This document shows positions 1-64,000 of a stretch of DNA of 64,000 bases, piece by piece. The notes below the pieces were generated by a model, which was not told the DNA's origin, did not search any database, and saw only the letters and a list, made by a program, of their open reading frames with translations. The stretch covers positions 1 to 64,000 of the forward strand of contig JABDIN010000108.1 in the NCBI GenBank assembly GCA_013003715.1, written 5' to 3'. This DNA comes from Desulfobacteraceae bacterium (GTDB lineage Bacteria > Desulfobacterota > Desulfobacteria > Desulfobacterales > Desulfosarcinaceae). Position numbers and translations under genes: made by a program. The stretch's first letter is position 1, and each line of letters begins with the position of its first letter.

Positions 1-841
1 AATAATATTTCTCCCAAATCCGCGGTACGCCGTATCCCACAGTGGGGGAAACCTCCCTCATGTTATCGGTCACGGTGTCGGGTTTTTCCACAAAATTGAC
101 GATATACCCATAAGTGATATGGATAAAGACGCTGAAAAGGCGCTCAAATATGTGACAGAGCGGCAGGAACGACAACACCTCGTCGTCGGGAAAAATCGGA
201 TTGACAGCGGCAACGGCCGTGGCCATCCAGGTCACATTGCGGTGGGTCAGCATCGCCCCCTTTGGCAGACCGGTGGTACCGGAGGTGTATATCAGAACCG
301 CCACGTCGGATTCAGTGACCTGGCTCATCCGGTCTTCAACGCCGGACCGGCCCTGTACGATGAGCTTGTCTCCCATGTCCATCAGGTCATCAAAGGTCAT
401 GACCATGGGGTCGGCAAAATCATGAAGCCCCTCGGTGTCCCATACGATGATCTTTTTCAGGGCCGGTGTTGCATCGCGAAAGGAGAGCCATTTATCCAGT
501 TGTTCTTCATTCTCCACGAACAACACCCGGGCATCGGAATGTTCCACCACGAATTGCACCTGTCCGGCTGCGGATGTGGCATAAATGCCAACGGAAACCG
601 CACCCGCACATTGAATGGCCAAATCGGCAATCACCCACTGGGGGCAATTGTCGCCGATGATGGCCGCTTTTTCGCCAGGGGACAAGCCCATGGAAATCAA
701 GGCCTCGGCCACCCGAAGAATTCTGCGGTAGTAACCGGCCCAGGTGATATCGTGCCAAAGCCCATGGCGTTTTTCACGAAGGGCGACCTGGTGTTGGTAA
801 ACCTCTGCGGTTTTTTTGAGTATCCGGGGTGTCGTATTCAC
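1..841 (-). CDS. long-chain acyl-CoA synthetase (AMP-forming), 3' end cut by window
   Basis: Activates a carboxylic acid to its CoA thioester through an acyl-adenylate. The first 280 residues are visible; the C-terminal half lies outside the window. The adenylate-forming signature YTSGTTGLPKG is intact, with the usual following THRN and the FLPLCHIFER segment typical of FadD15-like long-chain acyl-CoA synthetases. The start is GTG: the codon two before it in frame is TGA, so no longer N-terminus is possible. It is the last gene of the liv-type importer operon, 102 bp after livF, which suggests that the imported compound is a carboxylic acid that is activated on entry. Chain-length preference cannot be read from the sequence. 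Confidence 0.9.
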   Translation of the reverse strand, partial: MNTTPRILKKTAEVYQHQVALREKRHGLWHDITWAGYYRRILRVAEALISMGLSPGEKAAIIGDNCPQWVIADLAIQCAGAVSVGIYATSAAGQVQFVVEHSDARVLFVENEEQLDKWLSFRDATPALKKIIVWDTEGLHDFADPMVMTFDDLMDMGDKLIVQGRSGVEDRMSQVTESDVAVLIYTSGTTGLPKGAMLTHRNVTWMATAVAAVNPIFPDDEVLSFLPLCHIFERLFSVFIHITYGYIVNFVEKPDTVTDNMREVSPTVGYGVPRIWEKYY

Positions 842-943
842 AATTCAATCAAAAGATCTGTTATAAACTGCTGACATGGTTAGTATGGCCTGTTCAGACC
901 CGGTTATCGCCACGCATTACCTGCTGCCGCTATACCTTACCCG

Positions 944-1711
944 CTAGCGCCACACCTTTTTCCGTTTCCAGCGCTGATATCCCTTGGACGAGGTGTCCGA
1001 CCGCACACCGAGGTAAAATTCCTGTACATTCTCATCATCCATCAGTTCCGCCGATGTTCCGGCAAGCACGAATCTGCCGTTTTCCATGATATACCCGGTA
1101 TCGGCAAGGGATAGGGCCATCTTCGCATTTTGCTCCACCAGTATGATCGTGACACCATCGGCATGAATGGTCTTGATGATACTGAAAATCTCTTTCACCA
1201 GAACCGGAGAGAGTCCCAGTGAAGGCTCGTCCAGGAGCATGAGTTTCGGCCGGCTCATGAGCGCCCGGCCGATGGCCAGCATCTGCTGTTCGCCACCGGA
1301 CAAGGTGCCGGCCCATTGATTGCGCCGTTTGCCCAGTATTGGAAAATACGTATAAACAGTGTTGATATCACCGTCGATCCGGTTTCGGTTTTTGCGGATA
1401 AATGCACCGGCCAGGAGGTTTTCACGGACCGTCAGTTCTTCAAACACTTCCCGGCCTTCGGGTACGAACGATATGCCCCTGCGCACGATCTCTTCCGTAT
1501 CTTTCCGGTCGATGGCCTCGCCGCAAAATTCGATGGTGCCCTTATCCGGCTGATCTTCGATAAGTCCCATGATCGTCTTCAGGAGCGTGGACTTACCCGC
1601 TCCGTTATTACCCAGAATAGCGGTGATGCTCTTTGCCTCCACACGCAGGGAAACACCGCGTACGGCGCAGATGAGATCATAATAAGTTTCTATATTTTTA
1701 ATGTTCAACAT
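944..1711 (-). CDS. livF: branched-chain amino acid-type ABC transporter ATP-binding protein LivF
   Basis: One of two ATPases that drive an HAAT-family importer at the inner face of the cytoplasmic membrane. 255 residues. Walker A is GNNGAGKST near residue 35, the ABC signature is LSGGEQQ, and Walker B is LMLLDEPSLGL. Length and motif spacing fit LivF. The C-terminus carries a basic tail (KGYQRWKRKK) longer than usual. It lies 16 bp after livG and upstream of the acyl-CoA synthetase. HAAT transporters also carry organic acids, aromatics and urea, so the substrate is open. Confidence 0.92.
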   Translation of the reverse strand: MLNIKNIETYYDLICAVRGVSLRVEAKSITAILGNNGAGKSTLLKTIMGLIEDQPDKGTIEFCGEAIDRKDTEEIVRRGISFVPEGREVFEELTVRENLLAGAFIRKNRNRIDGDINTVYTYFPILGKRRNQWAGTLSGGEQQMLAIGRALMSRPKLMLLDEPSLGLSPVLVKEIFSIIKTIHADGVTIILVEQNAKMALSLADTGYIMENGRFVLAGTSAELMDDENVQEFYLGVRSDTSSKGYQRWKRKKVWR

Positions 1712-1727
1712 GGTCTATGTGTGCGGG

Positions 1728-2498
1728 TCAATCCTCGCCTAAATAGGCTTTGAGAACATCCGGATGTCGCTGAACCATCTCCGGAACGCCTTCGGTGATG
1801 GTTTTGCCGAAATTGACGGCGAGAATACGATTCGAGATATCCATGACCATATTCATGTCGTGTTCGATAAGTACGATGGTTGTCCCTAAAATGTCCCGTA
1901 TATCGTGGATGTGGAAATAGAGATCCTGTTTTTCATCCGCGGTCATTCCGGCACAGGGTTCATCCAGCAGCAGCAAATCCGGTTCCACAGCCAGCGACCG
2001 CCCCAGTTCCACCAGTTTCCGGGTTCCGTAGGGCAGCATTCCCACGGGTTTGTCGCGGACGGCCTGAAGGTTGAGGAAATCGATAATTTCCTCAACCTTG
2101 CGGCGGTGTGTGATTTCCTCTTTTCCGGCAAAAGATCGCCGCCCCCACATGAAAATCCCGCGAAACAGACCGGTGCGCATGAACAGATGCCGCCCCAGGA
2201 GTATATTCTCCATCGTATTCAGGTGGACGAACAATTCAATATTCTGAAAGGTCCGGCCAATCCCCAATCGGGCGATCCTGTCGGGCTTTTCCGAATCAAT
2301 ACGCCGGTCGTTGAAGTGAATCCGGCCCTGGTCGGGACGGTATAACCCGCTGATGCAGTTGAACAGCGTGGTCTTCCCGGCCCCGTTGGGTCCGATAACG
2401 GCATATATCTCACCCTTATCGACCTCAAATGACACATCGGACAAGGCCGCCAATCCCCCAAACGAGAGCGACAGATTTTGTACCTGGAAAAAGGTCAT
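1728..2498 (-). CDS. livG: branched-chain amino acid-type ABC transporter ATP-binding protein LivG
   Basis: Second ATPase of the HAAT importer. 256 residues with Walker A GPNGAGKTT, a divergent signature region LPYGTRKLVELGRSLA (usual in LivG, which often lacks a canonical LSGGQ), and Walker B LLLLDEPCAGM. LivG-type proteins are distinguished from LivF by the longer helical region around residues 85-130, present here. The gap to the binding-protein gene is 105 bp and to livF 16 bp, so it is transcribed with them. Confidence 0.92.
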   Translation of the reverse strand: MTFFQVQNLSLSFGGLAALSDVSFEVDKGEIYAVIGPNGAGKTTLFNCISGLYRPDQGRIHFNDRRIDSEKPDRIARLGIGRTFQNIELFVHLNTMENILLGRHLFMRTGLFRGIFMWGRRSFAGKEEITHRRKVEEIIDFLNLQAVRDKPVGMLPYGTRKLVELGRSLAVEPDLLLLDEPCAGMTADEKQDLYFHIHDIRDILGTTIVLIEHDMNMVMDISNRILAVNFGKTITEGVPEMVQRHPDVLKAYLGED

Positions 2499-2603
2499 GT
2501 CATCAGTGGTTCAACCACCGTTTGTGTCAACCCTCCGATCCGGATAACCGGAGGGTGATTCCCATACGGTGAAATCGATAGCATCCATGTTCTCATATCA
2601 ACC

Positions 2604-3794
2604 TTAGATGTCCATCCAATCCGTTAGTTTTTTAGCTTTTCCGTCCTTTAAACATTGGATCAGAAAGGTCTGGCTGCCGCCCTGCCGGGATGACGGGTCA
2701 TTTGGATCAAAGGGCTTGAATGAAATTTTCGGACCGATCCCTTTGAAATCCCGCAATTTTTCAAGTTCTGCCACCAACCGGTCCCTTGTCAGGTCCTTAC
2801 CGCACCGTTTCATGGCCTCCACCATGGGTTCGACAAACAATATTCCGGCGTAATAAAACAATCCCCAGCGCTCATCTTTGGCTGCGAATGCGTCAAACGC
2901 CTCTTTTTTATACATTTTCATCAACGGATCATCGGCATCCGGCAACTCGCCAAAAGTGGCGCAGATCACCCCTTCCCAGAGCCCCTTGGAGATATGCATC
3001 ATCAACGGAAAATCCGAACAGGTGCTGGTGCTCATGAATTGCGGTGTGAATTGCATGGCCCGGCTGGTGCCGACAATCCTCACGGCATGGCTCACACTGG
3101 TCCACAACAGCACCATATCCGCCCCGGATTTTCGGAGTTGCATGACGTGGGATTTCATATCCGTGTCCTTGAGTTCCACCGGCATTTCCACTACGGTGTT
3201 CAAACCATGCGTTACCAGCTCTTCCCGGGCGCCTCGCAGTCCATTTTTACCATACTCATCATTCTGATAGACGATCGCTATCTTTGTTTTGCCCATCTCT
3301 TTGACCGCATAGCGGATAAGCGCCTTGGCTTCATTGTAATATAACGGGTATACGGGAAAGAGGTGTTTTCTCGGCGGTGTAATCCAATGCAATGACCCGG
3401 CGGCAGGCCCGATCCAGGGGATTTCCCGTTCAGTCAGGTAGTCGATGACGGCCAATCCCGGTGACGTTCCGACACCGCAGGCCCACGCAAATATACCCGT
3501 GCCTTCCTGCAACTCCTTAACACCGGCTTTTGTTTTGGCCGGATTATAGGCATCGTCAAACATGTGATAAACTATCTTGCGGCCGTTGATCCCGCCCTTG
3601 GCATTGATCATCTGAAAGTAGGCCCCCGTTCCCCTGGCCACAGACCCCCAGGCGGCTGCCGGGCCGGTTTGGGGCCCCCACTGACCGATATGTATTTCAG
3701 TATCCGTTATCCCTTCCTCAGCTAATGCGGTGTTGAACCCAAACATTAAACATACGGATAATACCAGACATCCCAGAACCGATTTGCTTTTCAT
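2604..3794 (-). CDS. periplasmic substrate-binding protein of HAAT ABC transporter (LivK-like)
   Basis: Captures the ligand in the periplasm for LivHM. 396 residues from the chosen ATG, which follows a GGGAGG ribosome site and opens a clear signal peptide ending FNTALA, with likely cleavage before EEGITD. It is not a lipoprotein: no lipobox is present. The mature protein starts like Peripla_BP_6 proteins (EIHIGQWGPQTGPAA) and has the two-lobe type I fold sequence pattern throughout. A longer open frame exists upstream but lacks a ribosome site. Ligand unknown; the downstream acyl-CoA synthetase hints at a carboxylate. Confidence 0.9.
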   Translation of the reverse strand: MKSKSVLGCLVLSVCLMFGFNTALAEEGITDTEIHIGQWGPQTGPAAAWGSVARGTGAYFQMINAKGGINGRKIVYHMFDDAYNPAKTKAGVKELQEGTGIFAWACGVGTSPGLAVIDYLTEREIPWIGPAAGSLHWITPPRKHLFPVYPLYYNEAKALIRYAVKEMGKTKIAIVYQNDEYGKNGLRGAREELVTHGLNTVVEMPVELKDTDMKSHVMQLRKSGADMVLLWTSVSHAVRIVGTSRAMQFTPQFMSTSTCSDFPLMMHISKGLWEGVICATFGELPDADDPLMKMYKKEAFDAFAAKDERWGLFYYAGILFVEPMVEAMKRCGKDLTRDRLVAELEKLRDFKGIGPKISFKPFDPNDPSSRQGGSQTFLIQCLKDGKAKKLTDWMDI

Positions 3795-3887
3795 GTGTCC
3801 TCCCTTTTTTGACCATTGATCATTCTTTATCTCACCAGACCGCGGAAACAAATGGACACCGCCAGCCTATTTACATGTTAAAACCAC

Positions 3888-4763
3888 CTATACCTTCTTC
3901 ACGTAGTGCCTAGCAAACAATCCGCTGGGCTTGATGCAGAGAATGATCACAATGATTGCAAATGCCACAACGGCCTTGAACTCAATGGAGATATACGTTC
4001 CGAAAATATTTTCGATGATACCCAGCAGAAAGGCGCCGGAGACTGCACCGGGCAGTGAGGTCATCCCCCCCATCACGGCCGCCGCAAACCCCTTGAGCAA
4101 AGGATCCCACATCATGTACGGGTGCATAAGCGTGGGGGCGATGAGAAGCCCGGCAATGGCGCCCACCACGGAGGAGAGCCCCCATGTAAGGTTTAATACC
4201 CGGTTGGCACGGATGCCCATCAACCTCGCTGCCATGGTGTTTTGCTGGGTGGCCTTCATGGCCAATCCCATTTTGGAAAACCTCAGCAGCAGGTACAAGG
4301 CGGCCATGATCGCCAAAACCACAAAAACAGTAACCAGCTCAAGCGTACTGATGAAAATATTGCCGATGGCCATGCTATCATACGGAGAAATGGGAAAAGG
4401 CATGGTTTTCTGGTCCGCGCCGAATTTCCAGGAGACCAGGCCCAGCAATATCATCTCCAATCCGATGGTGATGACGATCATGCTCAGAATATTCGGTGTT
4501 TTGGCCCGCCGCAGCACCAGAAATTCCAGGAAACACCCCAGCAGAAAAGCAAACGATAGTGCGCATGGCAGGGCAAGGAAAAAGGATAATCCGAAGCTTT
4601 CCATGATCATGTAGGCAAAGAACGAGGCGGCCAGCGCCAATTCGCCCTGGGCGAAATTCGGTACTTCCGATGTTTTATAGATCAGCACCATGGCAAGCCC
4701 CATCAACGCATACGAACTTCCGGCGGCAATCCCGCTGACTATGGTCTGGATGAAATCAATCAT
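3888..4763 (-). CDS. livH: HAAT ABC transporter permease LivH
   Basis: Inner-membrane permease, 291 residues, strongly hydrophobic with about eight membrane spans. The beginning (IDFIQTIVSGIAAGSSYALMG) and the coupling segment with MGIRANRVLNLTWGLSS fit LivH. A TTG-initiated start 15 bases upstream (4778) sits only three bases after a GGAG and cannot be excluded; the ATG is preferred because homologues begin at this point. It lies between livM and the binding-protein gene. Confidence 0.9.
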   Translation of the reverse strand: MIDFIQTIVSGIAAGSSYALMGLAMVLIYKTSEVPNFAQGELALAASFFAYMIMESFGLSFFLALPCALSFAFLLGCFLEFLVLRRAKTPNILSMIVITIGLEMILLGLVSWKFGADQKTMPFPISPYDSMAIGNIFISTLELVTVFVVLAIMAALYLLLRFSKMGLAMKATQQNTMAARLMGIRANRVLNLTWGLSSVVGAIAGLLIAPTLMHPYMMWDPLLKGFAAAVMGGMTSLPGAVSGAFLLGIIENIFGTYISIEFKAVVAFAIIVIILCIKPSGLFARHYVKKV

Positions 4764-4799
4764 GTGCAGTCCACACAAATTCTCCGTATTTTGAAACGG

Positions 4800-5849
4800 T
4801 TAAAACGGCCATGTTTTCCAATATTTTTTCACTCGAATCCACAGGCCGAAAAGCCCGAGTGGTTCCAGGGTCATGATGAGAATCATAATCAATCCGAACA
4901 CGATGAATTGAATGTTCGACACACCGGTGATTGAAAAATACGTCTTGGAAATGGATTCGAGCCAAGCGCCAATGTACGGCAGGTTGAGAATATTTCTCAA
5001 CTGGAGATCCATCCAGCTCAACAGACAGGCCCCTGTAATCGCTCCCATCATGGAACCGACCCCCCCGACAACACACATGGCCAGAAACATGATGGACATC
5101 ATCAGGGTGAAGATTTCAGGCTCGATGAACCGGAGCACAAAAGCGTACAGCCCCCCGGCGATACCCGCATAAAAAGCACTGACGGCAAATGCCAGCGTTT
5201 TGTACAGGACCACATTCACCCCGATGGTCTGTGCGGCGATATCAGCATCCCGGATGGCGATGAACGCTCGCCCCACTCTTGTTTTCACTATGTTTCGCGC
5301 GGCAAGGGCAAGGCTGATGGTGATCACCATCAGCAGGTAATAGAATTCGATATCCGTATCCAGGCGCCAGCTGCCGATGGTTAAATCCGGTGCGTGGAGC
5401 CCTTCACGTCCACCGAAGATTTCCAGCCGGCCGATAACCTGGGTGATGGTGAGGCCGAACCCCAATGTGGCAATGGCCAGGTATGGACCTTCCAGACGCA
5501 GGGCGGGCAGTCCCAGTAAAAATCCGAAACCGGCCGTGATCAGCGCCGCCAGGGGCAGGGCGACGATGAACGGCAGGTGCAACTTCACCATAAGCATCAG
5601 GGTGCCATAGGCACCGATGGCGAAGAATCCGGCATGCCCCAATGAAATCTGTCCGGTATACCCGACCAGCAGGTTCAATCCAAGAACCACAATGACATTG
5701 ATGGCCATGTAATTGGCCACATAGACATAATAGTTTTTAACAACAAGGGGTAGAAGAAACAATCCGGTGAGAAGGGTCAGGAACCAGAACAGAACCACCC
5801 CTGAGGTGAACATCTGAACATCTTCATAGTAGTTCCGCTTCATTTTCAT
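4800..5849 (-). CDS. livM: HAAT ABC transporter permease LivM
   Basis: Second permease subunit, about 349 residues. It contains the typical LivM segment LNLLVGYTGQISLGHAGFF near residue 65 and the cytoplasmic loop GREGLHAPDLTIG. It is the first gene of the operon. The start is uncertain: ATG codons lie at 5849 and 5843 and a TTG at 5870; none has a strong ribosome site, and 5849 follows a weak GGAT. The encoded N-terminus is basic (MKMKRNYYED) before the first span. Confidence 0.9.
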   Translation of the reverse strand: MKMKRNYYEDVQMFTSGVVLFWFLTLLTGLFLLPLVVKNYYVYVANYMAINVIVVLGLNLLVGYTGQISLGHAGFFAIGAYGTLMLMVKLHLPFIVALPLAALITAGFGFLLGLPALRLEGPYLAIATLGFGLTITQVIGRLEIFGGREGLHAPDLTIGSWRLDTDIEFYYLLMVITISLALAARNIVKTRVGRAFIAIRDADIAAQTIGVNVVLYKTLAFAVSAFYAGIAGGLYAFVLRFIEPEIFTLMMSIMFLAMCVVGGVGSMMGAITGACLLSWMDLQLRNILNLPYIGAWLESISKTYFSITGVSNIQFIVFGLIMILIMTLEPLGLFGLWIRVKKYWKTWPF

Positions 5850-5922
5850 GCGCCGGATCCAATTGTGCAACGGATAGAAGAAAACGTCAGGGGGAATAAG
5901 ACTGCCCGATATCGAAAGCTAT

Positions 5923-5949
5923 TGAATACAATTTATTTTATAAAGTCAA
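5923..5949 (-). promoter_or_regulatory. possible sigma-70 promoter for the liv operon
   Basis: On the minus strand a TTGACT box (5949-5944) is followed after 15 bases by TATTCA (5928-5923) in an AT-rich stretch upstream of livM. The spacing is shorter than ideal. The same TATTCA hexamer is seen in the better aprBA promoter candidate. Confidence 0.35.
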
Positions 5950-5992
5950 ATTTAATTGTTGTGATAACAGCAGAAACGGCAATAAAAATGGA

Positions 5993-6529
5993 TCACCGGG
6001 ATTTCGTCCCTTCAAGGGCTTCATGGACGCGGCCTGCATTTTTGCGGATATAATCACGGACCTCGCTGTCCAGGCCTTCGGTATCCGCGAGGATGTTTCG
6101 AACGGATGCCAGGTCCATTTTGCAGAGCGAATAAAGCGTCCCGGTGTTGATGTCCGCCCAGTGCTCAATGATCACCGCACTGCGCAGGGTGTTCTTTGAA
6201 TGCGACAACAAGGCCTGCCCTATCCGCTGCCGTTCCTCACCACCGGCGGCGGTATAACCCCGGGACAAGGTTAATACATATGTTTCCAGTATTTCAGCCA
6301 CCTCGGCCCTGGCCCGATTATCCGCCGTAGTGCGCAGCAGTGATTGGTTTTTAATGCCGGATGCCCGCCCGACACCATGAAAAGCCTTGTCCCCAAATGC
6401 AGCAACGGCGCCGCTGCCCTTGTAAACCCACGCCGGGGTTATACTATTTGATGAAACCGCGCATCCGATGGCCAAGGCACCAGTGGCGATAACAACGAGC
6501 ATCAGTAAAGTATATTGTTTTCCGATCAT
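5993..6529 (-). CDS. LPP20-family-like outer-membrane lipoprotein
   Basis: 178 residues with a lipoprotein signal: an 18-residue hydrophobic stretch ending LAIGC, the Cys being the lipid site. The mature start TPAWVYKGSGAVAAFG, followed by GVGRASG and a helical region rich in Ala/Arg/Glu (NRARAEVAEILETYV), matches the layout of LPP20/FlgO-like lipoproteins. A good AGGAGA site precedes the ATG. It is transcribed toward the liv operon but separated from it by a probable promoter. The cellular role of these lipoproteins is poorly known; some are linked to the flagellar outer-membrane region. Confidence 0.7.
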   Translation of the reverse strand: MIGKQYTLLMLVVIATGALAIGCAVSSNSITPAWVYKGSGAVAAFGDKAFHGVGRASGIKNQSLLRTTADNRARAEVAEILETYVLTLSRGYTAAGGEERQRIGQALLSHSKNTLRSAVIIEHWADINTGTLYSLCKMDLASVRNILADTEGLDSEVRDYIRKNAGRVHEALEGTKSR

Positions 6530-6877
6530 ATGTGTCTCCTGTTTACCATTGTGATATTGATTCCGTAATCAGTTTAAATCAGTGCCGGACACATTTCAAC
6601 CGGCAATGCCGCGTGCGGAAAAAATCAGGGGGTACAATCCGCATCGTGGCCATACACCACCCGATGTATCATTGGACCGGGCACAGCCATCCGGAATTAT
6701 TAATCCGGCAACTAAATAGGTAAAGTGATGTATCGCTAATTCGCGTAATGAGTTTCCGGCGGAACGTACTGCGGACAAGCCTTCTTGCAGCCACCGCCTC
6801 CCATAAACCAGACATACGCGTTTTGCATATTTATCCGCCGGAGCAATAAATCACATCATTCATAGAAGGTCGATTGG
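6530..6877. other. gene-free stretch between methyltransferase and lipoprotein genes
   Basis: About 350 bp without a credible frame on either strand. It must hold the promoter of the lipoprotein gene, but no clear -35/-10 pair stands out. No repeat or RNA structure was recognised. Confidence 0.5.
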
Positions 6878-7693
6878 TTATGTCGAGGCAGAGACGACCA
6901 AGGCTTCCATCGGCGCGGCAAGGCCATGATCATCAATATAGTTGGAGATGGATTTTTTGATGACCCGAAACATCTCCTCACGTTTTGACGCGCCCAACGC
7001 CAGGATATCATGAGCAAACGGAGAAGCAAGGAAACCGCCGACCAGAAAATCCTCAAAAGGGGAATAGCGCATTTGTTTGATCGTTAAACGTATGTCAATC
7101 TCCTTGAAACTTGCGTTTTCAAGGAGATCCCTCAGCTGTGTTGAATCACCTAAGGTAAAAGCGGATGCGAGCTGGGCTGCCGCTTCCATGTTCACATATT
7201 GTTCCAGTGCATGGTGCAGTACGCGGTAAAAAGGGAAATATGCCAAGGGACGCCAAACACTAAAAACAAAACGCCCCTGGTCTACAAGCACACGATTTAT
7301 CTCGTTGAGCGCCCTGGGCCGGTCAGAGAAATATTGCAGGCCCTGTTGGCAGAACACGACATCAAAATTGTCATCAGGGAAAGGCATATCAGACACATCA
7401 CCATGCCGCCACTCGATGGCCGAGCCGTTCGGTGGGCATATTTCACGGGCCTTTTCCAAAACAGTCTCGTTTACATCCATCCCGGTTATTCGGCCGGATC
7501 CGCCCATTTCTTTTAAAGCGTAGCGGGAGACGATACCCGTACCACATCCGACGTCGAGTATTCTATCACCATTTCGCAAATCAGCCCTATTTACAAGATC
7601 CGCCGCCCAGGCACCGCTGAAAGCAGGAACGATATACGTCTCGTATGCTTCCGGACCATCTCCACATAATTGCCAACCACTTTTTTCCGTCAT
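6878..7693 (-). CDS. class I SAM-dependent methyltransferase (UbiE/MenG-like fold)
   Basis: 271 residues. Motif I is ILDVGCGTGIVSRYA near residue 46, followed by the acidic motif (GMDVNE), the motif with DMPFPDDNFDVVFCQQGLQ, and the post-motif EINRVLVDQGRFVFSVWRP. These place it in the Methyltransf_11/UbiE group acting on small molecules. It is monocistronic, with no neighbours that name a substrate. Quinone or cofactor methylation is possible but not shown. Confidence 0.8.
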   Translation of the reverse strand: MTEKSGWQLCGDGPEAYETYIVPAFSGAWAADLVNRADLRNGDRILDVGCGTGIVSRYALKEMGGSGRITGMDVNETVLEKAREICPPNGSAIEWRHGDVSDMPFPDDNFDVVFCQQGLQYFSDRPRALNEINRVLVDQGRFVFSVWRPLAYFPFYRVLHHALEQYVNMEAAAQLASAFTLGDSTQLRDLLENASFKEIDIRLTIKQMRYSPFEDFLVGGFLASPFAHDILALGASKREEMFRVIKKSISNYIDDHGLAAPMEALVVSAST

Positions 7694-7734
7694 GATTTTC
7701 CCGTCATTTTCCTGTGAAACGATAGTATTTATTA

Positions 7735-7947
7735 CTACAGAAGATCAAAAACAAGGGAAACCACAAAACCGTATCCCTCCAGCATGATGAGTATTGCCGG
7801 ACCAATGATAAAAAACCATAACATAAAGCATACGGCGAGAATAGTGATGGCATTGCTCTCGTACGTCTCATTGCAATTTGGACAAGTGCGCCTGATCCCG
7901 AAAACGGGTATCGGTTTTTTACAATTTGGGCATTCCGGCGCTCCCAT
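7735..7947 (-). CDS. small zinc-ribbon membrane protein
   Basis: About 70 residues. The N-terminus holds two CxxC knuckles (ECPNCKKP and RTCPNCNETY) forming a zinc ribbon, followed by two predicted membrane spans (residues 35-53 and 55-68). ATG at 7947 follows an AAAGG site at suitable distance; the codon before it is an in-frame TTG. Function unknown. It sits 41 bp upstream of the methyltransferase gene on the same strand and may be co-transcribed with it. Confidence 0.65.
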   Translation of the reverse strand: MGAPECPNCKKPIPVFGIRRTCPNCNETYESNAITILAVCFMLWFFIIGPAILIMLEGYGFVVSLVFDLL

Positions 7948-7950
7948 CAA

Positions 7951-8370
7951 ATGGTTGACCTTTATAAAAGTTGAAAGATTTGAGGGTGTGGGGAGTTTTT
8001 AAATTTGAATCAGAGGGCAAGCGGGTTGGGTGATTTTTCAGCACGCTTGTGCATTGTTTGAATGCTTTAGGAATCGTTGGTAAAAAACAGGGCAATAGAG
8101 ACATGTTCATTTGCAAATGTGGCCCCTATATTCCCTAAATATTTGTGTATTTTTAAAACTACTGTTTTTTACTTACGAGTCCTTAAGCATGAGTTTGCAC
8201 AACGGATGAAAAATTATCCAGCTCGCGGCTCAATTGGAAAAGCTCCCCGACCCTTCAGATACTTAGCGCACACGTTGATCAGTAGGCATGGATCGTCATC
8301 GGTACCTAATCCGGTTCAAGACCAAACTTATGCAAATTTAACGGATAGCTTTACTACTCACAACCTATTT
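7951..8370. other. gene-free stretch upstream of the zinc-ribbon gene
   Basis: About 420 bp, AT-richer than the flanks. A 110-codon frame on the plus strand (8077-8409) has no ribosome site, no recognisable domain, and runs into the pentapeptide gene antisense, so it is not called. No terminator or repeat was recognised. Confidence 0.5.
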
Positions 8371-9012
8371 TCATGGTTCAACAACAAGACCAATGAGTCG
8401 TGCGAGTGATACGGCCTGAATCGGCGAGACGATTGCACCACGTATATTTTCCATCCTTACCCCGATATCCTCAATCTCGCAACTCCTCAGATCAATTCCC
8501 CGCAAGTGGATTCCGTAGAGTTGGGCCTTTTGTAAATTCGAGTGTAAAAATTCAATGCTTATAAATTCGGAATTATGGAAATTGGCCTCACTTAAGTCGC
8601 ATTCTCTGACGGATACCTTGGTCAGATTTGCCCATTGAATCCGGGCATAGCGTCCATTGCACGCTTCAATCGATACATTGTTCAGACCCGATTCACTGAG
8701 GTCGATTCCGATAATCTTGGAGTTGACGATTTCAACCCTTTGCAGAATGGCGCCATGAAAATTTACATTTGACAGATCACAGTTTTCAAATCTGACATCG
8801 GTCAGGTTGAGTGATTTAAAAACGACCTCGTTGAAGATCACATTTTTAAATACGACCTGTTTGAATTCGACATGCTCTGCGACTTGATTTTCAATACTGC
8901 CATCACGGATGATACATGATGTTATAAAATCTTCGTTTTCGACGGGGGTGTTGAATATATCATACGCTTCCAAACGGGAAGGAAGTTTTATCTTTTCTAT
9001 TTTAAAGGCCAT
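8371..9012 (-). CDS. pentapeptide-repeat protein
   Basis: 213 residues built mainly of A(D/N)LXX-type five-residue repeats from about residue 45 to 175 (for example FKSLNLTDVRFENCDLSNVN, SEANFHNSEF), which fold as a right-handed quadrilateral beta-helix. The C-terminal cap GAIVSPIQAVSLARLIGL is common to a family of bacterial pentapeptide proteins. A GGAG site precedes the ATG. Some relatives (Qnr, MfpA) mimic DNA and bind gyrase, but no residue here shows that role. Monocistronic. Confidence 0.8.
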   Translation of the reverse strand: MAFKIEKIKLPSRLEAYDIFNTPVENEDFITSCIIRDGSIENQVAEHVEFKQVVFKNVIFNEVVFKSLNLTDVRFENCDLSNVNFHGAILQRVEIVNSKIIGIDLSESGLNNVSIEACNGRYARIQWANLTKVSVRECDLSEANFHNSEFISIEFLHSNLQKAQLYGIHLRGIDLRSCEIEDIGVRMENIRGAIVSPIQAVSLARLIGLVVEP

Positions 9013-9070
9013 ACATGTTCTCCAACATGTTGATATTTATATGCGGTATTATCCGGTTCATTTGAATTGT

Positions 9071-9099
9071 TTGACATTTTATAAACACCAACGCATTAT
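9071..9099 (+). promoter_or_regulatory. possible promoter of the decayed ATPase gene
   Basis: TTGACA (9071-9076), 17-base spacer, CATTAT (9094-9099). It points toward the DUF4143 ATPase pseudogene that begins about 80 bp downstream and may be its original promoter. Confidence 0.4.
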
Positions 9100-9181
9100 C
9101 CATGCAAATCAGAAAGGAAGTTTTGTGATATGCATGGTTATGTCCGAAGGGAGATAGAAAAAAAAATTACACAATGCACTT

Positions 9182-9579
9182 TCTCGTTCACCGGCTGTAT
9201 CCATTCCTGGTCCCGGAGGGTCCGGAAAATCGACAACTGCCAAAATGCTTCTCAAAGATACGCCATCCGTTTATCTTGACTGACAGGACCGGGTTGCCCG
9301 GAATGAACTGTCAGAACCTGGCAGCGGCAGCTGATATATCCATTCCGACCTTAAAATAATATTTGGCCGTTCTGGAACAAACCTATATGATTCGTTTATT
9401 GCAACCGGCGGAAACAAATTTAAAAAAGAGATTGATTAAACCTCCAAAAAACTATTTACGGGATAGTGGAATCCTTCATGCTTTACTTGATATTGAGCAG
9501 TATGATTCCTTGTTGTCGAATCCGATAGCCGGTGCATCCTGGGAGGGTTTTGTCATTGAAAATATTATTACGGAATAAT
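9182..9579 (+). pseudogene. remnant of AAA/DUF4143 ATPase
   Basis: Three pieces of one family can be read in order. At 9206 one frame gives a Walker A, PGPGGSGKSTTAKMLL, followed by SVYLD as in AAA_14 ATPases, and then a stop. After an internal loss another frame gives NLAAAADISIPTLK, then an in-frame TAA at 9357. The same frame goes on with VLEQTYMIRLLQPAETNLKK, YLRDSGILHAL and GASWEGFVIENIITE, the DUF4143 core. Intact relatives have about 380-430 residues, so most of the gene is deleted. It ends in two stops. It can no longer make a functional protein; such ATPases are frequent in mobile gene pools. Confidence 0.8.
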
Positions 9580-9653
9580 AGACTCACCGGCCTTGGGCCG
9601 TGTGTATCTGAGACCGTGTGTCACCCATATTGGTCCCACCTATAACCAAAGAC

Positions 9654-9700
9654 AAAGAGTCAGGCCGGTTATAAAAACAGACCTAACTCTTTATTTTTAT
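9654..9700 (+). terminator. rho-independent-like terminator between pseudogene and tRNA-Val
   Basis: An 11-bp stem (arms 9654-9664 and 9682-9692, one G-T pair) is followed on the plus strand by ATTTTTATTAT. It would end plus-strand transcription from the pseudogene side; read on the minus strand it lies just after tRNA-Val but with a weak T tail. Confidence 0.5.
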
Positions 9701-9702
9701 TA

Positions 9703-9777
9703 TGGTAGGCACGAATGGATTTGAACCATCGACCTCTACCGTGTCAGGGTAGCGCTCTCCCCCTGAGCTACGTGCCT
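9703..9777 (-). tRNA. tRNA-Val (anticodon GAC)
   Basis: Full cloverleaf: 7-bp acceptor stem (AGGCACG/CGTGCCT), D stem GCTC/GAGC, anticodon stem CTACC/GGTAG with loop CTGACAC giving anticodon GAC, T arm with TTCAAAT loop, and an encoded CCA end. 75 bases. A TTGACA/TATTTC promoter with a 17-base spacer lies directly upstream. Confidence 0.95.
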
Positions 9778-9791
9778 GAAATTGTTCGAAC

Positions 9792-9820
9792 GAAATAGCA
9801 CCTGACCTCTGAGCTGTCAA
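9792..9820 (-). promoter_or_regulatory. sigma-70 promoter of tRNA-Val
   Basis: On the minus strand TTGACA (9820-9815), spacer of exactly 17, TATTTC (9797-9792), then 14 bases to the mature tRNA 5' end. Consensus -35 and the correct position make this one of the best promoter calls in the window. Confidence 0.7.
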
Positions 9821-9881
9821 GTAAAATGAAACCCCGGCGGCCAAGTTAAAAAACCCCTTAAAAACCTTAAAACAGACAAAT

Positions 9882-10454
9882 TCACGCCTTCTTCTCGTTG
9901 TTCTCCTGGAGGATGTTCATGCCGATATAGATATAATGCAGCCCGGAAAGGGTGGTCAGCACCGCGGTGGTCCAGAACAGCAGGTATTGAATCGTCCCCA
10001 TACCGGTAAAACTCACTTTGATCAGGCACACAATGACCGTGGTAATCTGGGCCGTGGTGGTGAATTTGCTAATGATACTCGGCTTGACCTCATACTTTTT
10101 TTCGGTGATGGTAAAAATGGCGATACCCAGGCAGATGATGACGTCTCGGGTAATCACGATCACCGTCACCCACCCCGGCATGATTTGCAGCACCGCCAGC
10201 CCGATGAATGAAGAGATGAGCAGGAGCTTGTCGGCCAGCGGATCCAGATATGCGCCCAGGACGGTGCGCTGGTTCAGGTATCGTGCGATAAATCCGTCGA
10301 GGGCATCGCTGATACCGGCAATGGTAAAGATCAACAATGCCGCCCCGAACATGTTTTTGAGCAGCAGGATAATGAACAAGGGTGTGAGCAATATCCGGAT
10401 AAGGGTCAGAATATTGGGAAGACTGATGGTCATATCGGATGCACGTTTGCTCAT
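9882..10454 (-). CDS. pgsA: CDP-diacylglycerol--glycerol-3-phosphate 3-phosphatidyltransferase
   Basis: Makes phosphatidylglycerophosphate from CDP-diacylglycerol and glycerol 3-phosphate in the inner membrane. 190 residues. The CDP-alcohol phosphotransferase signature is complete: DALDGFIARYLNQRTVLGAY followed by LDPLADK (pattern DGxxARx8GxxxDxxxD). The N-terminus SLPNILTLIRILLTPLF is typical of PgsA. A second ATG seven codons in (10433) is an alternative start. It follows the secreted FlgT-like gene by 21 bp. Confidence 0.92.
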   Translation of the reverse strand: MSKRASDMTISLPNILTLIRILLTPLFIILLLKNMFGAALLIFTIAGISDALDGFIARYLNQRTVLGAYLDPLADKLLLISSFIGLAVLQIMPGWVTVIVITRDVIICLGIAIFTITEKKYEVKPSIISKFTTTAQITTVIVCLIKVSFTGMGTIQYLLFWTTAVLTTLSGLHYIYIGMNILQENNEKKA

Positions 10455-10475
10455 GGCAATACCACGGATTTCGGA

Positions 10476-11666
10476 TTACTGGGTTGTCAACTTCACTTTA
10501 AGGCTGAACGGATTTATTTCATAAATATCAAGACCGAATACCCCAAAATCTTCCTTGACCAACTCTTCGGCCAGCGCTTTGGCACTGCCCTGATAATCCA
10601 CCATTAGAACAGCCGCATCAGGCATCATCTCCTTGAGTTGAATGCCGTTCACACGGGGCATTTCGCGCAACCGGCCGCGAAACCGGACAAAATGTGCGAT
10701 ATTTCCACCGGTGCCTTCAACCGTAAGTTCGACAAATTTGGGTTTGGCATCGGATATCATCCATTTGGCGGCGATCTGCATGGCCAGTTCCTCTCCGGCA
10801 AGATTCCCGGCCTCGGTCAGGGACACATTGTTGCCCTGGGTATCGTCGCTTCCCGAAGCTGTAAAGGATTTCTGAATCATGGCAATCCGTTCACCTGTAT
10901 CCGTGCGAATGGCATGCGCGTTTACGTTTCCGGCATAGGATTTTACGTCCCCGCCCATGGTATTGGCGGCTATCCCGGCGGTGGCCCGGCCGATGACCAC
11001 AACATCGGCGGATAGATCGATGGCGGCGGAAACAGCCTCCTGATCGGAGATTTCCGAAGACAATGAGGATGCCTGAAGCCGGGCCGTATCTGCAATGGTA
11101 TATCCCCGGCGGAGGAGGATATCGGCCATGGCCGAAGCCGCCACTGACGCCCGGGTATCCGCATCCGGCCCCCACCACATTCTCGGGTAGGTATCGAACA
11201 TCCCCTGTTCCGCTATAAACATTACGATTTTCGGATATACTTTCCCGCTGACAATGACGCCGAGGTTGGATAATTTCCCGGCCAACTGGTCTGAAATAAT
11301 GGTGGCCTGTACCAGGACCCGGTAGTTACGCCCGGCGGCCGATTCGGTAAGTACCTTGTATTCGCGAATAAACGTATTGGGTTTGGCAAATATGAGATCG
11401 TTCAACAATTGAAAATGGCGGACAATGGTCTCCTCCGAAATCAATTCGGCCACCACTCTGCTGACCGCCGACACCAGGCAATTGGCGATGGCCTCCTCGC
11501 GGCCCGCCGAAATATTATCCTTGTAAATATTGCCGCTGCCGATGATATTGATGGTGGTATCCGGAATTCTGCCCTCTCCGGCCACCTCGGCCGTGACACC
11601 CCATGCCGCCAATACCACCATAATGAGCAACAGCGGTCGAATACCGATGAATTGGAACCAATTCAT
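10476..11666 (-). CDS. secreted protein with FlgT-like N-terminal domain
   Basis: 396 residues with an N-terminal hydrophobic signal segment (ending near VTAEVA) and a GGAGG ribosome site. After the signal, residues 35-150 (INIIGSGNIYKDNISAGREE, then a long helix, then YRVLVQATI) resemble the N-terminal domain of the flagellar assembly protein FlgT and related periplasmic proteins. The middle (170-290) resembles a nucleotide-free Rossmann-like lipoprotein-associated domain that includes ADVVVIGRATAG. No flagellar genes are near; the gene sits between ispB-rimO and pgsA. Family assignment is tentative. Confidence 0.5.
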   Translation of the reverse strand: MNWFQFIGIRPLLLIMVVLAAWGVTAEVAGEGRIPDTTINIIGSGNIYKDNISAGREEAIANCLVSAVSRVVAELISEETIVRHFQLLNDLIFAKPNTFIREYKVLTESAAGRNYRVLVQATIISDQLAGKLSNLGVIVSGKVYPKIVMFIAEQGMFDTYPRMWWGPDADTRASVAASAMADILLRRGYTIADTARLQASSLSSEISDQEAVSAAIDLSADVVVIGRATAGIAANTMGGDVKSYAGNVNAHAIRTDTGERIAMIQKSFTASGSDDTQGNNVSLTEAGNLAGEELAMQIAAKWMISDAKPKFVELTVEGTGGNIAHFVRFRGRLREMPRVNGIQLKEMMPDAAVLMVDYQGSAKALAEELVKEDFGVFGLDIYEINPFSLKVKLTTQ

Positions 11667-11778
11667 TATCTTTCCTCCATAAGCCGGGCCTGTTTCCGGA
11701 ATTGCAATCTCATCCGCCCGGGTATTTTGCCGATCGTGCGATGCTCAGGAACCATTACATAGTTATTTCAGTCCTGCC

Positions 11779-12759
11779 TCAAGTGCTTCGTGTCAGGGCG
11801 TAGTCAGCGAGATCCAATAAAATTCGCTTGTTTTCCGAATCGGGGAACGGTTCAAGGCTGTCTTTTGCGCTTCCGACATGGCGTTGGGCGTTTTCCCGGG
11901 TATACTCAATCCCGCCGGATTCCGTTAAAATCCGGATCACATTTTTAAAGGCCGGGTCTGTCAGGTCCGGATTTTCAATGCTTTCCAGGATCGCTTTCCG
12001 GTCCGTGGTGTTTGCATGCCGCAGTGCATGGATCACCGGAAGGGTGAGTTTGCCTTCCCGCAGGTCCGCGCCGACCGTTTTGCCCAATTTCCGGCTATCC
12101 AGGGTATAATCCAGCAAATCATCGGCCATTTGAAAGGCCATACCCAGATGATGCCCATACCCGGACAATGCCTCCTGTTTTTCGGGAGCGGCTTCGGCAA
12201 GCAGGGCACTGATCCGGCACGCGCCCTGAAACAAAACCGCCGTCTTGCACCGGATGATTTTCATGTATTCCAGTTCAGTCAAATCCGGCGCCCCCTTACG
12301 GGCCAGTTGGAAAATCTCCCCCTGGCTCATGTCTTCCGTGATCCCCGCAATCACCGATATCACCTCGGGTATGCCCGTGGCCGCAGCAATGGACAGCCCG
12401 CGGGCCAACAGGAAATCTCCGGTCAGAACCGCAGCGGAACTGCCGTAAACGGTATTGGCCACCCCCCGACCCCGTCTGGTGGTGGCGCCGTCCACCAGAT
12501 CGTCGTGCAACAAGGTGGCGGCATGCAAATATTCGAAAATAGTAGAAAATGTTTTATCATAATCGCCCCGGTAATCGCAAAGTCTCGCCGCTATAACCAT
12601 CAGCAAGGGTCTCAGCCGCTTTCCGCCGCTGAACAGAATATGCCCGGCCACCTCACGGACTAGATCCACGTGCGGCGTGAGGTTTTCCACCAATGCCACC
12701 TCAATGGCTTCCAGATCATTATTGACCGCATGCAGAATTTTCTTTTTCAACTCACTCAT
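11779..12759 (-). CDS. ispB: polyprenyl diphosphate synthase (IspB-like)
   Basis: Condenses isopentenyl diphosphate onto an allylic diphosphate to make the long side chain of menaquinone or a similar lipid. 326 residues. It contains GGKRLRPLL, the first Asp-rich motif HDDLVDGATTRRG, and the second Asp-rich motif QMADDLLDYTLD. Small residues before the first motif point to a long-chain product. The ATG overlaps the rimO stop (ATGA), so the two are translationally coupled. In this window it would supply the quinone used by Qmo and hydrogenase electron transfer. Confidence 0.9.
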   Translation of the reverse strand: MSELKKKILHAVNNDLEAIEVALVENLTPHVDLVREVAGHILFSGGKRLRPLLMVIAARLCDYRGDYDKTFSTIFEYLHAATLLHDDLVDGATTRRGRGVANTVYGSSAAVLTGDFLLARGLSIAAATGIPEVISVIAGITEDMSQGEIFQLARKGAPDLTELEYMKIIRCKTAVLFQGACRISALLAEAAPEKQEALSGYGHHLGMAFQMADDLLDYTLDSRKLGKTVGADLREGKLTLPVIHALRHANTTDRKAILESIENPDLTDPAFKNVIRILTESGGIEYTRENAQRHVGSAKDSLEPFPDSENKRILLDLADYALTRST

Positions 12760-14081
12760 GAAGGGACTCCTATGAGATCGTATTCCATGGCTTCGGTGAT
12801 GGTCACATCGATAAATTCACCAACCACCGGAACTTTGTCAGTTGTCTCCGTGCGGATGTAAATAATACCATCCACTTCAGGCGCCTGGAATTCGCTTCGT
12901 CCGTAAAACAGCGAGTCCTCCCGTTTCTCCTCCACCAGTACCCTGAGCGTTTGGCCGATGTACCGGTGGCATTGGTTCGACGAGTGGTCCATTTGCTGCG
13001 CCATCAGCCGGTCCATCCGCTTCCGGGCGGTTTTCGCATCCACGTGCCCTTTTAAATGGTGGGACGGCAGGTCATCGGCATCCGAATAAGTGAACACCCC
13101 CAAATGATCAACACCCACCTGCTCGACAAAGGAGGAAAGTTCCCTGAAATCCGCATCGGTCTCGCCGGGAAATCCCACTATGGCCGTGGTGCGTATGACC
13201 GCTCCGGGAACCCGTTGCCGGATTGTACCAAACAGCGCCACAAGATTTTCCCTCGAGTACGCCCGTCCCATCCGTTTCAACAACCGGGTCGAGGCGTGCT
13301 GAACAGGCAGATCGAAATAAGAACAAATATTGTCGCGGGCCGCCACCGTATCGATAATTGCATCCGTCAGACTTTCGGGGTGCCCGTAAAGGAATCGAAT
13401 CCACACCGAATCTGATAGGCCGGCCAATTCGGCCAGCAATTGATCCAGGCCCACCCGGGGTGACAAGTCGCTGCCGTAGCGGGTGGTTTCCTGGGATACC
13501 AGGATCAGTTCTTTGGCCCCGGCCTCGATCATGTCGCGGGCCTCGGATACGATGACCCCGAGGGGCCGGCTCTTTTGCCGCCCCCGAAGCCTGGGGATGA
13601 TACAATATGTGCAATGCCGGCTGCAACCTTCGGCGATTTTCAAATAGGCGGCGCCCGGCGTTCGAGTGAACCGCGGCAATTTTTCATCGGTCCGTATACT
13701 GTCCGGGTCCGGAAACGGATTGTCCGGCCACGGCCGAGTTTCATCCACGGCAGCGACGATATCATCAAAAGCCCCTGTACCCATAAACAAATCCACTTCG
13801 GGCAGCGCGGTGGCGATGTCGTCCTTGAACCGTTCCGGCAGGCACCCCACAACCACCAGCCTCCGGCATCTACCGATGGTTTTTTGCCGCGACAATTCGA
13901 GGATCGTATCGATGGATTCGTCCGCTGCGGTTTCAATGAAACTGCAGGTGTTGACGACGATGGCGTCCGCAAGAGCGGGATCTTCCGTCAATTCCCACCC
14001 TGCGGCGGACAGCCGGCCCATCATCACTTCGCTGTCCACGAGATTTTTGGCACAGCCAAGGCTTTCAAAGCAAATCTTCAA
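12756..14081 (-). CDS. rimO: ribosomal protein S12 methylthiotransferase RimO
   Basis: Radical-SAM enzyme that methylthiolates an aspartate of ribosomal protein S12. 441 residues: an N-terminal UPF0004 domain with the first cluster ligands (SLGCAKNLVDSE), the radical-SAM motif GCSRHCTYCIIPRLRG, and a C-terminal TRAM domain. The sequence SLGCAKN is diagnostic for RimO as opposed to MiaB. Initiation is at TTG; the upstream ATG (14089) is out of frame. Coupled to ispB by a 4-base overlap. Confidence 0.92.
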   Translation of the reverse strand: MKICFESLGCAKNLVDSEVMMGRLSAAGWELTEDPALADAIVVNTCSFIETAADESIDTILELSRQKTIGRCRRLVVVGCLPERFKDDIATALPEVDLFMGTGAFDDIVAAVDETRPWPDNPFPDPDSIRTDEKLPRFTRTPGAAYLKIAEGCSRHCTYCIIPRLRGRQKSRPLGVIVSEARDMIEAGAKELILVSQETTRYGSDLSPRVGLDQLLAELAGLSDSVWIRFLYGHPESLTDAIIDTVAARDNICSYFDLPVQHASTRLLKRMGRAYSRENLVALFGTIRQRVPGAVIRTTAIVGFPGETDADFRELSSFVEQVGVDHLGVFTYSDADDLPSHHLKGHVDAKTARKRMDRLMAQQMDHSSNQCHRYIGQTLRVLVEEKREDSLFYGRSEFQAPEVDGIIYIRTETTDKVPVVGEFIDVTITEAMEYDLIGVPS

Positions 14082-14116
14082 TTAGTTCATACCGCCATCA
14101 TGGGTGTTCAGACATG

Positions 14117-14148
14117 CACAAAAGGCTGCCGGACAATACGGCAGCCTT
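14117..14148 (-). terminator. terminator after etfA
   Basis: A perfect 10-bp stem AAGGCTGCCG/CGGCAGCCTT with a 7-base loop, followed on the minus strand by TTTTG. It lies 29 bp downstream of the etfA stop and just upstream of rimO. Confidence 0.75.
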
Positions 14149-14176
14149 CGTAAAATTAATATCAATACCGAATGAA

Positions 14177-15142
14177 CTATCCTTTAAGCCTTTTTATTTC
14201 TTCGGTCAACAAGGGTACGATCTCAAACAGATCCCCGACGATGCCATAATCCGCTTTTTGAAAAATGGGCGCTTCGGGATCTTTGTTGATGGCCACAATG
14301 ACCTTGGAAGACGACATGCCCGCCAGATGCTGAATGGCGCCGGAAATACCACAAGCTATGTACAGGTTGGGAGAAACCACTTTCCCGGTCTGGCCGACCT
14401 GATCCGCATGGGATCGCCAGCCCTCGTCAACGGCTGATCGCGACGCCCCCACGGCGCCCTCCAGGGACGCGGCCAATTGTTCCAGTGCAGTATAATCCGC
14501 TCCACCCATGCCCCGGCCGCCGGACACCACGACATCGGCTTCGGTCAGTTCAACCTTGCCGGTTTCAAGTTGCCGGTCGATCTGTTTCATGGCGCTCCGG
14601 CCGGGATCGGCAGTGACGGCTTCCACAACGCCGGCGCCCGGGCTCTCGGTGACGGCCATCATTTTAGGCCGGACAGCGATTATTTTAGGTTCGCCTTCCA
14701 GATTGACGTCAGCCAGTACTTTCCCCCCGTACATGGGCCGCGTGGCAACGATATTCTCCCCATCCGCCTTTACGGCCACACAATCCATGGCCAGCGGGGC
14801 ATCAAGGCGGGCGGACAACCTGGCGGAAAGGTCCTTGCCCTGAGACGATGCGCCCAGCACAATCGCCCGGGGCGAATGGGCCTTCACGACCTCGTCGATC
14901 ACATTGGTGTAGGTATCGGTCAGGTAATCCGCCAGCACCGGGCTATCCGCCACCAGTATCTTGTCGGCGCCGTACTTGGCCAATTCGCCCGCAAAGGACG
15001 CCACACCGGCTCCCAGAACCAGTGCATACGCCTCACATCCCATCCGGGACGCCAGCCGTTTTCCTTCACTCATTGCTTCCAGGGTTATTTTCCGAAATGC
15101 GCCGTCCGCTTGTTCGGCTACTACGAGCACTCCATGTGACAT
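14177..15142 (-). CDS. etfA: electron transfer flavoprotein alpha subunit
   Basis: Carries the FAD that accepts electrons from acyl-CoA dehydrogenases and passes them to the quinone pool or a bifurcating partner. 321 residues: N-terminal ETF domain, then the conserved FAD domain with VVSGGRGMGG, the segment from GQTGKVVSP to YIACGISGAIQH and the ending INKDPEAPIFQKADYGIVGD. AAGGAG site before the ATG. It follows etfB by 99 bp. The context suits beta-oxidation in a fatty- or aromatic-acid-degrading sulfate reducer. Confidence 0.95.
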   Translation of the reverse strand: MSHGVLVVAEQADGAFRKITLEAMSEGKRLASRMGCEAYALVLGAGVASFAGELAKYGADKILVADSPVLADYLTDTYTNVIDEVVKAHSPRAIVLGASSQGKDLSARLSARLDAPLAMDCVAVKADGENIVATRPMYGGKVLADVNLEGEPKIIAVRPKMMAVTESPGAGVVEAVTADPGRSAMKQIDRQLETGKVELTEADVVVSGGRGMGGADYTALEQLAASLEGAVGASRSAVDEGWRSHADQVGQTGKVVSPNLYIACGISGAIQHLAGMSSSKVIVAINKDPEAPIFQKADYGIVGDLFEIVPLLTEEIKRLKG

Positions 15143-15241
15143 GGTAATCTCCTTATCTCGTTGAAAAGCTAAATCGTATGCTCATCGGATGGCAGGCGTT
15201 TTGCTGCCCGATGTTTCAATGAATTCAGGTTTAAACACAGG

Positions 15242-16018
15242 CTATATTGCCTTTGCCTCGTCGCGCAGGGCATTGACCAGTGCCGTTACTTTATCCTGGG
15301 CCGTGTCACCATCGAGTACCCGCCCCCCTTTTCGTTCCGGTGGCGGCGTCAAGGCGGCAATGGTTGTTTTGCCGGCCAGGGCGTTTTCGTCGAGTCCAAG
15401 ATCGGCTATCGGTTTCACATCCACCGGTTTCTTCTTGGCCTTCATGATCCCAGGCAGGGAGGCGTACCGGGGCTCATTCAACCCGCGCTGGGTGGTGATC
15501 AAGGCCGGCAACGGCGATTCGATCACCACTGTCCCGCCTTCCACCGTTCGGTGGCATTGTATTTTCCCATCGGATATGTCTTGCTTGATGACCATGGAAA
15601 TATTGGGAATGCCGAGAAGCTCGGCAACGGCCGGACCCGCCTGGTAGTTATCATCATCCACCGCCCGATGGCCGGCAATGATCAGATCGTACGGCATCTC
15701 CTTCAACGCGGCCGCCAACACTTTTGCCGTGCCCAGACCATCCAGCCGCAGGTCCCCCGGATCGATCCGGACACCCTTGTCGGCACCCATAGCCAGAGCT
15801 GTTCGCATGGCTTCCACGGCCTTTTCGGGTCCGATGGTCAGAATCGTAACCTGGCCTTCACCGGACTCACGAATTTTCAGCGCCTCTTCAACGGCCAGTT
15901 CGTCGTATGGATTCATGACCCACTTTATATCGTCGGTTTTAATGGATACGCCATCGGCGGCAATTTCCACCAGGGACTCGGTTGACGGGACCTGCTTAAG
16001 CAGTACAACGATTTCCAC
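15242..16018 (-). CDS. etfB: electron transfer flavoprotein beta subunit
   Basis: Partner of EtfA that binds AMP or, in bifurcating forms, a second FAD. 258 residues from GTG at 16018, which has an AAGGAAGGG ribosome site; homologues start at the same point (MEIVVLLKQVP). It contains MNPYDELAVEEALKIRE and the ETF-beta signature region VDDDNYQAGPAVAELLGIP. It is the first gene of an etfBA operon behind a candidate promoter at 16166-16194. Confidence 0.93.
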   Translation of the reverse strand: MEIVVLLKQVPSTESLVEIAADGVSIKTDDIKWVMNPYDELAVEEALKIRESGEGQVTILTIGPEKAVEAMRTALAMGADKGVRIDPGDLRLDGLGTAKVLAAALKEMPYDLIIAGHRAVDDDNYQAGPAVAELLGIPNISMVIKQDISDGKIQCHRTVEGGTVVIESPLPALITTQRGLNEPRYASLPGIMKAKKKPVDVKPIADLGLDENALAGKTTIAALTPPPERKGGRVLDGDTAQDKVTALVNALRDEAKAI

Positions 16019-16125
16019 TGTATCACCCTTCCTTTCAGTTGCGATCCACCCGGGTGTCAACGAATTCGACCCGAATCAGAATTAACTAGTTTCGTTTAGT
16101 CATCGGTTTCTGAAATATTTAGATA

Positions 16126-16141
16126 AGTTATTAAGATAACT
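16126..16141. promoter_or_regulatory. palindrome in the etfBA leader (operator candidate)
   Basis: AGTTAT-TAAG-ATAACT is a perfect 6-bp inverted repeat with a 4-base centre, located about 25 bp downstream of the candidate -10 box, a position suited to repression. The cognate regulator is unknown. Confidence 0.35.
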
Positions 16142-16165
16142 ATATTAGTTTTTCACTATCCGGAG

Positions 16166-16194
16166 AAGGTATCCAACTAGCCAATGGTTGTCAA
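16166..16194 (-). promoter_or_regulatory. candidate sigma-70 promoter of etfBA
   Basis: Minus strand TTGACA (16194-16189), 17-base spacer, TACCTT (16171-16166). The leader to the etfB GTG would be about 140 bases. Confidence 0.45.
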
Positions 16195-16217
16195 TGGCAA
16201 ATGTGACAGGTGGCCGG

Positions 16218-16332
16218 GCGATCGCATATCTTGGATGGCATCAGATACTCTGGAATGTTGGTATGCGCTGATACAAGGTATGGTTATAATGTCAAATGAC
16301 AAAGCTCAAATTTCAAATGAAGGTATTCTATC
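16218..16332. repeat. dispersed intergenic repeat, copy 1
   Basis: The 46 bases 16287-16332 are identical to 41432-41477. The upstream part (GCGATCGCAT at 16218, then GGCATC and GATACAAGGTA) matches, in diverged form, the reverse complement of 41560-41640. The sequence is non-coding here. It seems to be a partial copy of the element beside hynA. Confidence 0.8.
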
Positions 16333-16448
16333 TTTGTTACAATCAGTTACATAGCATATACGCAACACGCTTACCCGCTGCTTTTAATAAAAAACTCCCC
16401 GAACTCTCGATAACAGGATGGTCGATCCCGTATTCGGGCGGGATGGAA

Positions 16449-17471
16449 TCAATCAATGACGACAAAACCCTTTGATTTATAATCCTTCAGCCCCCCGTCG
16501 CCGGAGCTGACCACAACAAAGCCCTCCACATTCTCCAACCGGTTGAGCAACCCGATCCCGTCATCCTTTCCCATGACCATGATCGCCGTGGCCAGCCCGT
16601 CCGCCAGGGCACAGGTGGGCGCGACCACCGATACACTGACCACCCCGTTGGATACGGGATAACCGGTTCGGGGATCGATAATGTGCGAGAATCGTTTGCC
16701 CCCGATCTCAACATAATTACGATAATCTCCGCTGGTGGCGAACCCGCGATTTTTCAAGGGCACCACTTTGTAAACAGCGTCTTGGGAGGCGCCAATGACC
16801 GGTGTATTGATGCCCACCCGCCATTCGGTGTTGTCCGTTCTGACACCGGAGGCATATACTTCTCCACCGATTTCAACGATAAAGTTGTCTATTTTCCGTT
16901 CGGTCAGCAAAGCTGCGATTGCATCAACGCCAAAACCTTTGGCAATGGAGGCCAGATCCACGGTAATCATCGGTATTTTCTTGGAAAATGTATTGTCCGG
17001 AAGAAAATTGATGTGCCTGAACCCGATGCCGGACAATACGTCCCGGATTGCCGGATCGTCCGGTATATCCACCGCCGGGCCTTTGCGGCCAAATCCCCAC
17101 AAATTCACCAAGGGGTCCACGGTACCATCCCATGCGCCGTCCGTGATACGGAATAACTCCTTGCCCATGGTCATCACCCGGTAAAAATCGGCGGACGCCG
17201 GGAATTTTTCTCCGGCGGCGGCAATCCGGTTGAACCGGCTGATTTCACTGTCGGGGCGATAGGTGGACATGCTCCGGTTAACGGATTCAAGTTTTTCATC
17301 GATCCGCTGCTTGAGATCCTTGATATCGGTGAAACGATGGGTGATCACCTTCACATGATAGGTGGTGCCCATGGTTTCGCCGGTGATCAGGGATTCGATT
17401 TTGCCGCATCCCGCCGCCATGGACAGGGCAAGGCCCAGTAGAATTGATAACAACAGCCGCTGTCTATCCAT
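16449..17471 (-). CDS. apbE: FAD:protein FMN transferase (ApbE family lipoprotein)
   Basis: Attaches FMN covalently to Ser/Thr of target flavoproteins, using FAD, usually in the periplasm. 340 residues with a lipoprotein signal ending SMAAGC. ApbE hallmarks present: GETMGTTYHVK, the SEISRFN region, DLASIAKGFGVDAIA, GGEVYASG, and the HIIDPRTGYPVSNG motif that binds the metal and FAD. A GTG at 17489 is an alternative start; the ATG at 17471 gives a better signal peptide. It begins 18 bp after hypE and ends the hydrogenase-sensor operon. Its flavoprotein target is not evident in the operon. Confidence 0.92.
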   Translation of the reverse strand: MDRQRLLLSILLGLALSMAAGCGKIESLITGETMGTTYHVKVITHRFTDIKDLKQRIDEKLESVNRSMSTYRPDSEISRFNRIAAAGEKFPASADFYRVMTMGKELFRITDGAWDGTVDPLVNLWGFGRKGPAVDIPDDPAIRDVLSGIGFRHINFLPDNTFSKKIPMITVDLASIAKGFGVDAIAALLTERKIDNFIVEIGGEVYASGVRTDNTEWRVGINTPVIGASQDAVYKVVPLKNRGFATSGDYRNYVEIGGKRFSHIIDPRTGYPVSNGVVSVSVVAPTCALADGLATAIMVMGKDDGIGLLNRLENVEGFVVVSSGDGGLKDYKSKGFVVID

Positions 17472-17489
17472 ACGTATGGAATTCCCCAC

Positions 17490-18500
17490 TCAACATATCC
17501 GCGGCAATTGCTCACCGGAGAGCATATCCACGATGCGATGCCCGCCAATCCGCGTTTCCATATATACCTTGCCGGGGTGATCCGCAACCACCTCACCGAT
17601 GATACAGGCATCTTTCCCATCGGGATCGTTTCGCATGGCCGCCAATACGGCTTCCGCTGCATCCGAATCGACGAATGCCAGCAGTTTACCCTCATTGGCC
17701 ACATAAAGCGGATCGAATCCCAACAATTCACAGATGCCGGCCACCTCCGGCTTCACCGGCAGGGCGGACTCAAACAATTTGATCCCCGCCCCGGATTGCA
17801 TGGCGATTTCGTTCAAGGCCGTTCCCACCCCGCCGCGGGTGGGATCGCGCAAGACATGAACGGCGCGCGGGTTCGCGAGTATTTTTCTGACCAGATGATT
17901 CAGGGCGGCCGTATCGCTCTTTATGGCCGTATCAAACCGGAGGCCTTCGCGTTGGGCCATCACCGCCATGCCGTGGTCGGCCATACTGCCGTTGATGATG
18001 ATCTTATCCCCGGCCCGGGCCTGGTCGCTGCCGACGCGAACCTGGGGGTTGATAGCACCGATACCCGACGTGTTGATAAAAATTTTATCCGCCGCCCCCT
18101 TGGGTACAACCTTGGTATCTCCGGTAACCAGGAGGACACCGGCCTGTTCAACCGCTTTTTTCATGCTGGCCAGAATGGTTTTCAGGTTACCCATGGGGAA
18201 TCCTTCTTCCAGGATCAGCCCCATGCTCACGTACATAGGCTCCGCACCGCACATGGCGACATCATTGACCGTGCCATTGACCGCCAGATCACCGATGTCA
18301 CCGCCCGGGAAAAAAATCGGGTCCACCACAAAGGTATCCGTGGAAAAGGCGAATCGGTCGCCATTCAAGTCCAGTATTGCCCCGTCATTCAGGGGGGACA
18401 GAAATTCATTGGTGAACAGGGGCAGCAACAGGTCGGCGGTGAGGTGATGCGATATCCTGCCGCCGCTGCCGTGATCCAAAAGGATTTTGTCGGATGTCAT
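17490..18500 (-). CDS. hypE: hydrogenase maturation protein HypE (carbamoyl dehydratase)
   Basis: Dehydrates the thiocarbamate on its C-terminal Cys to thiocyanate, the source of the CN ligands of the NiFe site. 336 residues: N-terminal ATP-binding AIRS domain (ILLDHGSGGRISHHL, FSTDTFVVDPIFFPGGDIGD), AIRS_C domain, and the diagnostic C-terminal PRIC whose last Cys is the carbamoyl carrier. It lies downstream of hypD (69-bp gap) and directly before apbE. Confidence 0.96.
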   Translation of the reverse strand: MTSDKILLDHGSGGRISHHLTADLLLPLFTNEFLSPLNDGAILDLNGDRFAFSTDTFVVDPIFFPGGDIGDLAVNGTVNDVAMCGAEPMYVSMGLILEEGFPMGNLKTILASMKKAVEQAGVLLVTGDTKVVPKGAADKIFINTSGIGAINPQVRVGSDQARAGDKIIINGSMADHGMAVMAQREGLRFDTAIKSDTAALNHLVRKILANPRAVHVLRDPTRGGVGTALNEIAMQSGAGIKLFESALPVKPEVAGICELLGFDPLYVANEGKLLAFVDSDAAEAVLAAMRNDPDGKDACIIGEVVADHPGKVYMETRIGGHRIVDMLSGEQLPRIC

Positions 18501-18569
18501 AGAGGGTTCCGCTTCATTTCCGGTTTATTAATGTTTAACCGATGCCACTTTCCATCTTCCGCCAGTTCG

Positions 18570-19658
18570 CTATACATGGTACCGGTAGTAGGCTGCGCAG
18601 GTGCCTTCACTGGAGACCATACACGGTCCCACCGGCGCCATGGGCGTGCACACCTTTTTGTACAGGCTGCATTCCGGCGGGGTTTTGGTCCCGGTCAGAA
18701 TTTCACCGCAGGCGCACCCTTTGGGTTCCGGTGCATCGGCAATCTTTATATCATACCGCACCTGCGCGTCAAACATCTGATACGCTTCAGCGATCTGCAA
18801 ACCGCTGCCGGGGATGATGCCCAATCCGCGCCACCGGGCGTCCGTGGGAGCAAACACCTCCGAAAGGCGTTTTTGGGCCTTGATGTTGCCGGCATCGGTG
18901 ACCGCCCTGGTGTAGACATTGCCCAATGCCGGAGAACCCCCGGCAATGGCGGCCACCAGTGTTTCAACGCCCTGAAGGATGTCAACGGGTTCGAAACCGG
19001 CCACCACGGACGGTATTTGGTATTTCTCAAAAAACGACCGGTAGGCGTTGACTCCGATGATCACGGATACGTGTCCCGGGAGCAGAAACCCGTCCACTCT
19101 GACGGTTTCGGCCGATGCAAGGGCTTCCAGGGCCGGTGGAACGAGTTTGTGAGCTGAGAATACCACAAAATTCCCAACGCCGGTTTGCCGGGCCATGGCA
19201 ATGGTGGCGGCAATGGTGGGGGCAGTGGTTTCAAAGCCCACCCCCAGGAACACAATGGTTTTATCCGTTGTCTGACGGGCCAATTCCAGGGCATCGATGG
19301 CGGAATAGACGATACGGATATCCGCGCCGTCCGCCCGGGCCTGCTGGAGCGAAGACGAGGTTCCGGGAACCCGTAGCAGGTCACCGAAGGTGGTGATGAT
19401 GACATCCTCTTTTTTCGCTGTTTCGATGAAGGCGTCGATTTCGCCCTGGGCCGTTACACATACCGGGCACCCGGGTCCGGACAAAAGGCTGATGTTTTCC
19501 GGCAGCAAAGACCGGATGCCGCTTCTGAAAATCGCCACGGTATGCGTGCCGCACACCTCCATGAGCCGGACGCCGGTTTTTCCCGCCGCCCGGATATTGT
19601 CCATCAGCCGATTCGAGATGCCGGCGTCCCGGTATTCCTCAAGATGTTTGATTGCCAT
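18570..19658 (-). CDS. hypD: hydrogenase maturation protein HypD
   Basis: Iron-sulfur scaffold that, with HypC, assembles the Fe(CN)2CO group. 362 residues with all HypD markers: MEVCGTHTVAIFRSG, LLSGPGCPVCVT, and the C-terminal cysteine-rich [4Fe-4S] region (GCACGEILTG, PPECSLYKKVCTP). The start follows the hypF stop by only two bases, so translation is coupled. Confidence 0.96.
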   Translation of the reverse strand: MAIKHLEEYRDAGISNRLMDNIRAAGKTGVRLMEVCGTHTVAIFRSGIRSLLPENISLLSGPGCPVCVTAQGEIDAFIETAKKEDVIITTFGDLLRVPGTSSSLQQARADGADIRIVYSAIDALELARQTTDKTIVFLGVGFETTAPTIAATIAMARQTGVGNFVVFSAHKLVPPALEALASAETVRVDGFLLPGHVSVIIGVNAYRSFFEKYQIPSVVAGFEPVDILQGVETLVAAIAGGSPALGNVYTRAVTDAGNIKAQKRLSEVFAPTDARWRGLGIIPGSGLQIAEAYQMFDAQVRYDIKIADAPEPKGCACGEILTGTKTPPECSLYKKVCTPMAPVGPCMVSSEGTCAAYYRYHV

Positions 19659-19660
19659 GG

Positions 19661-21958
19661 TTAAATTCCTATGTTTTTTTCCTCATCCACCTTTGCCGCC
19701 GCGATAACCGCCTGCCCCAGGGAGATGCCGGCATCGTTGGTGGGTACCGATTTATGGGTATGGACCGTAAATCCCCCGGTATCCAGACTGTTGACCATTC
19801 GGCCGAGGAGCATCGAATTTTGAAACACACCACCGCTGAGGGCGACCTGGTCGAGCCCGGTATCCGCACGCAGCCGCACGCAGACATCGGTGAACACATT
19901 TACCAGCGTCTGATGAAACCGGGCACTGATGATCGCAACCGGCACGTGTTGCCGTATGTCCTCAACCACGCCTTTGATGATAGGGGCGACGGGGATGAGG
20001 TATGGGTCTCCGATGTCGATGGCCACCGCATAGGCGTCCGTGACGGACTCGTCTGCTGCCATCTCCAGTTCCATGGCCGCCTGACCTTCATAGGCCACCG
20101 CAAACCGGATACCCAGAATGGCGGCCACGCCGTCAAACAGACGGCCCAGACTGGAAGTGAGCGGCGAGTTGATCTTTTTACGGATTATCCCGGCCAATAT
20201 CCGGACCTTTTGGGGATCGATGGTTCTCAACACCGGCAGATCGATGTCCAGACCGGATTCGCCAAAGGTGTCGAGCAAATAAGCGACCGCCATTCGCCAC
20301 GGTTCCCGGATAGCGGCACTGCTGCCCGGCATGGCCACGTATCTGAGATATGCGGCACGCGTGAAATCACCGGCATCGGCGATGAGAACTTCACCCCCCC
20401 ACACCGCACCGTCCGGCCCATACCCTGTACCGTCAAAGGCCAGACCGATCACCCGGCCATCCACCTTATTCTCGGCCATACAACTCACAATATGGGCATG
20501 GTGATGCTGTACCTCCACCAGCGTCATGCCTCTTTGCCCACGGGCATAACGGGTGCTTGCATAATCCGGATGAAGATCGCAGGCAATGATGGCGGGTTTT
20601 ATGTCCAGAATACGTTTCAAATGATCTATGGTCATGCCATAAAAATCTTCGGTGGCCAGGTTTTCCAGGTCGCCGATGTGTTGACTGAGAAACGCTTGGC
20701 GATCCCGTGTGAGGCACACCGTGTTCTTGAGCTCGGCGCCGCAGGCGATAATCCGGGGAAGCGGTCGTTTCAGGAATACGGGTATGGGCACATACCCCCG
20801 GGACCGCCGGATAAACCGGGTGGATCCGCTGCTCACCCGTACAATGGAATCATCGCTGCGGAGATAAATGTCCCGATTGTGAACCAGGAAAAAATCGGCG
20901 ATCCGGCCCAGACGCCCAAATGCTTCTCCATTGCCGATGGCGATGGGCTCCTCACTCAAGTTACCGCTGGTCATGACCAGGGCGGTGAAATCATGGGCCA
21001 GCAGCAGATAATGCAGGGGTGTGTAAGGCAGCATGACGCCGTAATAATGATTCCGGGGTGAGATGCGCCCGCTCAGAATTGCGTGCTCACGTTTTTTCAA
21101 CAATACGATGGGCCGTTGTATGCCGGACAGCAGAGTCGCTTCCTCGGGGCTGACCCGGGCGAACCGGCGGACGTGATCCAGATCCAACGCCATGACGGCA
21201 AGGGGTTTCTCTTCCCTGTGCTTGCGTTCCCGAAGCCGGGCGACCGCCTCATCGTTTTCCGCGTCCACCACCAGGTGAAACCCTCCCAATCCTTTGACGG
21301 CAAGGATATGTCCCGCTTTTATCAGTTCAGCGGTCCGGCCGATGGGGTCTTCGCCGGGGAGCTTGCGGCCGCCGGCATCATGCAGCGATACATGGGGACC
21401 GCACACCGGACAGGCATTCGGCTGGGCGTGGAACCGCCGGTCCCGGGGATTGTCATACTCCGATTGACAGTGGTCGCACATGACAAAGTGCCGCATGGAT
21501 GTTTTCAGCCGGTCGTAGGGAATATCGTCAATGATGGTGTAGCGGGGGCCGCAATTGGTACAATTGGTGAAGGGATAGCCGAACCGGCGGTCCTTGGGGT
21601 CCATCATTTCGTTGAGACAATCCCGGCACACCGACACATCGGGCGATATCAGGGTGGCGCGCGCACTGCCTGCCCGGCTGGCCGCAATGGTCATCTCCAC
21701 GGCACCGGTCACCGCCGACGGCAAATGGGTCATCTCAACGATATGGGCCAGCGGCGGGTGGCGGGTGGCAAGGTCTTCCATAAAAGAATCGATATCGGCC
21801 GGGCAGCCCTCCACATGGATATCCACGCCGGAGGCAGTATTGGAAACCGTTCCGGTCAATTTATGATTTCGGGCCAGTTGGAAGACGAAGGGCCGGAATC
21901 CCACCCCCTGGACAATACCGTTCACATTCAACCGCCTGGCGATGATCTCTGAGGTCAT
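19661..21958 (-). CDS. hypF: carbamoyltransferase HypF
   Basis: Forms carbamoyl-AMP from carbamoyl phosphate and ATP and transfers the carbamoyl group to HypE. About 765 residues, full length: acylphosphatase domain (NGIVQGVGFRPFVFQLA, residues 8-95), two zinc fingers (CRDC..CTNC and CDHC..CPVC), YrdC-like domain (about 205-385), and Kae1-like domain with HHHAH. The ATG chosen sits where homologues begin; a longer frame to 22024 would overlap the receiver gene. Fourth gene from the end of the operon. Confidence 0.95.
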   Translation of the reverse strand: MTSEIIARRLNVNGIVQGVGFRPFVFQLARNHKLTGTVSNTASGVDIHVEGCPADIDSFMEDLATRHPPLAHIVEMTHLPSAVTGAVEMTIAASRAGSARATLISPDVSVCRDCLNEMMDPKDRRFGYPFTNCTNCGPRYTIIDDIPYDRLKTSMRHFVMCDHCQSEYDNPRDRRFHAQPNACPVCGPHVSLHDAGGRKLPGEDPIGRTAELIKAGHILAVKGLGGFHLVVDAENDEAVARLRERKHREEKPLAVMALDLDHVRRFARVSPEEATLLSGIQRPIVLLKKREHAILSGRISPRNHYYGVMLPYTPLHYLLLAHDFTALVMTSGNLSEEPIAIGNGEAFGRLGRIADFFLVHNRDIYLRSDDSIVRVSSGSTRFIRRSRGYVPIPVFLKRPLPRIIACGAELKNTVCLTRDRQAFLSQHIGDLENLATEDFYGMTIDHLKRILDIKPAIIACDLHPDYASTRYARGQRGMTLVEVQHHHAHIVSCMAENKVDGRVIGLAFDGTGYGPDGAVWGGEVLIADAGDFTRAAYLRYVAMPGSSAAIREPWRMAVAYLLDTFGESGLDIDLPVLRTIDPQKVRILAGIIRKKINSPLTSSLGRLFDGVAAILGIRFAVAYEGQAAMELEMAADESVTDAYAVAIDIGDPYLIPVAPIIKGVVEDIRQHVPVAIISARFHQTLVNVFTDVCVRLRADTGLDQVALSGGVFQNSMLLGRMVNSLDTGGFTVHTHKSVPTNDAGISLGQAVIAAAKVDEEKNIGI

Positions 21959-22020
21959 TGGCACTCTTTTAAGAATTGGAATTGCTGATGAAGGATGCAG
22001 GCCGGCTTCCCCACGGATGG

Positions 22021-22401
22021 TCAAAACGATTGAACATGTTGTTGCGCCTGCTGCAGCGCCTGCTTCAATGCCACCGGATCCAATGGTTTATGCAGAAAAT
22101 GGGCGGCTCCCGAATCAAGTGCCTGTTTCTCCAGATCCCTGTCGCCATGTCCGGTGATTACGATCACCTGTGTTTCCGGCACGGTGGCCTTTATTTTTTT
22201 CAACAATAAAAGACCATCTTTGCCGGGCATTTTGATATCCGTAATCACAATGGATGGTTTTTCAGTGGTGAAGATGTCGATCCCCGCCGCCTCATTTTCC
22301 GCAGCCAGCACCTTATACCCGATGGCCTCCAGAAACAGGCGCAGCATGGCCAGGGACGGCACTTCGTCATCGACTATCAATATCGTCGCCAATTCATTCA
22401 T
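22021..22401 (-). CDS. stand-alone CheY-like response regulator receiver
   Basis: 126 residues, a receiver domain only, with no output domain. It has the acidic pocket (VDDE near residue 11), the phospho-acceptor Asp in ITDIKMPG, the conserved Thr in VIVITGHG and the Lys in HKPLD. It starts eight bases after the PAS kinase stop, so it is that kinase's likely partner. Being output-less, it probably works as a phosphorelay shuttle or by protein contact. The MMPL-linked kinase upstream could also use it. Confidence 0.93.
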   Translation of the reverse strand: MNELATILIVDDEVPSLAMLRLFLEAIGYKVLAAENEAAGIDIFTTEKPSIVITDIKMPGKDGLLLLKKIKATVPETQVIVITGHGDRDLEKQALDSGAAHFLHKPLDPVALKQALQQAQQHVQSF

Positions 22402-22409
22402 AGGCCTGT

Positions 22410-24497
22410 TCAGGAAGCGGCCCGGGGGAAAAAAAACGTGAACGTGGTACCATCGCCTTCACTGGTGTCCACTTCGAATCTGCCATTGTAGTCGTTTACA
22501 ATACCGTAGATAATGGACAGACCAAGCCCCATGCCTTTTCCAACCTCCTTTGTGGTAAAAAAGGGTTCGAATATTTTCTCCAGATCGTTTTTCGGGATTC
22601 CCATGCCGGTGTCCGATATTGTGAATATCACCTGATCGTTTTCAAGGAAAGACTGAAATTTGATAACACGTTCTTCGAAACCGTCAGCGGGAGTGGTTTT
22701 CTGATCGATGGCGTCACGGGCATTCGTCACCAGGTTGAAAACCACTTGTTCCAGCCGATTCGAATTGGCCATAATCGGCGGCAAGTCCTCGGGAAGGTCC
22801 AGTTCAACCCGGATGTTCTGCAGCATGAGTTGCTGTCCGATGATGCTGATCACCCGACTGATGGCCGTGTTTACAGAGACCTGTTCTTTTTTAAAATCCG
22901 CCCGCCGGCCGAACACACGCAGCCGCTGGATGATATCCGAGGCCCGATCCACTTGTTCCGAAATGCTGTCCACCACTTTCAACAGATTTTTCTCGGGAAT
23001 TTCACGCTTCTCCCGGGTCATCATTTTGAAATATTCCGATCCCAGTTTGATGGCGTTCAACGGCTGGTTCAATTCATGAGCGATGCCGGCGGACATTTCA
23101 CCCAAGGTGGTCATTTTGCTCGCCTGGTATAGTTGCGCGTCCTTCTCAATGGTCTCCGTGATATCCGTCGCCGCCAGAATAATGGCCTGACGATCCTGGT
23201 AACTCACCGGGCAGGCATTGACCTTCAAATAAAAGGGGTGGCCACCTTTTCGCCGATGCCGCACTTTTTGACTGACCACACACCCATTTGCCAGCTCCCC
23301 CGGACTGAAAAAAATCCCGTCACTTTCCTCGCTCTCGAATGCACCCAGGGTGGAAAACGGCTGTCCCAGCAATTCGGACCGGTTGTATCCATAGGTCTCC
23401 ACGGCGCTGGGATTGGCGTCGATGATCTCATGGGGCGTGTCCATACCCAGAACAAATATGGGGTTGGGGCCGCTGTTGAACAGGGACCGGTACTTTTCCT
23501 CGGACTCATACAATGCCTGGTCGGCCAGTTTTCGCTCGGTAATATCCAGAAAAGCACCGGTGATAAAATCCATTCCCCCCTCTTCATTGCAAATGATCTG
23601 TCCACCCACTTCCACCCAGATATTCTCACCGGTGTTCTTGATAATCCGGTATTCTGCCGAGTAGGTTTTATCGCCCTTTAACGCTTCGATATACTTCTGA
23701 CGGGCGAACTCCCGATCATCCTCATGGATGATATCGAACCATGTGATCTGTTTATCAATAAACATCCACCGGGGATATCCGGTGAGATGCTCGATCTTGT
23801 CATCAAAAAATTCCACGGCCCCGTCATCGTACGCCTTGAACACGATATTGGGCAAATTGTTGATGAGCAGGCGATAATTGCGTTCGCTTTCCTTCAACGC
23901 CCTGTCGGACCGCTTTTTCTCGGTAATATCCGAAGCGAGAAGCAGAAAACCGGCCACATCACCACTGGGATCGATTAGCGCGTTGATGGACATGGACACC
24001 GGAAATTTACCCCTGTTTTTCCTTACGTATATCCATTCCTGCTGCCAGGAAGAGTGGCGAATGGCATATTCAAGCAGAATATCCACATCCGTCAATGTCC
24101 GGCCGCATGCTTTGCTCAAAATACGGCTGCGTTCGGCCAATTCGGATGGATCGTGGAAAATGAGGGGTGTTTTTTTCCCGATGATCTCTTCGGACTTATA
24201 CCCCAGCAGGTTCTCCGCCCCCTTGTTGAAAACAATAATCTGACCGGATTTATTGGTGGCGATGATGGCCATTTGGGCCGCCGAATCCAATACCGCCTTC
24301 CGCTGAGCATTGGCCTCCTGGAAGCGCCGGAGTATTTTCTCCGTTTCCTCGAATTGCTTGACCACCAGGCTGGCCGTTATTTCAGCCGATTCCCTTGCAA
24401 CACGTATCTCCTGCTTGAGAACGCGGTTCTCTTCCTCGAGGACTCGAATCCTTTCAAGGTCAAAATCGACTTCATGGTCTACAGCGTCGGTGGTCAT
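22410..24497 (-). CDS. triple-PAS sensor histidine kinase
   Basis: 695 residues, no membrane span, so cytosolic. Order: coiled coil (about 15-65), PAS 1 (70-195), PAS 2 (205-325), PAS 3 (335-450), dimerisation/phospho-acceptor domain with GEMSAGIAHELNQPLNAIK (His474), and HATPase_c with NLVTNARDAI, DTGMGIP and GKGMGLGLS. The HELNQPLNAI form of the H-box is shared with the kinase half of the MMPL fusion. Lying between a cytosolic hydrogenase and a lone receiver, it parallels HupT/HoxJ, PAS kinases that receive the H2 signal from a regulatory hydrogenase. That role is inferred from position. Confidence 0.92.
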   Translation of the reverse strand: MTTDAVDHEVDFDLERIRVLEEENRVLKQEIRVARESAEITASLVVKQFEETEKILRRFQEANAQRKAVLDSAAQMAIIATNKSGQIIVFNKGAENLLGYKSEEIIGKKTPLIFHDPSELAERSRILSKACGRTLTDVDILLEYAIRHSSWQQEWIYVRKNRGKFPVSMSINALIDPSGDVAGFLLLASDITEKKRSDRALKESERNYRLLINNLPNIVFKAYDDGAVEFFDDKIEHLTGYPRWMFIDKQITWFDIIHEDDREFARQKYIEALKGDKTYSAEYRIIKNTGENIWVEVGGQIICNEEGGMDFITGAFLDITERKLADQALYESEEKYRSLFNSGPNPIFVLGMDTPHEIIDANPSAVETYGYNRSELLGQPFSTLGAFESEESDGIFFSPGELANGCVVSQKVRHRRKGGHPFYLKVNACPVSYQDRQAIILAATDITETIEKDAQLYQASKMTTLGEMSAGIAHELNQPLNAIKLGSEYFKMMTREKREIPEKNLLKVVDSISEQVDRASDIIQRLRVFGRRADFKKEQVSVNTAISRVISIIGQQLMLQNIRVELDLPEDLPPIMANSNRLEQVVFNLVTNARDAIDQKTTPADGFEERVIKFQSFLENDQVIFTISDTGMGIPKNDLEKIFEPFFTTKEVGKGMGLGLSIIYGIVNDYNGRFEVDTSEGDGTTFTFFFPRAAS

Positions 24498-24684
24498 GAT
24501 ATTCTCTCATCATTGTCAATTGTCATCCCTCCGCACAAATGTGTCCGGGACAGACGGATTGACATCTGAATGGTGTGGTCCGGCGATCGTGCCCGTATCA
24601 TATTTTCCGGCCGGTCAGGCGGACAGATGGCCTGTTCGATTCATCTTCCGTCAGATATGGTTCGGCTCAAATCTCCGATATCGC

Positions 24685-26253
24685 CTAAAACCGGAGTGTA
24701 AATCTTCGACGGTTGTTGTGTTGCCCTTTGTTCCGCCAATTCCCGTCGGGGGTGACGGCATGAACACAGCACACCAGGCAGGGGTCGAATGATCGAATCA
24801 CATGCTCCACTTCCACGGGATTGTCCGGATCGGCTACCCGGGTGCCCACAAGGGCATGCTCGCAGGGTCCCTTGAGATCATTTTTATCCGTGGGTGAAAG
24901 ATTCCATGCCGTGGGCGTGATAATCTGGTAATTGGCGATCTTGTTGTCCACTATTTTCATCCAATGCCCAAGGGCTCCGCGAGGCGCCTGAATGAGGCCA
25001 ACCCCGTCACCGTCTTTTTTCGTATGGTAATTATGAAAAAATTCGGAGTCCTGCCGCAACATCTCCTTCAACCATTGATCCATGATGGGAATCAAGGCCG
25101 CCGGGCGGACCAGGCGCGCCAATTGACGCTCAAAAACGCTTCCCCTCCGGCCTGCCGGCAAATCCAGAAACAGCGGGTCCGATGCAATGATCCGTTCGGC
25201 CAACGGACCGGTTTCAGCCGGTTTTCCATGATACCTCGGCGCCTTTGACCAGCTATATTTTTTACCGTCGCCGGTAGGTTGCAGCGGCAGTGTCCTCCCA
25301 TTAAACGGATGCGACGGTCCCATGTAATCGTCAAAATAGGCGCGGGAGACATCCTCCCGGACCATGCGTTCGTCAAACACCTGCACGGCCTCACCATCGT
25401 AAAAACCGGACGGCATATAATTCCGGTGCCCTTCCGGCGCCGCCACCCGGGTAACCGTCGGCATGGTCAAGCCGCCGAAACTGATAAATGTGCCCGGCCC
25501 CATGCCCATTGTATCCAGACCGGCGGCTTTGGCGAACCGGATAAAAAAGCCCACGTCTCCCTCGCTGTGCGCCGGTTTTTCATGCAACCATTCCTCCAGA
25601 CCTTGTCGGGATTCGATCTCACCCCAGCGTTCCAGGGTGCATCCCAGCACGTTGGTTTCATACCACCGGCGAAAGTTGCTGAGCAAATGCCGGCAGCTCC
25701 CGATGTCGTTGGAACTGGGAAGAGAAACCACACCGCCCGGCACAATGAATGAAGAGTGGGGCCATTGTCCGCCGAGAATGGAAATGATTTCCAACAATTT
25801 CTTGGTTTCCCGGATGGTCTGAACCACAGCCTCTCCCTTGAACACTGCATACCGCCGCAACGCCTCGTCGTATAAGGGCTGCTGCGCATGCGCCGGGCTG
25901 GTGAAATCGGGGAAAAACAACAGGAAAGATTGCCGGATATCATTCTGAAGCATTTCCGTCATCACGGTGACATTACGAAGCCGTAAACTGTCATCCGGCG
26001 TATTGGCCTTGTAAGCCATATCAAGGGCTTTTGCCGCTGCTTTCAGGTGGGACGTGGTACATATCCCGCAAATCCGGGGGGTAATGACCAAACTGTCCAG
26101 GGGGCTTCGGCCAATGAGCATATTTTCAAATCCCCGGTACATTGTCCCGGCACACCTTGCATCGGTGACCTCGCGATCTTCAATGGTCAAACGGACCTTA
26201 AGATCTCCCTCGACACGATTCACCGGTAATACTTCAATTGTTTTGGTTGCCAC
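24685..26253 (-). CDS. cytosolic [NiFe] hydrogenase large subunit, group 2-like, possibly H2-sensing
   Basis: 522 residues. The N-terminal nickel motif is RICGICTTSH (Cys62, Cys65) and the C-terminal one DPCLVCCVH (Cys492, Cys495, His498), with an extra Cys496. A 24-residue tail follows His498, so proteolytic processing is expected; the classic H2 sensors HupV/HoxC lack such a tail, which argues against a pure sensor. The GTG start is supported by an AGGA site. It pairs with the signal-less small subunit upstream and is followed by the PAS kinase gene (187-bp gap). Uptake in the cytosol or sensing are both possible. Confidence 0.85.
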   Translation of the reverse strand: MATKTIEVLPVNRVEGDLKVRLTIEDREVTDARCAGTMYRGFENMLIGRSPLDSLVITPRICGICTTSHLKAAAKALDMAYKANTPDDSLRLRNVTVMTEMLQNDIRQSFLLFFPDFTSPAHAQQPLYDEALRRYAVFKGEAVVQTIRETKKLLEIISILGGQWPHSSFIVPGGVVSLPSSNDIGSCRHLLSNFRRWYETNVLGCTLERWGEIESRQGLEEWLHEKPAHSEGDVGFFIRFAKAAGLDTMGMGPGTFISFGGLTMPTVTRVAAPEGHRNYMPSGFYDGEAVQVFDERMVREDVSRAYFDDYMGPSHPFNGRTLPLQPTGDGKKYSWSKAPRYHGKPAETGPLAERIIASDPLFLDLPAGRRGSVFERQLARLVRPAALIPIMDQWLKEMLRQDSEFFHNYHTKKDGDGVGLIQAPRGALGHWMKIVDNKIANYQIITPTAWNLSPTDKNDLKGPCEHALVGTRVADPDNPVEVEHVIRSFDPCLVCCVHAVTPDGNWRNKGQHNNRRRFTLRF

Positions 26254-26331
26254 GGTCAGATGTTCCTGTTGTCTTTAGAGGTAGTCGAAATATGGGCTTA
26301 CCACCGTCTTTCACAGACGGTTCATCCCGCA

Positions 26332-27270
26332 TCAGATATCGGTTTTACGTTTTATCAACCGCTCGGGCGCCGCGGCTGCCGCCATTCCCTTGTAGGCCAT
26401 ATAATGAGCCCGGCTGACACCGTCCGGCAATTGTATGGGAATGCCTTCGATGTTTAAAGTCTGAAAATAAGGATAGGTATGCGGAAACTCCGGACTCGTG
26501 CAGCCGAAACAAGGCACCCCCGCCCGTGTCTTCGAGGATCTGCGATTCCAAAGGGTTTTATTGCAGGGACCGTACACCAGGGGGCCATGGCAGCCCATGT
26601 AGAAAAACATGCAGCCCTTCTCGCCGAATTTTTTTTCTTCGACCCTGTATTCATGGTACTCGTTTCGCGTACACCCCTGGTGGACCATCACGCTGAACCA
26701 ATCCATCGGGGAATTGTAAGGACCGAGCTCCAGCTCGATGCCCGAACAAACCGCCGACAACACCCCGCACACCACATCACAATGACACGGGCATCCCGGC
26801 AAATTGACCACCGGCAACCCGCTCCCGGACCGAAAATGTTCGCCCAACAACCCGCCCGGATTCCCTTTGTTGTATTGCAGGCCTCCCGCCTGGATTTCCC
26901 CGTCTTTACCGAACCCGCCGAAGCTGGCGCAGGTTCCCACCGCCAGCACATATTCCGCCTGCTGCGCCAGGGCGAATATGAGGTCTTTTTTGGGGTTGCC
27001 AAAATACTCATCATACATTCCGGTATGTTCCGGGCCATGAATTATGGAACCTTCCACACATAGAATGTCCACCTTCTTTTTACCCGTAATTATTTTTTCA
27101 TTAATCCGCTGCAACTCCGGTGCGGACAGCCGTGAAAACGTCGGATGCCAGATGACGTCGATACGGAGGGATTCAAACAATTCGAGAATATCCGGTGCTT
27201 CTGCATTCAACAAGGACCACGTATCCCCACCGCATCCCCCGCCATGCATCCAGTATAATGATTTGGACAT
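26332..27270 (-). CDS. cytosolic [NiFe] hydrogenase small subunit without Tat signal
   Basis: 312 residues. The protein starts directly with the flavodoxin-like domain (LYWMHGGGCGGDTWSLLNAE), so there is no export signal. The proximal-cluster motif reads C13-G-G-D16: the second Cys of the usual CxxC is Asp. Other cluster ligands are present (GTCASFGG, LPGCPCH, HQGCTRNEYHEY, CMFFYMGCHGP, PCFGCTSPEFP). Group 2 enzymes often have CxxN/D here. A GGAG site precedes the ATG. It follows the MMPL kinase by 53 bp and precedes the large subunit. Confidence 0.85.
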   Translation of the reverse strand: MSKSLYWMHGGGCGGDTWSLLNAEAPDILELFESLRIDVIWHPTFSRLSAPELQRINEKIITGKKKVDILCVEGSIIHGPEHTGMYDEYFGNPKKDLIFALAQQAEYVLAVGTCASFGGFGKDGEIQAGGLQYNKGNPGGLLGEHFRSGSGLPVVNLPGCPCHCDVVCGVLSAVCSGIELELGPYNSPMDWFSVMVHQGCTRNEYHEYRVEEKKFGEKGCMFFYMGCHGPLVYGPCNKTLWNRRSSKTRAGVPCFGCTSPEFPHTYPYFQTLNIEGIPIQLPDGVSRAHYMAYKGMAAAAAPERLIKRKTDI

Positions 27271-27323
27271 CTGTTTACTCCATTAAATAAAAAGTTGTCT
27301 GTCGCGAGGCAATCCCACAGTCT

Positions 27324-30317
27324 TCAGTTTAACATACCGGCATCCGCAGCCAAGGCGGCCGGGAAGCTTAAGATGATAGCGCAACCATTGGTCCCTTCTT
27401 TTTTGATGCTGATTTGTCCGTGACAATCCTTCACAATCTGCCTGCTGATGGTGAGGCCGAGTCCCTTTCCTTTTCCGGATGTCTTGGTGGTAAAAAACGG
27501 TTCGAAAATCCGGTCCTTGTGTTGTTTGGGAATGCCCACACCCGTATCCGACACGATGACGATCACCCGATAATTTTCGCGATGGGAAGAAATGGATATC
27601 CGGCGGTCCCGGGGTGACGAGATATCGGTATCCTCCACATTTATCGCTTCAATGGCATTGACCACTAAATTGTAAATCATCTGGGTGAAGCGGTTGACAT
27701 TGGCGTGAATCACGGGCAGGTCATCGGCCAGGGCGAGATCGATGGTAATACAGTCCAGTTTCAATTGATTTTCCAGAATGGAAAGCACCCGGTGTATCAG
27801 CGGATTGACCGCCAGATCCTCTTTCCCCATGTCCTGCGGCTCCAGGTCACTCAACCGGCTGACGATACGCGCCGCACGATCAACCTGGGAACTGATTTCC
27901 CGGGAAACCTGGAACAATTGTCGATCATCGATGCCGGCACCTTTGGCCACGACGGCTTTCAAAAATTCACTGCCCATTTTAATGGCATTCAACGGCTGAT
28001 TGAGTTCATGGGCCGCACCCTGGGACATTCCGCCAATGGTCGGCATGAGTTTCAGCAGATCCCAGGCCGTGACCAACTCCACATGACGCATCAGGCAGGG
28101 CAGCAGAATCAGGTCTCCCACAAGCGCCGAACACATGGTGATCACCATCAACAGACCGAAAACCGATGTGGGCTGAAAATGAGAGAACATCAGAATGGAA
28201 AACCCTGTCCCGATGATAATGGTGGTGAATATGATGGGCCTGCCGACGCTCAGCAGGGTTTCTCTCAGGGCCTTGTCCTTATCCAGCCCTTTTTTAAATT
28301 CGGCGTTATACTTGACCAGATAATGAATAGTGTCGTCCACTGCCAGCCCGATGGCGATACAGGCGATCAGGCTCGTGGCCACCGACAATTCGATACCGAG
28401 CCAGCCCATTAATCCGAAATTCACGATGATGGGAAAACAATTAGGGACTAGCGCGATCAACCCGACCTTCCCGGACAGAAAAAGCACCATCATCATCATA
28501 AAGATCAGGACAAGGGAGATGGAAAGGCTCTTTATCTGGCCGGCAGTGAGCAGGTGGCTGCTGGCGGATACCGTCGTGCCGACACCGGTCACCGTCATGG
28601 ACACCCCATCGGTGAGAATTTCACCGGCATTGTCAAGGATGCGTTTCTTCAGCGCCAGAAAATCCCGGGAACTCGATATATGGGTCAGCAACACAATATT
28701 GGTCTTCGCATAATCACGGCTTAAAAAACGAAACAACATGTCACTGCCGAGCATGATCTTGAACTGGTTTATCAGCATTTTCAACTCGATGATGTCCTCG
28801 GGAAGCCGATAGTACTCAGTCTCATAACGGTTTTGTGCAAAATTTACCAGCTTGAGGTAATCCGCCAATGAAATGGTTTTATCCACGCCCGGCAGCCGGG
28901 CGAGGGTGGACTGAAAGGTTTCGACATTGCGGACGTGATCGACATCCTCAAAAAAATCCTCCGTATGACCATCCACTACCACGTGCACCGGAAAGCTGCC
29001 CGAGAGATCCTGGTATATATCATGAAAATCTTTACTGATCCGTGTGTCCGGTTTGAAAAACTCCATGGGATTGGTTTCCACCTGGATAAAAAAAATCCCC
29101 GCCAGGCAGAACAGGGTGACGCCGCCAAGTACGATGAAAACCTTTTTTTGATGATGAAGGTTCAAATGAATCAGCAGATTGATCAGCTTATCAACCCAGG
29201 TCTCCTTTTTCACAGGGGGCTTTTTACTCACCCGCTCCGGCAATGGGAGAACCGATAGAAGCGAGGGGAAAAAAGTAAACACAATGACCATAAGGCTGAC
29301 GATACCCATGCAGGTGACCACGGAAAACTCCCGTATAGCCGTGATGCGGTTGACCATCAGCGAACCAATGCCCACCAGCGTGGTCATACCCGCAAGGATC
29401 ACGGGGAACCCGATTTTATCGTAGGTCCGGCAAACCGCCTCCCCTCTGGTGCCGGCATTGGCGGCATTGGACTGGTATTCTGAAATCACGTACAGGCAGT
29501 ATGCCGTGCCCACTGCAATCAAAAATACCGGTACGGTCATAGTGAGCATGGATAAGGGGATGCGAAACCAGGCCATGCCGCCAAGGGTCCACACCAGTGT
29601 CAGTATAACCGTTCCGATGGGCGCGGCCAGGCTCCGCGGATTCTTGAAGAAGACGATCAGCAGGATTGAAATGAGAACAATCGTGTAGGGCGGCAGATGA
29701 AAAAAATCATCCCGTGTATACTCGGCCATTGCCTCGGACACCAGGGGCATACCGATCTGGTACATATCAAAGGTGTCTTTATGCTTTTGGATCACCGCCT
29801 GCACCGCCGCGATCACCGCCGTATGCTCGGCCTGTGTGGTCAGCAACAGTGTCAGGGCCGTGGTCTTGTGGTTCCCGGAAATCAAGTTGCGCGTAAAAAG
29901 GTCCACGGGTTCAATGATGGCGGCGAATTCCGCCGGGCTCCATTTGTCGGACCTGTCCACATCGTTTTTGATAAGCGGGAGGCTGATGACCCGTTTAACA
30001 CCGTCGATATCGGCAAGGGCCCGGGAAATCTCATCCAGGGTTGTAAAAGTGGCGGGATCGAATACATTTCCGGTTTTTACCACCAGCCGAATAATGTCGT
30101 CCGAGCCGAAAACGGTTTTATAATCCCGATATTCCAGCGCTTCGGGTTGATCTTCGATTATCAGGTCGGAAATGGATGTCCGAAAGGACAGGCTGGGGAT
30201 CTGCCATGCCAAAAAAAAAGTGACCAGTCCCAGACAGGCAAAGACGATCCCCTGCCGATGCAGTACGAGCATCCGGAGAAACTTGAGAATCGGCATGTGG
30301 GAAGAAAAAAAAGACAT
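27324..30317 (-). CDS. RND/MMPL transporter fused to a histidine kinase
   Basis: 997 residues with two joined parts. Residues 1-750 form a complete RND/MMPL protein: span 1 at 22-42, an external domain, five spans at about 208-360, span 7 at 393-413, a second external domain, and five spans at about 598-742, including the family motif IGLAVDDTIHY. Residues 755-997 form a kinase core: H-box SQGAAHELNQPLNAIK (His770), N-box VVNAIEAIN, and ATP-binding DTGVGIP and GKGKGLGLT. No linker frameshift is present; it is one frame. The kinase closely resembles that of the PAS kinase downstream. It is the first gene of the hydrogenase-sensor operon. The ribosome site is weak (GGAT). Confidence 0.9.
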   Translation of the reverse strand: MSFFSSHMPILKFLRMLVLHRQGIVFACLGLVTFFLAWQIPSLSFRTSISDLIIEDQPEALEYRDYKTVFGSDDIIRLVVKTGNVFDPATFTTLDEISRALADIDGVKRVISLPLIKNDVDRSDKWSPAEFAAIIEPVDLFTRNLISGNHKTTALTLLLTTQAEHTAVIAAVQAVIQKHKDTFDMYQIGMPLVSEAMAEYTRDDFFHLPPYTIVLISILLIVFFKNPRSLAAPIGTVILTLVWTLGGMAWFRIPLSMLTMTVPVFLIAVGTAYCLYVISEYQSNAANAGTRGEAVCRTYDKIGFPVILAGMTTLVGIGSLMVNRITAIREFSVVTCMGIVSLMVIVFTFFPSLLSVLPLPERVSKKPPVKKETWVDKLINLLIHLNLHHQKKVFIVLGGVTLFCLAGIFFIQVETNPMEFFKPDTRISKDFHDIYQDLSGSFPVHVVVDGHTEDFFEDVDHVRNVETFQSTLARLPGVDKTISLADYLKLVNFAQNRYETEYYRLPEDIIELKMLINQFKIMLGSDMLFRFLSRDYAKTNIVLLTHISSSRDFLALKKRILDNAGEILTDGVSMTVTGVGTTVSASSHLLTAGQIKSLSISLVLIFMMMMVLFLSGKVGLIALVPNCFPIIVNFGLMGWLGIELSVATSLIACIAIGLAVDDTIHYLVKYNAEFKKGLDKDKALRETLLSVGRPIIFTTIIIGTGFSILMFSHFQPTSVFGLLMVITMCSALVGDLILLPCLMRHVELVTAWDLLKLMPTIGGMSQGAAHELNQPLNAIKMGSEFLKAVVAKGAGIDDRQLFQVSREISSQVDRAARIVSRLSDLEPQDMGKEDLAVNPLIHRVLSILENQLKLDCITIDLALADDLPVIHANVNRFTQMIYNLVVNAIEAINVEDTDISSPRDRRISISSHRENYRVIVIVSDTGVGIPKQHKDRIFEPFFTTKTSGKGKGLGLTISRQIVKDCHGQISIKKEGTNGCAIILSFPAALAADAGMLN

Positions 30318-30550
30318 ATCCGCGAACGGCTTGGCTTGCCCTGAGAATGCAGCGATATGGGTTGTTTCGACAATTAATCACGTGTTGAATACGCTTCGCG
30401 CTTCGAGCCAATGCCGGTTCATGTTAGCATGGATTATCCGGGTCGGCAAGCATGGGGATGGTTGGCCGTGGAATCGCATATCCGATAGCACGGATAAGGT
30501 ATTGAACCGGAGTCGCCGGATCGATACATTCCCGGCGCAGTTCGAAAATG

Positions 30551-31402
30551 TCAAATGCTGTGTTTACCGCTCAGGGGGACCGTATGTAAATTCGGCCGGG
30601 ACATTCGATGGGACGCCTCCGCATGCATACCGATGAGAATGAATCCCAGGGCGCACGAACCGATGCAGAGGCCCGGCGGCAGGTACCACCACCACATGCC
30701 GCCGGAAAAGCCGCCGCGTTTGAAGGCGTAGTGAATCATCATTCCCCAGCTGATGGAGGCGGAATCACCCAGGCCGATGAAAGACAGCGCCGATTCGCTG
30801 AGCATGGCACCGGCCACGGCCAGGACGAATTTCGCGGAGATGATGTCGAATACATGGGGGACCATGTGATGCCATAAAATGCGCCGGCTTCCTATTCCCA
30901 GACCTTTCAGGGATTCCACAAACACGGTTTCCCTGAGTTGAAGCACCTTGGCGCGCACCGCCCGGGCTGTGGAACACCAGCTCAACAGACTGATGACCAG
31001 CACGATGTTCCACCAGCTTTGCCCCAGATAGGCGGCCAGGACCACCATCAGGGGCAGCATGGGAATCAGGAGAAACACATCGATGATACCGGTGAAGAGT
31101 TCACCGCCGAGCCCCCGGAAATAACCGGACAGTATGCCGAGACCGCCGCCGATAAAAACGGAAATCACGGCCGCCAGGATGCCGATGCTCATGGAAACAC
31201 GGCCGGCATGGACCAGTTCGTTCAGGATATCATCCCCCATATCATTGGTGCCCAGGGGATGGCTGGGAGAGACGGGTAGAAAGGGCATGTCGCCGTTGTC
31301 CGGACCAAGGGGCGCTATCAGGGGGGCGCATACGGCGGACAGCAAAAAACACATTAATATGGCGCCGCCGGCCAAAAGGTATCGGTATCGAATCAATCGC
31401 AT
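30551..31402 (-). CDS. peptide/nickel-type ABC transporter permease (DppC/NikC-like)
   Basis: 283 residues, six spans, with the BPD_transp_1 coupling motif in ESLKGLGIGSRRILWHHM. The N-terminal LGTNDMGDDILNELVHAGRV is the usual DppC/OppC/NikC start of the membrane domain. Three bases separate it from the DppB-like gene. It is the last gene of the importer operon; a 233-bp gap then separates it from the MMPL-kinase gene on the same strand. Confidence 0.9.
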   Translation of the reverse strand: MRLIRYRYLLAGGAILMCFLLSAVCAPLIAPLGPDNGDMPFLPVSPSHPLGTNDMGDDILNELVHAGRVSMSIGILAAVISVFIGGGLGILSGYFRGLGGELFTGIIDVFLLIPMLPLMVVLAAYLGQSWWNIVLVISLLSWCSTARAVRAKVLQLRETVFVESLKGLGIGSRRILWHHMVPHVFDIISAKFVLAVAGAMLSESALSFIGLGDSASISWGMMIHYAFKRGGFSGGMWWWYLPPGLCIGSCALGFILIGMHAEASHRMSRPNLHTVPLSGKHSI

Positions 31403-31405
31403 CAG

Positions 31406-32401
31406 TCAGACCCTCACCCGGGGATCCAGAATCCCGCAGAGCACATCGGTGACCATGTTTACCGTCAACACCACCAGTGTCAAAAACAGAAAACAGGTGT
31501 TCAATACCGGATAATCCCGGTTCATGGCCGCCTCATGGATCAGGGCGCCCATGCCGTTAATGGAGAAAACGATCTCCACCAGCAACGATCCGGACATGAT
31601 AAAAGCAACATGCAATCCCACCAGGCTGATCATCGGCAAAACCGCCTCCCGGAGGATATGCACAAACAGAATTCGTCCTTCACCAAGCCCGCGCGCCCGC
31701 GCGTACAGCACATATCCCTGATGCTTGCTCGAAAAAACGCTGTTGCGCATGACCAGGAATTTGGCGGCGGTGGAAGATAAGGACAACACCACTACCGGCA
31801 GGAAAAGATGGCGCATCACATCGAGAACATGTCCCGGAGAACAACCGCCCGTATCCATCCCCTTCAATCCCCCCAGGGGAAACCAGTCCAGCCTGAAGGC
31901 GAACAGATCCAGGCTTACCATGGCCAGCAGAAACGCGGGCATGGCATATAAAAACAGAAACAGCGGCGTAAACACCAGATCCCCTGCCCGGCCGGAAAAA
32001 CGCCCGGCCACGGCGCCGAGAATGCACGCCAGCAAGGATGAGAGAACTACCGACGGCAGCAGCAGCATGAGGGTGGGTTTCAGGTGGATCAATACAACCT
32101 TTTTTACCGGCAGATGGTAAAAGTAGGAAAACCCGAAATCTCCGCTCACGATATTCACAAAATAGCGTGCGAACTGGACCGGCAGGGAATCATGCAGCCC
32201 CAGTTCCGCTTCCAGTGCCGCATAATCCTTTTCACTTAAACCAATGACATCCGGCCCGAGCATGGCGAACACCGGGCTTCCCGGCATCAGGCGCGGCAAA
32301 CTGAAATGAAGGGTGCACACCACTATAAAGCCCAGCAGGAACCGGCCGCACTTCATGGCCACATAATATCGGGTACTCCCGGTCAATTCCCCACCGGCCA
32401 T
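31406..32401 (-). CDS. peptide/nickel-type ABC transporter permease (DppB/NikB-like)
   Basis: 331 residues at the longest, about six spans, with the coupling loop YVLYARARGLGEGRILFVH and the ending NMVTDVLCGILDPRVRV typical of DppB/OppB/NikB. The start is uncertain: ATG at 32401 overlaps the methyltransferase end by 19 bases, while GTG at 32362 or ATG at 32356 would start directly before the first span (MKCGRFLLGFIV), where homologues begin. Confidence 0.88.
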   Translation of the reverse strand: MAGGELTGSTRYYVAMKCGRFLLGFIVVCTLHFSLPRLMPGSPVFAMLGPDVIGLSEKDYAALEAELGLHDSLPVQFARYFVNIVSGDFGFSYFYHLPVKKVVLIHLKPTLMLLLPSVVLSSLLACILGAVAGRFSGRAGDLVFTPLFLFLYAMPAFLLAMVSLDLFAFRLDWFPLGGLKGMDTGGCSPGHVLDVMRHLFLPVVVLSLSSTAAKFLVMRNSVFSSKHQGYVLYARARGLGEGRILFVHILREAVLPMISLVGLHVAFIMSGSLLVEIVFSINGMGALIHEAAMNRDYPVLNTCFLFLTLVVLTVNMVTDVLCGILDPRVRV

Positions 32402-33222
32402 GAGATCACACCCAACACGCCGTGCTGGAAATCCTGCACCCGGTTGTTTTCGGCGTGTTCGTCGATAAACGCGTCGATGCGCTCACCGCAATGCCCTCTG
32501 TTTTGAGTGAATATGGCGAAATATCGTCGAAAATGCTGCTTCACATAGGCCGCATCCTCGACAACGGTGCGTTCATAAGGGAAAAAAGCCACGTCGGGAA
32601 GGAATCCGTCATGATACAGGATATTGAAGGGAAACTGCGTGTCAAAGGCCATGCTGTGGATATCGCAATCCATTATCCAGCGCCACAGCCCGTCCCTGAG
32701 GGTTGAATGATAACGGCCTTTGAAGCTGATCAGGCAGCAATACCGCCGGGATACCCGGTTCATTTTCATGAGACAGGCATAATCCTTGATGGCGGGTGTC
32801 AGGGCACCGAATACCACGTCATAATCCGGGGATTCCGGGATGGCAGCCCACTCCCGGTTGTCCACCGCAATCCGGTGACCCATGCCTTCCCTTGCCGCTT
32901 CTCCCTGCATGGTCTCCAGCATGACAGGGGCCGTATCCAGGCCAACCACCTTTCGGCAATGATCCGCCAGCGGCAATGTGTATGTTCCCGGCCCGCAGCC
33001 CACATCCAGCACCCTGTCATTTTCGCGTAACACACGCCGGGACACCAGGTGATCGACGATGCGATTATGAAATTCCCGGTCTTCCCGGTTTCGCCGTGCG
33101 TAAACAGGTGCGAAGAAATCCCAGAACGCCCGCCATTTGTCCGGATCAACCGGCGTTTGATACAGAGAAGAACTGGTCCGTGCTTCCTCCCATGCGTCTT
33201 TCCAGAAAGCGGTATCCATCAT
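32383..33222 (-). CDS. class I SAM methyltransferase embedded in ABC importer operon
   Basis: 279 residues. An N-terminal Trp-rich helix region (FWKDAWEEARTSS, KWRAFWDFFAPVYARR) precedes a SAM domain with motif I VLDVGCGPGTYTLPLADH and the acidic end GLDTAP. The ribosome site AAAGGAG overlaps the stop codon of the substrate-binding protein gene, so the two are tightly coupled, and the 3' end overlaps the permease gene. An enzyme placed between the binding protein and permeases suggests that it makes or modifies the transported ligand, for example a metal chelator. That is inference. Confidence 0.85.
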   Translation of the reverse strand: MMDTAFWKDAWEEARTSSSLYQTPVDPDKWRAFWDFFAPVYARRNREDREFHNRIVDHLVSRRVLRENDRVLDVGCGPGTYTLPLADHCRKVVGLDTAPVMLETMQGEAAREGMGHRIAVDNREWAAIPESPDYDVVFGALTPAIKDYACLMKMNRVSRRYCCLISFKGRYHSTLRDGLWRWIMDCDIHSMAFDTQFPFNILYHDGFLPDVAFFPYERTVVEDAAYVKQHFRRYFAIFTQNRGHCGERIDAFIDEHAENNRVQDFQHGVLGVISWPVGN

Positions 33223-33226
33223 GAGA

Positions 33227-34819
33227 TCACTCCTTTCTCAGGTTGAACCAGGTCTCTTCCCAGAGGAAGCCGTACATGGGACTTATTTTCCATCCGGAGA
33301 ACGCCTTGTTGCAAGGTTGCAGCAGCACGTTCCAATACAATGGAAGCCCCGGCAGTTGATCCGCGTAATACCGCTGCAGATCCGCGGCGGCTGTTTTGTA
33401 AATTTCCGGATCAATGGCGGTGTTCATGCGATCCACGATGCCGCGAAACCGCGTCTCCTTCAACACGGCCCAGCCGATATTGCGGGAATCAAAATATCCA
33501 GATCCGCATCCGGCCCACATCATCATGCCCCAGGGTGTGGTACGGGATAAAAGGGTCATATGGCCGCGCTCCTTGTCGCTGATCTGGCGAAACAAGGTAT
33601 AGTCCACCGGTTTTATGTTCAGGACCACGCCGATGGCGGCAAACCGTTTTTTCAGCAGTTCGGCGATACGCCGGCTGCCCGGCGTGTCGGTGCGTACGAT
33701 AATGTCAATTGTCAGATCGCGGCCCTCTTTTTCCAACACACCGTTCCGGTCGGAATCCGTATATCCCAGTCCGGCCAGAATCTTTTTCGCCTGATCCGGA
33801 TCATGGGCCATGCGCGGCGTATCGATAAAGTCCGCCGAGCCTTTGGGCACGAAACCGGCATTGGGCACCGATCCGTATCCACCCGCGAACAATCGCACCA
33901 TTTCCGTATAATCCACCGCCATTCCCAAGGCCTTGCGCAGCCTCACATCATCCATGGGCGGCTTTTGGGTGTTGAAAAAAATCGCATTGGGCACCCCCGT
34001 GTTGGGCAGTTCGTGAATGACGAGATTTTTATGGGTGACCAGGGGAGCCACATGGACCGGGTCGGTGCCGGCGGCATAAAAATAGGGCAGATCGATCTCG
34101 CCTTTTTTCAGGGCCATGTACAGGGTGTCCGGATTTTTAAACATGCGGAACACCACCTCGGCCACATTGGGTTGCCCTCGGTAATAGTTGTCATAGGCCG
34201 TAAAACGCACGGTGCCTGCGGCGGCGTCAAACCCGGCAAAGGTGTAGGGGCCGCAACCCATCGCTGCTGCATCTCCTTGAAATGTCATGGGATCATCCAC
34301 TGTTTCGAAAATATGCCGGGGCAGGGTCCGCAGCACCAGCAGGTTCACCACGAACCTCGGGTTGGGCTCGGATAGCGAGATCACCACGGTGGCTGAATCA
34401 GGTGCCGTCACCCCGGTGATGAGCTTGAAATGATGCGTGTAAACCGGAATTTTGGCCAGGAGGTATTCGATGGTGAATTTGACATCATCTGCGGTTACCG
34501 GCCGACCGTCATGCCAGGTCAATCCGGAGTTCAGATGAAAGGTCCAGGTGACCGCATCCGTCGTTTCCCAGGATCGGGCCAGATCACCGGTAAAACGGCC
34601 GTCCTCACCGATCCTGATCAGGCCTTTGTGCGTGAGCATGGCCCGCATGGTTCCGAAATAATAATCATCGATATTGACGACCTTGACCTGCATGGTGGTT
34701 CCGATGGTCAGCCGCTCGATTTGGGCCGCGCCCATTGGAATTGCCCAAAACACAGAAGCCCCCACGGCCAGTGAGATAATCAACAACAATCTACGGTGAA
34801 AAAGGGATGTGACAGTCAT
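33227..34819 (-). CDS. SBP_bac_5 substrate-binding protein (peptide/nickel type)
   Basis: 530 residues from an ATG with an AAAGGA site; the next 30 residues form a signal peptide ending MGAAQ. The fold markers of SBP_bac_5 are all there: LARSWETTDAVTWTFHLNSG, LTWHDGRPVTADDVKFT, NTQKPPMDDVRLRKALGMAV. NikA/DppA-like proteins bind peptides, Ni-chelates or opines. Proximity to hydrogenase and hyp genes favours nickel, but no nickel-specific residue can be shown. Confidence 0.9.
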   Translation of the reverse strand: MTVTSLFHRRLLLIISLAVGASVFWAIPMGAAQIERLTIGTTMQVKVVNIDDYYFGTMRAMLTHKGLIRIGEDGRFTGDLARSWETTDAVTWTFHLNSGLTWHDGRPVTADDVKFTIEYLLAKIPVYTHHFKLITGVTAPDSATVVISLSEPNPRFVVNLLVLRTLPRHIFETVDDPMTFQGDAAAMGCGPYTFAGFDAAAGTVRFTAYDNYYRGQPNVAEVVFRMFKNPDTLYMALKKGEIDLPYFYAAGTDPVHVAPLVTHKNLVIHELPNTGVPNAIFFNTQKPPMDDVRLRKALGMAVDYTEMVRLFAGGYGSVPNAGFVPKGSADFIDTPRMAHDPDQAKKILAGLGYTDSDRNGVLEKEGRDLTIDIIVRTDTPGSRRIAELLKKRFAAIGVVLNIKPVDYTLFRQISDKERGHMTLLSRTTPWGMMMWAGCGSGYFDSRNIGWAVLKETRFRGIVDRMNTAIDPEIYKTAAADLQRYYADQLPGLPLYWNVLLQPCNKAFSGWKISPMYGFLWEETWFNLRKE

Positions 34820-34889
34820 TTCATGCGTCCTTTCCGACATCATCAGACAATTTATTCCAGGTTAACAGTTCAAATTAAAACCCTTATAT

Positions 34890-35588
34890 TCAAGGTGTTA
34901 CATCGAAAACAAGAGATCCGTTCCGGATGTTCAATACCCGGTCGCAGAATGCAGTGACCACGGCCGGATCATGGGAAATGAGAACAAGACCCAGGTTCCG
35001 CTGCTGTTTAAGCATCCTGAGAAGATTGAAGACCATGGCCTGAACCGACAGATCCAGCATGCTGGTGGGCTCGTCGGCGATCACATAATGCGGGTTCAGG
35101 GTCAAGGCGCGTGCGATGACCACCCGCTGGGCCTGGCCGCCGCTGATCTCATGGGGCAATCGGTTCCGTATTTCCAGGGAAAGGCCGGTTTCCGCGAAAA
35201 TGGCGTTGATACGGTCATCTGCTTCCCGGCGTGAATGCGTTATCCCATGCGCCTGAAACACTTCCCTCATGGTCCAGGCGATTGTTTTTTTCGGGTCAAG
35301 GGCCAGGTGCGGATCCTGGAAAATCATCTGGATTCTCCGCTGGTATGATCCCCAGTGAACGGGCGGAACACTTGCCATATCGACACCGTCCAGCCTCACC
35401 GAACCGGCCGAAGGGCGGATGATCTGCGCCAGCATTCGGGCTAGGGTGGATTTACCGCTGCCTGAAGGTCCCACCAGCCCCACGGCCTCGCCACGACCCA
35501 CCTGGAGAGACACATGGCTCACCGTAAACACGGACTTTCGGCGAATACCGCGGGTAAACCGCTTTTCCAGTCCGATGGCTTCAAGCAT
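34890..35588 (-). CDS. peptide/nickel-type ABC transporter ATPase (DppF/NikE-like)
   Basis: 232 residues: Walker A GPSGSGKST, signature ISGGQAQR, Walker B YVIADEPTSML, with the substitution of the usual DLLIADEPTT kept in type. It lacks the C-terminal oligopeptide extension seen in OppF, so it is short. It overlaps the other ATPase gene by 8 bases. Confidence 0.9.
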   Translation of the reverse strand: MLEAIGLEKRFTRGIRRKSVFTVSHVSLQVGRGEAVGLVGPSGSGKSTLARMLAQIIRPSAGSVRLDGVDMASVPPVHWGSYQRRIQMIFQDPHLALDPKKTIAWTMREVFQAHGITHSRREADDRINAIFAETGLSLEIRNRLPHEISGGQAQRVVIARALTLNPHYVIADEPTSMLDLSVQAMVFNLLRMLKQQRNLGLVLISHDPAVVTAFCDRVLNIRNGSLVFDVTP

Positions 35589-36552
35589 GGCAACACCGGA
35601 CCCTGTGACGACCGGAGAGATATTTCATTGGCGGTGGATCGCAGCAGGACCTGGAACTTCCGGTGCAGCGGGGTTCAAAAGCGCACCCGTGTTCCTCATC
35701 CGTCAACTCCGGCGGCATACCGGGTATGGTGGTGAATCCGTTGTCCGGGTGAGCGGCGATCAATCCCCTGGTATAGGGGTGTCCGGGTTGCCCCAGCACC
35801 TTTTCCACAGGCCCTTCCTCCACAATACGCCCGGCATACATGATTATCACCCGTTCGCACGTCCGTGCTGCCGCCAGATCATGGGTGATCATTAAAAAAG
35901 CGCAATCCCGGTATAATTCCCGGGAAAGGGCCAGGTAATGGTCCCGGGACTGAGCATCCAGACCCCTGGTGGGCTCGTCCGCCACCACCAGGGACGGTAG
36001 TCCGGCCATACTCATGGCCAGCATCACACGCTGGGCCATACCACCGGATAATTGGTGAGGATAAAGGGCTGCCACCACCGGGGGTTCGGCAAATCCCACC
36101 TGCTCAAGCAGCTCAAGGGATCTCTCGCCCATCCGTTTTTTCGGCAAACCATTGACGCGCCGGAGGGTCTCTTTGATATGGAATCCAACGGAAAAAACCG
36201 GATTCAGGTGGGACATGGGATTTTGCGGCACCAGGACCATCTCTCCCCCGCGCATCTCCCGCAATTCGCCGTGAGTCAGGGAGAAAACATCGGTATCGCC
36301 ATTGAGGAAAACATTCCCGGAGACAATGGCATTGGCGGGCAGCAACCGGAACAGAGCCATGGCCATAACGGATTTTCCGCACCCCGTCTCCCCTAGGATC
36401 ACCGTCCGGGAACCCCGGTCGATGCGAAATCCCATGTCCCGCACCACATGAAGTGCTTTACCGTGATTCAAAAACTGGACGCTCACACCGGACAGCGCCA
36501 GCACCGGCTGATCGATGTTCTCCGTTCTCGGTTTTGCCATAAAAAAAGCCAC
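35581..36552 (-). CDS. peptide/nickel-type ABC transporter ATPase (DppD/NikD-like)
   Basis: About 323 residues, first gene of the importer operon. Walker A GETGCGKSV, signature LSGGMAQRV, Walker B LVVADEPTRGLD, and the C-terminal oligopeptide/dipeptide extension with HGCAFEPRCTGSSRSCCDPPP, a likely [4Fe-4S] or metal site in this family. The start is unsettled: a GGAGG lies 5 bases before GTG 36552, while ATG 36540 fits homologue lengths and ATG 36576 lacks a ribosome site. Confidence 0.88.
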   Translation of the reverse strand: MAFFMAKPRTENIDQPVLALSGVSVQFLNHGKALHVVRDMGFRIDRGSRTVILGETGCGKSVMAMALFRLLPANAIVSGNVFLNGDTDVFSLTHGELREMRGGEMVLVPQNPMSHLNPVFSVGFHIKETLRRVNGLPKKRMGERSLELLEQVGFAEPPVVAALYPHQLSGGMAQRVMLAMSMAGLPSLVVADEPTRGLDAQSRDHYLALSRELYRDCAFLMITHDLAAARTCERVIIMYAGRIVEEGPVEKVLGQPGHPYTRGLIAAHPDNGFTTIPGMPPELTDEEHGCAFEPRCTGSSRSCCDPPPMKYLSGRHRVRCCHA

Positions 36553-36595
36553 GAAAACCTCCTGCTCTGCGAGCATTTAAAGGCCTTCGTGGCTT
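36541..36595 (-). promoter_or_regulatory. inverted repeat with T-run over the importer start codon
   Basis: On the transcript, arms AAGCCACGAA (36595-36586) and TTCGTGGCTT (36555-36546) form a perfect 10-bp stem whose last bases run into seven Ts. The ribosome site GGAGG is in the loop and the GTG start is inside the second arm. The form is that of a terminator/attenuator or a start-site occluding hairpin. Confidence 0.5.
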
Positions 36596-36775
36596 AAGCG
36601 TATATGTTATAATTCGTAATCAGCTGTTGAACATGAGCATTGCCTTCTGGCAAATTAATGCGGCTTATATAAAAGCTGTGTCAATAAAAGTCAACCCGGA
36701 AATAAATAGTGCGGCAAACCGTGCCGATATACCGGTTCAAGCGATCCGTTCAGCAGGGGTTAATGCAGCATAATA

Positions 36776-37543
36776 TTATTCTCCCACCAGGGACGCAATG
36801 AGAGACAGGCCGATTCGTTCGCTTCGGCCGTCTCTATCCAGATCGGGATTCCAGGTTGATACGGAAACCGCCACAACCCGGCCGCTAGCGTTCAATCGTT
36901 CGAAAAACTTATGCAATACATCCGTGGAGGGACCTCCCGATGCCGGGTAGTTGTGGGCCGGCATCTCCTCCGCCGGTACAATGTCCAGATCGACGTGGAC
37001 ATAAATCGGGCCGGGCGGCAGGGGCAGGTCAAGCAAGGCTTCGGCACGGGCCATATGGACGATGGCCGAGGCGTCTATGGCGTCCCGTTCTTCCGGATCC
37101 AGATCCCGTCCATCGGTCAATATCACACGCTCTTCCGGAATCGGGTCGAGTCCCACGGCTTGCGCCATGGTCTGTTCGCCCCGTCCCACCATCATGGCCA
37201 GGGGCATGCCCCCGAGAAAACCGCTCGGAGAGGTTTCCCGTGTGTTGAAATCACCGTGGGCATCAAACCAGATCAAATGCGGATCGATCCCTGTCCTTTG
37301 GATGCCGGCCAGCACACCAATGGCCGTGCAGCAATCACCGGCGATGCTCACCGGCCTGTTCCCGTCATTCAGTATTTTCTCAACATGACGCGCAATCCCC
37401 TTGTGTACGATCGACATTGCGGCCTGGGGGTTCCCGCCTTGGGGCAAAGCGGGCCGGTTGGCCGCCCAGCCGGGTTTCGCTAGGCTTATCAATCCCGGTA
37501 GTGATTGATCCAGAAAAAACGGCGTCAGCAAAATAGAGTTTTC
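36776..37543 (-). CDS. arginase/agmatinase-superfamily hydrolase
   Basis: Ureohydrolase fold, 255 residues from an ATG with a GAGGGA site. The metal motif DAHGDFN is intact and HVDLDIVPAEE corresponds to the DxD motif. The first motif, GGDHS in true arginases, is AGDCC here: the Mn-ligand His is Cys. The segment SPSGFLGGMPLAMMVG is shared with a branch of uncharacterised arginase-like proteins. The substrate may be a guanidino or amidino compound other than arginine. Monocistronic or read with the small gene upstream. Confidence 0.8.
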   Translation of the reverse strand, partial: ENSILLTPFFLDQSLPGLISLAKPGWAANRPALPQGGNPQAAMSIVHKGIARHVEKILNDGNRPVSIAGDCCTAIGVLAGIQRTGIDPHLIWFDAHGDFNTRETSPSGFLGGMPLAMMVGRGEQTMAQAVGLDPIPEERVILTDGRDLDPEERDAIDASAIVHMARAEALLDLPLPPGPIYVHVDLDIVPAEEMPAHNYPASGGPSTDVLHKFFERLNASGRVVAVSVSTWNPDLDRDGRSERIGLSLIASLVGE

Positions 37544-37568
37544 CATCGGAGATCCCTCTGAATTTCTT

Positions 37569-37754
37569 TTATTTCGGCTCGGCATTCAATGCACGGTCAA
37601 GAATCCCTTCGCTGATATCGCCTTGCGGTTCCAGCCACAGAGAAAACCCATGCATCGTCACGTCAACGGCAGCCTCGCCGAAGATCCTGGCGGCATACTC
37701 AACCAAACGGTCAACGAGCCCATCATAGGCTTCGGACAATCGTCGTTTATGCAA
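37569..37754 (-). CDS. possible small protein of unknown function
   Basis: 61 codons from a TTG, directly after the DUF4276 gene stop. The predicted peptide has a helix-like first half (AYDGLVDRLVEYAARIFGEA) and a polar C-terminus. There is no ATG start and no clear ribosome site, so coding status is doubtful. It was kept because it fills a gap in a row of close genes. Confidence 0.35.
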   Translation of the reverse strand: MHKRRLSEAYDGLVDRLVEYAARIFGEAAVDVTMHGFSLWLEPQGDISEGILDRALNAEPK

Positions 37755-37760
37755 TAGTCA

Positions 37761-38420
37761 TCACGGCACTATACCTGCAAGGCGTCTGATTCCGTGGCAA
37801 AAAACCTTGAAACTTCCAGACTGATTATTATCAACATCCATGTGTGGGGCGATATTTTTCGCCCATTCGCATTTAGCTTGACCCGTATGGGGCCAGCCCA
37901 ATTGTTTCAGTTTCTGCGATCCTCCCGGATAAACAGCATCCGCAAGCTTTTCCCAAGTGTCACATAAGCTGTCTTGAATATATGCGTTCAAAACCTGTTC
38001 TTTTGCACGTGGGTAGGCAAGTTTTACGGCATTTTGATCTCCCAGCAGCCATGCTTCACCTTCTTCGATGGCAATCCTGAAGAGCGTTGTCGGCTGTGGA
38101 TTGCAGGCGTTCAGGATAGCGATCAATTCTTGCTTAAACTCCAGACAGTCCTTTTGATCCAGATCTACTACAACGACAACTACTGCAGGAAAGGCTTGAA
38201 GGCTTTTCCCATATCCTCTAAGTAATTTTGGTAATCGATCCAAAAGAATTCGTTTGCAAGGATCGATTGTTCCTCTTAGATATTTTGGAATTCGGCCGAT
38301 GCCTTTATAGGAGATTATCTTGTAAGAGTGCTGTTGATCATTAGGGCCAAGAATTTTTTCTAATATTGATTCCAATGCAATTTTTCCGGACGCATCTTCG
38401 ACAAGTATCTCAAAATGCAT
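37761..38420 (-). CDS. DUF4276 family protein, partner of AAA ATPase
   Basis: 219 residues from an ATG preceded by GAGGTGA, a site that overlaps the stop of the ATPase gene; the gap is four bases. The start MHFEILVEDASGKIALESIL and the acidic strand VVVVVVDLDQKDC fit DUF4276, a TOPRIM-like fold: an N-terminal Glu and a later DxD. The fold suggests a nuclease-type metal site. Such proteins are repeatedly found after AAA_21-type ATPases, as in overcoming-lysogenisation (OLD)-like defence modules. Confidence 0.75.
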   Translation of the reverse strand: MHFEILVEDASGKIALESILEKILGPNDQQHSYKIISYKGIGRIPKYLRGTIDPCKRILLDRLPKLLRGYGKSLQAFPAVVVVVVDLDQKDCLEFKQELIAILNACNPQPTTLFRIAIEEGEAWLLGDQNAVKLAYPRAKEQVLNAYIQDSLCDTWEKLADAVYPGGSQKLKQLGWPHTGQAKCEWAKNIAPHMDVDNNQSGSFKVFCHGIRRLAGIVP

Positions 38421-38424
38421 TGGG

Positions 38425-39717
38425 TCACCTCGCATCCAGATAATCGCTGTACCAAAGACTGCCAAGCGGCAAGCCCTCCTCAACCATTGCTTTGACGGTT
38501 GGGTCCTCACTTGCCCGGCGAATGCTCGAAAAACCATCCGCGCATTTTTCCAAAAGCCATGTCTCGTCAGGAGCGAGCGCGTCAACGAAATAGGGTTGAT
38601 GGGTTGTGATAAAGAGTTGGGGTGCGTTTTTCCGGCCGGTTGCATGCGTTCGAAATTCAGTAGCCAGAGTCTCAAGAAGCTTGTGATAAAGACCGTTTTC
38701 AGGCTCTTCGATGCAGATAAATGGCGGAGGTGTCGGATCTTCCAACAGGAGCAAATAGGCAAAAACCTTTAGCGTGCCGTCAGACATTTGTTGAGCGTAA
38801 AACGGATCATCAAAGCCTTTATCATTGAAACGAAGAAGCAAGCGCTTATCCGGGCTTTCTTCAGTATCGATCTTGTCAATTCCTGGAATTTTATCGGCAA
38901 TACGACTGAGGATATTTTTAAATCGTTTAGGATGTTCGCGCTGCATAAATTGAACGACATTACCGAGATTGTCTCCGTGAATATTCAAGTGCCTTTGTGG
39001 ACCTGACAAGGGCAAACTGCGGGCGGCATCCGGAGTAAAGTAACTCAAATACCATCCTTCGATGAATTGTCGAAAAGCTGATATCCGTGGATGTTGTTTC
39101 AACGCGCCAAGGGTTGCAATACCAAGCTTACGCTTATCCTGCAGTTCAATAATTTCTGTTTCACGGCTTTCTTCTTTTTGTGGCGTCGCTTCAATTTCAT
39201 TAATCAATTTGAATAAGTCAAAGCCCGTTTCAGCTTCATCAATTTGTTGCCCCTGCTCTTCTCCTTTCCAGACGACACCTTTTGCTTCATTCAACATGAG
39301 AAACGAAAACGGCCAGCCATGTTTTTGTCCTTTTCTCCGCTGACGAAGACGCTCACGTTTTACATAAGGTCGTCCTGTTTTATCAGCATCAATTGCAAGC
39401 TCATAGGTGATCGGTCGAGCATTTCCATCTTGCTTGTAATATATCCGAAACTCAATCGGCTCTTTCCTTCCCTGAGAACGGATACGATCAAAGCCTCCCC
39501 TCCCTCTGGCATCACAGGCTTCTTCTACCCCCAATTTCAGGCAATCCGCAAGAAATCCAAACGCATCAAACAATGAACTCTTACCAACACCGTTTTTCCC
39601 AATAACAGCAGTCATCGGTGTCAGCGGATTAGCTTGTTGCATGTTCCATAGTTTTCCGAGTGTCACATCTTTCAATACTCGGAAATTTTGAATGCTGAAT
39701 CCCTCGATTTTCGCCAT
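38425..39717 (-). CDS. AAA_21/RecF-like ATPase, putative defence module
   Basis: 430 residues. Starts like SMC/RecF-type ATPases (IEGFSIQNFRVLKDVTLGK); Walker A GKNGVGKSS (residues 40-48); signature region QMSDGTLKVFAYLLLL; Walker B FICIEEPENGLY; a following HQPYFVDAL H-loop. A variable insertion lies between, as in OLD-family ATPases. It is first of a two-gene unit with DUF4276. Base composition of the pair is somewhat AT-richer than neighbours, consistent with transfer. Confidence 0.85.
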   Translation of the reverse strand: MAKIEGFSIQNFRVLKDVTLGKLWNMQQANPLTPMTAVIGKNGVGKSSLFDAFGFLADCLKLGVEEACDARGRGGFDRIRSQGRKEPIEFRIYYKQDGNARPITYELAIDADKTGRPYVKRERLRQRRKGQKHGWPFSFLMLNEAKGVVWKGEEQGQQIDEAETGFDLFKLINEIEATPQKEESRETEIIELQDKRKLGIATLGALKQHPRISAFRQFIEGWYLSYFTPDAARSLPLSGPQRHLNIHGDNLGNVVQFMQREHPKRFKNILSRIADKIPGIDKIDTEESPDKRLLLRFNDKGFDDPFYAQQMSDGTLKVFAYLLLLEDPTPPPFICIEEPENGLYHKLLETLATEFRTHATGRKNAPQLFITTHQPYFVDALAPDETWLLEKCADGFSSIRRASEDPTVKAMVEEGLPLGSLWYSDYLDAR

Positions 39718-40001
39718 GTCATGCTCCCGTTCTTGCTATCGGCATAGGTGTTTCCGGCACGATGCATAGGTCATTGTCTTAGACCTTGTCGCACTGGATT
39801 GGATCGACCAGGTGAAAGCGGGCTCCGGTTTCGTTGTAGATGCCCACATTAAAACATGCGATCCATCATACGATAACGAGTTGAAATGTCAATACTATTA
39901 GCGTTCCACCCGAGGCCGACGCATATAAAAATGACAGCCCAATTGATTTCATTGATATGTCTATGCGAGAACCGGCATTTTATCGGGAACCGAAATTGAA
40001 A
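39718..40001. other. stretch upstream of the ATPase/DUF4276 pair
   Basis: About 285 bp. On the minus strand a 22-codon frame from a GTG (VGIYNETGARFHLVDPIQCD) ends in a stop about 65 bp before the ATPase gene. It looks like a protein C-terminus but has no start signal, and I cannot assign it; it may be a gene remnant. No promoter stands out. Confidence 0.4.
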
Positions 40002-40511
40002 CTACACGACCTGTTTTCCCGGACAGTCGATGCCGAGACGCTTAAGCTCATCGAGCACCATGCCGGCGAGGTCTTTCTTTCTGGAGTGAACCACAGGTGT
40101 CAGTTCGATACCCAGGGTCCGGATATCTGCGGGTTCCACACCAACGACAACCACCGTGGGTTCTTTGTCCACCATGCGGCAAAGGGTCAGGACTTCTACC
40201 ATGTCCACCTGGTGAAGCGAGTTTTTAGCGAGGATACGCCGGGGGATCTGCTCATCGGCCATTCGATACAGGGTGCCGGGCTCGTTCCGGTTTTGGACGG
40301 CATCCACGATAATCAGATGATCCGTTGCGGTAATGATGCCCATCAAATTCATACCGAGCACCCCGCCGTCGACCACATCCACATTGTCCGGGAACTGGAA
40401 GTTTTCCCGGAGGTATTCGATGACGCGAACCCCTATGCCTTCATCACTGTAAAGGATGTTTCCCACCCCCAGGACGGTGATTCGGGGCTTTTGGACCTTA
40501 TGTTTCACCAC
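40002..40511 (-). CDS. hydrogenase maturation endopeptidase (HyaD/HybD family), copy 2
   Basis: Removes the C-terminal tail of a hydrogenase large subunit after nickel insertion. 169 residues. Family motif ITVLGVGNILYSDEGIGVRV near residue 11 with the metal-binding Glu (position of SDEG), DGGVLGMNL and the Asp in DHLIIVDAVQ. It starts at GTG and overlaps the hypC stop, so it is coupled to hypC. It is about half identical to the second endopeptidase upstream. Confidence 0.92.
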   Translation of the reverse strand: MVKHKVQKPRITVLGVGNILYSDEGIGVRVIEYLRENFQFPDNVDVVDGGVLGMNLMGIITATDHLIIVDAVQNRNEPGTLYRMADEQIPRRILAKNSLHQVDMVEVLTLCRMVDKEPTVVVVGVEPADIRTLGIELTPVVHSRKKDLAGMVLDELKRLGIDCPGKQVV

Positions 40512-40771
40512 TCATCGATACCTTCCGGTTTTTTGGGCGTGATGCCGGCCTTATCCGATGCTGCGGCTGCTTCACGAAGAAGGCTGAGGGTTTCCGCTGC
40601 AGCCTGCTCATCGATTTTCTGAATGGCGAATCCGGCATGAACGATCACATACTCACCGACCTTTGCGTCTTCAAGCAACAGCAAACTGGCTTGACGGGTG
40701 ACACCATCCACATCGATGACCGCCATTTCATTGTCTATTTTTGTGATTTTCGAAGGTATGGCCAGGCACAT
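40505..40771 (-). CDS. hypC: hydrogenase maturation chaperone HypC
   Basis: 88 residues starting MCLAIPSKI; the Cys2 exposed after Met removal is the catalytic ligand that shuttles iron to HypD. Contains VDVDGVTRQASL-like core (VIDVDGVTRQ) and GEYVIVHAGFAIQKI. ATG at 40771 has an AAAGGAG site at good spacing; a GTG three codons earlier would place the essential Cys inside the protein and is rejected. It lies between two endopeptidase genes. Confidence 0.95.
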   Translation of the reverse strand: MCLAIPSKITKIDNEMAVIDVDGVTRQASLLLLEDAKVGEYVIVHAGFAIQKIDEQAAAETLSLLREAAAASDKAGITPKKPEGIDEW

Positions 40772-40776
40772 TTCGT

Positions 40777-41283
40777 TCACGCTCCTTTTCGGTCGGCCCG
40801 GACCCCCAGGCCTTTCAATTCATCGACGATCATCCGAATGACGGTATCCACCTTCAGGGCAATAATGGGTGTCAATTCGCAGCTGCAGGTTTTGTAATCA
40901 TCCGGTTCGACGGCAAACATTATGGTCCGGGGCACTTTTTCCAGGGCCTGCAGGTGAGCAAATGCTTCCAGGAATTCGACCTGTTGAACCGAATTTTTGG
41001 TCAGCAGCCGTTGTTTTATCTCTGCGGCGTCCAATCGGTAGATATCCCCGGGATTTCCGTTGTTGCACATCGTATCGATGACGATCAAATGATCGGGCAG
41101 GGAGATATACCCCAACAGACTCACGCCCAGCAGACCGCCGTCAACGATCTCGACATTATCCGGAAACGAATACCGTTGCTCCAGCATCTGAATGACGTTG
41201 ATGCCGAAACCATCATCACTGAACAGGGTGCAGCCAATGCCCAATACCATGATGTGTTCAGGATGCATACAATGATCCATCAT
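40777..41283 (-). CDS. hydrogenase maturation endopeptidase (HyaD/HybD family), copy 1
   Basis: 168 residues with IMVLGIGCTLFSDDGFGINV, DGGLLGVSLLG and DHLIVIDTM. In the first motif SDDG replaces the common SDEG, so the first metal ligand is Asp instead of Glu. Several ATG/internal starts are possible (41283, 41280, 41268); none has a strong ribosome site. First gene of the protease-hypC-protease set behind hynBA. Confidence 0.9.
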   Translation of the reverse strand: MMDHCMHPEHIMVLGIGCTLFSDDGFGINVIQMLEQRYSFPDNVEIVDGGLLGVSLLGYISLPDHLIVIDTMCNNGNPGDIYRLDAAEIKQRLLTKNSVQQVEFLEAFAHLQALEKVPRTIMFAVEPDDYKTCSCELTPIIALKVDTVIRMIVDELKGLGVRADRKGA

Positions 41284-41431
41284 CCGGTTGCGGTGAACGT
41301 CGGGAAGTATTTATTGCCATGAGTCGTGCAGCCTAACATCTATAATCGGCCCTTTCAAGCCGTATCAAGGGTGATTCCGGGGCAATCGCATATAAAATAG
41401 TATGGTTGGAATCGTGTCCGATGTAAACAGG

Positions 41432-41640
41432 TAATGTCAAATGACAAAGCTCAAATTTCAAATGAAGGTATTCTATCCATTTTTAAGAATCGATTTGACC
41501 GGAAAGTGAATATAAAACGACAGTATTCCGCCATTTGACATTTGGATTTTGTCATTTGACATTATCAACGTACCTTGTATCAAAGCAGCGCAATTTATTT
41601 TTAACTTATCCGATGCCATGACATATCTACATGCGATCGC
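41432..41640. repeat. dispersed intergenic repeat, copy 2, with long inverted repeat
   Basis: Left arm 41432-41477 is identical to 16287-16332. A second arm at 41520-41564 is its imperfect reverse complement (about 45 bp with roughly ten differences), with a 42-base loop. The outer part to GCGATCGC (41633-41640) matches the copy at 16218. It could fold into a long hairpin in RNA and looks like a small non-autonomous mobile element or a decayed repeat family. Confidence 0.75.
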
Positions 41641-41749
41641 CCTGAGGGTAGTGCCGGAATGACCCTTCGCGGAGTCGGCCGGCAGCGGCCTCTGTTAACC
41701 GGCGAGGTTTCGACACCTGCCGACCCCGGGCAAGTCCGGCAAGGGGCAT

Positions 41750-41777
41750 CCCGATCCCCGCAAAAACGGGGATCGGG
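41750..41777. repeat. perfect GC-rich hairpin after hynA
   Basis: CCCGATCCCCG and CGGGGATCGGG form an 11-bp perfect stem with a 6-base loop, 12 bp after the hynA stop. No T-run follows on either strand, so it is more like an intergenic palindromic repeat or a transcript-stabilising hairpin than a classical terminator. Confidence 0.6.
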
Positions 41778-41788
41778 TGAATAGCCCA

Positions 41789-43435
41789 TTAAATGGCCTT
41801 AACCTTGTAGACCTGGTTGGAATCCGGATCGATGACGTGGACGCCGCAGGCGACACACGGGTCAAAGGAATGGACGGTACGCAGGACCTCCAGCGGTTGT
41901 TTGGGATCGGCAACAGGTGTGCCGATCAGCGCTTCTTCCACTGGTCCGAGTTTACCTTTGGCGTCCCGCGGGCCGAGGTTCCATGTGGACGGCACGACAT
42001 ACTGGTAATTCCTGATCTTCCCGTCTTCGATGTGAAGATAATGGGACAACGACCCCCGGGGCACGTCGTTCAAGCCCACGCCCATGGCGCTGTCCGGCAT
42101 TTCGTATGGCTCGTAGGTAGACGTGTCGCCATTTTTGAGGTTTTCGATCAAATCCATGGTCCAGTTCTGTACCTGGTCGCCGATGGCAATGGTTTCAATG
42201 CCGCGTGCGGCGGTTCTTCCCAAGGTTGAAAACAATGCCGTCACCGGCACGCCCAGCTGTTTGAGGACACTGTCCACAACAGGTTTGATATCCTTGTGTC
42301 CCTTGCCGTATGCCACCAGAACCCGGGCCAATGGACCGACTTCGCAGGGTTCGCCGTCATATCGAGGCGCCTTGAACCAGGAATATTTGCCGTCGCCGGG
42401 ACGGTATTTCGGATCCTCCTGGACCGGTTTAGTTTCACCCTCATACGGATGGAGAGCCGGGCCGTCTTCATACCAGGCACGCGTGACATCTTCCGTCACC
42501 TTATCCTGGTCGGCCATCATGACCTTGCCCACATCGCGATTCTTTATCACGCCCCTCGGCATATACAGGCTTTCCGGTTCCTCGTCGTTCTGGGGGAATT
42601 CACCCCATGCCATGAAGTTGGTGGTTCCGCCGATGGCGCCCCAGTCCTTGTAGAAAGAGGCTACCGCCAGCAGATCCGGGATATAGACATTTTTGATGAA
42701 CTCCTGTGTCTCCTTGGTCAGGTATAAAAATTCGGCGATGCGGTCCGGTGAAAGATCCTTTACACAGGTGACGCCGCCCACCACCAGGGATTGTGGATGC
42801 GGGTTCTTACCGCCGAAGACCGCGTGCATCCGGGCGGATTTGGATTGGAGCCGAAGGGCTTCAATATAATGGGCACTGGCCATCAGGTTGGCTTCCGGTG
42901 GCAGTTTATAGGCGGAATGCCCCCAATAGGCGTTGGCGAACGGACCGAGCTGCCCGCTGTCCACAAATGTCTGAAGACGTTGCTGAACCTGTTTAAAATA
43001 AGCGGCGCCGCCCACCTTGGCATTGCTGACATTGTCCGACAGGGCGGCGGCCTTCTTCGGATCCGCTTTCAGCGCGCTGACGATGTCCACCCAGTCCAGC
43101 GCATGCAGATGATAGAAATGCACCAGATGGTCGTGCTGGAACTGGGCTCCCATCAACAGGTTTCTGATGATCCGCGCGTTCTTGGGGATCTTTACGCCAA
43201 CGGCGTTATCGACTGCCCTCACCGAGGACAGAGCATGTGTATACGTTCAGACCCCACATGATCGCTGCACAAAATGGTGCGCATCGCGGGGATCCCTGCC
43301 CTCGAGGATGAGTTCAATCCCGCGAAACATCTGTCCGGAGCTCCATGCATTGACCACTTTGCCGCCGGACACCTCCACTTCGATCCGAAGGTGGCCCTCT
43401 ATCCTTGTGATAGGATCAATTGTAATTCTACTCAT
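41789..43435 (-). CDS. hynA: periplasmic [NiFe(Se)] hydrogenase large subunit with TGA-encoded selenocysteine
   Basis: 548 residues if the in-frame TGA at 43249-43247 is read through. Residues 1-62 start [19 protein letters not shown] and end RSCGV; TGA is codon 63; the frame goes on [18 protein letters not shown]. Homologues have RSCGVCTYTHA here, so TGA stands exactly at the second Cys of the N-terminal Ni-binding motif. The C-terminal motif DPCVACGVH is ordinary (Cys527, Cys530, His533) with a 15-residue tail for protease removal. Known [NiFeSe] enzymes carry Sec in the C-terminal motif instead. A SECIS-like hairpin follows the TGA. It would oxidise H2 in the periplasm with HynB, 60 bp upstream. 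Confidence 0.85.
43213..43231 (-). promoter_or_regulatory. SECIS-like hairpin for Sec63 of HynA
   Basis: In the mRNA, CUGUCCUC and GAGGGCAG pair over 8 bp (one G-U) and close a GGU apical loop. There are 23 bases between UGA and the loop, inside the 16-37 range described for bacterial SECIS elements, and the loop begins with G followed by GU, as in fdhF. Confidence 0.6.
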
Positions 43436-43495
43436 TTATATTCCTCCATCCATAAATTAGGAAGGTTAACATTGAATTAAGGTAAGTGGCCAATC

Positions 43496-44437
43496 TTACA
43501 TTTCCTCGTAAAACGGCGTGAAATTGTCCCAGAATTTCGGTTCACTGCATCCGATGCAGGGATGCCCGGCTTCCACCGGCCAGCTGGTGCCGTCGTTGAA
43601 CTTAGCGGTGGGGCAGTTATTATAGGTTTCCGGACCCCGGCAGCCGACATTGTACAAGCAATACCCCAAAGCCGCCTCTTCGGAACCGAATTCTTCGACA
43701 AATTCCTCATTTTCGAAATGTCCTCTGCGGGGACATTGATCATGGATGGTTTTCCCATAGGCAAAATAGGGTCTGCCCAGTTCATCGAGATCGGGCAGTT
43801 TGCCAAGCAGGAGATAATTTACAATTGTCCCCACCAGGTTTATCGGATTGGGCGGGCATCCGGGAAGATTCAATGCCTTGATGCCGAGGGCATCACCGAC
43901 GCCCTTGTACCCGCCGGGATTCGGTGCAGCGGCCGGTATACCGCCGAAGGATGCACAGGTACCGATGGAGATGACGGCCGCAGCCTTGGGACATACCTCT
44001 TTGGCGATGTCGAGAAAGGACCTCCCGCCGATTTTCCCGTACCCGCCATTGTATTTAGTGGGGATGGACCCCTCGACGACGCAGATGAATTTACCATCAT
44101 ACTTTTTCACCGAGGCGTGCAATTGTTCTTCCGCCTGGTGTCCTGCCGCCACCATGATGGTTTCGTGGTACTCAACGGATAGTACTTCGAGCACCAACTC
44201 ATCGATGAATGGATACATGGACCTAAGGAGTCCTTCCGAACATCCGGTACACTCTCCGAAATGAAGCCAGATCACCGGCGGCCGTTGTGCCGGAGATGCA
44301 AAAACATCTGCTATCTTCGGTACGAACGATGACGATAATCCCATGGTTGCGGTCAAGAGCGTACAATACTTCATAAAGTCTCTTCGTGAGACCCCTTTGC
44401 GCTCCAACCTCTCATAAAAATCTCTTTCTTGTCCCAT
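43496..44437 (-). CDS. hynB: periplasmic [NiFe] hydrogenase small subunit with Tat signal
   Basis: 313 residues from ATG 44437, which follows GAGGAGG. The Tat signal SRRDFMK (residues 17-23) and hydrophobic stretch lead to a cleavage region near ASPAQ, so the assembled dimer is exported folded. Proximal-cluster motif ECTGCSE (Cys63, Cys66), with GTCASFGGIPAA, LPGCPPNP, DQCPRRGHFE, YNVGCRGPETY and CIGCSEPKFWDN for the other clusters. Electrons most likely pass to periplasmic cytochrome c3. First gene of the hynBA operon. Confidence 0.95.
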   Translation of the reverse strand: MGQERDFYERLERKGVSRRDFMKYCTLLTATMGLSSSFVPKIADVFASPAQRPPVIWLHFGECTGCSEGLLRSMYPFIDELVLEVLSVEYHETIMVAAGHQAEEQLHASVKKYDGKFICVVEGSIPTKYNGGYGKIGGRSFLDIAKEVCPKAAAVISIGTCASFGGIPAAAPNPGGYKGVGDALGIKALNLPGCPPNPINLVGTIVNYLLLGKLPDLDELGRPYFAYGKTIHDQCPRRGHFENEEFVEEFGSEEAALGYCLYNVGCRGPETYNNCPTAKFNDGTSWPVEAGHPCIGCSEPKFWDNFTPFYEEM

Positions 44438-45059
44438 TGGCACCTCCTCGTGATGCTGTTATGGATTATTGGGATGAACGAAGGGTATGGCACCCTGTAA
44501 TATTTTATAAAATGCATTGGCGTTTTGAGAAAAAAATATCCCGGCTCCGAACGGGTAAAGGAAAGCGGGAATGACACTTTATTTTCATGCGGAATAGTAT
44601 GGGCGGGTGATTTCAGGATTGGGGAGCCTATCCGTACGCGTGCCGTGGTATTCTTACTGCAGATTGTCAAAGAGAACCGAGAATAAAAGAGTAAATCAGC
44701 GATGTTTGATTTTCAGTGTCATCGACTTAATCGGCGTAAAAGACGGAGCCCCCGGAATGCATATGAACCCAGCGGGGACGAAACAGCAGCGGTATGGTTC
44801 ATACACTTGCACAATCCCTTGTCCGATATGGATCCGGTGCCGTCCGGCTTTCCCGGTTGAAAAAAACACGGCAATAATCAGCTATGTTTTTTCTAATTGT
44901 ATTAGGGTAAGATTAAGCCACAGTATTAGGGCAGAGTCGGCGTTGAGTCAAGGTAAAAAGGCTTTCTCACGATCGGAGTCAGCGGCCGACGGAGCATAAT
45001 GGCGCCAAATTCGCAATGATCCAAAATATTCAGCGCATTACATCATAAAGAACACGCGA
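44438..45059. other. hynBA upstream region
   Basis: About 620 bp without a credible gene; a 130-codon plus-strand frame at 44607 shows no domain or ribosome site. Contents: arms TATGAACC (44762-44769) and GGTTCATA (44796-44803) forming an 8-bp stem, and two direct TATTAGGG copies at 44900 and 44924. No consensus promoter was found; regulatory elements for hynBA should lie here. Confidence 0.5.
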
Positions 45060-45530
45060 TTAATCATCTGCCGTGCCACCGTCGTCGTCGGCGATTTTTA
45101 TGGATGATTTAAGTGTTTTGATGATTTTTTTCTCCTCAAAATCATCGTCGATCTCCGGTTCCAGCAGCTCATCGACTTCAACGCCATCATCGTCTTCGTT
45201 ATCTTCTTCGACCTCAGGTACGTCAACGATTGTATCCTTTAAAAAAAGTTCTTTGTCATCAAAGTCCAGATCAGCCGACGAATTATCCTTGTCATTGATA
45301 AGCGCGGTGATCGAATCAGCGATTCGGGCGACATATATCCCCGGTGGATACATATTCCGGGTTCTAAGGGTTTGAATCAACACATCACGGCCTTGTGAAA
45401 TTGCCGTTTCGAGGTCTTGGATATTATACGTTTCTTCGCATAAAAGGGACATGATGTCTTTATCGAGTTCGGCGAATTCTTTCAGAACCAGCGTACCATC
45501 TGTTTTAAACATGGAATACTTTTGTTTCAT
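45060..45530 (-). CDS. acidic protein of unknown function
   Basis: 156 residues from an ATG with an AAGGAG site. The first half is globular (MFKTDGTLVLKEFAELDKDI, later RTRNMYPPGIYVARIADSI); the second half is extremely acidic and low-complexity (runs such as EVEEDNEDDDGVEVDELLEP), probably disordered, ending in a short basic patch and another acidic tail. No family recognised. Monocistronic between the hydrogenase and tRNA-Ser genes. Confidence 0.75.
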   Translation of the reverse strand: MKQKYSMFKTDGTLVLKEFAELDKDIMSLLCEETYNIQDLETAISQGRDVLIQTLRTRNMYPPGIYVARIADSITALINDKDNSSADLDFDDKELFLKDTIVDVPEVEEDNEDDDGVEVDELLEPEIDDDFEEKKIIKTLKSSIKIADDDGGTADD

Positions 45531-45622
45531 AGTCTTTCTCCTTAACCTGTCAACCATACAGCTATCTGGGAAAATCACAAATATAAAACCATGTCAATAA
45601 GCATTTGCAGGGGATAAAGATA

Positions 45623-45651
45623 TTGACCCTCCACCCCATAAATGCTAAAGA
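45623..45651 (+). promoter_or_regulatory. sigma-70 promoter of tRNA-Ser (UGA)
   Basis: TTGACC (45623-45628), 17-base spacer, TAAAGA (45646-45651), then 13 bases to the tRNA 5' end. The geometry equals that of the tRNA-Val promoter. Confidence 0.6.
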
Positions 45652-45664
45652 GTTAGCCGCTTAT

Positions 45665-45750
45665 GGAGGGATGGCCGAGTGGTTTAAGGCGGCGGTCTTG
45701 AAAACCGTTGAGCGAAAGCTCCGTGGGTTCGAATCCTACTCCCTCCGCCA
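45665..45750 (+). tRNA. tRNA-Ser (anticodon TGA)
   Basis: 86 bases with a long variable arm, acceptor GGAGGGA/TCCCTCC, anticodon loop CTTGAAA, T loop TTCGAAT, and an encoded GCCA end. Note that a true tRNA-Sec would also have a UGA-reading anticodon (TCA), but here the anticodon is TGA, reading UCN codons. Confidence 0.96.
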
Positions 45751-45854
45751 TATTCATATGACCGATCTAATGGGTTATTCGGGATAGCTGGTTGCGCTTC
45801 TTCCGATTCGGACCAGCCGAGAAATACACTACTGATCACCATTTTACCACACCC

Positions 45855-45947
45855 GGAGAGATGGCCGAGCCGGCTGAAGGCGCTCGCCTGCTAAGCGAGT
45901 GTGGGGGGAAACTTCCACCGTGGGTTCGAATCCCACTCTCTCCGCCA
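45855..45947 (+). tRNA. tRNA-Ser (anticodon GCT)
   Basis: 93 bases, acceptor GGAGAGA/TCTCTCC, anticodon stem CTCGC/GCGAG with loop CTGCTAA, a long variable arm, and an encoded CCA. It lies 104 bp after the first tRNA-Ser, probably in one transcript, and is followed by a strong terminator. Confidence 0.96.
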
Positions 45948-45954
45948 TTTACAC

Positions 45955-45990
45955 AAAACAGCCCGACCGGCGGTGTCGGGCTGTTTTTTT
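45955..45990 (+). terminator. strong terminator of the tRNA-Ser pair
   Basis: AAAACAGCCCGAC and GTCGGGCTGTTTT form a 13-bp stem with a 7-base loop and run into seven Ts. Confidence 0.93.
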
Positions 45991-46122
45991 CCGCCACTCC
46001 GGCATCAGCTCCCCGACCGTGGTCATCTTGACGATGCTTCAGACCACACGACAGCAGGGCGACAGGATCCAAGGAAACCATACACCATCAATGCTCAGCG
46101 GGTTTACGCCATTGAATTACCC

Positions 46123-46151
46123 TTGACAAATCGTCGCATCCCTAATAGTTA
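46123..46151 (+). promoter_or_regulatory. candidate promoter of sat
   Basis: TTGACA (46123-46128), 17-base spacer, TAGTTA (46146-46151). The -10 is poor, but the -35 is perfect and the position, about 85 bp before the start codon, is suitable. Confidence 0.45.
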
Positions 46152-46182
46152 AGTTTCTTTGGACCATCGATAGTGAAGTTAC

Positions 46183-46198
46183 ATCTGTGTATACAGAT
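46183..46198. promoter_or_regulatory. palindrome in the sat leader (operator candidate)
   Basis: ATCTGT-GTAT-ACAGAT: 6-bp perfect arms around a 4-base centre, about 30 bp after the candidate -10. It could be a repressor site or an RNA hairpin in the leader. Confidence 0.35.
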
Positions 46199-46234
46199 AT
46201 CATTAATAATCTTTGTGAAAGGAGAATGGAAAAC

Positions 46235-47509
46235 ATGTCGAACTTAATTCCTCCGCATGGCGGCAAAGGCCTTACCGTTTGCCTGCTCGAAGGCGCCGAA
46301 CTGGAAGCGGAAAAGAAAAAAGCCGAAGGACTGAAGAAGGTTGAAATTTCACCGCTCGTCAAGGGTGACCTGATCATGATCGGTATCGGTGGTTTCAGCC
46401 CCCTGACCGGATTCATGACCAAAGCGGACTGGAAAGGCGTATGCGAAAACTTCCTTACCGCCGATGGCACATTCTGGCCGGTGCCAGTTTGCCTGGATGC
46501 CTCAAAAGAAGAGGCAGCCGACATTAATGAAGGTGATGAGATCGCACTCTACGATCCTGAAGGTGCCGAGATCATGGCCACCATGAAAGTCACCGAAAAA
46601 TTCGAATTGACTGCGGAAGAAAAAAAGTGGGAATGCGAAAAAGTTTATATGGGCGAAGGCACCCCAACCGCTGAAGAGTTCTGGAAAATCGCCAAAGAAG
46701 ACCACCCTGGTGTACAAGTGGTTATGAATCAAAAACCCGTCTCCCTGGCCGGGCCGATAAAGGTGCTGTCCGAAGGTGAATACCCGACCGAATTTGCAGG
46801 CGTATACCATCGTCCGTCTGAATCCCGTAAGATATTCGATGACGCCGGTTGGACGGATGTGGCGGCACTTCAACTCAGAAATCCCATGCACCGTTCCCAT
46901 GAATATCTTTGCAAAATCGCTGTGGAAGTTTGTGACGGCGTTTATATTCACTCACTGGTGGGCAACCTCAAGCCCGGTGATATTCCGGCGGATGTCCGTG
47001 TCAAGTGCATTGACGCTCTGGTAAAAAATTATTTTGTTGAGAAAAACGTGGTACAGGGCGGCTACCCCCTGGATATGCGCTATGCCGGACCGAGGGAAGG
47101 CCTCCTGCATGCTGCATTCCGCCAGAACTACGGTTGTTCCAAAATGATCATCGGCCGTGACCATGCCGGCGTCGGCGATTTCTATGGTATGTTCGAAGCC
47201 CAGACCATCTTCGACAAGATCCCGACCCCCACCGAAGAAGGCAAAGCCCTGAAATGCCAACCGCTGAAGATCGACTGGACCTTCTATTGCTACAAGTGTG
47301 ACGGCATGGCTTCCCTTAGGACATGTCCCCACGCCAAGGAAGACCGCGTACTTCTATCCGGTACCATTCTTCGCAAAATGCTCAGCGAAGGCGGAGACCT
47401 TCCGGATCATTTCGGTCGCGACGAAGTTGTGGCCATTCTGCGCAAATACTACGAGGGACTTACCGATAAAGTGGAGATTAAGACACACAAGGCTGCAATG
47501 GGCGACTAA
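46235..47509 (+). CDS. sat: sulfate adenylyltransferase
   Basis: Activates sulfate with ATP to adenosine 5'-phosphosulfate (APS), the first cytosolic step of sulfate reduction. 424 residues from the ATG 10 bases after AAAGGAG; an ATG nine bases earlier is too close to that site. Catalytic motif [14 protein letters not shown], later [12 protein letters not shown], and the Cys-containing [15 protein letters not shown] typical of dissimilatory Sat. Transcribed toward the qmo genes and ended by a bidirectional terminator. Confidence 0.97.
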
Positions 47510-47544
47510 CCGCAGCGTAGATTTACCAAGCATGGTTGAATATT

Positions 47545-47587
47545 AAAAGGGAGGCGTCATAAAAAACGCCTCCCTTTTATTTTTATC
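47545..47587 (+). terminator. terminator of sat (bidirectional form)
   Basis: AAAAGGGAGGCGT and ACGCCTCCCTTTT form a 13-bp stem, followed by TTTTATTTTT. The complement also has a T-rich exit, so it may act on both strands. Confidence 0.92.
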
Positions 47588-47644
47588 TCCACCGCCTTTT
47601 ATTGACGGAGAATCGACTCGATCCATCCACCGCATCGCTATAAT

Positions 47645-47680
47645 TAAAAAAAGAAGGGGCGACCGAAGCCACCCCTTCTT
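47645..47680 (-). terminator. terminator of the qmo genes
   Basis: Minus strand: AAGAAGGGG...CCCCTTCTT with a TTCG-containing loop, followed by seven Ts. It lies 45 bp after the qmoC stop. Confidence 0.9.
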
Positions 47681-47724
47681 ATAGAAGCTATTGTACGAAT
47701 GCAATCATGTGATGGATGAATTGC

Positions 47725-48879
47725 TCAGTCTTTTTCGATATACTCCTGATAGACCATGGCTGTGGTCCGGTATACGAGGTGCGCGAGCTTTGAATACGGC
47801 GTATACGCAAACAGACTCCATACCGCGATCAGATGAAATGCATAAATGATCGCTGAAATACCGAACAACCCGCCCAGGCGGAACATTTCGGTCAACATGC
47901 CGGTCAGACCGAGCGTCAGAACCAGTCCCAGCAAGGACCAATCCCAATAGCTGGTGACGCTGTCCGAGTTATCCATCCGTTTTTTGACCATCAGGGCACC
48001 GCCAACGATCAAGGCAACACCGGAAACATTGCCCAGCCACTTTACCGGACTCCACTGGCTGTATGGCCCCTCGATATGAAGCACCCATTCCGCGATGAAA
48101 AAACAATTGGTGACGATAAACAGTCCCACAAAACTGAACAATACCATCATGTGAGAAGTCGACCGGTCTTTGTTCTCACCGCACTCATTGAATTTCGCGT
48201 GTTTGATGATGGTGGGAACGGTGCGGATAAGCGACCTCACAAACCCCGCCGGATCGATCGTTTTCTTGTCAGTTTTGCCTGACGCCAGGGCATTTGCATG
48301 AATATCGGCAACAAAATTCTTCAGGCCGAGACCGAAAGAGATGACCGCAAAAGCCAAGGTGGGGATCATGATGATATCCACCAGGTAGTTGTTGATATAA
48401 TCGGACTGCCACAGATGATCGCCGACCGGCGCGAAATTGAGCCAACTGATACTGGGCACAGCCAGATTCAGTATAAATCCCAGAATAAGAAAAATAGCCA
48501 CCGGGATGGCCATCAGGATCGGCAGTTGTTTGGGATCCTGAACCGCCTTGGCCAATGGTTTTATGGCTGCATACTGGGTTACCGCATAGGCCCGTAGTGC
48601 GGCCAGTACATCCCCGGGTTTGGCGCCGCGGGGGCAGAGCGTCGTGCAGTCGCCGCAATTATGGCACAGCCAGATATCGGCGCTGCCGAGTACTTTATCT
48701 TTTAGTCCCCAGGATGTTGCGATCATCTCTTTTCTCGGGAACGGTTTATTATCCGGCGATATAGGACAGGCCACGGAGCAGGTGGCGCATTGGAAACATT
48801 TTTTCAAGTCCTGTCCGCCGAGTTTGGCTAGGTCTTTTATAAAACCCACATCAGGTTCTACAAGATATGATTCCGCCAT
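47725..48879 (-). CDS. qmoC: quinone-interacting membrane-bound oxidoreductase subunit QmoC
   Basis: Membrane subunit that exchanges electrons with menaquinol. 384 residues: two [4Fe-4S] motifs at the N-terminus (CFQCATCSVACP and CHNCGDCTTLCPRG), as in HdrC, then about six spans related to the b-type cytochrome NarI/HdrE with conserved heme-ligand histidines. A GGAGG site precedes the ATG. Last gene of qmoABC, 95 bp after qmoB. Confidence 0.96.
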   Translation of the reverse strand: MAESYLVEPDVGFIKDLAKLGGQDLKKCFQCATCSVACPISPDNKPFPRKEMIATSWGLKDKVLGSADIWLCHNCGDCTTLCPRGAKPGDVLAALRAYAVTQYAAIKPLAKAVQDPKQLPILMAIPVAIFLILGFILNLAVPSISWLNFAPVGDHLWQSDYINNYLVDIIMIPTLAFAVISFGLGLKNFVADIHANALASGKTDKKTIDPAGFVRSLIRTVPTIIKHAKFNECGENKDRSTSHMMVLFSFVGLFIVTNCFFIAEWVLHIEGPYSQWSPVKWLGNVSGVALIVGGALMVKKRMDNSDSVTSYWDWSLLGLVLTLGLTGMLTEMFRLGGLFGISAIIYAFHLIAVWSLFAYTPYSKLAHLVYRTTAMVYQEYIEKD

Positions 48880-48974
48880 GTTAGATCCTCCTCAAAACTT
48901 GGCAATAGTATGGTTTGCCGTTGCAAAATACCCGATTTTTATCATATTATGAGAAAACCGGTCTCCAGCGGCAT

Positions 48975-51311
48975 TTAGAAGCCCTTAAACGGGTTCGGCC
49001 CCATTTCCTCGATGGACGCCACGAATTCGTTAACGATTTGTGGAATCTTATCGTATTCATCGATGGCGATCTGGAATTGGGCGACACGTTCTTCTTCAAG
49101 TGCCAGACTTGCCAGGGCATCACCGATTTTCTTCATCCGGATTTCAGCCAGTTCACTGCCCTTGACAAAATGGCACTGATAGTCATCGCCATGTTTGCAT
49201 CCCAGGAGGAAAACACCGTCCATTCCCTGGGAAAGAGCATCTTTTATCCAGATCACATTGACGGAACCAAGACATCGGACGGGAATAAACCGGACATCCG
49301 CCGAGTAGCTCAATCGATTCAATCCGGCAATGTCCAGGGCCGGATAGGCATCGTTCTCGCAGACCAGCCCCAGGACGCGCATAGGCGGTTCTGCATAGTC
49401 GTCTTCGCTGGGTACGCCGATGGCTTTCACCTGGGAACCGATGCTGTCGATACTATAGTCCGCGAATCCGATGATACGCTCCGGACAGGCGCCCATGCAG
49501 GTACCACATCGCCGGCACCGGGTGGGGTTGGGCTTGGGTGTGCCTTTTTCGTCGTCATCCAGGGCACCGAACGGACACTCCTCCGTACAGCGCTTGCATT
49601 GGGTGCAGCGTTGGAAGAAGAAATCCGGGAAGGTCATGTCGCCGGATCTGGGATGCACCGACACACCGCGATTGACACTCTCCAGGCATTGAATGGCCTT
49701 GAGCGCCGCACCGCTGGCATCTTCGACCGCCTCTTCAACGGTCATGCTGCGGCGGACGGCACCCGCGGCATAAATTCCGGTGCGCTGGGTTTCATAGGGG
49801 AAACAGATAAAGTTTGAATCCACATATCCCTTGAACAGTCCGATATCCCGGAATGCCGGTCCCTGCCGATAGGCCATATTGACCACCGGATTATCCGCAG
49901 TGGCGGGAACCATGCCGGCAGCCAGAACCACCAGGTCCGCTTTGACCTGCAGCTTCTCACCCAACAGGGTATTATTGGCATCGACGATCAACCCATCGCC
50001 ATTCCTGGAAACGCTGATCACATCGCCTTTGGTCAGAAAGATACCGGGATCCTGCTGAATACTTTTATAGAAGTTCTCATTCAACCCGGGCGTCCGCATG
50101 TGCTGATAAAAGACAAATGCCTTTCCGTCTTCGTAATCCTCACGGACATATTTGGCCTGTTTCAGGGAGACCAGGCTGGTGACGGCCCCGGCGAATTCAA
50201 AATCACCGTCTTCGTCGCCCTTACCCGGACTCTGGATGAATACAACTGACTTTGCGGCCTTGCCATCCGAGGGACGCGTGACCTTTCCGTTTTTCGCCAG
50301 GATTTCGAACTCGGCGTTCGTAATCACATCCGGAGATTCACCGTAACTGAGGTGGGCATATTCATCACCTTCTATTTTTGCGGGCCTCCAACCGGCGGCA
50401 AGAATGACGGCGCCATACAATTCACCGTCCGGATCGAGGGTCAGAATATCCTTTTTCCCCTCGTTATACTCCGCATATTTTTCAGCCAGTTTGTCCACAT
50501 CCAGCTCTTTGCCGGTTTCATCCACCTTCATCTCATCGGGCAGCGGAAAGGGAACATCATACTCAAGTTTATCGCCCGGCTGCTTGAAGGTAACGGTAAA
50601 TTCGCCCGGCTGTCCGGCAATTCGAGCGACCTGGGTGCCGGTTTTCACAGTGATATTCGAATCTGCCTGGACGGCGGCGATTTTGGCGCCGACGACCGGT
50701 GAAATCAAATCCTCAAACGGTTCGGCCACGGGCAACTGCTTTCTCCAATTGTTCGCATGCCCTCCAAGGGCCGCTTCCTTTTCGACGATGGTGACCTCAT
50801 AGCCGGTTGCCGAAGCGTCCAAGGCCGCAGACATACCGGTCATACCACCCCCGATGACCAGGATTTTTTTAGAAAAGTTCTCAACCACATACGGTTCCGG
50901 CAGGGTGACCTTTTCCACACGGGCCATGCCCATTTTGATATAGTCTTCCGCCATCAACTGGACACGATCGAAATTATCCTCATCCTCTTTTTCTTCATCG
51001 GTAAGCGCCGGGAACTCGGATCTTTGATGTGACCAGACCACGCCTTCACGCAAATTGACACGCTCAACGATGCAGCCGTCGTATCGAAAGGTGTCGTAAT
51101 TAACACGACGGGAACAGGCGGCGATGACCAGTGTATTGGTACCATCCGCGATGTCCTTTTTAATTACCTCAAGACCTTCCTCACCACAAAACATCTGGTG
51201 TGTTTTACAGGGAAGCCCTTCCTCATCCGGCACATCGCATAAGGCTTTAGTATCCAGCGCATCACCGATGCCACAACCTGTGCAAATATATACACCATAC
51301 TTTTTATCCAT
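48975..51311 (-). CDS. qmoB: QmoB, HdrA-like flavoprotein with MvhD domain
   Basis: 778 residues. N-terminal domain with Cys-rich start (YICTGCGIGDALDT), then an HdrA-type FAD-binding domain (VIGGGMTGMSAALDASATGY), two ferredoxin clusters (RCTQCKRCTEECP and RCRRCGTCMGACP, about 575-625), and a C-terminal MvhD-like [2Fe-2S] domain (VCENDAYPALD, VRCLGSVN, GCKHGDDYQCHF). Passes electrons between QmoC, QmoA and AprBA. An 11-bp gap follows qmoA. Confidence 0.96.
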   Translation of the reverse strand: MDKKYGVYICTGCGIGDALDTKALCDVPDEEGLPCKTHQMFCGEEGLEVIKKDIADGTNTLVIAACSRRVNYDTFRYDGCIVERVNLREGVVWSHQRSEFPALTDEEKEDEDNFDRVQLMAEDYIKMGMARVEKVTLPEPYVVENFSKKILVIGGGMTGMSAALDASATGYEVTIVEKEAALGGHANNWRKQLPVAEPFEDLISPVVGAKIAAVQADSNITVKTGTQVARIAGQPGEFTVTFKQPGDKLEYDVPFPLPDEMKVDETGKELDVDKLAEKYAEYNEGKKDILTLDPDGELYGAVILAAGWRPAKIEGDEYAHLSYGESPDVITNAEFEILAKNGKVTRPSDGKAAKSVVFIQSPGKGDEDGDFEFAGAVTSLVSLKQAKYVREDYEDGKAFVFYQHMRTPGLNENFYKSIQQDPGIFLTKGDVISVSRNGDGLIVDANNTLLGEKLQVKADLVVLAAGMVPATADNPVVNMAYRQGPAFRDIGLFKGYVDSNFICFPYETQRTGIYAAGAVRRSMTVEEAVEDASGAALKAIQCLESVNRGVSVHPRSGDMTFPDFFFQRCTQCKRCTEECPFGALDDDEKGTPKPNPTRCRRCGTCMGACPERIIGFADYSIDSIGSQVKAIGVPSEDDYAEPPMRVLGLVCENDAYPALDIAGLNRLSYSADVRFIPVRCLGSVNVIWIKDALSQGMDGVFLLGCKHGDDYQCHFVKGSELAEIRMKKIGDALASLALEEERVAQFQIAIDEYDKIPQIVNEFVASIEEMGPNPFKGF

Positions 51312-51321
51312 GGATTACCTC

Positions 51322-52599
51322 CTACTTCCTCACCAGTGTTTGAATCGCCTTAAGGGCCATACCGGTTGCATTCTGGTTTGAAGACACGACATCCGCAGGT
51401 TTATTGGCACATCCGGCTGCAAACATGCCACCCGATGTAAAATCATTGATGACAAACCCGTCTTCATTATATTTCAAATCGGCAGGAAGCTTGGCATTGG
51501 CAGCGGTGGGTTGCATGCCTGTGGCAAGGACCACCATGTCCACCGTTTGTTTGATTTTCTCACCTGTGACCGCATTCTCGGCCACAACCGTGACCGTTTT
51601 ATTTACCGGATCTTCACTGACTTCAGCCACTTTACCTTTTACGAAAACCACATTCTCATCCGCTTTGATGGTTTTATAAAACTTCTCATACCGGTCACCC
51701 GGTGACCGGATATCAATATAGAATATGTAGATCCGGGCATCCGGATATTGCGCCCGGATGTACGTGGCCTGCTTTAGAGACGCCATGCAGCAGATATAGG
51801 AACAATACGGCAGATGATTTTCGTCACGGGAACCGGCACATTGCACAAAAGCAATGCTTTCCGGGGCCTTGTCGTCGGAGGGCCGGATGATTTTGCCCGA
51901 AGTCGGTCCATTGGGAGCGGCCAGTCTCTCCATCATCATATTCGTGACTATATTATCGTATTGACCGAATCCAAGGTTTTCGATTTTGGTGGCATCGTAG
52001 GGTTCCCAACCCGTCGCCCATACAATGGCACCAACGGAGAGGTTTATACTCCTGGCCTGCATGGTAAGGTCCACGGCACCATACTGACATGCCTGTTCGG
52101 CTTTTTTGCCATCATCCGTACCAACTATCTGCGGAGAGATAACATAGCGTCCCGGGAAGGCCATTTCAAAAGGCAGAAATGCGCCTTTGGTTTTATCCAT
52201 CCCAAAATTGTATTCGTTCGTGATCTCGGTTTCACATGCTTTTTCACATTCGCCGCAACAAGTGCATTTTTCATTGACATAACGCGGATTCAATTTCAGT
52301 CCCACGTCGTAATTGCCGGGTCCACCAGCGACCTTCTCCACTTCGGCGAGTGTAAAAACTTTAATTCTCGGATTGTCTTTAATTCGCCTGAAATTGATTT
52401 CAAGCCCACAGGTCGGAGGACATAGCTTTGGAAAATACTGATTCAATTGCGCTACTCTTCCGCCCAGGTAAGGATTCTTCTCGACCAGGAAAACCTCATA
52501 GCCCACTTCGGCAGCTTCCAGGGCCGTGGTCAACCCGCTGATGCCGCCGCCGACCACCATAATACTTCCGCTTGTCGGGGCTGTGTTGTCGTTTGTCAT
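51322..52599 (-). CDS. qmoA: QmoA, HdrA-like flavoprotein
   Basis: 425 residues with FAD motif VVGGGISGLTTALEAAEVGY at about 15-35, the HdrA sequence PKLCPPTCGLE, and a [4Fe-4S] motif CTCCGECEKACE. In some relatives the Cys of the first motif is Sec; here it is an ordinary Cys codon. GGAGGG site before the ATG. First of the qmo genes, separated from aprA by a terminator/attenuator and about 340 bp. Confidence 0.96.
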   Translation of the reverse strand: MTNDNTAPTSGSIMVVGGGISGLTTALEAAEVGYEVFLVEKNPYLGGRVAQLNQYFPKLCPPTCGLEINFRRIKDNPRIKVFTLAEVEKVAGGPGNYDVGLKLNPRYVNEKCTCCGECEKACETEITNEYNFGMDKTKGAFLPFEMAFPGRYVISPQIVGTDDGKKAEQACQYGAVDLTMQARSINLSVGAIVWATGWEPYDATKIENLGFGQYDNIVTNMMMERLAAPNGPTSGKIIRPSDDKAPESIAFVQCAGSRDENHLPYCSYICCMASLKQATYIRAQYPDARIYIFYIDIRSPGDRYEKFYKTIKADENVVFVKGKVAEVSEDPVNKTVTVVAENAVTGEKIKQTVDMVVLATGMQPTAANAKLPADLKYNEDGFVINDFTSGGMFAAGCANKPADVVSSNQNATGMALKAIQTLVRK

Positions 52600-52943
52600 G
52601 CTATCCCTCCGTGCATCAAAAAAGTTTTCTAAGGATTTTGATTATTTTTTCCGATAATCGGCATTTTTCGACATTAGGCGATACCCTTCTATTTGAAGCC
52701 TGAAAACGGACCCTGGGGCCGGTCCCATGAACATCCAACATCCATTTTGGGGCTCCAAAAAAAGGACACAATGTAAGATAGTCGATCTATTAGCAAACCT
52801 TGCTTATCATGTCAGGGTACTATAGGATATCGCCTAAAAACAGTCTGCCGGCACATCATCATAGTAACAAAAACCTCCAGGCGTCTTTCGACACCTGGAG
52901 GCATTTTATTTACACGACGACTTCACAGTCAGCCTACCTTCGA
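52600..52943. other. aprA-qmoA intergenic region
   Basis: About 345 bp. It holds the terminator-like hairpin listed at 52868-52902 and otherwise no gene. A separate promoter for qmoABC is expected between the hairpin and qmoA, but no consensus boxes are clear. Confidence 0.5.
52868..52902 (-). terminator. terminator/attenuator after aprA
   Basis: Minus strand: CCTCCAGGTGTC-GAAA-GACGCCTGGAGG with TTTTTGTT after it. A 12-bp stem with one mismatch-like G-T and a stable GAAA tetraloop. It would limit read-through from highly expressed aprBA into qmoABC. Confidence 0.9.
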
Positions 52944-54923
52944 TTAATCCGGGATGATTTTGATGTAATCTTTCTTGAATACATCCCACTCAGCCTTTTC
53001 AGGATCAAACTTGGAATTGACGAAGCAGAACCAGTTCTCGTCATCCTGTCCCGGATAGTCCGCTTGATAATAGAATCCCGGGTAACGGGTTTCCTTACGA
53101 TACTGGATGTGACGCAGATGTGCTTCAACAGTCCAGATACGATGAATGATTTCCCAGGCTCTCATCAGTTCGTGCAGATCACCGGCGGCAATCTTTTCCC
53201 AGTCTTCGCGCATGGTGGCCAGAAGATCCATGACGACCTCGAGGCTCTTGGAGCTTGTCTGGTAAAAGGTGGCGGTTCCGGCACCGTACTCATGAGTGGC
53301 TTTCATGAGACGATACATCATGCCTTCGGGTTTGATGTAGTTGGGGTTGATGTTGATAGCGGTGGTATAATCGCAATTCTCCAGGAAAGTGCGGACCGGT
53401 TTGTAAACCATGTCAACGAGTTCTTCCTTGGATTGTTTCAGGGTCGGGGTAAAGCTTGCATTGTCTGATGCGTAACGAACCATAGACTTGGCAGCCATAC
53501 GTCCTTCGGCATGGGAACCGGAAGAAAACTTATGTCCGGAACCGCCAACGCCGTCTCCGGCGGTGAACAAGCCGTTGACCGTGGTCATACGATTGTAGAT
53601 TTTACCATTATCAGCTTTAATTTTGTAAGCATCCGGTACCCAGTCGAAATCAGGGCCGGAAGTCCACAGACCGCAGCAGCCGGAGTGGGAACCCAGCAGA
53701 TACGGTTCGGTCGGCATAACTTCGGAATTTTTCTTTTCCGGTTCACAATCCTGAGCACACCACAGGTTGGCCTGGCCACAGGTCATGTCGAGGAAGTCTT
53801 CCCATGCTTCGGACTCGAGATGCTTGAGTTCCTTCTTATCCATGGTTTTTCCGAGTTCCGCCAATGCTGTCACGGTATCCATCATGATCGGACCGCGGCC
53901 TTCTTTCATCTCGAACAGCATCAGGTGGTTACGCAGACAGGTCGGTGTAATGGCGGCCGTTCCGTAAGGAGCATATCTTTCCAGCTCTTTTTTGGCGGCT
54001 TCACCGGCTGCGAAATTTTCGCCCAGACCGTTGAGGGTCTTGGCTTTGAAAAGGAGAAACCATGCGCCAACCGGGCCGTATCCGTCTTTAAAACGGGCCG
54101 GGGTGAAACGGTTTTCCATCATGGTCAGTTCTGCACCGACTCGCATGCACATGGTGTAAGTGGAACCGGCATTCCATACCGGATACCATGCACGGCCTTT
54201 ACCTTCACCAACCGAACGGGGCTGATAAATGTTAACTGCGCCGCCGCAGGCAACCATCATGGTTTTGCATTTGATGATATAGACTTTGTTCTCACGTACG
54301 GAAAAGCCCACAGCACCGGCGATGGTATTGGGTTTGTTGGCATCGAGCAACAGCTCAACGATGTAGCAGCGCTCGATGATGTTGTCATCGCCCAAGGCCA
54401 TTTTTGCGGCTTCGGCAACGATCCTCTTGTAAGATTCACCATTGATCATTATCTGCCATTTACCGGTACGAACCGGAGTGGCGCCGCCCTTGAGGGTGCC
54501 CATTTTCTGGCCTTTTTTACCGTCAAGGTTCTTTCCTTCTTCGGTTTTCTTCCATACGGGCAGTCCCCATTCTTCGAACAGATGAACGGAATCGTCCACA
54601 TGGCAACCCAGGTCGAAGATAAGGTCTTCGCGGACCAGACCCATCAGGTCGTTGCGAACCATTCTTACGTAATCGTCCGGGCTGTTTTCGCCAATGTAGG
54701 TATTGATGGCGGACAAGCCCTGTGCAACGGCGCCGGATCTTTCCATGGCAGCCTTGTCGCACAGCAGGACACTCTGACCGTCCTTCAACCATTTTTTTAC
54801 TTCAAATGCAGTACCGCAGGCAGCCATACCACCGCCCACGACGAGAATATCTACTTCACGCTCTTCTACTTCCGGATCCCTAACGGCTTTGAGTTCGCCC
54901 AAAGGTTTATTCGGTAATGCCAT
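52944..54923 (-). CDS. aprA: adenylylsulfate reductase alpha subunit
   Basis: Reduces APS to sulfite and AMP in the cytosol. 659 residues, normal for the family. FAD-binding motif LVVGGGMAACGTAFEVKKW near residue 27; GSHSGCCGLWTSGPDF and GLFTAGDGVGGSGHKFSSGS are conserved AprA segments around the substrate channel. AAGGAGG site before the ATG. It follows aprB by 77 bp. Confidence 0.98.
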   Translation of the reverse strand: MALPNKPLGELKAVRDPEVEEREVDILVVGGGMAACGTAFEVKKWLKDGQSVLLCDKAAMERSGAVAQGLSAINTYIGENSPDDYVRMVRNDLMGLVREDLIFDLGCHVDDSVHLFEEWGLPVWKKTEEGKNLDGKKGQKMGTLKGGATPVRTGKWQIMINGESYKRIVAEAAKMALGDDNIIERCYIVELLLDANKPNTIAGAVGFSVRENKVYIIKCKTMMVACGGAVNIYQPRSVGEGKGRAWYPVWNAGSTYTMCMRVGAELTMMENRFTPARFKDGYGPVGAWFLLFKAKTLNGLGENFAAGEAAKKELERYAPYGTAAITPTCLRNHLMLFEMKEGRGPIMMDTVTALAELGKTMDKKELKHLESEAWEDFLDMTCGQANLWCAQDCEPEKKNSEVMPTEPYLLGSHSGCCGLWTSGPDFDWVPDAYKIKADNGKIYNRMTTVNGLFTAGDGVGGSGHKFSSGSHAEGRMAAKSMVRYASDNASFTPTLKQSKEELVDMVYKPVRTFLENCDYTTAININPNYIKPEGMMYRLMKATHEYGAGTATFYQTSSKSLEVVMDLLATMREDWEKIAAGDLHELMRAWEIIHRIWTVEAHLRHIQYRKETRYPGFYYQADYPGQDDENWFCFVNSKFDPEKAEWDVFKKDYIKIIPD

Positions 54924-55000
54924 ATTATATCCTCCTTAAAATTGATAATACTGAATTTATCGATTTATCAACGTTTCCATGCATTGCGAAATTGAAATGC

Positions 55001-55438
55001 TTATGCTGTAGCTTGAGGGGTCGGCATGGTAAAACCATCGACTTCCTCAGTTGACAGCAGTTCGCTTTCAAGATCTTTGCCTTTAAGATCCAGATATGCA
55101 TTGGCACCGCCTTCGGGAGTGGTACGGATGGGGAATTTAAAGCGTTTTACAAGACCATTTCTGAATTTACAGGTCCACATAACGTCTTCGGTACCCATCA
55201 TCGGCATGATGCTGCTTCCCAGCGGTACAAAGTCTGCGTATCCGCGTACTTCGACTGCCTGCGTCGGACAAATCTTGACACAAGAGAAGCATTCCCAGCA
55301 CTGATCCGGTTCCTGGTTGTATGCCTTCATGGCATTGGGATCCAGCACCATCAGGTCGTTAGGGCAAATGTACATACAAGCGGTCTTATCGCCGCCCTTG
55401 CAGCCGTCACATTTTTCCTGAATTACAAAACTTGGCAT
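55001..55438 (-). CDS. aprB: adenylylsulfate reductase beta subunit
   Basis: Ferredoxin-like electron-entry subunit of APS reductase. 145 residues with two [4Fe-4S] motifs: CDGCKGGDKTACMYICP and CWECFSCVKICP, and a C-terminal tail that wraps around AprA. Strong AGGAGG site. First gene of aprBA; it probably receives electrons from QmoABC. Confidence 0.98.
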   Translation of the reverse strand: MPSFVIQEKCDGCKGGDKTACMYICPNDLMVLDPNAMKAYNQEPDQCWECFSCVKICPTQAVEVRGYADFVPLGSSIMPMMGTEDVMWTCKFRNGLVKRFKFPIRTTPEGGANAYLDLKGKDLESELLSTEEVDGFTMPTPQATA

Positions 55439-56001
55439 TTAGTAATCCTCCTAATTTTTATTTACTAAAGTAAGGTTTATGGAACTCCGTGCACTTGTTT
55501 GAAACTGCTTTAGTTTTAAATACACCCCCTTCCTACGTATGGCTCGGGTCTTGGTTTCCCGACCTTAATAATTTGAAAAACCACAAAATGTAAAACTATC
55601 CATATAATTTTCAGCATACCTGGCTGTATGCTGATAAGGCCAAAAATTTCTTTTAATTTCAAACAGATATCTACAAAACAAGATAGATTGAATACCATCC
55701 AACATACGGCTTGTCAAGAATTTTCAGAATCCGGATTTTTTAAAATATGCCTCGACCGAAAGTCCGATTTTGTTCTTTTCAACATATAGTCGATGCACCT
55801 TCAATAAACCCCACATATGGTGGAGCAACGCAAAAGCGGAATATGGCTTGTGCCCACACAGCCAGCGGTTTTCACAAGAAAGATGTATTCTTTTCAAAGA
55901 TAAATTAGTCTTGTCAATGGTTTTTCGCATTGATTTGGGAATGTCCTTCTGCCATGTTACCATCCCACTAAAACCCATATTGACAATGAGGAATACGGTT
56001 T
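55439..56001. other. divergent regulatory region between aprBA and ykgJ-type gene
   Basis: About 560 bp, AT-rich. It holds a good minus-strand promoter (55689-55717) and thus a leader of roughly 240 bases before aprB. Short frames on both strands (for example 55724-55978) lack ribosome sites and known domains and were not called. Confidence 0.6.
55689..55717 (-). promoter_or_regulatory. sigma-70 promoter candidate of aprBA
   Basis: TTGACA (55717-55712), 17-base spacer, TATTCA (55694-55689) on the minus strand. A long untranslated leader would follow. Confidence 0.55.
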
Positions 56002-56733
56002 ATGGACAGTGAGTTCATTCCCATCGGAGAAAATGAGTCTTTTTGTTTTTCATGCACAATGGATGTTCCCTGTTTCAACCAGTGCTGCCGGGACTTGAAC
56101 CAGATACTCATGCCCTATGATATACTCAGGTTGAAACAGCATCTGGGCATGGATTCCGGAAGGTTTCTGGAAGCATTTACAATCCGGCGGGTGGGACCGG
56201 CCACCGGATTACCCACGGTCTCCTTGAAATTCGATGCCGCCGATCGTCTGAAATGTCCGTTTGTCACCCCTTCGGGATGCCGGGTATATATTGATCGCCC
56301 TTCATCATGCCGCACTTACCCGTTGATCCGCGCCCTGCAGCGGAACAGGGAAACAGGTAAAACCCTTACGTATTATGCGCTTGTCAAAGAAGCCCACTGC
56401 CGGGGATTTGACCATACGGCCACAGCGATATCCATAAAACAGTGGGTTGACGACCAAAAGATGGCCGAATACAACCACATGAACGACCTCATGATGGAAG
56501 TGATCAGCCTTAAAAACGATAGACTGCCGGGTCCCCTGGACACAACCATCCGGCAGCAAATTTACGAAGCCTTATATAGCCTCGACGAATTTCGCGGAAC
56601 ATTGTCGGACATTCCCCGTATTTCAACGGAACTCCAACTGGATGAGGACACCATGGAAAAGGCGGAATCCGATGACCCGACCTTACTCAGAATCGGGATA
56701 AGGTGGGTGAAGCATTTAATCATCGCCCCGTAA
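56002..56733 (+). CDS. YkgJ-family cysteine-cluster protein, paralogue 1
   Basis: 243 residues. Pattern of the CxxCxx...CC family: FCFSCTMDVPCFNQCCRDLN at about 14-33, then CPFVTPSGCRVYIDRPSSCR near residue 91-112 with the RPxxCRxYP motif. These cysteines probably bind a zinc or iron-sulfur site. Clear GAGGA site before the ATG. Function of the family is unknown. Transcribed away from aprBA. Confidence 0.85.
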   Translation: MDSEFIPIGENESFCFSCTMDVPCFNQCCRDLNQILMPYDILRLKQHLGMDSGRFLEAFTIRRVGPATGLPTVSLKFDAADRLKCPFVTPSGCRVYIDRPSSCRTYPLIRALQRNRETGKTLTYYALVKEAHCRGFDHTATAISIKQWVDDQKMAEYNHMNDLMMEVISLKNDRLPGPLDTTIRQQIYEALYSLDEFRGTLSDIPRISTELQLDEDTMEKAESDDPTLLRIGIRWVKHLIIAP

Positions 56734-56749
56734 AATATCTTGTTTTTGT

Positions 56750-57532
56750 CTACCGGAGATTGAATTTTTTGCTTTTGATTCCCCAGAGAAAAAATTTTAC
56801 CCAATCAAAACCGAATTTCAACATCTCCCGCTCATCGGCTCTCATCTTCTTTAAAATTTTGGATTTCACCCGGTATCGTGCCAGAAAACTGCTCCCAAGA
56901 ACAAACTCCCGAAACCGGTCGATATTGTAGGTGGCCATAAACGCCATTTTTCCCTTGGCGCCCCCGGGTCCTTCCGCCCCCCACGGATCATTCCGGAACA
57001 ACCATTTTATCTCCGACCATCCGGTGGTAAAACGGTTATACTCAACCGCATCCTGGTCATTGGCCCAGCTATCAACGGTCCATTCCCTGGATTCGAACTG
57101 CCCCGCACAAAAATCCGGGGGCCGGAAAAAGTATACGGGGTGCGTTTTTCCGGCATCATCGTCATAACGTACCCCATGCTCGACCGGAAAGGTGCGGCAG
57201 GTGTCCGGCCGGTGCGGGTATACCGAACAGCCGGACGGCGCCAGAAACGGACAGGTTTTCTCATCGTTGTCCGCCATCCGCAGCAGCACGTCCGGAAAAT
57301 GATTTGAATCCCGCAACACCACATCCACATGGTGATCCAGCAACTCGTCGGAGCTAATCCCCAATGCATTTTTCAGGCGGAGAACATCATAGGGGTACAA
57401 AAACAAATTCAAATTGCGGCAGCACCGGTTGAAGCAGCCGAGCTCGGCATGACACCTGAATTTGAAGATATCCCTGCTCTTCAACCGGATACCGGGCAGT
57501 TGATCTAACTTGTCGGAGTCAATGGTTCTCAT
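56750..57532 (-). CDS. YkgJ-family cysteine-cluster protein, paralogue 2
   Basis: 260 residues with CHAELGCFNRCCRNLN, CPFLAPSGCSVYPHRPDTCR and a longer C-terminal part ending FFLWGIKSKKFNLR. It is clearly related to the gene that converges on it (shared LYPYDVLRLKNALGI-type segment). It overlaps paralogue 3 by four bases (ATGA), so the two are translated together. Confidence 0.85.
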   Translation of the reverse strand: MRTIDSDKLDQLPGIRLKSRDIFKFRCHAELGCFNRCCRNLNLFLYPYDVLRLKNALGISSDELLDHHVDVVLRDSNHFPDVLLRMADNDEKTCPFLAPSGCSVYPHRPDTCRTFPVEHGVRYDDDAGKTHPVYFFRPPDFCAGQFESREWTVDSWANDQDAVEYNRFTTGWSEIKWLFRNDPWGAEGPGGAKGKMAFMATYNIDRFREFVLGSSFLARYRVKSKILKKMRADEREMLKFGFDWVKFFLWGIKSKKFNLR

Positions 57533-58197
57533 AAATGATAGTCGATGATCATTTCAGCCACGGTCATCTTGATTTTTCCGGCATAACCGATTGTTTTTCG
57601 CAAATCACCTTCGAGCCTTGCCAATTCAATATAAAAAGGTGTCCGATCAAACGGCTGGTATTGCTGCCTGCCGAATCGGGCATCGAACTCCCCACAACCG
57701 GGACCGAAAGCGGCATTATGGCCCAGCTTCCGCAATTCATGGGGCAACCCGTGCAGACGACAGATCATGGGCCTAAAGTTATATAAGGTACACCGGCCGT
57801 CTACATTCAGGGGACACATTACGCGAATCGGCGCCTTGTCCGCCGTCCGCCGCCCCGCCATGGCCGCACGCTCCGACAATTCTGTCCTGTCCCCTTCGGG
57901 CATCGATTCAACACCCTGCTTCAAATAAAGATACTCTGCAAGGGTATGGTGGTGAAACCGGGTGCGGCAGCAATTATCCGCACACCCCCTGCAGGTAAAC
58001 CCATAGTGATCCGCAATCCGGGTAAAGCCTTCGGACATATCATCGAATATGGCAACCAGGCGGATCATAAACGGTTCAATCGTCCGGGCGTCCGTGGTTG
58101 GGGGACCTGCTTTCATATGATCTTTGAGTTTGGAAAACCGTCGCTTGTAAAAAAAAATTGAAGATACCACCAGCTGTGCTATTTTATAAGGTGTCAT
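57529..58197 (-). CDS. YkgJ-family cysteine-cluster protein, paralogue 3
   Basis: 222 residues with CRGCADNCCRTRFHHHTLAEY and CPLNVDGRCTLYNFRPMICR. It is more distant from the other two. First gene of the two-gene minus-strand unit. As with the others, no enzymatic role can be named. Confidence 0.82.
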   Translation of the reverse strand: MTPYKIAQLVVSSIFFYKRRFSKLKDHMKAGPPTTDARTIEPFMIRLVAIFDDMSEGFTRIADHYGFTCRGCADNCCRTRFHHHTLAEYLYLKQGVESMPEGDRTELSERAAMAGRRTADKAPIRVMCPLNVDGRCTLYNFRPMICRLHGLPHELRKLGHNAAFGPGCGEFDARFGRQQYQPFDRTPFYIELARLEGDLRKTIGYAGKIKMTVAEMIIDYHL

Positions 58198-58275
58198 CTA
58201 TTCACAGCTTTTTTGAATTGTAAAGCGGTAACATTAATGAAAGGGGCCTGTTCGCGCCCATTGGATAACAACACC

Positions 58276-58836
58276 ATGCCCGGACATCATTTGATATTAG
58301 GCGAAGTCGCGGATCTGATCACCGGTGAGATGCTGCAGGACACCCACGACGAGCGGTACCGGCAAGAAATCGCCCGGATGCTGATCGACCTGAAAGGATA
58401 CCGACGAACCGATATCACGCCCCGCCGCCCATTGACCATCACGGTGGGGGAAAAGAAAGCCATAGTACCCATAGATTTTCTGATCAGGGTCGAGGGCATC
58501 GCCGGGATGATCATACGATTCGGTCCGGGCTCTCTGGTTACCCGCCATCGCCCGAGTCTCGCCGTATCACGGCTGGCGGAACCTTATCAGATACCTCTGG
58601 TGGTGATCACCAACGGTGAGGGGGCGGATATTGTGGACGGCCACAGTGGAAAAATTATCCGGAAGGGATTGGACAATGTGCATCACCGGAACGAATTGCG
58701 GCAATGGTTGAAAACCGCCGATTTAGAGAAAATCCCTTCGGAAAGAGTTGAAATGGAATCAAGAATCGTTTATGCGTACGAAATTGACGATGCGTGCCCC
58801 TGTGATGACACGGTCTGCCGTTTGCCTTGCCGATGA
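58276..58836 (+). CDS. HsdR N-terminal-like (PD-(D/E)XK type) protein
   Basis: About 186 residues from the ATG beginning MPGHHLILGEVADLITGEML, where homologues start; an earlier ATG is at 58237. Segments TDITPRRPLTITVGEKKAIV, PIDFLIRVEGIAGMIIRFGP, GSLVTRHRPSLAVSRL and VVITNGEGADI match the HSDR_N_2 family, related to the nuclease fold of type I restriction subunits. No methylase or helicase partner is present, so a restriction role is unlikely on its own. Confidence 0.75.
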   Translation: MPGHHLILGEVADLITGEMLQDTHDERYRQEIARMLIDLKGYRRTDITPRRPLTITVGEKKAIVPIDFLIRVEGIAGMIIRFGPGSLVTRHRPSLAVSRLAEPYQIPLVVITNGEGADIVDGHSGKIIRKGLDNVHHRNELRQWLKTADLEKIPSERVEMESRIVYAYEIDDACPCDDTVCRLPCR

Positions 58837-58891
58837 CGCAGGAAATGCCCGAGGATATTGAACTATCGGATGGGATACTACCTTTTTTTAC

Positions 58892-58918
58892 TTGCATTTT
58901 TCGATCGTTTTCTATAAA
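58892..58918 (+). promoter_or_regulatory. possible promoter of infC
   Basis: TTGCAT (58892-58897), 15-base spacer, TATAAA (58913-58918). A leader of about 150 bases with GC-rich complementary stretches (CGGCG/CGCCG) precedes the infC start. Confidence 0.4.
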
Positions 58919-59073
58919 CGAGTTAGATTCAGTAATTAGGATTACAGAATCATCTGGCTTGAAACCGGACTCAAGCTCGATTTAACGCGGCGTAACCGCT
59001 TTCGCCGGCCGGTTTGCTGCCGGGTGTTTGTATCGGTGATAACTTTAATTGTAGAACTGCAGGAGGTGCCAGC

Positions 59074-59610
59074 ATAGCTAATCCCAGAAATTTTAGACAA
59101 AGTAGAGCAAATAAAACCAGGATCAACAAGGAAATCAGATCACGGGAAGTCAGGGTGATCGATGCCGATGGCGAACAGGTTGGTATTTTGCCTACTCATG
59201 AAGCATTGGCCCAGGCTTCCGAAATCGGACTGGATCTTGTGGAAGTGTCACCAAATGCGAATCCACCAGTCTGTAAAATTATGGACTACGGCCGTTACAA
59301 GTACGAACAGACCAAAAAGCAACAGGAAGCAAAGAAAAAACAGAGTACCTTTCAGTTAAAGGAAATCAAAGTCCGTCCAAAAACCGGAGAACACGATCTA
59401 CAGACCAAACTCGGACATATTAGAAAATTCCTGGAACGAAAGGACAAGGTTAAAGTAACGGTAATGTTCCGCGGGCGAGAGATAACCCTCTCCCAGCGCG
59501 GCAGAGAGCTTCTGCAACAAATCGCGGTGGAAGTTGAAGAAATCGCAATTGTTGAACAATCGCCCAAATTCGAGGGACGCACCATGATGATGGTATTGTC
59601 ACCCAAATAG
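59074..59610 (+). CDS. infC: translation initiation factor IF-3, ATA start codon
   Basis: Binds the 30S subunit and rejects non-canonical start codons and tRNAs. 178 residues; conserved IF3 N-domain (INKEIRSREVRVIDADGEQ) and C-domain (EIKVRPKTGEHD, VTVMFRGREITLSQRG). The only start with a ribosome site is ATA at 59074, seven bases after AGGAGG; an in-frame ATG at 59014 lies upstream without one. Use of a rare AUH start is the known basis of infC autocontrol (AUU in E. coli). No thrS gene precedes it. Confidence 0.93.
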   Translation: MANPRNFRQSRANKTRINKEIRSREVRVIDADGEQVGILPTHEALAQASEIGLDLVEVSPNANPPVCKIMDYGRYKYEQTKKQQEAKKKQSTFQLKEIKVRPKTGEHDLQTKLGHIRKFLERKDKVKVTVMFRGREITLSQRGRELLQQIAVEVEEIAIVEQSPKFEGRTMMMVLSPK

Positions 59611-59814
59611 GGCGCGGCTGGTTTCACGCCGGGCTGCCCGACAAACGGATCGGCAGGGATTGAAGCCGGCAGCGAAATAAACGGTATCTTTCACTTCCTC
59701 AAAGAGGTTTTGCGACGTCACCGGTATTGTCTTGCTTGCAATGAAGTTGATGAACTCATCTTTTTCAGCGAGGCGGCATTAATTGACGACCGCCTTTCGG
59801 GTACAGTTTCAGAC

Positions 59815-59863
59815 GGTGGCGTGAGCCTGATGCAAAATGAGCTCGCGCCATCTATTTTTTTTT
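59815..59863 (+). terminator. terminator/attenuator between infC and rpmI
   Basis: GGTGGCGTGAGC and GCTCGCGCCATC pair over 12 bp (two G-U) with a 14-base loop, followed by TATTTTTTTTT. It ends 18 bp before rpmI, beyond a 200-bp infC-rpmI spacer. Confidence 0.85.
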
Positions 59864-59881
59864 AGATAAGGAGAATAACGA

Positions 59882-60079
59882 ATGCCGAAGATCAAAACAA
59901 ATAGAGCTGCAGCAAAACGTTTTAAGCGCACGGGATCCGGAAAGATCAAATTTGCCAAATCCCATGGCAACCATATTCTAAGTAAAAAAACCACAAAGCG
60001 TAAACGGGCGCTGCGCCAGACACAATATATCAAAAAGAGTGATCTACGGATGGTGAAGCTATTGCTCCCTAACGGGTAG
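59882..60079 (+). CDS. rpmI: 50S ribosomal protein L35
   Basis: 65 residues, very basic, starting [20 protein letters not shown], diagnostic for L35. AAGGAG site after the attenuator. Part of infC-rpmI-rplT. Confidence 0.97.
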
Positions 60080-60128
60080 CCAATACCGCTCATGTAGTGA
60101 ATATTAAAATTAGAAAAAATGCGGTTTG

Positions 60129-60170
60129 GTCGCGATTGCTTTCCATCGTGAAGCATCATTCGTACGCGAC
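60129..60170 (+). promoter_or_regulatory. structured rpmI-rplT spacer
   Basis: Outer arms GTCGCG/CGCGAC and inner arms GATTGCTT/AAGCATC (one bulged T) form a two-part hairpin in the 126-bp spacer. It could be a protein-binding site or a transcript-stability element. Confidence 0.4.
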
Positions 60171-60205
60171 AGACAACATGCATTATTTTAACCAGAGGTG
60201 ATCAA

Positions 60206-60556
60206 ATGAGAGTGAAAAGAGGTTTTAAAGCAAGACAACGCCGAAAACGCGTACTGAAACTGGCCAAAGGATTTCGCGGTGGCAAGAGCAAGTTATTTAG
60301 AACCGCCGCCGATGCCGTGGATAAGGCCCTGATGTATTCTTATCGTGACCGGCGGCAACGAAAACGGGATTTCAGGCAGCTTTGGATAGCGCGAATCAAT
60401 GCGGCAGCCAGAATAAACGATATGCCCTATAGTAAATTTATTCATGGCCTGAAGGTGGCTGGTGTCGATCTGGATCGAAAAGTATTGGCTGAACTGGCAA
60501 TCTCGGATCCGTCCGGATTCAGTCAAATCGCCTCACTGGCCGCACAACAATCGTAA
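60206..60556 (+). CDS. rplT: 50S ribosomal protein L20
   Basis: 116 residues, starting [20 protein letters not shown], with the conserved [17 protein letters not shown] and IARINAAAR segments. AGAGGTG site before the ATG. L20 is the autogenous repressor of this operon in other bacteria. Confidence 0.97.
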
Positions 60557-60644
60557 TCCAATCGGTGCCTGCCTGAAAAATGCCTGCATTTCCTAATCGT
60601 TCAACGGCTATCATCGCACCAGCGCCACGAAATGATTATCGTCG

Positions 60645-60754
60645 ACGGTAAGCATAGCGCGCCCGGGCCGGACGCGCCCGCATGCAGACCACTATTCTTA
60701 CCGTTGCCCTAATCATTAAATAGATAGTGTCCATTCTGAGATGGACACTATCTA
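60645..60754 (+). promoter_or_regulatory. two hairpins in the pheST leader
   Basis: ACGGTAAG (60645-60652) pairs with CTTACCGT (60697-60704). Then TAGATAGTGTCCAT and ATGGACACTATCTA (60721-60754) form a perfect 14-bp stem with a 6-base loop, about 60 bp before pheS. No T-run follows, so it is not a classical terminator. Confidence 0.6.
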
Positions 60755-60813
60755 AAGGGTCAGAGGCAGCAACCACCAACAATCTCCCTGATGATTACAA
60801 AAGTGTGTAAAAA

Positions 60814-61821
60814 GTGAATACCACGATTGATAAAATTCAACAATCGGCGAAGTCCGAATTGGAATCGGCTTCGAGTGTGGATGAGGTCAAGTCGATTTCA
60901 ATCAAAGTGTTAGGCCGGAAAGGACTGATCACACAATTCCTGAGAAACATCTCTGCGCTTCCGGAATCCGAGCGGCCCACTGCCGGTAAAAGGGCAAATC
61001 AAGCTAAAAAAAACATTGAAGTACTGGTGGATGAGACCATCCGCAAATTAGAGACCGTCAGCACCGCACCCGATGATCTCATCGATGTGTCCCTTCCGGG
61101 GAGACCCTCGTTTGCCGGAAAATTACACCCGATAACACAGGTGACCGATTCCATTTGCGACATTTTTACGCGTATGGGTTTTGAAATCGTTGAGGGACCG
61201 GAGATCGAGTCCGACTACTACAATTTCGAAGCGCTCAATTTCCCCAAAAATCATCCGGCCAGGGATATGCAGGACACTTTCTTTGTGTCGGATGAAGTGG
61301 TTCTGCGCACCCATACATCGCCGACCCAACCCCGGGTGATGGAAAAACAACAGCCACCGGTCAGAATCATCGCACCGGGCAAGGTGTACCGCTGTGATTC
61401 CGACCTGACGCATACGCCCATGTTCCACCAGGTGGAAGGGCTACTCGTTGACGACAATATCTCTTTTGGCGACCTCAAAGGAACACTGACCGCGTTCGTA
61501 CACCAGATGTTCGACGAAGAAACCGGGTTGCGGTTTCGACCGAGTTTTTTCCCATTCACCGAGCCGAGTGCGGAAGTGGATATCCGCTGTGTCATCTGCC
61601 GGGGGAAAGGATGCCGTGTCTGTTCTCAAACCGGCTGGCTTGAAATTTTGGGTGCCGGAATGGTCCATCCCGCCGTATTTGAAAACATCGGCTACGATAC
61701 GGACCGCTACTCCGGATTCGCATTCGGCATGGGCGTGGAACGGATTGCCATGCTGAAATACGGGATCGACGATATTCGTAGATACTATGAAAATGATCTA
61801 CGGTTTTTGCAGCAATTTTAA
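60814..61821 (+). CDS. pheS: phenylalanine--tRNA ligase alpha subunit
   Basis: 335 residues from GTG. N-terminal coiled coil (residues 1-85), then the class II catalytic core: [20 protein letters not shown] (motif 1), [10 protein letters not shown] and [20 protein letters not shown] (motif 2), [13 protein letters not shown] (motif 3). No strong ribosome site. A Cys-rich insert ([17 protein letters not shown]) suggests a zinc site, common in bacterial PheS. Confidence 0.96.
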
Positions 61822-61847
61822 CGAGAGCTATAAGCGGATAAAATGAG

Positions 61848-64000
61848 ATGAAGGCAAGTCTAAGTTGGCTGAATACATATGTCACAACCACCAAGACAGC
61901 GGAAGAGCTGGCGGCGGCCCTGACCATGGCCGGTCTCGAAGTCGAAGCTGTTACAGACCGGTACGCTTACCTGGACACGGTGGTCGTCGGTCGTATCATT
62001 GATATCAACCCCCATCCCAACGCCGACAAATTGAACTGCTGTGACGTGGACACCGGCGACCGGACCTTTCCCGTGGTGTGCGGAGCGCCGAATGCCAGGC
62101 TGAATGGTCTCTACCCGATGGCATTGCCGGGTACCCATCTACCCAATGGTATGGCCGTCCGGAAGAATAAAATACGCGGGGAAATATCCGAAGGAATGCT
62201 ATGCAGCGAGGGAGAATTGAGTCTTGGACCTGATTTTTCCGGCCTGCTTGCCCTTGATTCGGGCCTGACCGCCGGTACCCGGCTGAACATCGCGCTCGAC
62301 TATTCGGATCCGGTATTTGAAATCGGTCTCACCCCCAATCGACCGGATTGCCTGGGGATTATCGGTATCGCCAGGGAGGTGGCGGTAATCGAACAAACCG
62401 GTCTGAAACAGCCCGAGATAGAACTGCCCGAAAGCACCGGGGATATCACGAAACTGACATCGGTTACCATCGAATCACCAGATCATTGCCCGCGATACGC
62501 GGCCAGACTGGTTAAAAACCTCAGGGTCAAACCATCACCTTTCTGGCTTCAGGACAAATTGCTCTCCGTGGGATCACGGCCCATCAACAACCTGGTGGAC
62601 ATTACCAATTTCGTCATGCTTGAAAGCGGGCAGCCATTGCATGCCTTTGATTTTGATCAACTGGAAGAGCGGCGCATCGTCGTGCGAACGGCAAGGGATG
62701 GCGAAAAGTTCACTACCCTCGATCAGAAAGAACGAACACTAACCGATGAAACACTCATGATCTGTGATGGTGTGAAGCCGGTGGCCATCGGAGGGGTGAT
62801 GGGCGGGTTGAATTCCGAGATAGAAGACACAACGACAAACGTGTTGATCGAAAGCGCCTATTTTTCACCGGCAAGCGTACGCAAGACGTCCAAAAAACTG
62901 GGGTTGCCCACCGATGCCTCGCATCGGTTCGAGCGGGGCGTGGATCCGGCGGGCACCTTGTTCGCGCTCGACAGAGCCGCCCAGCTCATAACCGATCTCG
63001 GTGAAGGTGAATTGGTGGGCGGCACCATTGATGAAAAACATGAGTTGCCGGAATCCCCGGATATCCCCTTACGCGTGTCGTCGACAAACCGCGTGCTGGG
63101 CCTTGATCTCACTGCCGGACAAATGACCACCCATTTGTCGGGTATAGAGTTCGATGTCCGTGTACACGATGAAGACACGCTTATGGTCAAAGCCCCCTCT
63201 TTCAGGGGTGATGTTTCGCGGCCGGCGGATCTGATGGAGGAAATAGCAAGGTTATCGGGCTACGATAATATCCCCACCACCTTCCCCGAAATCCCGGCAA
63301 CGGCCGTAAAATCAGCGAAGATCCTTGAACATCGACGGGACATCTGCCGCCTTATGGCCGGCTTTGGATTTACCGAAGCCATCAACTACAGCTTCATACG
63401 GGCCGACGCCTGTGATCACCTCCGACTACCTGCTGCGGACAAACGCCGCCATGTGGTACGGGTGTTAAACCCCCTCTCCGAAGATCAATCGGTGATGCGG
63501 ACCTCTTTGGTGCCCGGTTTGCTCGAGACCGTTTCACGGAATCTGTCCCACCGGGCCAATACCATACGGATGTTTGAAACCGGACGTATATTCATCGGCA
63601 AGGGTGCTGACCAGCTGCCGACCGAATACGAGATTGTCGCCGGGATATGGACCGGCCGCCGCCGGGAGGATTTCTGGCAGGAGAAGAATACGGATTGCGA
63701 TTTTTTTGATCTTAAAGGGATCGTGGAGGCACTGATCACAGGGCTGAACGTGTCCGGCATCAATTTCACCGCACTTCCGGAGGCATCCTGCTCATACTAC
63801 CAAACCGGTCACACGGCCCGGATATCGGCTGGTGACCACCATATCGGCGTAATCGGCCGGATCTTACCCGCCGTATGTGATCATTTCGGTATAGATCAGC
63901 CGGTATTCATTTTCGAACTGGACCTGAATACTGTGTCGCCGCTGATTCCGGACTACAACCAATATGTGCCGTTGCCCAAATTTCCGGCAACCAGCCGCGA
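61848..64000 (+). CDS. pheT: phenylalanine--tRNA ligase beta subunit, 3' end cut by window
   Basis: 717 codons are present of about 800. Start MKASLSWLNTYVTT; tRNA-binding EMAP-like domain (INPHPNADKLNCCDVDTG), B3/B4 editing domain, B5 domain, and the catalytic-like core with SFIRADACDHLRL. The window ends in the C-terminal region before the anticodon-binding domain (PKFPATSR is the last readable segment). The ATG lies 26 bp after pheS. Confidence 0.95.
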   Translation, partial: MKASLSWLNTYVTTTKTAEELAAALTMAGLEVEAVTDRYAYLDTVVVGRIIDINPHPNADKLNCCDVDTGDRTFPVVCGAPNARLNGLYPMALPGTHLPNGMAVRKNKIRGEISEGMLCSEGELSLGPDFSGLLALDSGLTAGTRLNIALDYSDPVFEIGLTPNRPDCLGIIGIAREVAVIEQTGLKQPEIELPESTGDITKLTSVTIESPDHCPRYAARLVKNLRVKPSPFWLQDKLLSVGSRPINNLVDITNFVMLESGQPLHAFDFDQLEERRIVVRTARDGEKFTTLDQKERTLTDETLMICDGVKPVAIGGVMGGLNSEIEDTTTNVLIESAYFSPASVRKTSKKLGLPTDASHRFERGVDPAGTLFALDRAAQLITDLGEGELVGGTIDEKHELPESPDIPLRVSSTNRVLGLDLTAGQMTTHLSGIEFDVRVHDEDTLMVKAPSFRGDVSRPADLMEEIARLSGYDNIPTTFPEIPATAVKSAKILEHRRDICRLMAGFGFTEAINYSFIRADACDHLRLPAADKRRHVVRVLNPLSEDQSVMRTSLVPGLLETVSRNLSHRANTIRMFETGRIFIGKGADQLPTEYEIVAGIWTGRRREDFWQEKNTDCDFFDLKGIVEALITGLNVSGINFTALPEASCSYYQTGHTARISAGDHHIGVIGRILPAVCDHFGIDQPVFIFELDLNTVSPLIPDYNQYVPLPKFPATSR

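Follow-up and report, generated by a model that had tools for sequence, protein, structure and literature searches.

A predicted selenocysteine at the bridging N-terminal ligand position of a periplasmic [NiFe] hydrogenase in Desulfobacterales

Introduction

HysA of Desulfovibrio and Desulfomicrobium, a periplasmic nickel hydrogenase of sulfate reducers, carries one selenocysteine (Sec) among the four ligands of its nickel. In the known [NiFeSe] enzymes Sec occupies the C-terminal, non-bridging position, and we know of no natural hydrogenase with selenium at the N-terminal bridging position. The available text of a study on engineered Escherichia coli Hyd-2 assigns the Sec of [NiFeSe] enzymes to the position of Hyd-2 Cys546 and reports that the enzyme stayed active when any one of its four Ni-binding cysteines, Cys64 among them, was exchanged for Sec (PMC11212049). 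According to the same portion of that study, activity per mg fell short of that of the native enzyme in the Sec variants, and the marked change was seen at Cys546, not at position 64 (PMC11212049).

FrhA and the MvhA/VhuU selenoproteins likewise have Sec in a nickel hydrogenase large subunit, placed in a UxxC motif by the accessible part of a 2026 inventory that distinguishes 119 families or subfamilies, split by Sec position (PMC13188914). In that part group-1 HysA has no row of its own, so the inventory may not be exhaustive (PMC13188914). The accessible text on D. autotrophicum lists one periplasmic [NiFeSe] hydrogenase plus a Sec-containing Mvh hydrogenase whose Sec position is unnamed (PMC2702500).

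Here we describe a hynA gene in a window of 64,000 nucleotides (the whole stretch of DNA that was analysed) from a Desulfobacteraceae genome. Like HysA, its product would be a periplasmic nickel hydrogenase of a sulfate reducer with one Sec ligand. HysA has this residue in its C-terminal DPUxxC motif, whereas the window's protein has DPCVAC there and a predicted Sec in the N-terminal RxCGxU; the N-terminal L1 motif likewise sets it apart from the UxxC proteins FrhA and MvhA/VhuU.

Results

The hynA frame (Table 1) begins with an ATG at 43435-43433, is interrupted by a single internal stop, a TGA, and then stays open to the stop codon ending at 41789. A preliminary description of this DNA had claimed that the frame is broken by one TGA alone, at the second Cys of RxCGxC, and that the C-terminal motif is all-Cys. 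Translation of the minus strand confirmed the former, and the latter is borne out by DPCVACGVH here and by Cys-Cys in 113/113 Sec-type entries with motif sequence. Its claim that the TGA does not mark a frameshift also stands: the flanking sequence lies in a single frame on both sides, which rules a frameshift out.

Table 1. Features of the hynA region, in window coordinates.
Feature	Coordinates	Strand	Remarks
hynA, periplasmic [NiFe] hydrogenase large subunit	41789..43435	-	548 residues with UGA read through
UGA codon, residue 63, second Cys position of L1 (RSCGV-U-TYTH)	43247..43249	-	
First L1 cysteine codon, TGT, residue 60	43256..43258	-	
C-terminal metal motif DPCVACGVH	41837..41863	-	both Cys are ordinary Cys codons
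Predicted bacterial SECIS hairpin	43213..43231	-	8-bp stem CUGUCCUC/GAGGGCAG, loop GGU
hynB, small subunit, twin-arginine signal, directly upstream of hynA	43496..44443	-	TIGR00391 415.1 bits; TIGR01409 TAT 26.7 bits
Maturation protease, HupD/HycI type	40777..41283	-	over TIGR00072 and Pfam cut-offs, below TIGR00140
HypC/HupF chaperone	40505..40780	-	profile matches
Second hydrogenase maturation protease, HupD/HycI type	40002..40511	-	profile matches

The hynA product matches Pfam PF00374 with 742 bits, and its closest solved relatives are periplasmic [NiFe] hydrogenases (HynAB), which are similar in length and share its ligand motifs; the match to 1h2a scores 729.5 bits. This alignment is gapless over query residues 4 to 107, so HynA residue 63 equals 1h2a residue 84, which we take to be the N-terminal cysteine bridging Ni and Fe. 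The preliminary description had left Sec at a "bridging or terminal" L1 position, and the alignment narrows this to the bridging one. The PF00374 domain, the L1 and C-terminal ligand motifs and the C-terminal tail after His are all present. HynAB has four Cys ligands, whereas we found three Cys and one UGA, the predicted Sec standing where 1h2a has Cys84. The protein scores below the cut-offs of NCBIfam NF033181 (NiFeSe_hydrog, nickel-dependent hydrogenase large subunit; 585.9 versus 600 bits) and of the HysA model NF045518 (432 versus 780 bits).

The small subunit paired with hynA bears a TAT signal, as expected for the periplasmic HynA type. Two different maturation proteases flank HypC (40002-41283). 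A further nickel hydrogenase large subunit, whose two motifs (RICGICTTSH and DPCLVC) are all-Cys, is encoded at 24685-26253 of the window.

The same TGA recurs in relatives. Some match was present in 24/30 genomes of the window's own family, and among the 15 close orthologues seen, six (the window's own included) have TGA at exactly that codon and nine have TGT or TGC. At least 200 of 389 genomes of the order have a match at E<=1e-100. With 80 further regions added and L048 left out, the 128 parsed loci comprised 57 with TGA, from 56 genomes, and 71 with TGC or TGT, 15 of the latter from distant groups. The L1 position is thus TGA or TGC/TGT across relatives, the alternation that the preliminary description had proposed looking for. 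Of the 81 matches to the motif across the genome collection, 80 were listed. Among these, 71 are hydrogenases with an L1 TGA, and the other nine were set aside as chance because they had many stops or no hydrogenase context (L154, L161, L173, L191, L197, L200, L216, L223 and L231). Together these two overlapping sets, 57 loci and 71 scan matches, make up 128 TGA entries with 78 distinct 75-base sequences. Carriers of the TGA type include Desulfobacterales and Desulfosarcina MAGs, Eth-SRB1, Candidatus Desulfaltia, HSG9 and a Syntrophobacteria MAG, among others, as well as the Delta 3 and Delta 4 symbionts of Olavius algarvensis and the Delta 1 symbiont of Olavius sp. Outside the order, the window's TGA type occurs in at least two genomes (G469 and G519). 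An in-frame UGA aligned with Cys of homologues, the pattern by which bacterial selenoproteins are recognized, is therefore present.

Faulty sequencing or assembly, or recent decay into a pseudogene, would also leave a stop in hynA, and the named relatives are mostly metagenome-assembled genomes, any one of which could be wrong on its own. The recurrence of the same TGA in 78 distinct sequences is hard to reconcile with such an origin. Moreover, the L1 TGA is the sole in-frame stop in each of the 113/128 Sec-type entries with C-terminal motif sequence (71 distinct coding sequences; the stop mark at L001 precedes the start of that gene). Among the remaining 15, all of them partial, three show extra stops: L206 is masked with N, the stops of L133 lie beyond the end of its match, and those of L220 are without explanation. 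Apart from these three, the random stops that the preliminary description had named as a sign against its reading are absent from the homologues. Median dN/dS downstream of the UGA was 0.112 for 162 Sec pairs and 0.155 for 86 Cys pairs, as calculated for non-independent pairs of equal length with dS of 0.1-1.5 only, which indicates that the protein behind the TGA is under purifying selection. With such selection on both sides of the TGA and a frozen hairpin behind it, the comparisons indicate that the TGA-bearing hynA is neither an error nor a pseudogene, and we give that explanation almost no weight.

The predicted SECIS hairpin starts 15 bases after the UGA and is formed by codons 6 to 11 (CTG TCC TCG GTG AGG GCA). 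Counting rows with the respective amino acid, codons +7 to +11 are nearly invariant in Sec copies (TCC 73/73, TCG 78/78, GTG 73/73, AGG 78/78, GCA 74/76), versus 6/35, 33/54, 24/51, 8/55 and 3/55 in the Cys set of 56 orthologues; the 15 distant Cys loci were left out of the codon, pairing and entropy comparisons. All eight stem pairs can form in 73/77 Sec sequences (77 of the 78, one with N being left out) versus 0/56 Cys sequences, and the loop of the Sec sequences is GGU in 72/77 and GGC in 5/77. Variation in the stem is small: one pair changes from U-G to G-U in two sequences and to G-G in three others, and the outer C-G pair is replaced by U-G (9), U-A (2) or C-A (1).

Normalized synonymous entropy, computed over 383 six-codon windows of 71 Sec sequences, reaches the minimum of the gene in the hairpin window (0.054 versus a mean of 0.80, sd 0.12); the nine lowest windows all overlap the hairpin, and Cys sequences have 0.75 there. 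Within the window's family, these comparisons indicate that the synonymous sites of the hairpin are conserved in TGA-bearing copies alone. Pairing accounts for most of the fixed third positions once the amino acids are taken as given. The third position of TCG, however, falls in the loop and is not constrained by the code, yet it is G in 78/78 Sec sequences; this would be expected if SelB reads the loop, as we infer. Considered as a single sequence, the hairpin is no more stable than shuffles (z 0.00), and no Rfam SECIS model matches it.

A Sec system, which the preliminary description had suggested looking for, was found in the host genome (5.5 Mb, 115 contigs, 97% complete). The genes selB (379.7 bits), selA (601.3) and selD (363.9) and a tRNA-Sec (71 bits; ARAGORN anticodon TCA) each exceed their cut-offs. 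The host selD (L021, G000:C8) is itself interrupted by one in-frame TGA (CGUAAKI), so that its product, too, is a predicted selenoprotein. Among the 80 genomes checked, selA is present in 80/80 (56 Sec and 24 Cys), so the presence of sel genes does not separate Sec from Cys genomes and was dropped as a discriminator. At E<=1e-60, selB was found in 49/56 Sec genomes and 23/24 Cys genomes; the seven Sec genomes with no selB match are assemblies of 320 to 740 contigs. These gene distributions indicate that the Cys forms in these 80 genomes are not caused by loss of the Sec system.

Since Sec insertion in bacteria generally competes with termination, the UGA and hairpin could act mainly as a regulatory switch, stopping translation when selenium is low, for example, and leaving the full-length protein a minor product. 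Such a switch would add to Sec insertion and not replace it, and both the purifying selection on the downstream frame and the maturation genes that follow argue against it as the main function, which we consider highly improbable.

Sec and Cys forms both occur within one family. On a FastTree phylogeny of 136 large subunits (73 Sec), which counts label changes without direction, there are at least 15 switches between the Sec and Cys labels, and eight of them are forced by well-supported branches. Columns with the strongest differences between Sec and Cys forms, uncorrected for relatedness, include 66 (T or I versus mostly V) and 304 and 462 (mostly S versus A). The existence of Cys orthologues that alternate with Sec forms on the tree would fit readthrough of the UGA with cysteine or another amino acid, yielding an ordinary [NiFe] hydrogenase. 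Against this stand the complete Sec system with its tRNA-Sec(TCA) and a hairpin that, in the window's family, is kept only with UGA, and we judge readthrough of this kind very unlikely.

Predicted Sec in L1 extends beyond the window's type. A broader pattern matched 79 of 389 genomes in a class-level sample whose listed members all belong to the window's order, versus two matches with a reversed control; not all 79 are hydrogenases, and 11 inspected matches were not (L269, L278, L282-L287, L311, L313 and L314). A second type, RICGVUTTVH, occurs in 12 genomes of family f22 (L299-L310), with TGA as the sole stop found in each, and an L1 TGA is also present outside the order, in at least three f92 genomes (L262-L264; f92 is another family). 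These 15 genes form a second large-subunit clade: in a quick tree of 56 rows with long-branch warnings, f22, f92 and three Cys forms stand apart from the window's type with support of 99/100. The f92 hairpin is clear and unlike the window's (CAGCUC, loop CGUGA, GAGCUG). In f22 the codons TCG GTC CGG GCG are fixed in 12/12 sequences; confidence in the putative f22 hairpin is lower than in the other hairpins because the minimum-energy folds of the 12 sequences are not alike and the frozen codons come from one family. An f92 Cys form with TGT (L265; G534:C179) keeps the f92 hairpin letter for letter and is likely a return from Sec to Cys with a fossil SECIS.

Two genes have TGA at both L1 cysteines. 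In L262 (f92; G603:C106:1-5000, + strand from 1408) the motif is SRI-TGA-GV-TGA-TTVH and the frame is open otherwise. In L315 (in the region of L273; G270:C211:500-6500) it is RT-TGA-GV-TGA-PITH, at 2113; this gene, from family f41, represents a distant subfamily that has long inserts; it is otherwise open for >670 residues and has DFCCAC at the C-terminus. A small-subunit frame, recognized by eye, lies upstream. Each of the two genes has one hairpin downstream of the second UGA, at a distance to the loop of 17 bases in L315 and 23 in L262; the first UGA is nine bases farther away. The first TGA may be an assembly error, since each gene is known from one genome, the two belonging to distant subfamilies, and three f92 relatives carry Cys at the first L1 position. 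We see the case as evenly balanced for a broader reading of these genes, in which natural [NiFe] hydrogenases would use Sec as an N-terminal ligand and bridging Sec would have arisen more than once, in distinct clades with different hairpins. By the same reading, at least two subfamilies would have Sec as both L1 ligands, terminal and bridging, with two UGAs, nine bases apart, sharing a single hairpin and giving a di-selenium Ni-Fe site.

Discussion

The codon, its conservation, the selected hairpin, the Sec genes and the operon, all read directly in the genomes, point to Sec incorporation and a selenolate bridge in HynA. Very probably, the UGA is read as Sec by SelB and tRNA-Sec via the downstream hairpin, and this Sec is the second N-terminal ligand, bridging Ni and Fe, with Cys as the other three. 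In the proposed sequence of events, SelB with tRNA-Sec, directed by the hairpin 15 bases downstream, would decode the UGA; the large subunit would then fold so that three Cys and one Sec hold Ni-Fe, selenium bridging the metals. The C-terminal tail would be removed by a HupD/HycI-type maturation protease, two of which the neighbouring genes specify, and the TAT signal of the small subunit would direct both subunits to the periplasm.

By its motif, and in keeping with the start offset of its match in the comparison with solved relatives, the Hyd-2 Cys64Sec variant appears to be the laboratory counterpart of the window's protein. The Hyd-2 variants were made by UAG programming, whereas the window's gene has a natural UGA and a SECIS-like hairpin. 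Because the engineered position-64 variant is active, Sec at the bridging position is, by analogy, chemically viable. The marked change in Hyd-2 was at Cys546, so the benefit here need not be that of the [NiFeSe] enzymes. As a tentative guess, which we hold to be rather less probable than its converse, the benefit could be reversible instead of permanent oxidation of the bridging chalcogen, easier nickel loading, or both. Catalytic bias is another property that Sec might alter here.

A natural hydrogenase with Sec in L1 appears to be new. There is some chance, though a small one, that it is already in print, for example in the 2007 selenoproteome study of the Olavius algarvensis Delta 1 symbiont, and the Delta 3 and Delta 4 symbionts of that worm and the Delta 1 symbiont of Olavius sp. 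do carry the gene. The accessible part of the 2026 inventory, which cites the 2007 study, lists hydrogenase alpha subunits with UxxC alone (PMC13188914), and a literature search for the motif strings CGVU and CGxU found nothing. Natural Sec in L1 goes unmentioned in the available portions of PMC8318568, PMC1242214, PMC1794560, PMC9312934, PMC9961374, PMC10362691, PMC13111528 and PMC10779653, and the main text of PMC12013277 lacks the word hydrogenase. More generally, the matches listed in the literature, as far as their available text goes, include no natural L1-Sec hydrogenase; the 2007 Olavius study and a 2021 Hyd-1 study lie outside that scope.

Gene callers that take UGA as a stop would presumably cut L1-Sec genes. 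Annotations may therefore miss periplasmic hydrogenases of uncultured sulfate reducers, among them worm symbionts and partners of hydrocarbon-oxidizing archaea. The available text of one study describes SEEP-SRB1 genomes as having no periplasmic hydrogenases (PMC5539420), and since a hynA cut at its UGA could be missed, that absence is worth re-checking. Eth-SRB1 (L178) carries a predicted L1-Sec hynA.

If selenium truly bridges Ni and Fe in these enzymes, a ligand swap seen until now in engineered proteins alone also exists in nature, and the position of Sec would differ from that emphasized for catalysis and oxygen tolerance. With natural Sec and Cys orthologues alternating in one order, the role of selenium at each ligand position would become directly testable.
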